From positions 1 to 34,699 of the forward strand of contig JAILJO010000047.1 of assembly GCA_024694675.1 (NCBI GenBank): a stretch of DNA of 34,699 nucleotides, read 5' to 3'. Source of the DNA: Bacteroidales bacterium. Its GTDB lineage: Bacteria > Bacteroidota > Bacteroidia > Bacteroidales > UBA932. A model generated the notes under the pieces. It did not search any database. It saw only the letters and a list, made by a program, of their open reading frames with translations, and had not been told where the DNA came from. Position numbers and translations under genes: made by a program. Positions 1-34,699 of the stretch are shown here, one piece after another (positions within the stretch are counted from its first letter, which is position 1; the number at the start of each line of letters is the position of its first letter).

Positions 1-107
1 TAAGGTGTGAGCTCCTTGCCGGTGCTCACCTTCCGCACCATCGCGCCGGGGTTGCTAACCTCGTACTCCGGCCAATCAGGTATGATTCTCCATTCAATCA
101 TTCTCAT
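1..107 (-). CDS. NUMOD4/HNH-type endonuclease, N-terminal fragment cut by the window edge
   Basis: rc of 1-107 encodes MRMIEWRIIPDWPEYEVSNPGAMVRKVSTGKELTP, identical to the N-terminus of the full gene at 33197-33925. Confidence 0.75.
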   Translation of the reverse strand, partial: MRMIEWRIIPDWPEYEVSNPGAMVRKVSTGKELTP

Positions 108-135
108 TCACATTAACATTATCATTAGGGGTTGT

Positions 136-354
136 TTAGGGGTTGTTTAGGGGTTGTTTTTCTTTTTTGGTTGGTTCTTTGCAATAGCGGAGAGAGGAGC
201 GGAGATGCTCCTTCTGCTCCTTGATTCGGACCTCTTGGTCTTCAATGATAATGTGCAGCGCGTCTATCTCCTTGGCCTGTTTGACCAGTTCACTGATGAG
301 TAGGCTGATGAGGATGAGTAACACGAAGAGAAGGAGGATTACGAAGGTGTTCAT
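136..354 (-). CDS. small membrane-anchored coiled-coil protein (72 aa)
   Basis: N-terminal TM helix then charged helix; same architecture and C-terminal QPxNNP as ORF 33943-34185. Confidence 0.7.
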   Translation of the reverse strand: MNTFVILLLFVLLILISLLISELVKQAKEIDALHIIIEDQEVRIKEQKEHLRSSLRYCKEPTKKEKQPLNNP

Positions 355-842
355 ATTTTATCGGCTATTGAAATGCGGTACTTGATTTCTTTCTTGGCGA
401 GGGAGACCTTGGCAGAGATGATGTCCTTTGCCTCGGTGTAGTTGTTTATGAATTCAAGGAGGGAGAATGCGGCAGCATCGGTGTCCGGCTTTATGGGCTC
501 GGGTTCGATCTTGCCTGCTGCTATATCCTTCTTGGTAAGGCGCTTGGTCTTGGGGCAGAGCTTGTCCCTGAGAGAGAGGATGTTCTTGATGAACTTGGCG
601 TCCAGATCCTCGCGCCGGACAGCATAGTCCTCCAGGAGGCCGACCTCATTCTCTATGAAGTCAAGTGCATCCACCGCCGCCTCTTTGGTGAGGAAGTAGT
701 TGCCGTCCTCGTACTTCATATTGTCGGAGTACATATAGAGGTCCGGGGTGTGGCACACCTTCTTCCAGGTGCGCATATCAATGAAGTAGTACTCGGTATT
801 CCGGGGGAGCTGGTCTATTGGTTCGCGTTTCTTCTTTTCCAT
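351..842 (-). CDS. hypothetical protein (163 aa)
   Basis: intact minus ORF overlapping both neighbours by a few nt, operon-like. Confidence 0.7.
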   Translation of the reverse strand: MEKKKREPIDQLPRNTEYYFIDMRTWKKVCHTPDLYMYSDNMKYEDGNYFLTKEAAVDALDFIENEVGLLEDYAVRREDLDAKFIKNILSLRDKLCPKTKRLTKKDIAAGKIEPEPIKPDTDAAAFSLLEFINNYTEAKDIISAKVSLAKKEIKYRISIADKI

Positions 843-1153
843 TCTTGTATAGCTTTCTTGTCTTTGTTTCCTTTCTCAATGTTGTGGCGGCTGCATAGGG
901 CCTGGAGGTTCTTGCGGTCAAAGAATCCGTCCTCACCGCAGATGGGCCAGGGGATTATATGGTCAACTACCTGGGCGGGAGTGTATCGGCCTTCCTTCAG
1001 GCATAAGGCACAGATGCAGTGATCCGGCTCGGAGCGGAAGGCGATGGAGAGCTGCGTCCACCTGTAAGTATGGTAAGGGTTCGCGCTGCGCTCCCTCTGA
1101 TAACCGCCGACTTTGCGGTCACTTGTTCTCTTTGAGTCCCAGGGTAGTTTCAT
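815..1153 (-). CDS. HNH endonuclease
   Basis: CALCLKEGR..AQVVDHIIPW..GGEDGFFD-like region: CxxC, VVDHIIP, NLQALCSRHNIEKGNKD; typical HNH core. Confidence 0.9.
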   Translation of the reverse strand: MKLPWDSKRTSDRKVGGYQRERSANPYHTYRWTQLSIAFRSEPDHCICALCLKEGRYTPAQVVDHIIPWPICGEDGFFDRKNLQALCSRHNIEKGNKDKKAIQEWKRRNANQ

Positions 1154-1400
1154 TGTGTTGAGGTTTTTGGGAAAGGGGGCCTGCGGCGCACCCCCGTTCG
1201 ACTATGAAGAAGCTCTTGAAAATTATGGCTTACCGCAGTTGTGCTTCTATGGATCTTGTGGCTTTGGCGAAGGTACTGACCGGAGAGAAAGAAAAGATTT
1301 ATAATTAACTTGCAATCGTATCAATATGGTGTTAGCTGGGAGCACTACGCCGCTGCCTTTGTCTTAATCGTCACACCTCCTTTACCAGTATTATGGTTGA

Positions 1401-2363
1401 TTATGCTGCATAACGGTCAAAGTATAGTCTCGTCTCCTTTCCGATGTATTTCTCCTTGATTGGACGCAAGATGTCCACGTGGCCCTCGCACCACTGCTGG
1501 ACGGCCTCGGTGCAGCGCCAGATGAAACCATACCTCTCGTCAAGGATGTAATCGCTTCTGGGGTCAAGGATCTGCTTGGGATTTATACCGCCGATTTCCG
1601 CCGCCGCCGCGTAGATGTCGCCCAGGAAGGAGAAGAAGTTCTCCGTGGCGACACATTCAGGGAGTCGGCCTGTGCCGGTCTTGATGTCCCACGGCCAGGC
1701 GAGGCCGGCGCGCTGCTCAGTGGTCTCGTACTTGCGCCCGCGGCTATCGGTCCAGTCCTTGCTTTGGTACCAGCCGACGAACCTCATCACCTCGGCCACG
1801 GGATCCGCGGCATTCCTCATAAAGAATATTTTGAAAAACTCTCTCTCCTGCGCCTCGCGCGTAGAGAGATATTCTTTACTATTCCTTATAGAATCCTTAT
1901 ATTGTGGTGAACTTTTTTCACCCTTTTTTGCGACTTTCTTCACCCCTTTGGCTGAAGTTTCTTCACCCTTTTCTCCCTCAATAATGGGTGAACTTATTTC
2001 ACCCTTTTTAGGAGATACAGGCCAGACATCCTCGCCGGCCTCCAAGCGGTCAAGTAGCTCGGAGATATTGGCCTTATATTCGTACTTGGCGTGTGCGGAT
2101 TCACCTTTGCTGATAACCTTCTTTTGTTCCCTGGAGATGTAACCGGATGCCACGAGAGTGTTCACGATTGTGATGGCGTGGCGCTCGCTGATGTGACCCA
2201 CCTTCGCCAGCTCATCCATAGGGGAGCGGTAAGTATGCTTGCCGTCCTTGGAGTAGTTGTAGATGGTGGAGAAGATGTCACGCCACGGACCGGAGAACAG
2301 GTGCAGCTTGTCGGTGAGCCATATCGGCAACACCAGGAAGTCCAGATTCTTTTTGTCCTTCAT
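1401..2363 (-). CDS. phage replication protein, N-terminal winged-helix-like (320 aa)
   Basis: N-terminal wHTH-like region (SPMDELAKVGHISERHAITIVNTLVASGYISRE), low-complexity middle, separate C-terminal domain; position in early operon; internal iterons. Confidence 0.6.
   Translation of the reverse strand: MKDKKNLDFLVLPIWLTDKLHLFSGPWRDIFSTIYNYSKDGKHTYRSPMDELAKVGHISERHAITIVNTLVASGYISREQKKVISKGESAHAKYEYKANISELLDRLEAGEDVWPVSPKKGEISSPIIEGEKGEETSAKGVKKVAKKGEKSSPQYKDSIRNSKEYLSTREAQEREFFKIFFMRNAADPVAEVMRFVGWYQSKDWTDSRGRKYETTEQRAGLAWPWDIKTGTGRLPECVATENFFSFLGDIYAAAAEIGGINPKQILDPRSDYILDERYGFIWRCTEAVQQWCEGHVDILRPIKEKYIGKETRLYFDRYAA
1906..2010. repeat. four iteron-like repeats inside the replication gene (candidate replication origin)
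   Basis: minus-strand copies AAAAAAGGGTGAAAAAAGTTCACC, CCAAAGGGGTGAAGAAAGTCGC, GAAAAGGGTGAAGAAACTTCAGC, TAAAAAGGGTGAAATAAGTTCACC; two carry GGTGAA-N5-TTCACC. Confidence 0.6.
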
Positions 2364-2366
2364 ATA

Positions 2367-2741
2367 TTACTCGATGAATAGTTTGCCGGAGAGTTGGAAC
2401 TTGAGGGCCTGACGGATGGAGAGGATGGCCATGGCGCGCTCATACAGGGAGTCGCAATACTTCTCCACCTCCGGGATGCTGGTGGCGCAGTAGTAGCCAA
2501 GAGAGCTGGCCACAAGGTGAGGCACCATTCCCTTCATACGGATGTAGTTGACCACCTTGCGCATCCTCGCCTCACGGAGCCCCTGATAGCCTTGCGTCTC
2601 AAAGGCGTTACAAATGTCTTTATTGCGGACCGCGTGCTTGGATCCGACGCAAGTCTGGAGATACTTAGCCACCATGGGCGCCAGAATGTCTTGCTCGTAG
2701 GGAGTAAGTTTGGCAGTGTATTTCTCAAAGTTCTGAATCAT
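2367..2741 (-). CDS. conserved phage hypothetical protein (124 aa)
   Basis: intact ORF just upstream of the replication gene. Confidence 0.75.
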   Translation of the reverse strand: MIQNFEKYTAKLTPYEQDILAPMVAKYLQTCVGSKHAVRNKDICNAFETQGYQGLREARMRKVVNYIRMKGMVPHLVASSLGYYCATSIPEVEKYCDSLYERAMAILSIRQALKFQLSGKLFIE

Positions 2742-2826
2742 AATCGTGTGGTTTTGTAAGGGCGTGGACCGTCGCAGCCGACGCCCTTGAGCTATGAACT
2801 AAACCTAAACAATGGAAGGTCCTTGA

Positions 2827-2857
2827 TAAAACCGTCCGAAGCTCACACCCGGGACGG
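2827..2857 (-). terminator. possible intrinsic terminator
   Basis: minus strand CCGTCC-N14-GGACGG followed by TTTTATC. Confidence 0.4.
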
Positions 2858-2987
2858 GGTCTGCGTGGAGTCCATGAAAGTTTACGACAGATCTCCTCGG
2901 TATCTCCGCCACGCTCGGAGTTTAGGGTCTGCTGCTTGTGCCTGATAAGTGTGGAGTCGTACAGGTTGCACCGCGTAAAGAAGTTAC

Positions 2988-3218
2988 TCACCTCAACTGC
3001 ACCTCCTCAACTCCAAGGGTGGATATTACTTTGTCAACGATCCAGGCTTCCGTGGCGCCGTTGTGCCAGAGGTCGCAAGCGGGGATTTGGCAGAAGCCGT
3101 CCCGCATCAGGGCGCACTCGGCCTCAGCCTTGGAGAAGAAGCGTTTGCCAACCATATCCTTGTTGGATACTTTGGCCACGTTGGATACTTTTATGGTATA
3201 GACGTGCCTCTCGTTCAT
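2988..3218 (-). CDS. hypothetical protein (76 aa)
   Basis: intact minus ORF with cysteine and aromatic residues. Confidence 0.6.
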   Translation of the reverse strand: MNERHVYTIKVSNVAKVSNKDMVGKRFFSKAEAECALMRDGFCQIPACDLWHNGATEAWIVDKVISTLGVEEVQLR

Positions 3219-3254
3219 ATCAGTATACTTTGAAAAAAGATTTTAAGGAAAACT

Positions 3255-3281
3255 GTGTCGCCTCCTCAGACGAGGCGACAC
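3255..3281 (-). promoter_or_regulatory. DGR target-recognition hairpin downstream of VR2
   Basis: GTGTCGCCTC-7 nt-GAGGCGACAC perfect 10-bp stem; identical element at 9932-9958 next to VR1. Confidence 0.85.
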
Positions 3282-3298
3282 GTTTCAGGTATTAAATA

Positions 3299-3757
3299 TT
3301 ATTCTCGGACGGGCCACACCCCGAAACCGAACGCGCGGCCGCTGTAGTCCAGCGGGTTCACGGTGCCGGAACCGAAGTACAAGAGCCGGGCGCGCGTCTG
3401 CGAGTGCGGCATTCTGGACCAATAGTTACCCTCGGAGCCGTTAGCCCTCACTCGGCTTTCATCCGGATAGACAAAATAGACAAAGCCGTTAGCCGGCATG
3501 AAGATGGAGAGACCATTGGGGCCGGTGACCTTGTAGCCCTTCCTCTCGCTATCCCATTCCCACTTGCACTCTTCGAAGAGCTCGACGAAAGCGGCAGCCC
3601 TGGGGAGATAATCCCCGAAGACCTCCTTTGCCTCATCGAAGGTGTAAAAGCCGGGCGCTGCGTTCTCGGCCCATGCCCTTCCTGAGGGCAGGCCGAGATC
3701 CACGTACTCGAAATCTCCAGGCTTGAAGGTCTTTTTTGTAAGTTTTTCGTTTTTCAT
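3299..3757 (-). CDS. DGR target protein 2: stand-alone C-type-lectin/FGE-like variable protein (152 aa)
   Basis: YVDLGLPSGRAWAENAAP...; C-terminus FGSGTVNPLDYSGRAFGFGVWPVRE aligns with TR translation. Confidence 0.9.
   Translation of the reverse strand: MKNEKLTKKTFKPGDFEYVDLGLPSGRAWAENAAPGFYTFDEAKEVFGDYLPRAAAFVELFEECKWEWDSERKGYKVTGPNGLSIFMPANGFVYFVYPDESRVRANGSEGNYWSRMPHSQTRARLLYFGSGTVNPLDYSGRAFGFGVWPVRE
3304..3410 (-). repeat. DGR variable repeat VR2
   Basis: 107-bp match to TR 8977-9083 with 16 mismatches, all at TR adenines (coding strand). Confidence 0.95.
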
Positions 3758-3793
3758 GATAGTGATATTTTGATAAGATTTTGGTGTCCTGAC

Positions 3794-3943
3794 TCAGTAG
3801 GGTTGTTTTAAGAGTCTGCAATAGTCCCCCTTCTGGGCGTCGCATTTCTTCTCTTCCTTACGCCACCACCAACACCCGGGGCAAGGATCCTTTTGTCCGT
3901 GGGGGGGGGTACGTTTATGCTTTGTCGCCGATACCATTGGCGT
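3794..3943 (-). CDS. small Cys-rich protein (about 47 aa, MVSATKHKRTPPHGQKDPCPGCWWWRKEEKKCDAQKGDYCRLLKQPY)
   Basis: CPGC...C...C pattern; inferred internal ATG inside the longer track ORF; contains a C9 tract; start uncertain. Confidence 0.45.
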   Translation of the reverse strand, partial: TPMVSATKHKRTPPHGQKDPCPGCWWWRKEEKKCDAQKGDYCRLLKQPY

Positions 3944-4094
3944 CAAGGATTTTGATGAAGCAGAAGACGGCAAGGATAAATCCAGGGAACCAGGCAAGGC
4001 CGCTGGTCTTTGAGAGCGCCCATACAATGGCGGCAAGGCCAAGTATGGCAAGAATAAGGGTTGCAAGGATTGGGTGAGAGATCTGTGCTTTCAT
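3915..4094 (-). CDS. small two-TM protein (MKAQISHPILATLILAILGLAAIVWALSKT...)
   Basis: C-terminal part of track ORF 3915-4247 is strongly hydrophobic; MKAQ start inferred. Confidence 0.6.
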   Translation of the reverse strand: MKAQISHPILATLILAILGLAAIVWALSKTSGLAWFPGFILAVFCFIKILDANGIGDKA

Positions 4095-4107
4095 AGTGGT
4101 TGAGGTG

Positions 4108-4317
4108 TTAAATTGTGCGACGGTACTTTGATGCCCAGAGGCGGAGGAGATCCACGCCCTGGAAGGCATAGTCTCCGTTAGCGAAGCGGTGTGCCCTGAC
4201 CTTGTTGGTCCGGGCATAGCCAATGAGAGTATTGCGGTGGCATCCAAGCCTTTTGGCGGCTTGTCCTGAGGTGTACATCACTGATGCACCAACGATGGGC
4301 TTTTCCGGGGAGATCAT
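4108..4317 (-). CDS. HTH DNA-binding protein, excisionase/MerR-like (69 aa)
   Basis: YTSGQAAKRLGCHRNTLIGYARTNKVRAHRFANGDYAF; helix-turn-helix of excisionase type. Confidence 0.75.
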   Translation of the reverse strand: MISPEKPIVGASVMYTSGQAAKRLGCHRNTLIGYARTNKVRAHRFANGDYAFQGVDLLRLWASKYRRTI

Positions 4318-4357
4318 AGTGGTTGTTATTTAGAGATATTAGTTATGTCATTAAAAA

Positions 4358-4427
4358 GGGAGGGATGTGGGCGCGGCTCAAGTATGCAAATACCGCCTTG
4401 ATCCTTACGGAGTCAAGCATCCCTCCC
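4358..4427 (-). ncRNA. candidate structured RNA (three-way junction) followed by a U tract
   Basis: GGGAGGGATG/CATCCCTCCC closing stem; inner CTTGA-C-TCC-GTAA-GGA-TCAAG hairpin and GCGG..CCGC hairpin; then TTTTTAA. Confidence 0.55.
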
Positions 4428-4440
4428 GTCCACCAACATT

Positions 4441-4665
4441 TTATTTACCATTAGAACCCTGCGCCTCAACCTTTACTCTTGTTATGTCTACGCCCTTGGG
4501 CGTCTTGTTCACGGTGAATACTGGGCTGCCTTCCAGTTTCTTGGAAATCTTGCTCACCTGGGAGCGGATAGGCTGGATGTCGCCGGTAGTGGGAATGCTC
4601 CATGTTTCGCCTTCCTTCATACTTCCGAGCGTTTTTTCGTAGTCAATTTTGTTGTGTATTTTCAT
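4441..4665 (-). CDS. hypothetical early protein (74 aa)
   Basis: first minus ORF opposite the repressor; charged, plausible small DNA-binding protein. Confidence 0.65.
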   Translation of the reverse strand: MKIHNKIDYEKTLGSMKEGETWSIPTTGDIQPIRSQVSKISKKLEGSPVFTVNKTPKGVDITRVKVEAQGSNGK

Positions 4666-4680
4666 TTTTTATTACCTTTG
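4647..4680 (+). promoter_or_regulatory. Bacteroidetes-type promoter for the repressor
   Basis: TTTTG-N21-TACCTTTG matches the -33 TTTG / -7 TAnnTTTG consensus. Confidence 0.6.
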
Positions 4681-4697
4681 TCTATAACTTTCGGTTA

Positions 4698-4727
4698 CAA
4701 ATATAAAGAATTTTCTTTGAAAACAAG
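4698..4727 (-). promoter_or_regulatory. divergent early promoter
   Basis: minus strand CTTG-N18-TATATTTG; overlaps AAAGAA-TT-TTCTTT inverted repeat (possible operator). Confidence 0.5.
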
Positions 4728-4763
4728 AAAAATAAAGAAAATTTTTGCAAAAAAATATGAGCT

Positions 4764-5153
4764 ATGGACACAATGGTAACCTTGACTGACCGTATCAGTC
4801 TATTAAAGATGCGCGCGGGAGTAACCACATTAAAGGGCCTTGCAGATGCCGTAGGGCTTAAAAACCCTCAGGTTTTTTCGGACATCCTCAGCGGTAAGAC
4901 GTCGGGATTCTCCGGCAAAGTAGCGGGAAAGATTTTTCTTGCTTTCCCAGAGATAAGGAGAGAATGGCTGCTGGAGGGCGAAGGCCCAATGACCGCTGAT
5001 GAGAGCCCTGAAAGAAATTTATCGGGAGATTTCTTGAAGATCTTCCTCAACATGAGCGAGACGCTGAACCGGCTCTCCAGAGAGAATGAGGAGCTGAAGA
5101 AGAAAGTTGCAGAGAGCGAGTCTGCCCCCAAAAAGGGAGTGGTAGGATTATAA
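4764..5153 (+). CDS. phage repressor-like HTH protein (129 aa)
   Basis: N-terminal HTH (RISLLKMRAGVTTLKGLADAVGLKNPQVFSDILSGKTSGFSGKVAGKIFLAFPEIRREWLLEGEGPM); divergent from early genes. Confidence 0.8.
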   Translation: MDTMVTLTDRISLLKMRAGVTTLKGLADAVGLKNPQVFSDILSGKTSGFSGKVAGKIFLAFPEIRREWLLEGEGPMTADESPERNLSGDFLKIFLNMSETLNRLSRENEELKKKVAESESAPKKGVVGL

Positions 5154-5171
5154 CCTTAAAATTTATATAGT

Positions 5172-5711
5172 ATGGGAATACTGATTGCTATTATTGTTGC
5201 CGGCGTACTGATTGGCCTCTTTGCCGGCGCTGTTGTGAAACCAACGAAGAGAGACAGCGTGGATGTTGCCAGGGCCACCAAGGTGAAATATCCGCCGCGT
5301 TCGGTCCACACCGGCATCCTGGATGACGAGGTTATGGAGATCTATATCTCCGGTCTCTCGCACCATTGTTTCAAGAGTGACGTCGGCCCCTTCTCCGGTG
5401 TTGTCTTCAATGAGAAGGACAATCCTGCAGACAAGGAGGCGATGGCAATAGGATGCCACCGCCGCAAGAAGATTCTGGGATATGTTCCCGCTCAGGTCCT
5501 TGATGAATATAGGAAATGGTGCAAGATGGAGAAGAGAGCCTGTGCCGGTTACATCTATTGGGACGGCCAGTACCTCCGTGGCCGTTGCCGGATCTATCCC
5601 AGCGACAAAGAGGCGGATATGGACAAGTTCAGCGAGGATGCCACCAAATATACAACCATCGTGGCAGAACATTTTGGCTGGGAACTGAACGAAGACTGCT
5701 CTTTGAAATAG
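5172..5711 (+). CDS. TM-anchored HIRAN-like domain protein (179 aa)
   Basis: N-terminal TM MGILIAIIVAGVLIGLFAGAVV; HIRAN-like FNEKDNPADKEAMAIGCHRRKKILGYVPAQVLDEY. Confidence 0.6.
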   Translation: MGILIAIIVAGVLIGLFAGAVVKPTKRDSVDVARATKVKYPPRSVHTGILDDEVMEIYISGLSHHCFKSDVGPFSGVVFNEKDNPADKEAMAIGCHRRKKILGYVPAQVLDEYRKWCKMEKRACAGYIYWDGQYLRGRCRIYPSDKEADMDKFSEDATKYTTIVAEHFGWELNEDCSLK

Positions 5712-5741
5712 TTATAAGCAATAGTTATAACATTTAGAATT

Positions 5742-6016
5742 CTGCATATTTTCTGCATATCCCAATGCCGTCATTTTGTAAGGTTTTGACTATCTTTGCA
5801 TTATCTGGAGCGAATTACACGCCTGGAAAGCGTGTATACGCCAAAAGCGTATCCCGAGTTCGAATCTCGGTCTCTCCGCTACATAAGTGCTTGATATTCA
5901 GCATTACCGCACATTGTGCAGGCATTGGAATGAACATTAAAAAAAACCAATGGTCTGCACATTTTTGCACATTTTTGCACATTTTTTGGCAAAAAGTACT
6001 GCATATTTTCTGCATG
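5742..6016. other. putative attP with integrase arm-type sites
   Basis: 17-bp CTGCATATTTTCTGCAT at 5742-5758 and 5999-6015; three GCACATTTTT with 10-bp period at 5957-5986; tRNA-Ser 3' core between. Confidence 0.7.
5818..5878 (+). other. partial tRNA-Ser(GGA): anticodon arm through acceptor 3' strand (attachment core)
   Basis: CACGC-CTGGAAA-GCGTG, variable arm ATACGC-CAAAA-GCGTAT, T arm CCGAG-TTCGAAT-CTCGG, then TCTCTCCG; no matching GGAGAGA or D arm upstream. Confidence 0.8.
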
Positions 6017-6044
6017 TAGTGCGGGCCGCAAACACTAAAGCACT

Positions 6045-7274
6045 ATGATCACCACAAGACTCTACCTGGACACCCGGCAAAGCGCCGACCAGGAAGCACC
6101 GGCCCCCTTGAAACTTTCCATCTATTGGGACAAGGCCGAATCGTATCTGTTTACCGGCATCAAGCTGCCCCCCTCTCAATGGGACAAGAAAATGCGCCTT
6201 GCAAAGGACAAGGCCGTTCAGGTCTCAATATCTCGATTCAAAGTCAAGGTCGATACCCTCCTGGACGAGTGGCAGGAGGCCGGAAAGTTGGACGGCCTCA
6301 ACGCCTCAGAGATCCGGAGGAGGGTAGGGATGGAGTTGTCGCCGGATAAGGTCCGGAAGCAGCGCTTCCTTGCTTGGCTGCAGCAGTTCGGGTCCACCAG
6401 AAAGAAGCCGCGGACGAGGGAGATCTATCAGGCCACCGTAGACCGCATCAAGGCATTTGACCCTGGCGCCGAATTCCTGACCTTTGAGGATATCACCTTT
6501 GCCTGGCTGGACCGCTTTGACACCTTCCTTGCCCAGACAGCGCCCAAGAAGAATTCCCGCAACATCCACTTCCGCAACATCAAGGCCGCCTTTAAGAATG
6601 CGATGAAGAATGGCGTGACTACCTCATATCCTTTCTTCCAGTTCGAGATCCACCCGGAGCCCACGGACAAGAGAGACCTCACCGTTAACCAGATCCGGAA
6701 GCTGTTCAATGCCGAGGTGGAGCCCTGGCAGCAGAAATACGTGGACTTCTTCAAGATTTCCTTCATGCTCATCGCCATCAATACGGAGGATCTGATTCAC
6801 GCCACCGAAATCAATGACGGCCGCCTGGAGTATATTCGTGCTAAGACAGGCAAACCCTACAGTATCAAGGTTGAGCCGGAGTGTATGGAACTGATAGAGA
6901 AGTACCGTGGTGAGAAGTATCTCCTCAACATCCTGGACACATATTCCTGCACCCACAACTGGACCTCCCGGGTTGATAAGGCCCTCCACGAGATTTGCGA
7001 AAAGATTGACCTTCCCAAGAGGACTACGATGTATTGGGCCCGCCATAGTTGGAACACGATAGCCCAAAACGAGCTCGACATTCCTCAAGAGATCGCAGCT
7101 CGCGCACTCGGTCACGGAAAGAAGACCGTTAACGACATATACCTCAACTTCGACATCACAAAGATTGACCGCGCCAACCGTCAGGTGCTGGATTACATTC
7201 TCTATGACAAGAAGGCGGAGAATGTGTATGACCTCATCAAGCAGCTGAATGAGAAGATTGCCAAGCTGGCATGA
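6045..7274 (+). CDS. int: tyrosine recombinase / phage integrase (409 aa)
   Basis: Bacteroidetes-type N-terminal arm-binding and SAM-like domains; C-terminal WARHSWNTIAQNELDIPQEIAARALGHGKKTVNDIYLNF. Confidence 0.95.
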   Translation: MITTRLYLDTRQSADQEAPAPLKLSIYWDKAESYLFTGIKLPPSQWDKKMRLAKDKAVQVSISRFKVKVDTLLDEWQEAGKLDGLNASEIRRRVGMELSPDKVRKQRFLAWLQQFGSTRKKPRTREIYQATVDRIKAFDPGAEFLTFEDITFAWLDRFDTFLAQTAPKKNSRNIHFRNIKAAFKNAMKNGVTTSYPFFQFEIHPEPTDKRDLTVNQIRKLFNAEVEPWQQKYVDFFKISFMLIAINTEDLIHATEINDGRLEYIRAKTGKPYSIKVEPECMELIEKYRGEKYLLNILDTYSCTHNWTSRVDKALHEICEKIDLPKRTTMYWARHSWNTIAQNELDIPQEIAARALGHGKKTVNDIYLNFDITKIDRANRQVLDYILYDKKAENVYDLIKQLNEKIAKLA

Positions 7275-7355
7275 TTCATAGAAAAAGCCGCCGGCATCCA
7301 TAGGATTTCCGGCGACTCCATAAATTTGCCCGATTGGAAATAAAATGGCGTTTTA

Positions 7356-7406
7356 CGGCAATTTTATGTCAAATATCGGCAATTTTGATGCATAAGACGG
7401 CAATTT
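7356..7406. repeat. three CGGCAATTT(T) direct repeats with 21-bp period
   Basis: starts at 7356, 7377, 7398 in the int 3' convergent intergenic region. Confidence 0.6.
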
Positions 7407-7767
7407 ATACCGTTTCTCCAAGAATTTCCAGAGCTCTCGTCTTGGCGGCCTCGGCGAAGTCGTTGAAGTCACTGAACTCCGACGACTCGTCACCGGCGAG
7501 CTTGTGGCGGAAGATAGCCTCCGCCTCGTCCTGGGAATACCGGCTGCGGACGATGGCGTTCACGATGACCGCCTTGGTCACGGCCTCCTCAGCCTCAACC
7601 TCGGTGCGCTGGTAGCTGAAAATAGGATAGGAATCTTGAGTCTCCTCACCGGTGACCTCGTCCTTATGAGGAACGGTCTCCACGGACTCCTGCTCGTCAA
7701 AGTAGACGTAGACCTTACCGCCGACCCTGTCGACGGTTTTCTTTTCGGTAAATGTAAATCTTTCCAT
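7405..7767 (-). CDS. hypothetical protein (120 aa)
   Basis: intact acidic ORF directly downstream of the RT. Confidence 0.7.
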   Translation of the reverse strand: MERFTFTEKKTVDRVGGKVYVYFDEQESVETVPHKDEVTGEETQDSYPIFSYQRTEVEAEEAVTKAVIVNAIVRSRYSQDEAEAIFRHKLAGDESSEFSDFNDFAEAAKTRALEILGETV

Positions 7768-7771
7768 AGTA

Positions 7772-8944
7772 TTATTGGGGTTTAATGATTGCCTTTGTTA
7801 AGTCCGCCCTAAACTGAAAGAGGCGCCTGATATGCCCAGCCTCCATGATGGTGGGCAACGTGGCCCGGTACTCATCGAAATGCGACAGGTATCCAAGCCT
7901 TGAATTGAGTATCGAGAGAGCCCTGTCGATATCAACCGCCTTTCCCGCCGCAATGGCGGCGTCGAGCTCCCTGATGTAGATGCGAAACCTCTCCATGGAA
8001 TCATTCTTCGCATGACGGCGGTATGGTTTAATAACAGCACCAAGGAAGAAAGCCGGTTCTCTGGTACTGGTTATAGTAGTCTTGTTGGGATGGAGTCGTA
8101 GACTGAGTTCTCGGTCCAGGAATTCCCCGGCTCTTTCACGGCATTCCTCCAGATACCGGTAAGACCGATGCATGGCCTTACTGTCATCCACGTATCGGAC
8201 ATAATTCTTTATATGCAGAGACCTCTTCATAAACTGGTCGAAGGGGTTGAGGTAGATATTGCTGAAGAGTTGGTTTATCACATCTCCTATGGGAATACCT
8301 ACGCCCTGGGGCTGGAACCGTAGCGACTTCTCCGGGAGAACCAGCTGGATTCTCCCCGGATCTCCGTAGTAAACACATCCTTCCAAGGGGTCTCGTGAAA
8401 GGAAGGTGAAGATGAGATAGTCCGCGAATTCATAGTCTATCTCGTCAGGGAAGAGCTGGCGGTGTTTCCCAAGAGTCTCCCATGTGATATCGTACAGTTT
8501 CCCCCTGACGATAGACATGAAGTAGCCGGTGATATCAAGGTTGAGGATGTAGGCCTCATGGCGCCAGTTATCGGTCACGCTCCGAAGATGATGCTCGAAG
8601 CGCTCTATCCCGACAAGCGTCCCCTTACCGACCCTGCAGGAAAAGCTGTCATCTATGAAGTAGCGCTCGAAGATGGGCGCTATCATCATGAAGAGGACAT
8701 GGCTCACCACCCTGTCGCGGAATTGTGGGGCGAAGACTTCTCTTACGGTGGGGTTCAAGTTAACAAACCACTCCAGCGGTTGAGGCTTCCTCCGGCCTTC
8801 GTATAGTTCAGTGGAGAGCTCTTTCAGATTCTCCTCAAGGTGCATCTCAAACTCGAGCTGGGCAAGGGTCCCCCTCTCCTGCTTTCTGGCCTTGAAGTAA
8901 GCAAGGGTCGACAGCTCGTGTATTTGCCTGAAGGTGTATCTCAT
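7772..8944 (-). CDS. DGR reverse transcriptase (about 390 aa from MRYTFRQIHEL)
   Basis: RNYVRYVDD-type catalytic box (NYVRYVDDSKAM), GIPIGDVINQLFSN motif typical of DGR RTs, YILNLDITGYF; TR directly upstream. Confidence 0.95.
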   Translation of the reverse strand: MRYTFRQIHELSTLAYFKARKQERGTLAQLEFEMHLEENLKELSTELYEGRRKPQPLEWFVNLNPTVREVFAPQFRDRVVSHVLFMMIAPIFERYFIDDSFSCRVGKGTLVGIERFEHHLRSVTDNWRHEAYILNLDITGYFMSIVRGKLYDITWETLGKHRQLFPDEIDYEFADYLIFTFLSRDPLEGCVYYGDPGRIQLVLPEKSLRFQPQGVGIPIGDVINQLFSNIYLNPFDQFMKRSLHIKNYVRYVDDSKAMHRSYRYLEECRERAGEFLDRELSLRLHPNKTTITSTREPAFFLGAVIKPYRRHAKNDSMERFRIYIRELDAAIAAGKAVDIDRALSILNSRLGYLSHFDEYRATLPTIMEAGHIRRLFQFRADLTKAIIKPQ

Positions 8945-8976
8945 CTGTAAAAAAGAATCCAGGTGCCTTTCCGATG

Positions 8977-9158
8977 CTCGGACGGGCCACACCCCGAAAC
9001 CGTTCGCGCGGTTGTTGTTGTTCAGCGGGTTCACGTTGCCGGAATTGAAGTTCAAGTTCCGGGCGTTCGTCTGCGAGTTCGGCGCAAACGCCCACCAGTT
9101 GCCGTTGCTCCCGACATTGTTCAAGCCACCGGAGGTGCGATTCCGGTTGCCGGAGGCC
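8977..9158 (-). repeat. DGR template repeat TR
   Basis: 182-bp near-repeat of 9981-10162; coding-strand Asn-rich PLNNNNRANGFGVWPVR (AAC codons); mismatches only at adenines. Confidence 0.95.
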
Positions 9159-9359
9159 TGCCTGTTGAGCGGTCCGTTTGCTGAGTGCGAGGCCGGGAGC
9201 GCATAGCTGACGGCCATACAAACTTCCAGGGCCAGAAAAAGACACAGCCCCTTCTGGAATATCCCACGGAGCCAGATGCGCCATTGTGGGGTAGACCGCT
9301 GAATTGGAAAGGTCTGCACGGACGGTTGCGAATGACCGCAGGACCGCTCCGTTCTCTGC

Positions 9360-9764
9360 CTATTTAGCACCTGGATTGTCATCTTTATTGTTATGTATTT
9401 CGGACGATTTCCAAAGGTCCAGCTGGCGCATGACGTCAGCTTCAAGGTCACAAACAGCATGAAAGCCGGATGGTTTCATTCCGCCGGCATCGCTGACTAC
9501 TCTCGCAACGACGCAAACCCTCCGCATTATCCGGCGAGCCTCGTCAATAAACGCTCTTCTTTCCCGGCTGCCGGCAATCTCCTGATCGGCAAAGGCAATG
9601 TTCACCATTACCTCCATTATAAGCCCTATGGCATCCGCAACCATTCCGTATTTAATGGCGCGGGGCGCCTTGGCGGTGCTCGCCTGGTACTGCAGTAGGA
9701 GAAGCCTGGCGCGGTGGTAAACCGGAGGCATTTTCTGCATCCATGATTTACTTCTCCGCGCCAT
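9360..9764 (-). CDS. avd: Avd-like DGR accessory variability determinant (134 aa)
   Basis: small, basic, predicted all-helical ORF between target gene and TR/RT; size and position fit Avd; family call by eye. Confidence 0.65.
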   Translation of the reverse strand: MARRSKSWMQKMPPVYHRARLLLLQYQASTAKAPRAIKYGMVADAIGLIMEVMVNIAFADQEIAGSRERRAFIDEARRIMRRVCVVARVVSDAGGMKPSGFHAVCDLEADVMRQLDLWKSSEIHNNKDDNPGAK

Positions 9765-9912
9765 CCTTCTTCTCCTTCAGCTGCCGCAAAAAGTCCATGC
9801 ATTCCATGGGCGTCTTCCCCGCAAGGTCAAACTCCCTGAGGGCCCGGCGAAGCTCTCCTTCGCACAGGCCCACGCAAATGACGGACTTTTTGACTATTAT
9901 TTTGGTTCCCAT
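9748..9912 (-). CDS. small ORF of 54 aa between target 1 and avd (MGTKIIVKKSVICVGLCEGELRRALREFDLAGKTPMECMDFLRQLKEKKDGAEK)
   Basis: manual translation; overlaps the avd start; not in the supplied ORF track. Confidence 0.6.
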   Translation of the reverse strand: MGTKIIVKKSVICVGLCEGELRRALREFDLAGKTPMECMDFLRQLKEKKDGAEK

Positions 9913-9931
9913 TTTGCCGAACACTTTGGAA

Positions 9932-9958
9932 GTGTCGCCTCCTCAGACGAGGCGACAC
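9932..9958 (-). promoter_or_regulatory. DGR target-recognition hairpin downstream of VR1
   Basis: GTGTCGCCTC-CTCAGAC-GAGGCGACAC perfect 10-bp stem; identical to 3255-3281. Confidence 0.85.
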
Positions 9959-9975
9959 GTTTCAGGTATTAAATA

Positions 9976-12636
9976 TTATTCTCGGACGGGCCACACCCCG
10001 AAACCGAGCGCGCGGTAGTTGTCGTTCAGCGGGTGCACGTAGCCGGAACCGAAGAGCAAGCCCCGGGCGCTCGTCTGCGAGCTCGGCGCAAACGCCCACC
10101 AGTAGCCGCCGCTCCCGACACTGTACAAGCCACCGGAGGTGCGATTCCGGTAGCCGGAGGCCGGGAAGAAGATGCCCTCGGTGTCGCCGGAGTTCTTCTT
10201 GAACTTCCAACCTGCGTCGAAGCTGCCAATGACATTGAACTGCTCCGCCGTGGAGGTGTTGGAGCCCGTTGAGGTGAAGCCGGTGGCGAAGCGGCCAGCG
10301 GGGACGGACCATCCGTTCGGTGTAGGATCGTAGATGGTCTTGATGTGCGTGGCCTGGTCGTCCGCGAGAGAGCTGGAAGTTGTCTCAGCGGCGTTCCAGA
10401 AGTTATTGAACCAGGCAAGGTTATTCCAGTTGTAGTTCGTGGCGTCATACTCAAGGAAGAACTTGTCCGGCATCTTGATGGCGTTTGCCACCGAGCGGAC
10501 AGTCCCGCCAGCATCAGAGTCATCGGCTACACCGTAAGTCCCGATAGAGACGGAGTTGCCGGAAATGTCGTAGAGTGTCATGGCGCTCGTAGAGTTATAC
10601 GCCGCTGCGTATCCCAGCAGATCCTTACGACCCCACTGGAAGAAAGGTACCACATAACGCGTGTGATCTACGTTCCAGATGGCGCCGAAAGGTACGCCCA
10701 TGAGATTGTACTTCACGCCAGTGTAGTTAGTGATGACGACCGGCTCGATATCGTCAACGGTCATCCATATTGCCCAGCTCCACATGATGTCACCATTCTC
10801 ATCCTTGACGCAGAGGACGGCGGTGCCGTTCGTTGCAGGGACGGAAGCGACGGTGAAGGTGAGATATTTGCAGTCGACGCCCTCGCTGATTCCAACGCTG
10901 GAGATCATACCTTGGGCGGTCTGCCACAGAAGGGCTGCAGAACCGGCTGCGCATCCGGCGTTCTTCTCGATATACGGAGACTCGATTGCGTTCCCGAGAT
11001 GGTTGACGAAGTCCGCCGTATAGGTACTTCCCTGGCGCGTGTACGCCTTGGCATTCACCTCGCCCTTGTCGATACCGTTACCGTAGACCAGGGGAATACG
11101 ATAGACGCCGGCATTGCGGACGATATAGGAGTTCGCCGTGGACCTGAGAAGGAGCGGCTTGCCGGTCTTGGAATCAATGAAGGACAGATCCTGACCGAAG
11201 GCGTTGGATTCGAGGGCACGGATGTGCTCCGTGTTATCGGCAATGGCCTCCTCAAGCGGTTCCATCTTCTTGTCGATACCGCCGTTGACCAGGGCTGCGA
11301 CCGTGTCGGGGTAACCCTGCGCATAGCGCATGGTGACATCAGCGCTGCCAATAACGCCGTCGAGGTAGACGAGACCCCAGTCTTCGATAGCCATCTGGGT
11401 ATCCAGGGTTACGAGACCGGTGACGACGGTCGCCAGCTCATAATAGAGATACTCGCTGGTTGCAGTGGCACTCTCGTCGGTATAGGAGACTGTCGTACCC
11501 TCAACCGCGAGGGAGAGGTTACCGCATTTGACAACGCTACCGGGCTTCATGCCGGAGATGGTAGCCTGGTGGGTGTAGGTCTGCGTCTCGCCTTCCTCAA
11601 CCTCATCGGGAGTGGTCGTCCATGTGGGAGCAACCCTGTCGCAAGCGCGGGTCCACATTACCTGGGTTGAAGAGTAGCGCTCGAGGAAGTCCACGGAATT
11701 GCCTACCACAAGCAGCTTGCCGAAGGCGTGGACCGTGTTAATGATGCTGGAGAGGGAGACGCTTGAACCAGCGTCACCGGCGGCGTCAGGGGCAATATAC
11801 TCGTCGTAACGACGGCTCCAGCCGATATGGGCGCAGGTGGTGCCATAGGTGATGCCGCTCACGATGAGATAGCCGATGCCGGTGGGGTTATAGAACCGGT
11901 ATCCGTTGGAGTTGGTGTAAGGGCACTCAACGCCATCGCTCACCGATTCGGGTACTCCGGAGGACAGGGCCTTGAACCTCACGGTGGGGGTAAGGTTTTC
12001 ACCGGCAGAGTTGGTGAAGAGGATGCCATTGGGCTTCTCTGCAGAACCGAAGGCTCCGAAAGGAAGGGCGGGTACCAGGAAATAGTAACCGTCACCCACG
12101 GAGGCAGCGTTACGTAGAAGGTTAAAGCCCGATGCCCTCAGGGCGCTCGCATAGAACGTTTCCTTGGGGACGAGGCCGATGAGGATGGCTCCGGCGGAGC
12201 TGTCGATGGAGTTATCTCCAGCGGTAGTCTGGACCTGCTCGCTGAAGGTATCCTCAACAGAGAGATTCCCTCGGTCATTCCAGGATGTGAGATTGTCAGC
12301 CAGAGCGGCGGTGACCCCTCCGTTCTCGATAGCGGCCTTCAGTTCTCCGATGGCTTCCTCGAGGCTGTATTCCTCAACCTCGGCAGAATTCCAGTCTCCG
12401 GCAGCATGATCGGCGATAAACTTCCAGAGCTTGCGGTCGTAGAAGACCTTGTCCCCGACGCTGTAGGCCGAGACGGTAGTGAATGCAGGGTAGCCGAGTG
12501 CGTTGCGCTCTACAAGCACCTGCAGGGAGGCGGACAAACCCCGGTTGCGGGCCTCGTCAAGCACCGCGGCAGAGCAGGTATTCGGGGCGATCTTATTGCC
12601 CTGATAGTCCTTCAAGTTTCCTTGTCTTGTACTCAT
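9976..12636 (-). CDS. DGR target protein 1: receptor-binding/tail fibre-like protein with C-terminal variable C-type lectin domain (886 aa)
   Basis: sits among tail genes; C-terminus PASGYRNRTSGGLYSVGSGGYWWAFAPSSQTSARGLLFGSGYVHPLNDNYRALGFGVWPVRE aligns with TR translation. Confidence 0.9.
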   Translation of the reverse strand: MSTRQGNLKDYQGNKIAPNTCSAAVLDEARNRGLSASLQVLVERNALGYPAFTTVSAYSVGDKVFYDRKLWKFIADHAAGDWNSAEVEEYSLEEAIGELKAAIENGGVTAALADNLTSWNDRGNLSVEDTFSEQVQTTAGDNSIDSSAGAILIGLVPKETFYASALRASGFNLLRNAASVGDGYYFLVPALPFGAFGSAEKPNGILFTNSAGENLTPTVRFKALSSGVPESVSDGVECPYTNSNGYRFYNPTGIGYLIVSGITYGTTCAHIGWSRRYDEYIAPDAAGDAGSSVSLSSIINTVHAFGKLLVVGNSVDFLERYSSTQVMWTRACDRVAPTWTTTPDEVEEGETQTYTHQATISGMKPGSVVKCGNLSLAVEGTTVSYTDESATATSEYLYYELATVVTGLVTLDTQMAIEDWGLVYLDGVIGSADVTMRYAQGYPDTVAALVNGGIDKKMEPLEEAIADNTEHIRALESNAFGQDLSFIDSKTGKPLLLRSTANSYIVRNAGVYRIPLVYGNGIDKGEVNAKAYTRQGSTYTADFVNHLGNAIESPYIEKNAGCAAGSAALLWQTAQGMISSVGISEGVDCKYLTFTVASVPATNGTAVLCVKDENGDIMWSWAIWMTVDDIEPVVITNYTGVKYNLMGVPFGAIWNVDHTRYVVPFFQWGRKDLLGYAAAYNSTSAMTLYDISGNSVSIGTYGVADDSDAGGTVRSVANAIKMPDKFFLEYDATNYNWNNLAWFNNFWNAAETTSSSLADDQATHIKTIYDPTPNGWSVPAGRFATGFTSTGSNTSTAEQFNVIGSFDAGWKFKKNSGDTEGIFFPASGYRNRTSGGLYSVGSGGYWWAFAPSSQTSARGLLFGSGYVHPLNDNYRALGFGVWPVRE
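9981..10162 (-). repeat. DGR variable repeat VR1
   Basis: 182-bp ungapped match to TR with 20 mismatches, all at TR adenines. Confidence 0.97.
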
Positions 12637-12679
12637 ATTTTTAACGTTAAAAAGGTAAATGTCTTATGTCTTTTTCCCC

Positions 12680-14368
12680 TTAATCGAATAGACTGGAAAG
12701 GTTGTTGTTTTCTTCAAAGAAAACGCCCTGACCCTCCAGGGCCTCACCCATAGTCTTGGCATAGTCGCCCGCGCTGTTGGCATAACCTGCAGCGGCGGTG
12801 GCTGCAGCCCCAGCCTCGCTGGCTGTCTCTGCTGCATTCTCCGCGGCGGCGGCCTTCTGGTTGGCAAGGATGGCGGCGTGTTCGGCGGCATCGGCATTGG
12901 AAAGCGCCTCGACTGCGGCGTGTTCGGCGGCATCAGCCCCGGCATTGGCCCTGCTGGCGGCGGCATTGGCTGCGTCTGCAGCATCCTGGGCGCCGATGAG
13001 CTGGGCAAGCAGCGTCTCACACTGGCCCTTCACTGAGATCATATCCTCCAGCGCCTGGTACACACGCTGCAGGGCGGCGGTGTATTCGTTAAGCAGCTGG
13101 GCGTCCGCAGGGGATTCCTCGTCCTCCAGAGTGATGGCGGCCTCCTCGGTGGCGGTGAAGCGGTCGTTGAGGGATTCAAAGCTCCCCTTGGCGCCGTCAA
13201 TCTGGTCCTTGGCATAGTCTCCCTGCTGCTTGGCGTAGTCGCCTTGAGTGTCGGCATATCCGGCCTTTGTGTTGGCCAGATCCGCCGCATTGTTGGCGGC
13301 GGTGGTTGCCGTGGCGGCATAGCCTGCTGCACTGGTTGCGCTCTGTGCCGCATCTGAGGCGGCTGTTGCCTGAAGGAGAGCCTGGGCGGCTGCAGCTGCG
13401 GCATCAAGAGCCTTGGAGGCGGCGTTGCCCGCTGCGGCTACAGCTTGTGAAGAGGCATTGTCCGCAGCGGTGGCCATTCTCCGGGCATTCTCTGTTGCCT
13501 CAATGGCGCCCTCAATGGCGGCAAGGCAAGCGGCGGCAGCCTGGTCGGCGGCATCCCTTGCGGTCTCGGTGGAATCCTTCACGGCCAGCAGGTCCTCTAT
13601 AGCCTGATAGGCCCGCTGCAAGCATTCCATGTATTCGTTAAGCAACTGGGCGTCTTCCGGAGTCTCTTCCTCCTCCAGGGTGACAGAAACCTCGTCCACG
13701 TGATTGAAGCGGTCGTTGAGGGATTCGTAGTCCCCCTTGGCGCCGTCAATCTGGTCCTTGGCATAGTCTCCCTGCTGCTTGGCGTAGTCTCCCCGGTCCT
13801 GCGCATAGCCGGCCTTCTGGTTGGCGAGGGTGGCGGCATCATCGGCCAGCCCCGCCTTGGTGTTGGCAAGGGTGGCGGCGTCGGTGGCTGCACCGGCTGC
13901 CGTGGTGGCATCGTCCGCTGCGTCATTGGCGGCATCTGCGGCCTCCAGGGCCTCGCGGATGGCGGCGGCCAGGATGGAAGCGTCCACATCGGCCACGTCG
14001 ATGTCCACCTCAACGGTCTCGTCCTCAACGGAAGTGGTGCCGGAGGTCTCGTCCGTGGTGGCTACGAAGGCGAATGCTTTCTTGTCATAGGTGGCCTGCT
14101 GCTCGTCATAGACCGCCGTGATCACGAGGGTCTGCACCCCCAACCACTGGTGCTCGTCGGCATCGTAATGACAGAGGAGGTTTTCGGAGTCCAGCGGGTC
14201 TATCTCCACGGTGCACTTGCCGGCGATCTGCCGTTGCGCCTCGGAGTAGATGTAGGCTTTGATTTCGGAGAGCGTGGACCAGTCGATATGGACGCCGCTG
14301 TCCGTGAGGGTGGCCCGGATGTTCACGTCAGTTCCCTGGCGAATGTTGGGAATTTGAATGGTAGGCAT
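12680..14368 (-). CDS. baseplate upper protein-like, long Ala-rich coiled coil (562 aa)
   Basis: N-terminal BppU-like IRATLTDSGVHIDWSTLSEIKAYIYSE...; Ala-rich heptads; internal duplication. Confidence 0.75.
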   Translation of the reverse strand: MPTIQIPNIRQGTDVNIRATLTDSGVHIDWSTLSEIKAYIYSEAQRQIAGKCTVEIDPLDSENLLCHYDADEHQWLGVQTLVITAVYDEQQATYDKKAFAFVATTDETSGTTSVEDETVEVDIDVADVDASILAAAIREALEAADAANDAADDATTAAGAATDAATLANTKAGLADDAATLANQKAGYAQDRGDYAKQQGDYAKDQIDGAKGDYESLNDRFNHVDEVSVTLEEEETPEDAQLLNEYMECLQRAYQAIEDLLAVKDSTETARDAADQAAAACLAAIEGAIEATENARRMATAADNASSQAVAAAGNAASKALDAAAAAAQALLQATAASDAAQSATSAAGYAATATTAANNAADLANTKAGYADTQGDYAKQQGDYAKDQIDGAKGSFESLNDRFTATEEAAITLEDEESPADAQLLNEYTAALQRVYQALEDMISVKGQCETLLAQLIGAQDAADAANAAASRANAGADAAEHAAVEALSNADAAEHAAILANQKAAAAENAAETASEAGAAATAAAGYANSAGDYAKTMGEALEGQGVFFEENNNLSSLFD

Positions 14369-14380
14369 AGTCGGAAAGTA

Positions 14381-14653
14381 TTAGAACCACCACATATTCA
14401 GGAGGACGAAGGACTGCGCCAGAAGACCGCCGAGGCAAGTAGCGGCAAAGTCCCACCATTCCCACTGATCCGTGGTCCACTGGTCGAAGAACTCCTTGAT
14501 GAATCCCGCAAAGATGGCGGGCACGATGACTGCCTTCATCCCCAGCGCAAGGCCGAAGAAGGCGGCAATGATGAAACCGGCTACAAAGTGCAGTTTCTTG
14601 TCGACAGGGATTCCCAGAATCCAAGCGATGATCTTATCCCATATCTTTCTCAT
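14381..14653 (-). CDS. membrane protein, holin-like (90 aa from MRKIWDK)
   Basis: KKLHFVAGFIIAAFFGLALGMKAVIVPAIFAGFIKEFFDQ; TM segments, in the lysis region. Confidence 0.6.
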   Translation of the reverse strand: MRKIWDKIIAWILGIPVDKKLHFVAGFIIAAFFGLALGMKAVIVPAIFAGFIKEFFDQWTTDQWEWWDFAATCLGGLLAQSFVLLNMWWF

Positions 14654-15114
14654 ATCTTGAAAATTTGATTGTTTTTTCTGCGGACCAGAAGGACGATGCA
14701 TACTGCAAGAGCCCCCACAAGCCAAGGAAATGCCCCGATTTCGGCCTTTCTTACCGCGGATAGGGGTTTCTCTACCTCAACGGTGCGGATGCTCTCCACG
14801 GCCACGGAATCAATGCGGACCTTGTAGAAGGTGTCCACCTTCACGCGGTCTCTCCAGCGCCACTTCTCCACGTACTTATAGACCGTATCGCCCTTCTCCT
14901 TGATGAAGATGGAATCACGGTCATAGAACCGCACCGAATCCCTCACCACCACTATCACTGAATCATGCTGGACTTGCTGGCCGTGATGCAGATACTCCCA
15001 CGCCTTGGGATTGCATCCGGTAAGAAGCAGCAGCGCAACGATAATGGCGGCCGCCAGGGGAAGAAGGTTCTCCCACGGCTGACGATCCTGCGGATATTGG
15101 CTCTGTGCGCTCAT
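14650..15114 (-). CDS. spanin-like membrane protein (from MSAQSQ)
   Basis: N-terminal TM/lipobox-like LLLLTGC, periplasmic charged region, C-terminal TM. Confidence 0.5.
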   Translation of the reverse strand: MSAQSQYPQDRQPWENLLPLAAAIIVALLLLTGCNPKAWEYLHHGQQVQHDSVIVVVRDSVRFYDRDSIFIKEKGDTVYKYVEKWRWRDRVKVDTFYKVRIDSVAVESIRTVEVEKPLSAVRKAEIGAFPWLVGALAVCIVLLVRRKNNQIFKI

Positions 15115-15575
15115 TCTATCGTGATCTGCATAGGTTCGCCCCTTTGGTAAGCGGGCATTACATACTTGTCCATCCATTCACAGTAGCGCTTGACGGAATT
15201 CACCAGCGCCCCGGTCTTCTTGTTCTCGCCGATAAGAGGGCAGCCATCGGTGTCGGCAGCGGTGTTGCCCGGGTGGATCCTGACTCCGGAAAAGCCTTTC
15301 ACGTCCAGGATCTCCGGCACCAGACCATTGTACTTCTTGCACCAGCTGCGGCTCTTGAACTTTTCGGACTTGGAGAGCACCATCCTGTAGGTCCCCTTGG
15401 GGATTGCGGTGCGGCCGAAGATCTTGACAATCTTGATGGCCGCCGTGGTCCACTTGTCAGTGAGTCCGCGGTCCTTGTCCTCCAGGGATTCATAGAAGCG
15501 CTCACCGTTGGTATAGAAGCGGCCGATGGTGTAGTCGTTCTTCGGGTAAACCCTTTTAATTGTCACCTGTAGCAT
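15111..15575 (-). CDS. DUF5675-like protein, possible lysis enzyme (154 aa)
   Basis: TIGRFYTNGERFYESLEDKDRG...IPKGTYRMVLSKS...ILDVKGFSGVRIHPGNTAADTDGCPLIG pattern. Confidence 0.75.
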   Translation of the reverse strand: MLQVTIKRVYPKNDYTIGRFYTNGERFYESLEDKDRGLTDKWTTAAIKIVKIFGRTAIPKGTYRMVLSKSEKFKSRSWCKKYNGLVPEILDVKGFSGVRIHPGNTAADTDGCPLIGENKKTGALVNSVKRYCEWMDKYVMPAYQRGEPMQITIE

Positions 15576-15577
15576 CT

Positions 15578-15946
15578 CTATTTCTTCTTGGGTGCAAACT
15601 TTCCGTCTTTACTGCGAGGCTGGAGGAGATCCGGACGAATCTCAAGGACGGCCTTGCGCAAGGTGGCATTCTCGTCCCGGAGCCTCTCGTTCTCCTCGCG
15701 GACCTCGCGGACCTCGGCACGTAGTTCGTTGACCTGAGTACGGAGGTCTTCGATTGTGGGTTTGTAGATGTCGTCCACGAGTTGCTTGATGGTTTCAATC
15801 TGTTCCTTCTTGGCCTCGGCTTCCGCCTTCTTGGCGTTTGCGTCCTCCTGTTTCACCCGGGCCTTGATGGTCAGGAGTCTGGAGACCCAGCCGCCCACGA
15901 CGGCTGCTCCAACGATTTCGGCAATTTGTACTAAATCCATGGTCAA
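15578..15946 (-). CDS. holin-like TM plus coiled-coil protein (122 aa)
   Basis: N-terminal TM then long charged helix; adjacent to lysis genes. Confidence 0.6.
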   Translation of the reverse strand: MTMDLVQIAEIVGAAVVGGWVSRLLTIKARVKQEDANAKKAEAEAKKEQIETIKQLVDDIYKPTIEDLRTQVNELRAEVREVREENERLRDENATLRKAVLEIRPDLLQPRSKDGKFAPKKK

Positions 15947-15989
15947 GTATGTTTAAGTTTCAATCTTTTTGTCTATCTTTGTAATGGCT

Positions 15990-16073
15990 CAGCTTTCCAT
16001 CGGAGGCGAGTCCATTACTTCAGCCTTCCATCGGAGGCGAGTGTATAGGCCCAGCCTTCCATCGGAGGCGGGT
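15990..16073. repeat. three tandem 22-bp hairpin-forming repeats, 31-bp period
   Basis: CAGCYTTCCATCGGAGGCGRGT at 15990, 16021, 16052 between tail-tip stop and holin-like start. Confidence 0.8.
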
Positions 16074-16079
16074 CCTTTT

Positions 16080-18728
16080 TTAATGCACCGGCCCTATTAT
16101 AGGTTGCAGCTGAATTCCTATTGTCCTGCCACTCGTCTTCCTGTTTATGTGTACCCTGAAAGGAGCCACCTCACTGTAAATGTATCTTGGTACCTCTTGA
16201 ATCTCCCGCGTGGTTTCCACAGCAGTTCCAACCACCATATTAGCCCAAGCCGGATTCTCGTACCTTATCGCAATGCCGAAGAGGCGGGAGCGCTTTTTCA
16301 CCACCCATGCGGTCTGCGCGGAGTCGTATGTCAATCTGAATCCGAAATCCTGGCCCAACGTGGTATTCTGCTCATAAGTAGCGAGTGTCATTGCCTCCAT
16401 CTGCGCCACGGAATAGGAAGGAGACTTCACACATTTGTTCAGTATGAACTGACGGATGTCGTCCAGCGTGATTGTGGCGCCGCTGAAGGTGAGCGGTGCA
16501 GTGGTTGCGTGCTTACCGCGTAACTCACCCCAACCGCTGCGGTAGTTAGATTGAGTATGCCCGCCCTGATCTAATGAGCGGAAACGTCCCCTCCTCTTGT
16601 CCCATACCATAAGCACGCACCCTGGATTAAGGGTTGTGTTTCCAATCAGGGGATGGGATACTCTCAAATAGGGCGTAATTTTGGGACTGCCCGTATCGCG
16701 GTCATAACCTCGGTATATTTTGAGAGTGGGGGCTTGAAGCGCCACGCCCAGAGAGCTCAAGTCTGCGGCGGATGCCGGGGTATATCCCAGCGCCGCCACC
16801 ACCATTGCTGAAGTGATTCCGGTGAGGTATCCCTGGGCGGTTACCCACTGCTGGACTTCGGCCATGGATACACCACCGCCGCTTGCACCACCGCCGCCAC
16901 CTGAAGATGATCCTCCGGAGGTCCCGCCTGTGATTTCCCTCACAACTTCACTATCCACGGTAAGGCTCACAGCTGGCAGAGACAGCGCGGAGAAGGAAAC
17001 CTCATCGGCCGCAATGTCCCACTCGTAAGTCTCCACAAAGTGGTCAATGGTGGTCTTGAGGACGAAGGGGAGATTTGTCATTCCTGAAGGGAGGTCAAGT
17101 TTCCCCTCTGTCCGGATTCTCTCGTCAGCTATGGAGATTGCATGGCCAAGTGCGGTGAGGGAAAGAAAATCGCGGCCTGTAATCCAGTGGCTATCCGTGA
17201 ATGAAGTATCCGCGACATCGGAAGTATTAAGCCAAATACCCTGAATCGCACGGATATGGATGACGTCTTCGGTAATTCTGCCGCCAATGAGTTCAAGGGT
17301 TTCACCATCACCCCTGGCGCCATTGTTTATGTTGATAATATCCTCATAGCCCTTGTTATAGAGTTCCACCGTCAGGGCGGCGGCATACACTCTCACATAG
17401 TCCCCACCGAAATAGATCTGCAGGGCGCCGGCGTAATCCGCGCCAAGGCCAGTGATGTTCCATTCATAGGTGGAAGCGGCCTCAACACACCCATCTTCGA
17501 AGTTACCATTGTCAGTAGGAGATTCAGGACTCAGCGAGTCAATGGTTGAAGGAGCTGTGTCCCTCCAGGCGCCGTTATACCACCACATGGTGGGATTTGC
17601 TGAGTTTGTGGGGATAAACTTCGCCCAGCAGGCAATGCGGGGATGGGGACTCAGTATTGTGGCGCCCCTGGAAGAATACACCCGGGCTGAAACAATAAGG
17701 GCGTTGGTGAGTTTCTTCACCGAAATGGTCTGAGCAATCTGTCCCCATATATGAGAATCGGGATCAAAAGAGCTTACCTTACCCAAGGCATAGCCTCCAA
17801 GGTTATCCACATCATATATTACCCTATATGGATGCTCTGAGTCATTGTTCGTGCCCCATACACTCTCCGTTGCCATATTTGGGTTTAGGAACATATTGGC
17901 AAGGTGCCAGGGCATCTGGAGTTTAATGCTGCGTTTTGCCGGCTCAATCTTGGTGGAAAGGTGGCCGATGGGCCACATCTGCGCCACTCCCATTTGACCG
18001 GCAGTCGTCCTCACGACTTCAGAGGTAGACGATACGGTTCCAGAAGTGGAAATGGTAATCTCCTCAAGGGATCCGGTCGATACCATCGTCACGTCCGTTT
18101 CCCTCACCATGTACCACTTGTCCTTGTACTGCGTAATGGTCATGTGCAGGGAGTCCAGCAGTCGCGTCAGGACGTCATAGTACGTCTCCTCCTCCATGAA
18201 GTCCAAATTGATCCGGTGGCTGAAGAAGTTGGAAGGGGATGATTGCACTACAGCCAGCTGACTGATGATCCGGAAGGGCAGCGAGAGTCCGGTCACGGAA
18301 AGAAGGTCGCTCAGTATGGTCTTGAGCGCCTTCAATCCCTGCGCCGTGTATTTATACAGTTTAAGTTCACCGAGGCCGTCAGTGGCCACGATTTGCACGT
18401 CATAGGGCGGAGCTATAGAGGGTTCGCTGTAGAGCTCCGGAGACACGAATCCTTCCCATACCAAAGTACCTCCGCGGTAGAGCAGCACCTTCCATTCCTT
18501 GGGATTGGAGGTATACATCTCTGCAAACTCACCGTCCACGTGGCACTCCGCGTACAACTCCAGGGAGGTTCCGCAGATTGGGCCGTTCTTCTTCTTCACC
18601 AACTTGGGAGAGCGCCCCAGCGGCCGCTGAATCACCGCGCCGCTGTATCCATCCTTCTGGATATGGATCTGATGCTCCACGCCATGACTGGAGTTGAACT
18701 TGAACAGGTATTTCGTTGCGAATGCCAT
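16080..18728 (-). CDS. tail tip / minor tail protein (882 aa)
   Basis: large ORF downstream of tape measure; N-terminal WEGFVSPELYSEPSIAPPYDVQIVATDGLGELK typical of Bacteroidetes phage tail proteins. Confidence 0.7.
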   Translation of the reverse strand: MAFATKYLFKFNSSHGVEHQIHIQKDGYSGAVIQRPLGRSPKLVKKKNGPICGTSLELYAECHVDGEFAEMYTSNPKEWKVLLYRGGTLVWEGFVSPELYSEPSIAPPYDVQIVATDGLGELKLYKYTAQGLKALKTILSDLLSVTGLSLPFRIISQLAVVQSSPSNFFSHRINLDFMEEETYYDVLTRLLDSLHMTITQYKDKWYMVRETDVTMVSTGSLEEITISTSGTVSSTSEVVRTTAGQMGVAQMWPIGHLSTKIEPAKRSIKLQMPWHLANMFLNPNMATESVWGTNNDSEHPYRVIYDVDNLGGYALGKVSSFDPDSHIWGQIAQTISVKKLTNALIVSARVYSSRGATILSPHPRIACWAKFIPTNSANPTMWWYNGAWRDTAPSTIDSLSPESPTDNGNFEDGCVEAASTYEWNITGLGADYAGALQIYFGGDYVRVYAAALTVELYNKGYEDIININNGARGDGETLELIGGRITEDVIHIRAIQGIWLNTSDVADTSFTDSHWITGRDFLSLTALGHAISIADERIRTEGKLDLPSGMTNLPFVLKTTIDHFVETYEWDIAADEVSFSALSLPAVSLTVDSEVVREITGGTSGGSSSGGGGGASGGGVSMAEVQQWVTAQGYLTGITSAMVVAALGYTPASAADLSSLGVALQAPTLKIYRGYDRDTGSPKITPYLRVSHPLIGNTTLNPGCVLMVWDKRRGRFRSLDQGGHTQSNYRSGWGELRGKHATTAPLTFSGATITLDDIRQFILNKCVKSPSYSVAQMEAMTLATYEQNTTLGQDFGFRLTYDSAQTAWVVKKRSRLFGIAIRYENPAWANMVVGTAVETTREIQEVPRYIYSEVAPFRVHINRKTSGRTIGIQLQPIIGPVH

Positions 18729-18731
18729 AGC

Positions 18732-20495
18732 TTACGTGGTGTAGAAGGTTTTCTTGTTGGAGTTGTTTATAACGGCCACCAGCTGGTCTCCGTCTGCCTG
18801 AAGAGTACCGGTGACGTTCACCGTCACCTCGCGGCCCTCGAAGTCGCTCACCATTGAAGACGATGTGGACGAGTAGGAACCCATACTGGAAGAGTAGTTG
18901 CCGGAGGCGATATTAGACATTCCCGCCTTTACGGCAGAACCCAGCATCACAAGGGCGGTACCGGCAGCTATCGCCAACATAGCGCCGCCAGTGGATAGTG
19001 ATTGAAGGGATGCCTTTATACCAAGGGACGCAGTACCGGCTTCGATTGCTATCTTACCAATAGCTATTGCCATATCTCCAAAGGCCGATACCGCCGCGTT
19101 GGCGAAGTTCTGCCACCCATTCTCTCCAGTGGCAAGGTCTCCCATCAACGTGCCGACAGCCTCCGTCAGGGTTTCAAAGGTGCCGATTATGGTGCTCTTT
19201 ATCTGCTCGGCAGCATCTTGAGCAATTCCATTTAGCTTTTCGGAGTCGAGCTCAAGGCCGACCTCAACGCTCATACCAGCAAATTCAGTCTGCACAAGAC
19301 TCTTGAAAGTAGTGACCTCAACAGGAGGGATTGTCAAGCCGACAGGGAGTTCAATCTTGTTGTTGAGGGCCGGCAACTCCACCTTGGGCATAGTAACATT
19401 CAAGATTTCGCGGTCCGCCATCACTCGCAGCATCTGGTCCGCTTCAGCAGCAAGGGCATCTACTGACTTCTGACGCTCTGCTGCCTCTTTTGCTGCCTCT
19501 TTTGCTGCGGACTCTGCCGCCTTGGCCGTTGCAGCGGCGCCCTCGTTTTCGATCTGCTGAATCTGCGTCCGAATCTTGAAGGTTTCCTGGGTAAACTTGT
19601 TCTCTTGCTGATAGTAAGCAACCACAGCCTGCTCCAACTTCTCACGGTGCTTATCACCCATCTTGGTTACATAAGCGTAGGCGAGACGGAGATTTTCCTC
19701 TAAGCCCGCATTGCGGGCATTGGCCATTGCAGTCTTACCCAAATAGCTGTCTAATCCTCCACTCTTTGCGATAGTCTCCGCAGCAGAGAGGAAGGATTCT
19801 CCCTGCTCAGTGCCCAGCCATTTGAAGAATTCCAGGTACTTCTTGCGCATCGCGGCAAGCTGGGCATCGGTGCGGTTCTCCATATTGACTCCCATCTTCT
19901 GCATATAGTAGTCAATAGTGGTGTCGCTTACCCTTGCAAGTCCGCGAGTAGGGTTCTTCTCCAGCTGCTGATATATCTTGAGCAACTCCCTGCCGGCAGT
20001 CACCCTTTCCTGATCGGAGAGGGAGGTGTCTTTCATCTTGAGCTTCAGGGCGTCAATCTTATCCAGCTGCTGGGCCAGGGCGATGTTGTAAGCGGTGCCA
20101 ATCTCGCCCATTGCATCCACTGCATCATACAAGTCGTGAGCAAGGCTGATTGCCTCGCCCATATTACTGAAGAAGTTGGAGAAATCAAGGCTGACAATGG
20201 ATGTTTTGAAGGTATCGAAGGCCGCAGACATACCTTCACAAGTGCGTCCCCAAGTGTCAGCCAGCACCTGATTCTGGTTCTTGAGGTCATTAAGAGCCTT
20301 TGCAACTACCTTGATAGCGGCAACCACGCCGGCCATAACAACGGTGGCCTTGCCGAAGGATGCAATCATCTGTCCGGCTGCGGAATTAGCATCCACACCC
20401 AGCTGTTTGAGAGCGTCTTTTACCTTCTTTGAACCTTTCTCAAAGTCCCCGGTGTCGGCGCCGATGCCGATTTTCATTTTGGGCTCTTTTGCCAT
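18732..20495 (-). CDS. tape measure protein (587 aa)
   Basis: coiled-coil N-terminus, hydrophobic stretches, follows tail chaperone-like ORFs. Confidence 0.8.
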   Translation of the reverse strand: MAKEPKMKIGIGADTGDFEKGSKKVKDALKQLGVDANSAAGQMIASFGKATVVMAGVVAAIKVVAKALNDLKNQNQVLADTWGRTCEGMSAAFDTFKTSIVSLDFSNFFSNMGEAISLAHDLYDAVDAMGEIGTAYNIALAQQLDKIDALKLKMKDTSLSDQERVTAGRELLKIYQQLEKNPTRGLARVSDTTIDYYMQKMGVNMENRTDAQLAAMRKKYLEFFKWLGTEQGESFLSAAETIAKSGGLDSYLGKTAMANARNAGLEENLRLAYAYVTKMGDKHREKLEQAVVAYYQQENKFTQETFKIRTQIQQIENEGAAATAKAAESAAKEAAKEAAERQKSVDALAAEADQMLRVMADREILNVTMPKVELPALNNKIELPVGLTIPPVEVTTFKSLVQTEFAGMSVEVGLELDSEKLNGIAQDAAEQIKSTIIGTFETLTEAVGTLMGDLATGENGWQNFANAAVSAFGDMAIAIGKIAIEAGTASLGIKASLQSLSTGGAMLAIAAGTALVMLGSAVKAGMSNIASGNYSSSMGSYSSTSSSMVSDFEGREVTVNVTGTLQADGDQLVAVINNSNKKTFYTT

Positions 20496-20496
20496 A

Positions 20497-20784
20497 TCAC
20501 TTCCTGTGCTTTTGGTTTATCCTTTCAAGGAATGCCTTGGCCTCCTTTGCCTGTTCTTCTTTGGAGAGGGCGGCCAGGCGCTCCGCCTCTTCATTGCTCG
20601 GCTCTTCTTCGTCCCAGGGGAGGGGAAGGAACTTCCGCACGTCCTTTATCTGGTCTTTAGCCTTCAGTTGTATATTAAAAAGGCGGACTCCCACTGCACG
20701 GATCACCTCCGCAACGTGGCGCCGGTCCGCCTCCTTATCTGCCTGCCACGCTATAAGCGCCTCCCAGAATTCGCCTGGGCGCAT
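20497..20784 (-). CDS. hypothetical, possible tail assembly chaperone partner (95 aa)
   Basis: between tail-tube/assembly genes and tape measure. Confidence 0.6.
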   Translation of the reverse strand: MRPGEFWEALIAWQADKEADRRHVAEVIRAVGVRLFNIQLKAKDQIKDVRKFLPLPWDEEEPSNEEAERLAALSKEEQAKEAKAFLERINQKHRK

Positions 20785-20855
20785 CAGATAGAACTCTGAC
20801 GGAGAGAGGCCCAGCCGGCTGATCGCCCAGCCGCGGACCTGTCCCAGCCTGAGCG

Positions 20856-21191
20856 TTATTTTCCCCCTTGACTTTTTTTTTCCTCCTTCTCGGCCTCTAA
20901 CGCAGCTGCGCTCTGGTGGATATATATCTCCATGAACTTGTTCACGTGGAGGGGCCGGATCATAGCACCAAGGTCAAGGGCCGTGAGGTGAATATCATGG
21001 CCTTCCAGACGCTCGCCCTCATTGATTGCAGCAGCCATCAGGGGAGTGATGTCCGTTGCTTTCATATTGGTTATTTCGGAAAGGCCCTCAAGGGAGTCCC
21101 TGCCAACTGCCACGAGGTAGTTCACAAGGGCATTCCAGTTCACCTCAACGCGGTACTCTTTGCCGCCGATAGTTATGAAGGATTTCTCCAT
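20856..21191 (-). CDS. tail assembly chaperone-like (111 aa)
   Basis: position and helical composition. Confidence 0.6.
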   Translation of the reverse strand: MEKSFITIGGKEYRVEVNWNALVNYLVAVGRDSLEGLSEITNMKATDITPLMAAAINEGERLEGHDIHLTALDLGAMIRPLHVNKFMEIYIHQSAAALEAEKEEKKSQGGK

Positions 21192-21192
21192 A

Positions 21193-21600
21193 TTACTGCT
21201 TGGTGAAGGTTCCGGTCACCTTGAAGTCAGCGGAGAGGGTGGCCTCGTCACTGGCGTTGGAGGATTCGGAATAGTTGGTCATAATAGCATTGCCGGCGTA
21301 GGTGTCGCCACTTGTGCAGAGGTACTGCACAGCAACCACGGCCTGCGTACCCTTCTTGAGGGCCTGCTCGATGAGGTCGTTACGGTTGATCTTCTGCACA
21401 CCGCTGCCCACGGCGTCCACGCTCATCATGGCGCTCACCTTGAAGGTGACATCGTGGCCAGTGACGGAGAACCGCTTCGTGCCGGCATCGTCCTTATCCA
21501 AGGACTCCTTTACGACGGCGGCGATGGTGAGGTCGTCCTGAGTACGGCCCACGATGGTCTTACCGCCTATCTTGAGTGTAATGTTGTATCCGTTTACCAT
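21193..21600 (-). CDS. major tail (tube) protein copy 2
   Basis: MVNGYNITLKIGGKTIVGRTQDDLTIAAVVKES...; paralog of next gene. Confidence 0.85.
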   Translation of the reverse strand: MVNGYNITLKIGGKTIVGRTQDDLTIAAVVKESLDKDDAGTKRFSVTGHDVTFKVSAMMSVDAVGSGVQKINRNDLIEQALKKGTQAVVAVQYLCTSGDTYAGNAIMTNYSESSNASDEATLSADFKVTGTFTKQ

Positions 21601-21612
21601 AATCGTAGCGTA

Positions 21613-22026
21613 TTACTGGTTAGCGATTACTTTGGTGAAGTCGCCGGTGATCTTGATGTCCACGGAAAGAGTGGCATCGTCGCTGGCGTTGGAGGATTCG
21701 GTGTAGTTGGTGATAATACCGGTGCCTTCATAGGCATCACCGTCGTCAGCCTCATAGGTAACGTCGAACTCGGCATTTTCCCCCACTTCAAGGGCGAGGG
21801 CGATGAGAGAATCGCGGTCCATTGCGGAAGCGGTGTCTCCGGAGACGTCGATGAGGGCGCTGCACTTGAAAGAGACCTCCTGGCCCACCACGGAATACTG
21901 CTTGCTGCCTGCGTCGTCCTTGGTCTGGGACTCCTTGATGTTAGCAGCAATGGTGAGGTCATCCTGGGTGCGGCCAAGGATGGTGAGGTCGTTAATCTTC
22001 AAGGCCACATTGTATCCTTGTACCAT
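21613..22026 (-). CDS. major tail (tube) protein copy 1
   Basis: MVQGYNVALKINDLTILGRTQDDLTIAANIKES...; TP901-1-like tail tube. Confidence 0.85.
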   Translation of the reverse strand: MVQGYNVALKINDLTILGRTQDDLTIAANIKESQTKDDAGSKQYSVVGQEVSFKCSALIDVSGDTASAMDRDSLIALALEVGENAEFDVTYEADDGDAYEGTGIITNYTESSNASDDATLSVDIKITGDFTKVIANQ

Positions 22027-22028
22027 AG

Positions 22029-22415
22029 TTAGTCAGTATTTGTGTTTATTTGTTCAACGGGTTCACTCCAGTCGGCGTACTGCTTCAGGGTGTAGTTCAT
22101 TTCAATGGTCCAGATGCCCTCCTGGCAATCCTTTGAGAAATCACCGGGGACGAAGTTGGAGCTCCCGTCCCGGAAGGCCGTCTCCACAGCCTGCTGGATG
22201 GCGGCGGCGGTTGTATCCGCCTCGCTCTTGACGTTACTCACCACGCGGATGACGGTTTCCCCAAAGAAGGCGTATACACCATCCTTATCCCTCTGCGCGA
22301 CGGAGGTGATGTCATAGACGGCGTAAGGATAGGCCTTCGTCTCGTCTTCCGACAGGACCATCGGGCAGATTTCCCGGCAGGTGTAAACCAGTTTGGCGCG
22401 TAGTGAATCGGTCAT
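22029..22415 (-). CDS. tail completion protein, DUF3168-like (128 aa)
   Basis: order between gp10-like and tail tube; ICPMVLSEDETKAYPYAVYDI. Confidence 0.65.
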   Translation of the reverse strand: MTDSLRAKLVYTCREICPMVLSEDETKAYPYAVYDITSVAQRDKDGVYAFFGETVIRVVSNVKSEADTTAAAIQQAVETAFRDGSSNFVPGDFSKDCQEGIWTIEMNYTLKQYADWSEPVEQINTNTD

Positions 22416-22900
22416 CGGTCGTAGAGTTTGTCTTGCTGTTTTACCATTTCATCCTCAAAGGTCTGCATGAACTCATTCTCCCAGCCTACAATGGCTGCTT
22501 CAAAGTCCTTGGTGGCCATCTGGCCTTCATTATTCCTACGGCGCTTGGCGCCGGCCTTAACGGGGTAGTCGAAGTGATGGGAGGGATCCCTGTGCTTCAG
22601 TGTTCCGTAGTTCTGCCAGTAGGCTTTGAACCAGTCCGGGATGTAGGAGCCGCCATCGGCATTCTTCTTTCCCTTGTTGAAAAGACCCATCAGAACGTAG
22701 GCGTTCTGCGAGAGCTGCCCCTTGCTCATCTTGTAGCGAACAAGTCGCCTGAAGAATTGCTTGGGAAGGCGCTGCCGGATGCTCCGGGTGGTCTTCTTTG
22801 CTGCTTCCCTCATAGACGCCTTTGTCATCTTCAAGACGTTATCTGGCGCCTTGTCAATGCACTTGAGGCAATCGTCCAAGCCTTCAATCTTGTAGGCCAT
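22412..22900 (-). CDS. HK97 gp10-like tail-component protein (from MAYKIEGLDD)
   Basis: position and basic helical sequence; start shortened relative to the track. Confidence 0.7.
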   Translation of the reverse strand: MAYKIEGLDDCLKCIDKAPDNVLKMTKASMREAAKKTTRSIRQRLPKQFFRRLVRYKMSKGQLSQNAYVLMGLFNKGKKNADGGSYIPDWFKAYWQNYGTLKHRDPSHHFDYPVKAGAKRRRNNEGQMATKDFEAAIVGWENEFMQTFEDEMVKQQDKLYDR

Positions 22901-22901
22901 A

Positions 22902-23225
22902 TCAGTCCACTGCGTGAAGGGTGAGGGTGCAGAAGGGGGAGAGGCGGTCGCCAAGGTCTATGGCGGTGATCTCGTACTTCTGGCCTGCTACTACCACCTG
23001 CCAGGTGGAATTCAGCTCCGGAATCTTGTAGATGGTGAGGTTAATGTAGTCCCCGCCTTCCAGATTACCGATGCTCACCTGCTCGCTAATATTCCTGTCC
23101 ACATTGGCATACACGTCACGGAACTTGGTGAAGGTGTATTTCTTACCTCCCTCCGCATCATTCGTGATGGTGCAGCTTTTAATGGTGACAAGCGTGTCAA
23201 GGTCGCCGGTATTGAAGTAGGCCAT
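22902..23225 (-). CDS. head-tail adaptor / head closure protein (107 aa)
   Basis: DTLVTIKSCTITNDAEGGKKYTFTKFRDVYANV; SPP1 gp16-like head closure pattern. Confidence 0.75.
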   Translation of the reverse strand: MAYFNTGDLDTLVTIKSCTITNDAEGGKKYTFTKFRDVYANVDRNISEQVSIGNLEGGDYINLTIYKIPELNSTWQVVVAGQKYEITAIDLGDRLSPFCTLTLHAVD

Positions 23226-23713
23226 CAGTGTTCCCCCCAGGTGCGATAAGGCCGGAGGAGGTTGGCCGCAGCTGTGCGGTCACGCTCCTCGGGCGTGTCC
23301 GTAGGATTGTTGAAGTAGCGTCCGCCAAAGAGGAAGATGGCGCCCTTCACCATCGAGGGAATCTGCTCAAAGCCGGCCTTGTACGCCAGCTCCACGGAAG
23401 ACCCCTCAACACCATCGGCAAAAGTCAGGGACCACTTGTCGAAAGTGTAGTTGGTGGCAGGTACCACCGTCCCGTCCACCTTCACTGAGGTGACCTCAAC
23501 GATGGGGCCCCTCAGTGAAAGCGTCTGGGTGAATGGCATCTGGACTCCCTTGAACACGGAAAGCGCAATCACTTTGCCGATTTCGGCCTCGGCCCGCTCG
23601 ATGCCCACCTCAAGCGCCTGCTCAAGGATGGCATCCATATCGGTGGAGGTGATACGGAGGTGATTCCGGAACTCGCCCAGAAGGGCCTGCGTGGCAATGT
23701 AGTTGCGCTCCAT
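23225..23713 (-). CDS. head-tail connector, gp6-like (162 aa)
   Basis: LGEFRNHLRITSTDMDAILEQALEVGIERAEAEIGK ... VKGAIFLFGGRYFNNPTD. Confidence 0.85.
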   Translation of the reverse strand: MERNYIATQALLGEFRNHLRITSTDMDAILEQALEVGIERAEAEIGKVIALSVFKGVQMPFTQTLSLRGPIVEVTSVKVDGTVVPATNYTFDKWSLTFADGVEGSSVELAYKAGFEQIPSMVKGAIFLFGGRYFNNPTDTPEERDRTAAANLLRPYRTWGEH

Positions 23714-23725
23714 AGTTCAGGGAAA

Positions 23726-24880
23726 TTAGGCGATCACGAGTTTGCTGAAGCTCTTGGCCAGGGCGACCTTGACGTCGGCATAGGAGAAGAGCTGGAGCTT
23801 GATTTCGCCAGTGTCGGCCATGGTGAACGGATCCACGAGGATTTCCACGCCACCCCAGCGGCCGATGAACAGGTCTTCGAAGTTACCGAAGACGGGAGTG
23901 TTGGCGGCGAACTGGTTGGAGAAGTCGGCCTTGTAGCTGTTGATCATGTTGCCGGGTTCCAGGATCATGGCCGGGAAGCCGGAAGCCTTCTGGGTGACCT
24001 TGGCCAGACCCCAGTCGGCGGCGGTCAGGATGTAACCCATCTTGCCGCGGTTGGCGTTCTCGGAGTTGATGGCGGTCTCCATAGCCACGAGGCTGGCGAA
24101 GGTGAAGGAGGTACCGGCGCTGGAAGCAGCGGAGACGATGGCGGCGAGAGCAGCCTTGTCGATGCAGGCAGCCTCAGCTGCGACTATGCGGTCCTTCAGG
24201 ATCTGCTCCACGTTCAGAGAGCTCTGGGCGAGGAGATCGCGGGTGACAGCCATGTGGCCGCGGATGCCCTTCGGGGAAAGGGTGGCCTTGGCGACGGCGG
24301 CCTTCTTTGTGGTGGAGGTGGAAACACCCTCATTGACAAAGGCGAAGGTGACACCGCCCACGGAAGGGAGGTCCACGTTACCCACCAGGTCGGTGAGGAC
24401 GGTGGCGCCCATCTTGAACACGGTGAGGCGTTCGGAGACCTCGTCCACGTAGTGCTGTCCAGTGATGACGAGGTTGCCGCCATCAGCACTGGTGCCGGCG
24501 TTCTGGCCGGAAGCGGAGCGGGTGAACACGGCGGCAGGGATGACAAGGCCCTTGGGGGCGATGCCGCTGCGCTGGAGTTCCCTGGCGCCTTCGGCTGCCA
24601 TTTCGGCCTCAAGGCCGTCGAGGGTAGCCCCGGGCATGGCGCCATTCAGGAAGCGGATAATGGAGAAGGCGTGGCCCTTTTTCTCCTCCTTCTGGAGGTG
24701 CTGGGCGACGGCAAGACGCTCGGCTGCGTCAGCTTTCTTGGCAAGGTCCAGCTCACGGGTGAGTTCGGTAACCTTGGCCTCGGCAGCGTCAACGGCAGCC
24801 TGGTCTTTAAGATCTACGGACTTGAGGGCATTCGCAGCCTCAAGGAGATCCTTCTGGATTTCAGCGATGTTAGTACGCAT
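23726..24880 (-). CDS. HK97-type major capsid protein (384 aa)
   Basis: N-terminal coiled-coil scaffold, then capsid fold; follows the protease. Confidence 0.9.
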   Translation of the reverse strand: MRTNIAEIQKDLLEAANALKSVDLKDQAAVDAAEAKVTELTRELDLAKKADAAERLAVAQHLQKEEKKGHAFSIIRFLNGAMPGATLDGLEAEMAAEGARELQRSGIAPKGLVIPAAVFTRSASGQNAGTSADGGNLVITGQHYVDEVSERLTVFKMGATVLTDLVGNVDLPSVGGVTFAFVNEGVSTSTTKKAAVAKATLSPKGIRGHMAVTRDLLAQSSLNVEQILKDRIVAAEAACIDKAALAAIVSAASSAGTSFTFASLVAMETAINSENANRGKMGYILTAADWGLAKVTQKASGFPAMILEPGNMINSYKADFSNQFAANTPVFGNFEDLFIGRWGGVEILVDPFTMADTGEIKLQLFSYADVKVALAKSFSKLVIA

Positions 24881-24892
24881 GGTTTGTAAGTA

Positions 24893-25555
24893 TTATTGGT
24901 TTAACATGAGAGCAGCCGATGCTGCTGCCTTTAATAGTTTCACGCGGTTGGCGTTGGAGACCTCATCCACCTCCTCGGTAGTTTTCTTGGTCTCCGGGAC
25001 CAGGGCGCGCAGTTCCTTCAGCTCGTCCTCAACCTCGCCCTCGCCCTTCTTGTTGGCATTGCCATTGGCGGGGATGTTGACGACAGAGATTTCCAGGAGC
25101 TGCATCTGGTCATAGAAGTAGGTCTCGTTCTTCTCGCGGGGGCCTTCGCCTTCCTTATCGGACCAGTGGCCCTTGATGGGGATGAAACCCACGGAGACGG
25201 AATTGATGGAGCCGAAGAGAACCTTCTGGTAAACCTTCTCGGCCAGCTCATTGATGGAGGCCGGCTCGAAGGTGATGTCCACCAGCAGCCGCTTGTCCTC
25301 AACGTAGGCTTTACCCTTGCCGATGACAAAGTCCACGTCCTCCGGTTTCCAGGAGCCGTATATCTGGTGGTTGTAGCCGATGATGGGATTCTTCTCAAAA
25401 CGCGAGAGATCCCAGCCATCCTGCAGGAGGATGGTGTGCGCGGAGTCGCGGGACTCATCGGAGGCGATGAAAGTCACCGTGCGAGTCTCCTCGTTTTTCT
25501 TGCGGATTTCCGCGCTGAAATTGCGAATCTTTACGTTATCCATATCGTTATTCAT
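24893..25555 (-). CDS. HK97-type prohead protease (from MNNDMDNVK)
   Basis: FIASDESRDSAHTILLQDGWDLSRFEKNPIIGYNHQ...GSINSVSVGFIP. Confidence 0.9.
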   Translation of the reverse strand: MNNDMDNVKIRNFSAEIRKKNEETRTVTFIASDESRDSAHTILLQDGWDLSRFEKNPIIGYNHQIYGSWKPEDVDFVIGKGKAYVEDKRLLVDITFEPASINELAEKVYQKVLFGSINSVSVGFIPIKGHWSDKEGEGPREKNETYFYDQMQLLEISVVNIPANGNANKKGEGEVEDELKELRALVPETKKTTEEVDEVSNANRVKLLKAAASAALMLNQ

Positions 25556-26774
25556 TGGGTGCGGTGTCAGGGTCCACGACCTCGCTATTGAGTGGCCGCA
25601 GGAAGTAATCGAGGCCGTCCTTGCGCTCCAAGCCTTCAAGGGTGCGGGCCTCGTTCGGGGTCATATAACCGTCAAGGATGGCTCCGTGGTAGTATTTGGT
25701 TCGGGCGTCGGTGTTGCCCCTCATCAGGCCGTCCAGATTGAACTTGACGGAATACTGGTTCTTGTCACGGCCGATGAACAGCTTATTCTCCACCTCAACC
25801 TCAATGCGCTTGACGGTAGGACGGAGGGAAAGCTGGACGAACTGGGTGTTCTGCTCCTCGATGTTGGAATAGGTGGCATGGGTGAGCTCGGCCAGAAGGT
25901 GCGGCGGGATATTGAGCATCCGGCACACGTCATTGATGGAGAAGACCTCGGACTGAATGAGCTGGGCGGCTACGGGGTCAATGGAGAGCTGCTTGTACTT
26001 GATGCCGTATTCCAGGAGCGGAGTGTCGAAGTTCTGTCCCACGCGGCCAAAGTGCTTCATAAAAGCATCGTATTCGTCATCCCCCAGGTGGTTGTCAGTC
26101 TCCATCACGCCCTTCACCTGGCCGCCCTTGGTGTAGAACTCGCTGGCGAACTTCTCCGTGGCGATACTCTTGCCCAGGGACATTGCATTACGGACCACCG
26201 GATTCTCGCCCTTGATGCCGTCCAGAGTGACCAGCATAAAGTGCAGCATCTCGAAGTCCTGATACAGGCCGCTCTGCCACGCGAAACGCCCGTCGCTCTG
26301 TGTCACCTGATACCACTTGTGGCCCTGGTCATTGACCGTAACGCGAACACAAGAGGGGTGGACCTGGTACAATGCTTCAGGCACACCGCCAGCACCCCAC
26401 TTGATGATCGCGTAGGCGTTGCCCCAGCCAACGAGCCAGGTCACAATGCAGTTCCAGAAGTCGAACTTGTTGGTATAGGGATTTGGACGATGGTCTATCA
26501 ATGCGAAAGCCGGGTGATTATCGTCGTTCACCCAGCCCTCGGAAGTATAACGCTTTACATTCTTGGGAAATGCTGCGATATTCTCGCTGATGATACGGAT
26601 TCCTGCATACAGGGCCGTTATATTGAGGGCCGAGTGGTTATTGACGGCCACGCCGAAGGTGGGGAGATGGGAAAGACCAGCCGGATTCAGGATGCTTTCG
26701 TCAAGGGAAAGTTCCCCGGCGGAAGCGCTACGGCGTCCCGCTTTTCCCCTGAATATGCGTTGAAGAAAGGGCAT
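25548..26774 (-). CDS. HK97-type portal protein (from MPFLQRIF)
   Basis: portal motifs VNNHSALNITALYAGIRIISENIAAFP...DRPNPYTN-like region. Confidence 0.92.
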   Translation of the reverse strand: MPFLQRIFRGKAGRRSASAGELSLDESILNPAGLSHLPTFGVAVNNHSALNITALYAGIRIISENIAAFPKNVKRYTSEGWVNDDNHPAFALIDHRPNPYTNKFDFWNCIVTWLVGWGNAYAIIKWGAGGVPEALYQVHPSCVRVTVNDQGHKWYQVTQSDGRFAWQSGLYQDFEMLHFMLVTLDGIKGENPVVRNAMSLGKSIATEKFASEFYTKGGQVKGVMETDNHLGDDEYDAFMKHFGRVGQNFDTPLLEYGIKYKQLSIDPVAAQLIQSEVFSINDVCRMLNIPPHLLAELTHATYSNIEEQNTQFVQLSLRPTVKRIEVEVENKLFIGRDKNQYSVKFNLDGLMRGNTDARTKYYHGAILDGYMTPNEARTLEGLERKDGLDYFLRPLNSEVVDPDTAPNE

Positions 26775-26849
26775 TTGCGTCTTTTTGCGCAAATATACCC
26801 CCTGCAAACGCCTATCGCCGGGACATTTGTCCCTTTGTTTGGCAACACG

Positions 26850-27059
26850 CTACCGGTGCCGATTCTTGTACTTCTTGAACGCCTCGTAGGAGGGAAAACG
26901 CTCAATGCCGTACTTAGCCTCGTGTTCCTGCTCCATCCGGTCGTAGACCTGCTGCGGAGTGTCCATCCTGCCGATGCGCCGCAGCCCCTGCAGCCGCTCC
27001 CAGAACACCTCAACGAATCCGCTGCGCGTTGCCATTTTGGTAATCTCGTCCATCGTCAT
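26850..27059 (-). CDS. small hypothetical protein (69 aa)
   Basis: intact ORF between terL and portal; ATGA overlap with upstream small ORF. Confidence 0.6.
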   Translation of the reverse strand: MTMDEITKMATRSGFVEVFWERLQGLRRIGRMDTPQQVYDRMEQEHEAKYGIERFPSYEAFKKYKNRHR

Positions 27060-27169
27060 GGTCTTCTTCGTTTATATTGAAAGTAGTCAATCCACATTGC
27101 CAGGTTTAGTCCCAGTGAAATACCTGAAATAACAAGGGCGGCAATCTCCCATCCATCTACTTGTATCAT
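27056..27169 (-). CDS. small TM protein (37 aa, MIQVDGWEIAALVISGISLGLNLAMWIDYFQYKRRRP)
   Basis: manual translation; overlaps terL stop and the next ORF start; not in track. Confidence 0.6.
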   Translation of the reverse strand: MIQVDGWEIAALVISGISLGLNLAMWIDYFQYKRRRP

Positions 27170-28854
27170 ATCTTCGGCACTGTGTGAAATTTCATGTCTG
27201 TATAGATCTGCCCGCTGGGCTTACTCTCCTCCGTGAGCCAGGTGCCCAGGGCGTCAATGCTGGCCACAACGCCGTCGATCTTCTTTTTGCTCTGACCCTT
27301 GCTGGGTCGATAGTTCAGGTTGCCCGGATCATAGTAGAGCACCACGTTACCGAACATCCACCGGATGATCGGATTCCCAAGAAGGTTAAGCTCCCCTTCC
27401 GTCATCCATTCGTCCAGCTTCTTGGTGGGAGGGTACATATACTTCATACTCTGCTCGTAGGTCACCACGTCATCCTCATTGTACCGGAGCCCCAGCTTTG
27501 CCTTCAGTTCCCAGGCGTTCCAGGGGTCAAGGGCGATCTTCTTCACCTTGTATGGCGCCAGGACGCTCAGCAGGAACTCCAGGAACCAGTCCTGAGAAAG
27601 GACCTGCCCAGGGCACACGGCGAGCCATCCTTGCTCCGACCATCGCCGGTAGTCCACGATGTCCTGCCGGCCAAGATCGTCCTCCAGCTTTGCCTGCGGG
27701 ACCACGAAGAAATACTTGAACACCTTGAACTTCGGGAAGAACAGGGCCGTGGCCGTGATGTCCTTGGTAGCCGCAAGGTCAAGACCCACGAAGCACTCCT
27801 GCCCTTCCAGCTGCGACTCGTCGAATGGAGCATTGTTGGCGGCCACCACCTCGTCCTTGAGCCACGCCTTGGGGGCGTCTACCCATTTGTTCAGGTTCTT
27901 GGTAAGGAAGGCCGCACGGATGGTTCCGCCGCGGTCAATGGCCTCCTTACATTCCGCCGCCATATATTCCTTGGAAAGGGAGACGCCATAGTTGGGGTTG
28001 ACCTTCTGCCAGGTGCTCTCCTGTGTCCAGTCGTCCCCCTCGTCGGGCTCGTAGAGCATGAAGAAATGGTTGTCGGGACACTCCCGCACGCCCTGCATCA
28101 TCTCCCGGTACACCTGCAGATCCTCGTAGTACGGATAGGTCATATCCGTGCCGGCTGTGGAGATGGAGAAGATGAGAGGCTGGCTGCGGGCGCCCACGCC
28201 GGTCTTCAGCACCTCGTAGATCTCGTTGGTCTTCCAGGCGTGCCGCTCGTCGCAGATGCCGCAGTGGATATTCAGTCCGTCCTTGTTCTTCGTGTCCTTG
28301 CTCAGCGGCTTGTAGGCCGATGCCGTATCCTCCACCACGATACTGCCCTTGCGGAACACCCTCACATACCCCTCCAGCTCCGGGACGCCCTTCACCAGCT
28401 CGGCCGATGCGTCAAAGCAAATCTTCGCCTGGGCCTTGTCCACGGCGGCGGCGTACACCTCGGCCGCGCTCTCCCCGTCCAGCAGCAGCATATAGAGGGC
28501 GATCACCGCGGCGAAGGTGGTCTTGCCGTTCTTACGGGGGACATAGACGTCGGCATAGGTGTACTTGCGGCGCTTGGTAGCCCGGTACTTGAGGCCGAAG
28601 ATGTTCGCAAGGCAGAAGAGCTGCCACGGCTCCCAAATGATGGGTTGCCCGGCGAACTCTCCCTTGAAATGCTTGAGCATCCCACTGAACTTCACCACCC
28701 GAAGGAATGCGCTGCGGTCGAAGTTCAGGTCGGGGCGGGCCATATCCTCGTACCAGCGGTCCACGGCCTTGCGGACCATCAGGCACGACGGCAGCGCTCC
28801 GCTCCGTACCGCCGCAGCGTATTCGTTCACTTGGGTGATGGGGGAGGTGGGCAT
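27166..28854 (-). CDS. terL: terminase large subunit (562 aa)
   Basis: YVPRKNGKTTFAAVIALYML Walker A region; CDERHAWKTNEIYEVLKTG; GLDLAATKDITATALFFP nuclease. Confidence 0.95.
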   Translation of the reverse strand: MPTSPITQVNEYAAAVRSGALPSCLMVRKAVDRWYEDMARPDLNFDRSAFLRVVKFSGMLKHFKGEFAGQPIIWEPWQLFCLANIFGLKYRATKRRKYTYADVYVPRKNGKTTFAAVIALYMLLLDGESAAEVYAAAVDKAQAKICFDASAELVKGVPELEGYVRVFRKGSIVVEDTASAYKPLSKDTKNKDGLNIHCGICDERHAWKTNEIYEVLKTGVGARSQPLIFSISTAGTDMTYPYYEDLQVYREMMQGVRECPDNHFFMLYEPDEGDDWTQESTWQKVNPNYGVSLSKEYMAAECKEAIDRGGTIRAAFLTKNLNKWVDAPKAWLKDEVVAANNAPFDESQLEGQECFVGLDLAATKDITATALFFPKFKVFKYFFVVPQAKLEDDLGRQDIVDYRRWSEQGWLAVCPGQVLSQDWFLEFLLSVLAPYKVKKIALDPWNAWELKAKLGLRYNEDDVVTYEQSMKYMYPPTKKLDEWMTEGELNLLGNPIIRWMFGNVVLYYDPGNLNYRPSKGQSKKKIDGVVASIDALGTWLTEESKPSGQIYTDMKFHTVPKI

Positions 28855-28932
28855 TATTGTTCGATGGGACGATTATGGTCAATAAAAGTTGAGTAGGGTC
28901 GTTTTTGATGTCTATGTCGATGCTTACTGTTT

Positions 28933-29553
28933 TCACATATTTCCCCATTTTTCTATGCGAAATGCCGTCCTGCCGATAGAGTCCCGGCAAATACACACAG
29001 CCTTCTGTGTAAGCCATCGTTTAGGGTTAGTTACAGAGCCTTTCTCCAGGCTGCTTAATAGCGCAAACTCCGCCTCAGCAGAACAAGCGTCAGCAAATGA
29101 TTCTGGAACGTGCGCCCTGCTCTGGGTTATTCTTACAAGAGCTGGGTGGAAATTCTCCATCAGAACGATAATATCCTCGCGATTCCCCTTATAGAATTGA
29201 AGGGAAGCATTGAGCCACCGGATTTCATCTTCTATTTTGCTTACCGATGTGGCGTGGGATTTCTTCGATTCCCTGATCTTTGCGCTTCGCAAGTTTAATT
29301 CAGTGCGTGTTATAAACTCACCGTCTTTCGTCACAACATACTTACGTGAATCAAATGTTGTCGGATCTATCTGCTTATCTACGCAAAAGCGAAACTTCGC
29401 CCTGGATACAGTGGTACCTTTATCCCCCCTGAGCATAGAGATTGCCTTTCCTTGGTGAATCGGGCGCCAGCCGCCCCGCCTATCCTTTACGACAAGCTCA
29501 TCATGTTCGTTGATTCCGTAGGTATCGAACCCCGGCATTGTTCTTACACTCAT
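28933..29553 (-). CDS. hypothetical protein with NUMOD4-like N-terminus (206 aa)
   Basis: MPGFDTYGINEHDELVVKDRRGGWRPIHQGK resembles NUMOD4; no HNH core seen. Confidence 0.45.
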   Translation of the reverse strand: MSVRTMPGFDTYGINEHDELVVKDRRGGWRPIHQGKAISMLRGDKGTTVSRAKFRFCVDKQIDPTTFDSRKYVVTKDGEFITRTELNLRSAKIRESKKSHATSVSKIEDEIRWLNASLQFYKGNREDIIVLMENFHPALVRITQSRAHVPESFADACSAEAEFALLSSLEKGSVTNPKRWLTQKAVCICRDSIGRTAFRIEKWGNM

Positions 29554-30476
29554 AGGAAAATCTTTTTTGCGGCGGCTTTCTTGGCGTCGTCGTCGGAGTG
29601 GGCGTAGATGTTCAGGGTGGTTTGCACGTCGCTGTGGCCAAGGAGCTCTGCGGTGGTGCGGATGTCAACCTTGGCTTGTAAGAGACGTGAGGCATAAGTG
29701 TGGCGCAGGCTATGGAATGACTTGTATGGGATACCTAACTTTTCACAGCGCGTCTTGAATTTACAGCGCATCGTCCGGGGCTCAACAAAGGGCGTGTCGT
29801 CCGTTGAACAAGCAGCGCTGATATACTCCTCGTCCGAAATCTTGTAGAGTTTCTGGTAATTCTTGAAATACTTGCCAAGCCATGACGGAATTGGGACGAT
29901 CCTCTCAGATGCTCCACATTTCGGAGGATTCACATAGAGGCTTGTCTTTCCCTTGCCATCATAGATTCGACCAACCGTCCTGCGAACGCTGATGCACCCT
30001 TTCTCAAAGTCAAAATCTCCATACTGAAGGCCGGAGAGCTCACCAATTCTCAACCCGGTTAATGCGCCAAGAGCAATAATCTTGTCAAAGTGTGACCCGG
30101 ATTCTTTGCAATACTCCACAAGAGTCTCCAGCTCCTTGTTCGTGTACTTCTCGCGCTCTTTCTGTGGCCTGCAAGATTTTGTAGGCCAGATGATCGTAAA
30201 GGAAAGCAGCGGCCTATCTTGGTCAAGGCTCCAAAGTTTGAGCATATTCTTGAGAACAACAATATGGTCCTGGATAGTGTGAACGCTGAGACCATCTGCA
30301 ACCTTTCCATCAACATACTTTTGCAAGGTGGAATTCTTCATATCGTCCATATCTACGTCTCGGAAAACCGGCTCCAGGTGAGCGTACCAATTCATAGCAT
30401 ACGCTGCCAGGCTTGTTTCCTTTACGAAGCCGCGCTTCTTTGCCTTGTAAGTAGGCCAATACTCTCCGAATGTCAT
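29550..30476 (-). CDS. second tyrosine recombinase (308 aa)
   Basis: LTGLRIGELSGLQYGD...HSLRHTYASRLLQAKVDIRTTAELLGHSDVQTTLNIYAH: full catalytic set. Confidence 0.95.
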   Translation of the reverse strand: MTFGEYWPTYKAKKRGFVKETSLAAYAMNWYAHLEPVFRDVDMDDMKNSTLQKYVDGKVADGLSVHTIQDHIVVLKNMLKLWSLDQDRPLLSFTIIWPTKSCRPQKEREKYTNKELETLVEYCKESGSHFDKIIALGALTGLRIGELSGLQYGDFDFEKGCISVRRTVGRIYDGKGKTSLYVNPPKCGASERIVPIPSWLGKYFKNYQKLYKISDEEYISAACSTDDTPFVEPRTMRCKFKTRCEKLGIPYKSFHSLRHTYASRLLQAKVDIRTTAELLGHSDVQTTLNIYAHSDDDAKKAAAKKIFL

Positions 30477-31024
30477 AGCGTAATGATTTTTGAGAAGCCG
30501 AGGCAGTCGTCCTTCTCGCTAACAAGTTGGTAAGTGGCTTTCTCCTTCTGCTCAAGGACGTCGCCGTGATGAACTATCCCCACAATCCCACGGATAGAGA
30601 GATTGAGTAGCAGGATGGGGATAGAGCGGTCAGATAGTTCCCAGCATTCGATGGGATTCTTGGAAGGGTAGAAGTCAAATGGAACGTGTGCCTGGGCCTT
30701 TCGCCACCAGTCGGCTATGAGCATAGAGCCGTTGCCGGCAGTGGGCTCATAGGTTGCTCCGTCCTTTACGCCGGTGATCCGTGAGGCAAGCCGCCCCAGG
30801 GAATTGGGCGTGAAGTCTTGCTTCTTCTCCTTCCGTTCCGAGAATTCTCCCTCGTACAGAGATTGGAACCAGTCGTGGGAGACATCGTGGTTGTTCAGCT
30901 CCAGCAGCTTGCGGTAGATGTCGTCCCGCTCCTGGCTGTTGCTCAATACTACCGGCATTATCGCTTCCGGTAGCAGCCGCATATCGGTCACTTTGAAAAT
31001 GCGGAAAAGGTCTTCTTTTGTCAT
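30473..31024 (-). CDS. N6-adenine methyltransferase-like protein, C-terminally truncated (183 aa)
   Basis: KKQDFTPNSLGRLASRITG...YEPTAGNGSMLI (motif I); ends before any NPPY motif. Confidence 0.7.
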   Translation of the reverse strand: MTKEDLFRIFKVTDMRLLPEAIMPVVLSNSQERDDIYRKLLELNNHDVSHDWFQSLYEGEFSERKEKKQDFTPNSLGRLASRITGVKDGATYEPTAGNGSMLIADWWRKAQAHVPFDFYPSKNPIECWELSDRSIPILLLNLSIRGIVGIVHHGDVLEQKEKATYQLVSEKDDCLGFSKIITL

Positions 31025-31077
31025 TACTCCGCCTGTGTTAAAGGGCTAAAAATATTTTTCGGGGTGTAAATTCATGT

Positions 31078-31296
31078 TTACAGGTCTTTCAGCATCTTGT
31101 CTATTTCCATCTCGTACACGAAGATACCCCCCCCCATCCTTGTCTGGAATTCATGGAAGGATTCCAGGAGCTGACACTGTTCGGGCGTGGGGTTTGCCGG
31201 CAGTTTGGGGCGAGCCTCCAGGAGGCCGGATAGCTTCTTAATTCCGTCACGGAGCCGTATGATATCCGGCGCTATGAATACATTTTCGGTCTTCAT
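31078..31296 (-). CDS. hypothetical protein (72 aa) with internal G9 tract
   Basis: intact ORF; MGGGIFVYEME encoded by ATGGGGGGGGG. Confidence 0.6.
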   Translation of the reverse strand: MKTENVFIAPDIIRLRDGIKKLSGLLEARPKLPANPTPEQCQLLESFHEFQTRMGGGIFVYEMEIDKMLKDL

Positions 31297-31384
31297 CGTT
31301 TTTCCTTACTTATTATTCTGTGTAACTCAAAAAATACATCGGGTTATTGATTTGGGTCTATGTATTTAAACATCAGCATGCCGT

Positions 31385-31927
31385 CTATTGTTCATCCACA
31401 CCCTCCCCATCGTCGGCCAGGATGGCAGCGAAGACGGCTTTTACCCCCGTGGCCTTCTTGGCATCGTCAAGCATCATTGCGGCCTTCAGGCGACTGCGGC
31501 TCACGGGATCGAAACCGAAGTTTCCACCAATCTTGAGGAGCCTGTCGGCTGCCTGATGCAACTGCTTCACCGCAGGGTTAGGGATAGCCATGGTTCCTTT
31601 CTTCGTCTCAACAACCAGATACATCCCATTATGCTTAATGTCTTCCTCGCACTTGATGAGGAGGTCCAGCTCGATGGCGTAGATGAGCAGCTGCTGGCAG
31701 AACGCCACGTCCAGCATTCCCTGGGCCGCCACCTTTCGGCACGTGGCCCAGTAGATCTTCCGGGCGCGCTCCGTGGCCCCCTGCAGCCCCGACACCTGGC
31801 ACAGCTCGTGCACCTTCTCCACGGGGATGGGCTCGCCGATGGTGGACGACGGCCGCTCACGGTCTTTGCGGAGCGTGTCCCTGAGCGCCAGCGTCTCGCG
31901 CGGCAGTGGTTTTCGTCCGCGGGTCAT
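31385..31927 (-). CDS. terS: terminase small subunit, P27-like (from MTRGRKPLPRE)
   Basis: GRKPLPRETLALRDTLRKDRERP ... AIPNPAVKQLHQAADRLLKIGGNFGFDPVSRSRLK. Confidence 0.9.
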   Translation of the reverse strand: MTRGRKPLPRETLALRDTLRKDRERPSSTIGEPIPVEKVHELCQVSGLQGATERARKIYWATCRKVAAQGMLDVAFCQQLLIYAIELDLLIKCEEDIKHNGMYLVVETKKGTMAIPNPAVKQLHQAADRLLKIGGNFGFDPVSRSRLKAAMMLDDAKKATGVKAVFAAILADDGEGVDEQ

Positions 31928-31928
31928 A

Positions 31929-32429
31929 TCAATACCGGAATGAGGTGAAGTGAATAATGGCAAGCGGCCTGTCATACACCGTGTCCTTTGCGTGACCTTT
32001 GAACCACTCCTGCCATTCCTCAAGCGTCAGGCCGTCATTCTTTGCCAGCTCCTCTTTACTACCACACTCGCCGTCCATATACCAGCCCTCGATGACCGGC
32101 ACCTGTCTGTCACCACACCAGCCGAAGTTGAGCTTCTGGATGCCCACTCCGTCCTTGCGGCCAAGGCGCATTATCTCCACCGTCTTGGAGCGATACGGCT
32201 TGCCGGTCCACTGACGCAGGCAGATTTCAGCCTCACCAGCCTCCACCTTTGCGATGCGGTCACGCCACAGGTCGTAATTCTCGCGGATGGTGTGGATCTT
32301 CGGTGTCATCCCTTCATAAATGGCGGGGTACTTTGCCGCGATTACTTTCATACTGAAGAGCGTTGAACCGCCACTTCGTGAATGCGTCGCCGGGAATACC
32401 TTTGACAGCATGATGTTGTAGGTCTTCAT
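31929..32429 (-). CDS. ASCH-like domain protein (from MKTYNIML)
   Basis: KIHTIRENYDLWRDRIAKVEAGEAEICLRQWTGKPYRSKTVEI. Confidence 0.65.
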   Translation of the reverse strand: MKTYNIMLSKVFPATHSRSGGSTLFSMKVIAAKYPAIYEGMTPKIHTIRENYDLWRDRIAKVEAGEAEICLRQWTGKPYRSKTVEIMRLGRKDGVGIQKLNFGWCGDRQVPVIEGWYMDGECGSKEELAKNDGLTLEEWQEWFKGHAKDTVYDRPLAIIHFTSFRY

Positions 32430-32430
32430 A

Positions 32431-32562
32431 TCAGTCCTCCTTGTCCTTTTTGTTCTTTCCAATGTTCACGCTCAGCAGCGGCACGCTGAATATCACGGCC
32501 AGGTAGAAAAGCCCGCCCAGCCAATGCCAGAAGTTGCCAAAGAAGAATTCAACGATTTCCAT
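32431..32562 (-). CDS. small TM protein (43 aa, MEIVEFFFGNFWHWLGGLFYLAVIFSVPLLSVNIGKNKKDKED)
   Basis: manual translation between two overlapping genes; not in track. Confidence 0.6.
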   Translation of the reverse strand: MEIVEFFFGNFWHWLGGLFYLAVIFSVPLLSVNIGKNKKDKED

Positions 32563-33002
32563 TACTGTTCCTCCACTTTCTTTCCGTACATCTCCAGCCA
32601 CTTATGCTCCTTGATGTCGTACTCTCCAATCCAGGTGCAGGTCTTGGAATGTGGCATCTCAAAGAACTTGTCAACGAAAGCGTCCCAAGCCTCCTGGGCC
32701 TCCTTGCGGTTGTTGATTTGGACTTCCGCATCGTCGTCAATGTTGTGCTCGAGGTAGAAGGAATCCGTCATCTGATCCGTAATGCTATCCAGCGAGGGCG
32801 CAAAGTCCTTGGGCACTATGGAATGGGAAATGCCAATGAAGATGACTTGCGGGTATTCGTCAGAGCAGTCATCCCAGTAGTCGCCGTCCGGATCCTTGTA
32901 GCAGGCGTCGGCGAATGCAATCAGTTCTTCAATGGTGTCAAAGTCTTCGGCACCACAACGCTGTCGGTCTGTACCAAAGCAGTACACGGGTTTTTCGTTC
33001 AT
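32562..33002 (-). CDS. acidic hypothetical protein (146 aa)
   Basis: intact acidic ORF, overlapping the next small ORF. Confidence 0.7.
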   Translation of the reverse strand: MNEKPVYCFGTDRQRCGAEDFDTIEELIAFADACYKDPDGDYWDDCSDEYPQVIFIGISHSIVPKDFAPSLDSITDQMTDSFYLEHNIDDDAEVQINNRKEAQEAWDAFVDKFFEMPHSKTCTWIGEYDIKEHKWLEMYGKKVEEQ

Positions 33003-33196
33003 ATCGGCAAAAACAGTTGTTAAATTCTACTTAAAACGTGAGGGAAACCACGGGCTCTGGCCGCGCGCCCGCGCGCCTTGCCCCGGCCAGGGCGTCCCCA
33101 AAACCGCCCAATTTCGACAGCGCGCCTTCGAGAGCGGGGGAGTGGTCTTGGAAGGCAACCCCTTTTGTCCATGACCCCCCTATGGGGGTATGTGAG

Positions 33197-33925
33197 CTAC
33201 CGGTAGTGATTCTCTGCATAGTATTGAAGGTTTTGCTCCTTGGTACACCAGCGCAGGTTATCCACACGGTTGTCATATCTATCCTCGTTGATGTGATCCA
33301 CTTCGGGAAGGTCGTAAGGGTTAGGAATGAATAGTTCTGCGATGATCCTATGCAGTCTATACTTTTTTCCTCTGTAGTTCACCTTGATGTACTTACCATC
33401 AACGGATGGTGTGATAATACTACGGAGCCAGTATGAGTACACGCGGCCAAGGTTAGAGAAGGCGTGGCCGGGGAATTGTCTGTGGTTCTTCCAGACTTCG
33501 CCGGGTAGCGTTGGGATGTCGTGGTTGAATACAATCTCTCGCATCCGTCTGCCGTCCACGTGGTGGCCGTTGCCGTCCTCCACGATGCGGACGATCTTGT
33601 GCAGCGCCTTGCTCCATACGCGGCCAAGGTTACTGACCAGATATTTTCCATACTCGCGGAACTCCTCTCCTTCCATCGGCTCAGGCATCGGCACCGGCTT
33701 GGGTGCTTTGACGTACAGCTCCGGGAAGGCCAGCTTGTGCAGAGCAATCATGCTGCGCCACGAGCGCTGGGTCCTCGACTTGGCAAGGCGCACCTGCAGT
33801 AATCCCCAGGCGTTGGCGTAAGGTGTGAGCTCCTTGCCGGTGCTCACCTTCCGCACCATCGCGCCGGGGTTGCTAACCTCGTACTCCGGCCAATCAGGTA
33901 TGATTCTCCATTCAATCATTCTCAT
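33197..33925 (-). CDS. NUMOD4 / HNH_3 endonuclease (242 aa)
   Basis: WRIIPDWPEYEVSNPGAMVRK ... LHRIIAELFIPNPYDLPEVDHINEDRYDNRVDNLRWCTKEQN. Confidence 0.92.
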   Translation of the reverse strand: MRMIEWRIIPDWPEYEVSNPGAMVRKVSTGKELTPYANAWGLLQVRLAKSRTQRSWRSMIALHKLAFPELYVKAPKPVPMPEPMEGEEFREYGKYLVSNLGRVWSKALHKIVRIVEDGNGHHVDGRRMREIVFNHDIPTLPGEVWKNHRQFPGHAFSNLGRVYSYWLRSIITPSVDGKYIKVNYRGKKYRLHRIIAELFIPNPYDLPEVDHINEDRYDNRVDNLRWCTKEQNLQYYAENHYR

Positions 33926-33955
33926 TCACATTAACATTATCATTAGGGGTTGTTT
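33819..33955. repeat. exact 137-bp direct repeat of window positions 1-137
   Basis: position-by-position identity at offset 33818; diverges at 138/33956. Confidence 0.95.
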
Positions 33956-34185
33956 TGGGGTTGTTTCTTTGCCCCCTCCGGGCGTGTACTGCCAGCAGTA
34001 GCGCTGCTTTTGCGGCTAGAGGTCCTCGTCCCGTGCTGCAGGGAGCGAAGATGCCTTATAGTTTCATCAGCAGCCTGAAGCTCTGACTTTAAGAATGAGT
34101 TTTCCTTGTTAACCTTCAGCAGTTCTGAAACAAGGAGAGTCACTAGCATGACTAGGACTACGGTTACGAAGATTAAAGCTTTCAT
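33943..34185 (-). CDS. small membrane-anchored coiled-coil protein, alternate allele of 136-354
   Basis: same layout and C-terminal KKQPQNNP. Confidence 0.7.
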   Translation of the reverse strand: MKALIFVTVVLVMLVTLLVSELLKVNKENSFLKSELQAADETIRHLRSLQHGTRTSSRKSSATAGSTRPEGAKKQPQNNP

Positions 34186-34189
34186 ATTG

Positions 34190-34519
34190 TTATTTGTTTT
34201 TGGTGTGTGTCTTACGCCACTCTTTGATTACTCTCTTGTCCCTGTTTCCTTTTTCCACGTTACATTCAGCGCAAAGTGATTGCAGGTTCTTTGTATCGTA
34301 GAAGTCTTTACATACAGGATAGGGAATGATATGGTCAACTACTTCCGCCGCCTTGATGATTCCACGACGCCGGCACTCTTCGCATAGAGGATGCTGCGCT
34401 CTGAATACTCTTGAGAGTCTTGTCCACCTGTACGAATGGTACGGGGAAGCGGATCTATCTCTCTGGTAAGAGCCATCATGCTTATCCACTCTACTCTCAG
34501 AATCCCAGGCTAATCGCAT
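34190..34519 (-). CDS. HNH endonuclease, diverged homolog of 815-1153 (from MRLAWDSE)
   Basis: CEECRRRG..AEVVDHIIPYPVCKDFYDTKNLQSLCAECNVEKGNRD. Confidence 0.9.
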   Translation of the reverse strand: MRLAWDSESRVDKHDGSYQRDRSASPYHSYRWTRLSRVFRAQHPLCEECRRRGIIKAAEVVDHIIPYPVCKDFYDTKNLQSLCAECNVEKGNRDKRVIKEWRKTHTKNK

Positions 34520-34699
34520 CTTTATCTCCCGTATATGGTTTGACCTCTGAAAGCATAACAGTCTTAAAGTCATTCCTGGAAAGCCTAAGGGTAACTGCCT
34601 TTCCATTGGAGCTGTAAGTAATAACCACCGCCGGCTTTCCTTTGTACATTACAATCTCTTTCCCATTCTCGCCGCTGACTTCCTTCGGACATTGTTCCA
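34497..34699 (-). CDS. C-terminal part of an unknown protein, cut by window end
   Basis: rc frame EQCPKEVSGENGKEIVMYKGKPAVVITYSSNGKAVTLRLSRNDFKTVMLSEVKPYTGDKDAISLGF*. Confidence 0.45.
   Translation of the reverse strand, partial: EQCPKEVSGENGKEIVMYKGKPAVVITYSSNGKAVTLRLSRNDFKTVMLSEVKPYTGDKDAISLGF

Follow-up and report, generated by a model that had tools for sequence, protein, structure and literature searches.

The role ascribed to phage DGRs is nearly always tail tropism. For instance, the Mtd DGR of Bordetella phage BPP-1 has a template repeat (TR), a variable repeat (VR), an IMH and a hairpin downstream of the VR. The DGR described here, carried by a 34,699-nt stretch of Bacteroidales DNA (the window, analysed at its whole length), has the same elements; unlike it, BPP-1 has a single target, which serves tail tropism.

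Among annotated viral DGR targets, tail proteins form the majority (PMC8144416). DGRs, CLec targets and DGRs with two targets are already known (PMC8144416, PMC10743442, PMC11792537), distal second VRs have been reported (PMC8143477, PMC12629997) and so have the short targets of Burkholderia phage Magia (PMC7883833). As in the window, Bacuni phages F1, F2 and F4 (PMC8143477; QMS42043) have a second live DGR target far from the RT. Flanked by the genes of DNA polymerase A and a cytosine methyltransferase, it was named a fimbrial-tip-like adhesion protein by its authors (PMC8143477); unlike the product of the window, it has 224 aa and, apart from the VR domain, is a member of another protein family. 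Faecalibacterium phages Lagaffe, Lelie and CP11 (PMC11792537) also have two targets per DGR. In Lagaffe, the second VR is directly upstream of exonuclease/Gam/ERF/SSB, but its target differs from that of the window in being FGE/Mtd-like and 420 aa long. Like the target described here, Magia genes 47 and 57 (PMC7883833) are small stand-alone lectin-fold targets in an early/recombination operon; in contrast to the window, the RT and all three Magia VRs are in the early operon and a tail VR was undetected. The third Magia VR, which we detected in a gene annotated hypothetical (CDS 32316-32780, L083), is absent from the announcement of this phage (PMC7883833).

Two other reports concern functions away from the tail. 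A one-sentence observation in PMC12629997 mentions that four gut prophages have a second, distal VR in the vicinity of counter-defence genes and suggests an arms-race role; its likeness to the window is one of description. The DGR antigen sensors of Thiohalocapsa (PMC10907252) also have DGR-diversified CLec domains, are predicted to be cytoplasmic and belong to conflict systems. However, they are cellular, large multi-domain STAND/ternary proteins, whereas the protein of the window is a phage single domain. Among the open-licence PMC papers that we found, we saw none describing stand-alone targets of the early module as a class, genome-identical phages differing only at the early target, acceptor hairpins that covary at the two targets or an ACP-fused target.

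The DGR of the window and its two targets

The window carries a complete DGR consisting of an RT, a TR and two VRs. The RT part (7772 to ~8938, minus strand) of the ORF 7772-9460 is of DGR type (PF00078, E 5.6e-11; phrog_1423, E 3e-78) and is encoded together with the TR (8977-9157, minus strand), through which the RT open frame reads. A 134-aa ORF located between the VR1 gene and the TR (9360-9764, minus strand) is an Avd candidate by position and size; it had no family match in Pfam/PHROG-type profile searches. The first target, encoded after the tail genes (9976-12636, minus strand), is an 886-aa tail-type protein whose C-terminal end is formed by VR1 (9981-10161, minus strand). All 20 mismatches of VR1 over 181 nt are at TR adenines.

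The second target gene (3299-3757, minus strand) encodes 152 aa. The original prediction was that its VR2 (3304-3410, minus strand) differs from the TR by 16 mismatches, all at adenines, and exactly this was obtained in a gapless alignment of 107 nt with TR positions 8977-9083. Since the TR has 27 A in these 107 nt, the hypergeometric P of A-only mismatches is 3e-12, for a VR boundary that was chosen post hoc. With 200 shuffled TRs compared to the whole window, the minimum was 34 non-A mismatches versus 0 observed. The TR A positions correspond to AAY codons in the VR2 reading frame, and the part of the gene located 5' of VR2 is unrelated to the TR and to VR1. A gut-type phage thus appears to diversify both a tail protein and an early lectin-like protein by one retroelement.

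Furthermore, VR1 and VR2 share about 45 nt located 3' of the stop codon, which include AATAATATTTAATACCTGAAAC and a 10-bp hairpin, GTGTCGCCTC-GTCTGAG-GAGGCGACAC. This hairpin, an IMH-associated acceptor element, is identical after VR2 (3255-3281, minus strand) and after VR1 (9932-9958, minus strand). The identity stops directly past it, and the TR is devoid of it. The lower bound of the region that first drew attention to the locus, position 3255, is the end of this perfect hairpin. Both VRs therefore end with an IMH followed by a hairpin, distinct from the IMH* of the TR. In related phages, the hairpin is found at both VRs, its stem being changed by paired substitutions and its loop being kept. 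For instance, it reads GGCGGCGCCC-GTCTGAG-GGGCGCCGCC after VR1 of the relative G305 and GGCAGCGCCC-GTCTGAG-GGGCGCTGCC after VR2. Those of Bacuni are GAAA- and GCAA-capped at its two VRs, and a simple hairpin test was negative for Magia and for VR2 of Lagaffe. Since this cassette is shared by both VRs and missing from the TR, VR2 has the cis-elements expected of a genuine retrohoming target.

Conservation and variation among related phages

TR/VR scanning detected the two-target layout in G237 (a goat omasum MAG), G300, G301 (uncultured Bacteroidales RUG544), G305, G306, G307 (with G310) and G313. Including the window, eight distinct phages harbor a close homologue of the VR2 gene together with TR, VR1 and VR2. 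The VR2 gene accompanies this RT and tail VR although early regions differ between phages. A conserved partner gene was sought beside VR2 in a comparison that left out G306, G307 and G313, and neighbours were common only to the related phages G237 and G301; G306 and G307 share a primase. Outside the VR, dN/dS was 0.12-0.29 where computable, with many dS near saturation, which points to purifying selection on the VR2 gene.

The layout is not universal: a single VR was found in MT835523, in VP58.5 and in contigs G302, G303, G304 and G317, several of which are fragments. Its early-module position is not universal either. In G319, whose RT frame contains one TGA, the second VR is in the packaging region, in a 265-aa protein (L160 9721-10515) with a zinc-ribbon-like N-terminus, encoded beside terminase and portal genes.

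VR2 variation is seen between G307 and G310, IMG/VR contigs that are each 46.7 kb long and belong to separate metagenome accessions. Their alignment covers 46,695 nt, and its only differences, 15 substitutions plus one gap pair, are all inside VR2; 14 of the 15 substitutions are at TR adenines, and the tail VRs are identical. Since these otherwise identical phages differ only in VR2, VR2 is live in this family. In a third relative, G308, VR2 is the strongest difference within that gene. A lack of VR2 variation across relatives had been put forward as the sign of a dead relic, and these data contradict it. The same holds for the Bacuni phages: F1 and F2, isolated on the same host strain, have 19 differing sites in ~29.7 kb, of which the distal VR accounts for 16. 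The distal VR is the same in F1 and F4, which have 18 differing sites in the tail VR. Tail and distal VRs evolve independently.

Two other observations were made on these contigs. A VR1-like copy is present at each end of the G306 contig (55-224 and 43224-43393; L150, L152), which would fit a circular genome whose tail VR existed as two alleles in the same sample. In G307, ~1-kb direct repeats that are 76-87% identical (31807-37150; L143 11807-17150) probably belong to a large repetitive protein.

The VR2 protein

The VR2 protein of the window had no match in Pfam, NCBIfam or PADLOC and a single sub-threshold match, of unknown function, in PHROGs. The curated Lcl_C/FISUMP models (PF07603, PF09603 and TIGR02145) matched neither this protein nor its four closest homologues; a more distant relative, L101, passes the Fib_succ_major model. 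In hhalign comparisons, the protein aligned over nearly its full length with cellular Bacteroidetes FISUMP/Lcl_C-type domains (prob 99.9, E 5e-32). When PDB sequences were searched with the close family, only chance matches to cytochrome c were returned. The AF2 model computed with 25 relatives reached pLDDT 91.4 and pTM 0.86; with 5 sequences only, pLDDT was 42 and the model unusable. The best PDB match of the former, the CTD of Legionella Lcl (8q4e), is weak (prob 0.93, E 0.03, TM ~0.4), and its top viral structural matches are FISUMP-domain phage proteins. The VR2 product is therefore predicted to be one minimal FISUMP/Lcl_C-type (C-type-lectin-like) domain.

A tail receptor-binding protein would be encoded in the tail cluster and carry an N-terminal tail module. 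Gene order places the VR2 gene elsewhere, and its 152-aa single-domain product has no such module; nor is a signal peptide obvious by eye. The ORF and the domain comparison thus agree with the lectin-like protein that had been described from the sequence. N-termini of homologues vary: some are short and helical, that of L101 is zinc-ribbon-like by eye and those of G313 and G315 are an acyl carrier protein (ACP) domain (PF00550, E 3e-8, above cut-off). Fusions of an ACP domain to a FISUMP-type domain are encoded at L095 2752-3417 and L097 595-1260. The ACP-fused domain of G313 bears a DGR VR, 40 kb from the RT, and this fusion argues for a cytoplasmic location.

Early-region location

As the original prediction stated, the VR2 gene is flanked by an HTH/excisionase-like gene (4108-4317; PF12728) and, downstream, by a replication-initiator-like gene (1401-2363, minus strand; weak PHROG hits). 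Its strand leads away from a gene divergent from the early operon (4764-5153, plus strand), a CI-like repressor candidate by position and strand that had no family match. A match to the Bacteroidetes-type promoter motif (TTG-N18-TATATTTG; 4698-4726, minus strand) reads into the VR2 operon. It is the sole minus-strand match in the window, for about one chance match expected per window on both strands. G237 has a match in the same divergent gap, the sole one in the 20 kb searched, and its VR2 gene, like that of the window, is in an operon divergent from the repressor.

In G307, the VR2 gene overlaps by 4 nt the ORF following a DNA primase gene, and G306 is similar. In G313, it is a few genes past SSB, behind a DnaC-like loader and a replication initiator, and in G300, where it adjoins a DnaB-like gene, the tail and DGR genes are on the other strand. 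The early/replication location of the VR2 gene is thus well supported, and we infer its early expression from gene order and one promoter match. No known anti-defence gene was identified by PADLOC beside VR2 in the window. The gene behind the repressor (5172-5711) has a similar-looking counterpart in G237 (L040 18268-18801), and its product shows weak PDC-M03B similarity.

Other DGR phages were found by RT similarity, and since this sample is small and biased, we claim no frequency for early-module targets. Such targets, from other protein families, are carried by Bacuni, BS-TP1, Lagaffe, Magia, Haboob and Dulem virus 37. The distal VR of BS-TP1 is 50 kb from the RT on the opposite strand, and the second VR of Dulem virus 37 is near a methyltransferase and Lar. 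All VRs detected in Magia (three) and Haboob (two) belong to small proteins of the early region, and none was detected in a tail gene. A hypervariable early lectin had been considered unexpected. The window does have a second stand-alone target in its early region, live in its family, but phages such as Bacuni, Magia and Lagaffe indicate that it is neither unique nor wholly unexpected. In BS-TP1, gp79 (L066 29351-30613), located shortly behind the distal DUF1566 target and 50 kb from the main RT, has an RT-like annotation (phrog_1423); a second TR was not found in this phage.

Some features of the window concern the element as a whole. Its ends (1-148 and 33819-33966) are common over 148 nt at 99%, and past them lie two diverging versions of a small-membrane-protein/HNH region; the phage genome is probably circular, with a different allele of this region at each end of the window. 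A tRNA-Ser-like 3' part (5808-5880), likely to be attP, is adjacent to a tyrosine recombinase gene (6045-7274), and ARAGORN found no complete tRNA in the window. A second integrase (29550-30476; PF00589) is encoded between the terminase and an N6-methyltransferase-like fragment (30473-31024).

Discussion

We propose that one TR feeds adenine-specific mutagenic retrohoming into both the tail protein and the 152-aa protein, of which the C-terminal 36 residues would be rewritten. Retrohoming into VR2 would be steered by its own IMH and hairpin. The 152-aa protein would be produced early alongside replication proteins, remain in the cytoplasm and serve there as a diversified binder in the manner of a phage-encoded intrabody. 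Within the infected cell, the VR2 product probably has a binding partner. Hypervariation suggests that this ligand differs from one host or competitor to another; most plausibly, it would be a host protein that varies, for instance a component of a defence system, or a protein of a competing phage. In keeping with the brief remark in PMC12629997, host defence proteins would be the leading candidates. We thus favor, with moderate confidence, an early, cytoplasmic, DGR-diversified single-domain binder for which counter-defence is the most plausible role; taken alone, the counter-defence role is speculative and put forward tentatively. Cytoplasmic location and binding are both inferred from the data above, and the cytoplasmic DGR-diversified sensors proposed in bacteria (PMC10907252) count in their favor.

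Several points run against a cytoplasmic binder: the second VR of G319 is beside terminase and portal genes, no known anti-defence gene was identified next to VR2 in the window and no second VR was found in some contigs, several of them fragments. Moreover, C-type lectins are usually extracellular binders.

Because the other target of the DGR is a tail protein, the main rival is attachment to the virion. The small lectin would be a minor virion or tail-tip component, or would be bound to the tail by its short N-terminus, and VR2 would provide a second adsorption specificity, encoded by a gene that merely happens to be located away from the tail cluster. VR2 has the same TR scaffold as the tail VR1, tail proteins prevail among annotated viral targets and the second target of G319 adjoins terminase and portal. 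However, the window protein has no tail-attachment domain, the VR2 gene is co-oriented and overlapping with replication genes, and the strand is opposite to that of virion genes in G300, BS-TP1, Magia and Haboob. Together with N-termini that vary, ACP among them, and two Bacuni phages from the same host strain that differ in their distal VR, this makes virion attachment rather unlikely.

A lectin capturing receptors or glycans, at the envelope or after lysis, could instead block superinfection or free progeny from debris. Such a role would suit the lectin-like fold and variants made from the same TR as the tail receptor-binding VR, but no signal peptide is obvious, early placement brings no benefit after lysis, and tail VR and VR2 vary independently; we consider it improbable. 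Even less probable is a diversification of the phage's own regulation, for example by binding its replication or lysogeny proteins: repressor and replication genes are adjacent, but these neighbours differ between phages and, since self-ligands do not vary, hypervariation would be costly. Finally, a dead or hitchhiking VR copy without function, which the short single-domain gene and the one or two non-A mismatches of VR2 in G305 might have suggested, is excluded for practical purposes by the open frame under purifying selection, the conserved hairpin, the live diversification of G307/G310 and Bacuni and the maintenance of the gene with its DGR in phages with otherwise different early regions.

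If VR2 encodes an early cytoplasmic binder, the same may hold more widely, a possibility that we raise with reserve. DGRs of Bacteroidales, Clostridia, Burkholderia and Pseudomonas phages may be an adaptive intracellular binder system, whose small early cytoplasmic C-type-lectin domains, hypermutated and some of them fused to ACP or zinc-ribbon-like modules, would capture changing proteins of host defence or of rival phages. Cultured phages (Bacuni F1/F2/F4, Magia and Lagaffe) share the layout, hence the ligand could be tested directly with natural alleles. The recurrence of a live early-module target suggests that DGRs also diversify something used after entry. If true, this would constitute a phage intrabody arm of DGR biology, apart from tail tropism.

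Follow-up and report, generated by a model that had tools for sequence, protein, structure and literature searches.

To our knowledge, the hairpin of BPP-1 is the one DGR hairpin that has been dissected by mutation. Published DGR hairpins have a stem of 7–10 bp, lie 4–34 nt after the VR, and are closed by a 4-nt GRNA loop (PMC3240598). In BPP-1, the hairpin or cruciform arises in supercoiled DNA and makes homing more efficient, enlarging its loop by 2 nt nearly abolishes activity, and the functional 3' boundary has been mapped by deletion (PMC3240598). The function of the DGR target hairpin has been described in two publications (PMC3240598, PMC12875486), and the hairpins of nanoarchaeal DGRs carry 3-nt GRA loops (PMC4372165).

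The window, i.e. the whole stretch of 34,699 nt analysed here, sits in a metagenome-assembled genome of 157 contigs, and its terminase, portal, and major head genes identify it as phage DNA. Its DGR is encoded on the minus strand, and includes a reverse transcriptase of 390 aa (7772–8944; phrog_1423, 3.8e-78; RVT_1), the TR (8977–9160), an Avd-type accessory gene (9360–9764; a four-helix bundle by PF22296 and fold comparison), and two target genes 6.7 kb apart. Target gene 1 (9976–12636; 886 aa), which probably encodes a tail-fibre protein, carries VR1 at its C-terminus, and target gene 2 (3299–3757; 152 aa) has VR2 at its end. VR1 (9981–10164) matches the TR over 184 nt with 21 mismatches and VR2 (3304–3410) over 107 nt with 16, and all of these fall at TR adenines (A vs. 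non-A mismatches of 21/0 and 16/0). The 3' end of VR2, at its low coordinates, is invariant and IMH-like. A single letter separates IMH* from IMH, the TR reading GAGCAT (8970–8980) and the VRs GAGAAT (3300–3304 and 9977–9981), and this pair also occurs in L039, L041, L043, L075, L077, and others. L039 and L072 are one and the same contig, which is the closest relative and comes from an assembly labelled uncultured Bacteroidales RUG478.

Within the window's Avd family, 4 of 13 members match PF22296 (bAvd-like). At the sequence level the match of this family to BPP-1 Avd is insignificant, and the predicted fold of the Avd-type gene product resembles BPP-1 Avd (4dwl; TM 0.70/0.86). The predicted structure of target 2 has a pLDDT of 48.5, a low confidence, and was therefore not used. 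By its gene and repeat content, this is a complete phage DGR, combining a reverse transcriptase, adenine-only TR/VR variation, an Avd-type four-helix bundle, and a GC-rich IMH with a TR/VR difference.

Other features of the window include an alanine-rich protein (12680–14368), probably part of the tail fibre, whose internal repeats include a 271-nt direct repeat at 75%. Close to the contig ends, positions 1–148 and 33819–33966 form a near-identical direct repeat of 148 bp that is not a simple terminal overlap. ORFs that by eye resemble HNH endonucleases lie beside this 148-bp repeat (815–1153, 33197–33925, and 34190–34606). A stretch resembling a tRNA 3' end (5805–5880), in which ARAGORN calls no tRNA, stands beside a tyrosine integrase (6045–7274) and is a possible att site; a second integrase gene is found at 29550–30476.

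The 3' ends of both VRs lie in the same 76-nt stretch. Positions 3255–3330 and 9932–10007 are identical (76/76 nt), with zero further matching bases at either end and 5 of 28 nt identical just beyond the stem base. In coding order on the minus strand, the VR runs into its GC-rich, IMH-like invariant 3' end, then into an AT-rich linker of 22 nt, and finally into a hairpin. After VR2, the linker (3282–3303) contains the stop codon of target 2 and the hairpin spans 3255–3281 (arms 3255–3264 and 3272–3281, loop 3265–3271). The VR1 copies of the linker (9959–9980) and hairpin (9932–9958; arms 9932–9941 and 9949–9958, loop 9942–9948) are the same letter for letter. The stem, GTGTCGCCTC/GAGGCGACAC, pairs exactly over 10 bp around a 7-nt loop, GTCTGAG on the sense strand. 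The hairpin motif has two sites in the window even at 3 mismatches, compared with none in 100 shuffles, and the 2.1-Mb host assembly holds no third site; both sites are VR ends.

Folding of single-stranded DNA gives z-scores of −4.7 for the VR1 copy and −6.0 for the VR2 copy vs. +1.1 for the stretch after the TR, and no inverted repeat of this kind flanks the TR. The fold gains an inner T-A pair on the sense strand that is missing from the antisense strand, which fits, without proving, a structure formed on the sense strand. Searches of Rfam and of phage records at the DNA level returned no match, and neither did a search of IMG/VR for the exact stem pattern, so the stem sequence of the window was not found elsewhere. 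An earlier note on this DNA had described the identical segments, the 10-bp stem with its 7-nt loop, the linker of about 22 nt, and the lack of a hairpin at the TR, and all of these hold exactly. The order it gave (hairpin, linker, start of the VR) is reversed, because the coding strand is the minus strand and the hairpin thus lies downstream (3') of the VR.

If the hairpin matters as a shape, its stem should covary, a check that the earlier note had proposed. A MAFFT alignment of the hairpins introduced gaps, so we counted covariation ungapped. Across 17 distinct hairpins of the window's clade and ten pairs, 96.5% of the cells are Watson-Crick, and two-sided (compensatory) changes are found at all ten pairs (70 cells, 18 extra pair types), compared with maxima of 68% pairing, 42 cells, and 17 types in 2,000 arm shuffles. 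The same pattern appears between the two VRs of single phages. For example, the stem of G765 is compensated between VR1 and VR2 (GGCGGCGCCC/GGCAGCGCCC), that of G064 changes its basal C-G to T-A, and that of G149 has two compensations, all with the loop unchanged. Between the two VRs of G777, the stem is wholly new and the loop is of the same type (ATTTCAA vs. ATCTTGA), and the L069 DGR has one TR and two VRs with unrelated hairpins at the same offset. Judged from these comparisons, the shape of the hairpin is under selection while the letters of its stem are free.

The clade's loops are mostly 7 nt long and follow RTYTNRR (GTCTGAG, ATTTCAA, ATCTCGA, ATCTTGA, GTCTCGG, and ATTTAAA); loops of 6, 8, 9, and 10 nt are also present, and in part of the clade the loop is more conserved than the stem. 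Canonical G-N-N-A tetraloops cluster elsewhere in the RT tree. On this tree, about 7 changes are needed to account for the RTYTNRR label, and a single origin of the loop class is thus not shown.

We surveyed VR flanks in RT relatives from whole genomes, IMG/VR, and GTDB, with TR/VR pairs called by adenine-only mismatch. Of 146 distinct VR 3' flanks, 72 carry, no more than 75 nt from the repeat end, a perfect stem of ≥8 bp that includes ≥5 G-C pairs; the corresponding figures are 12 of 146 for TR flanks and 0.5% for dinucleotide shuffles. The published BPP-1 hairpin (GCGGGGCC-GAAA-GGCCCCGC), included as a control, was recovered. A strict motif (RTYTNRR loop, stem of at least 9 bp, first loop base equal to the last) has 17 distinct matches in 2.6 Mb. 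Of these, 13 adjoin called VRs, those of L264, L265, and L270 are VR2 ends by context, and the 17th, in L086, has a VR-end-like context with the adjoining VR uncalled. Covariation, survey statistics, and motif specificity together strongly support the earlier proposal of a BPP-1-type target recognition hairpin.

The hairpin is not found in all DGRs. In phages QDWS (Shewanella), Magia (Burkholderia), and Haboob (Pseudomonas), here L293, L294, and L297, which have two-VR DGRs with A-only variation, no hairpin occurs within 75 nt of either VR; the DGR of L084 also diversifies without a recognisable hairpin, and VR1 of L075 is followed only by an imperfect stem, closable by tandem G-A mismatches. 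The earlier note had named homologous DGRs that diversify without the stem as evidence against its proposal, and such cases exist in part, i.e. the A-only DGRs of QDWS, Magia, and Haboob. As these and L084 diversify without a stem, the hairpin is probably an efficiency element of part of the DGR family and no universal requirement.

Two details of these flanks are recorded here in their own right. After VR1, both L075 and L163 read GGC-GA-GC-loop-GC-GA-GCC in place of full pairing, which might reflect sheared GA pairs restricted to the sense strand. In most of the clade's tags (e.g. L041, L043, and L152), a CCTTT-like box precedes the stem by a few nt; over the whole survey, its enrichment is modest (55 of 157, vs. 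33 in shuffles and 38 at TRs), and we therefore make no claim for it.

Two natural comparisons bear on diversification. Over 3,408 nt around target 2, the near-identical IMG/VR phages G766 and G767 (L267 vs. L269), which come from different metagenomes, show 18 differences. Every one of these falls inside the hairpin-tagged VR2, and 16 of them are at TR adenines, so that a hairpin-tagged VR2 of this kind has been diversified in the wild. Phage G769 (L263/L280; IMG/VR 3300031993_000166, G769:C1:28900-29826) has tandem copies of target 2, one of them tagged. The copy with linker and hairpin matches the TR at 76/76 non-adenine sites, while the copy without them, 90% identical to the tagged one over 300 nt upstream, has 15/76 non-A mismatches. 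This natural control suggests a correlation between tag loss and non-A drift, from a single case (n = 1), and since the untagged copy is also without an intact IMH, the drift is not attributable to the hairpin alone.

A GC-rich stem after a stop codon could also be an intrinsic transcription terminator or an mRNA-stabilising 3' stem-loop of the target genes, and a terminator scan does detect the VR2 copy, where a weak T tract follows (AGTTTTCCTT). However, the VR1 copy is followed by TTCCAAAG and has no T tract, as is the case for most relatives, and the region's scan matches number 13 vs. 14.4 in shuffles. We rejected the terminator on these two grounds and consider it barely plausible, also because another gene of the DGR operon follows shortly after the VR1 hairpin and the strict motif is confined to VR ends or their vicinity. 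Two identical hairpin-ended copies might likewise be the ends of an unrelated mobile element (a REP/IS200-like hairpin) that adjoins both VRs by chance. We give this practically no weight, given that no other copy exists in the assembly, that the hairpin follows VRs in relatives with its stem changed, and that the VR association in 72 distinct flanks contradicts it.

The origin of the matching tags was also weighed. The earlier note had proposed that the whole cassette moved together upon acquisition of the second target; its identity would then simply reflect recency. In favour of such a move, 49 non-coding nt are 100% identical and the identity breaks off sharply at the stem base. The end also recurs: in eight phages the shared stretch stops no more than about 3 nt from the stem base, beyond which pooled identity is near chance (68/224), and in G406 two basal pairs are missing from the VR2 copy. 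This end coincides with the functional 3' boundary of BPP-1 (PMC3240598). However, target gene 2 is orthologous in ten phages (the window, G406, G769, G765, G064, G149, G766/G767, G455, L075, and G777), and was therefore acquired long ago, before their divergence, although it may have passed horizontally between phages. If no exchange took place, one would expect the two tags of a phage to resemble each other no more closely than orthologous tags do. By contrast, same-phage tags are closer than orthologous ones in 7 of 10 phages (the exceptions being G766, L075, and G777), with mean identities of 0.86 within and 0.63 between phages; for the window these are 1.00 within and 0.82/0.78 vs. G406. 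A single move at the time of capture is thus not favoured, and we regard it as very unlikely. Since the tags are closer within a phage despite the age of target 2, the data point to repeated homogenisation, and suggest that the two tags of one phage tend to be homogenised, putatively by DNA recombination.

Selection could also keep the tags alike without any recombination, because the same RT/Avd reads both. Consistent with this, G455 and L077 have an identical tag in a DGR region that is 77% identical, which indicates that constraint also acts, and the loop is conserved, as are parts of the linker. On the other hand, tags that differ within one genome still serve diversified VRs, whether compensated (G765, G064, and G149), rebuilt (G777), or unrelated (L069), so letter-for-letter identity is not required. 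Selection on its own is unlikely to be the full explanation.

The 76-bp element is thus, in our assessment, very probably a cis-acting target-site module of a complete phage DGR, made of IMH, linker, and hairpin or cruciform, whose copies tend to be homogenised. Under this explanation, Avd-RT would make adenine-mutated cDNA from TR RNA, and the target strand would pair with this cDNA at the IMH. In the DNA next to it, single-stranded or negatively supercoiled, the GC-rich hairpin would keep the duplex open or mark the site and raise homing efficiency, an effect that we extend to the heptaloop by analogy with BPP-1, and the stem base would mark the functional 3' boundary of the module. Homogenisation of the tags by DNA recombination would then give each phage its own matched pair. 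A bolder proposal would have the clade's RTYTNRR loop, read by sequence (with an R-R mismatch, a T-R pair, and a sense-strand triloop), replace the GRNA tetraloop, and would also make the tags exchangeable modules, in which DNA ends at the cruciform base let the tag of one target be copied onto another and tune distant targets alike; taken as a whole, we consider this a long shot.

For the way in which DGRs find their targets, a heptaloop clade with full covariation and pairs of tagged and untagged targets offers a ready comparison with BPP-1. The contrast between the two loops bears on whether the loop is read by RT-Avd or by a host factor. Homogenised tags suggest a way for a DGR to keep a distant second target, which in G064 is about 30 kb away, under control. 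To find remote targets, the RTYTNRR hairpin can serve as a specific search signature.

Like the window, other DGRs serve at least 2 targets from one TR, as outlined in reports on the two-target gut phages nd4/nd12 (PMC10743442), in large surveys (PMC6642488), and for Thiohalocapsa (PMC10907252); the passages searched in them do not describe matched 3' target tags, whereas a shared, homogenised tag is what stands out here. Like the BPP-1 hairpin (Guo et al. 2011, PMC3240598), that of the window lies 3' of the VR, is absent from the TR, has a GC-rich stem, and keeps its shape rather than its letters. Sequence beyond the stem base is dispensable in BPP-1, and here the identity ends at the stem base. 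The earlier note had seen a different geometry in this hairpin; this does not hold for the stem and linker, whose 10 bp and 22 nt are inside the published 7–10 bp and 4–34 nt (PMC3240598), but does hold for the 7-nt loop, which is outside. Compared with the open-access literature, the GTCTGAG heptaloop of the window, and RTYTNRR in its clade, is unlike the GRNA tetraloop of BPP-1, and since BPP-1 loses activity with 2 nt added to its loop, a 7-nt loop cannot be read exactly as that of BPP-1. The nanoarchaeal DUSEL4 (PMC4372165) differs in having 3-nt GRA loops and a hairpin inside the target gene, but is like the window in that a VR-associated hairpin has its own constrained loop class.
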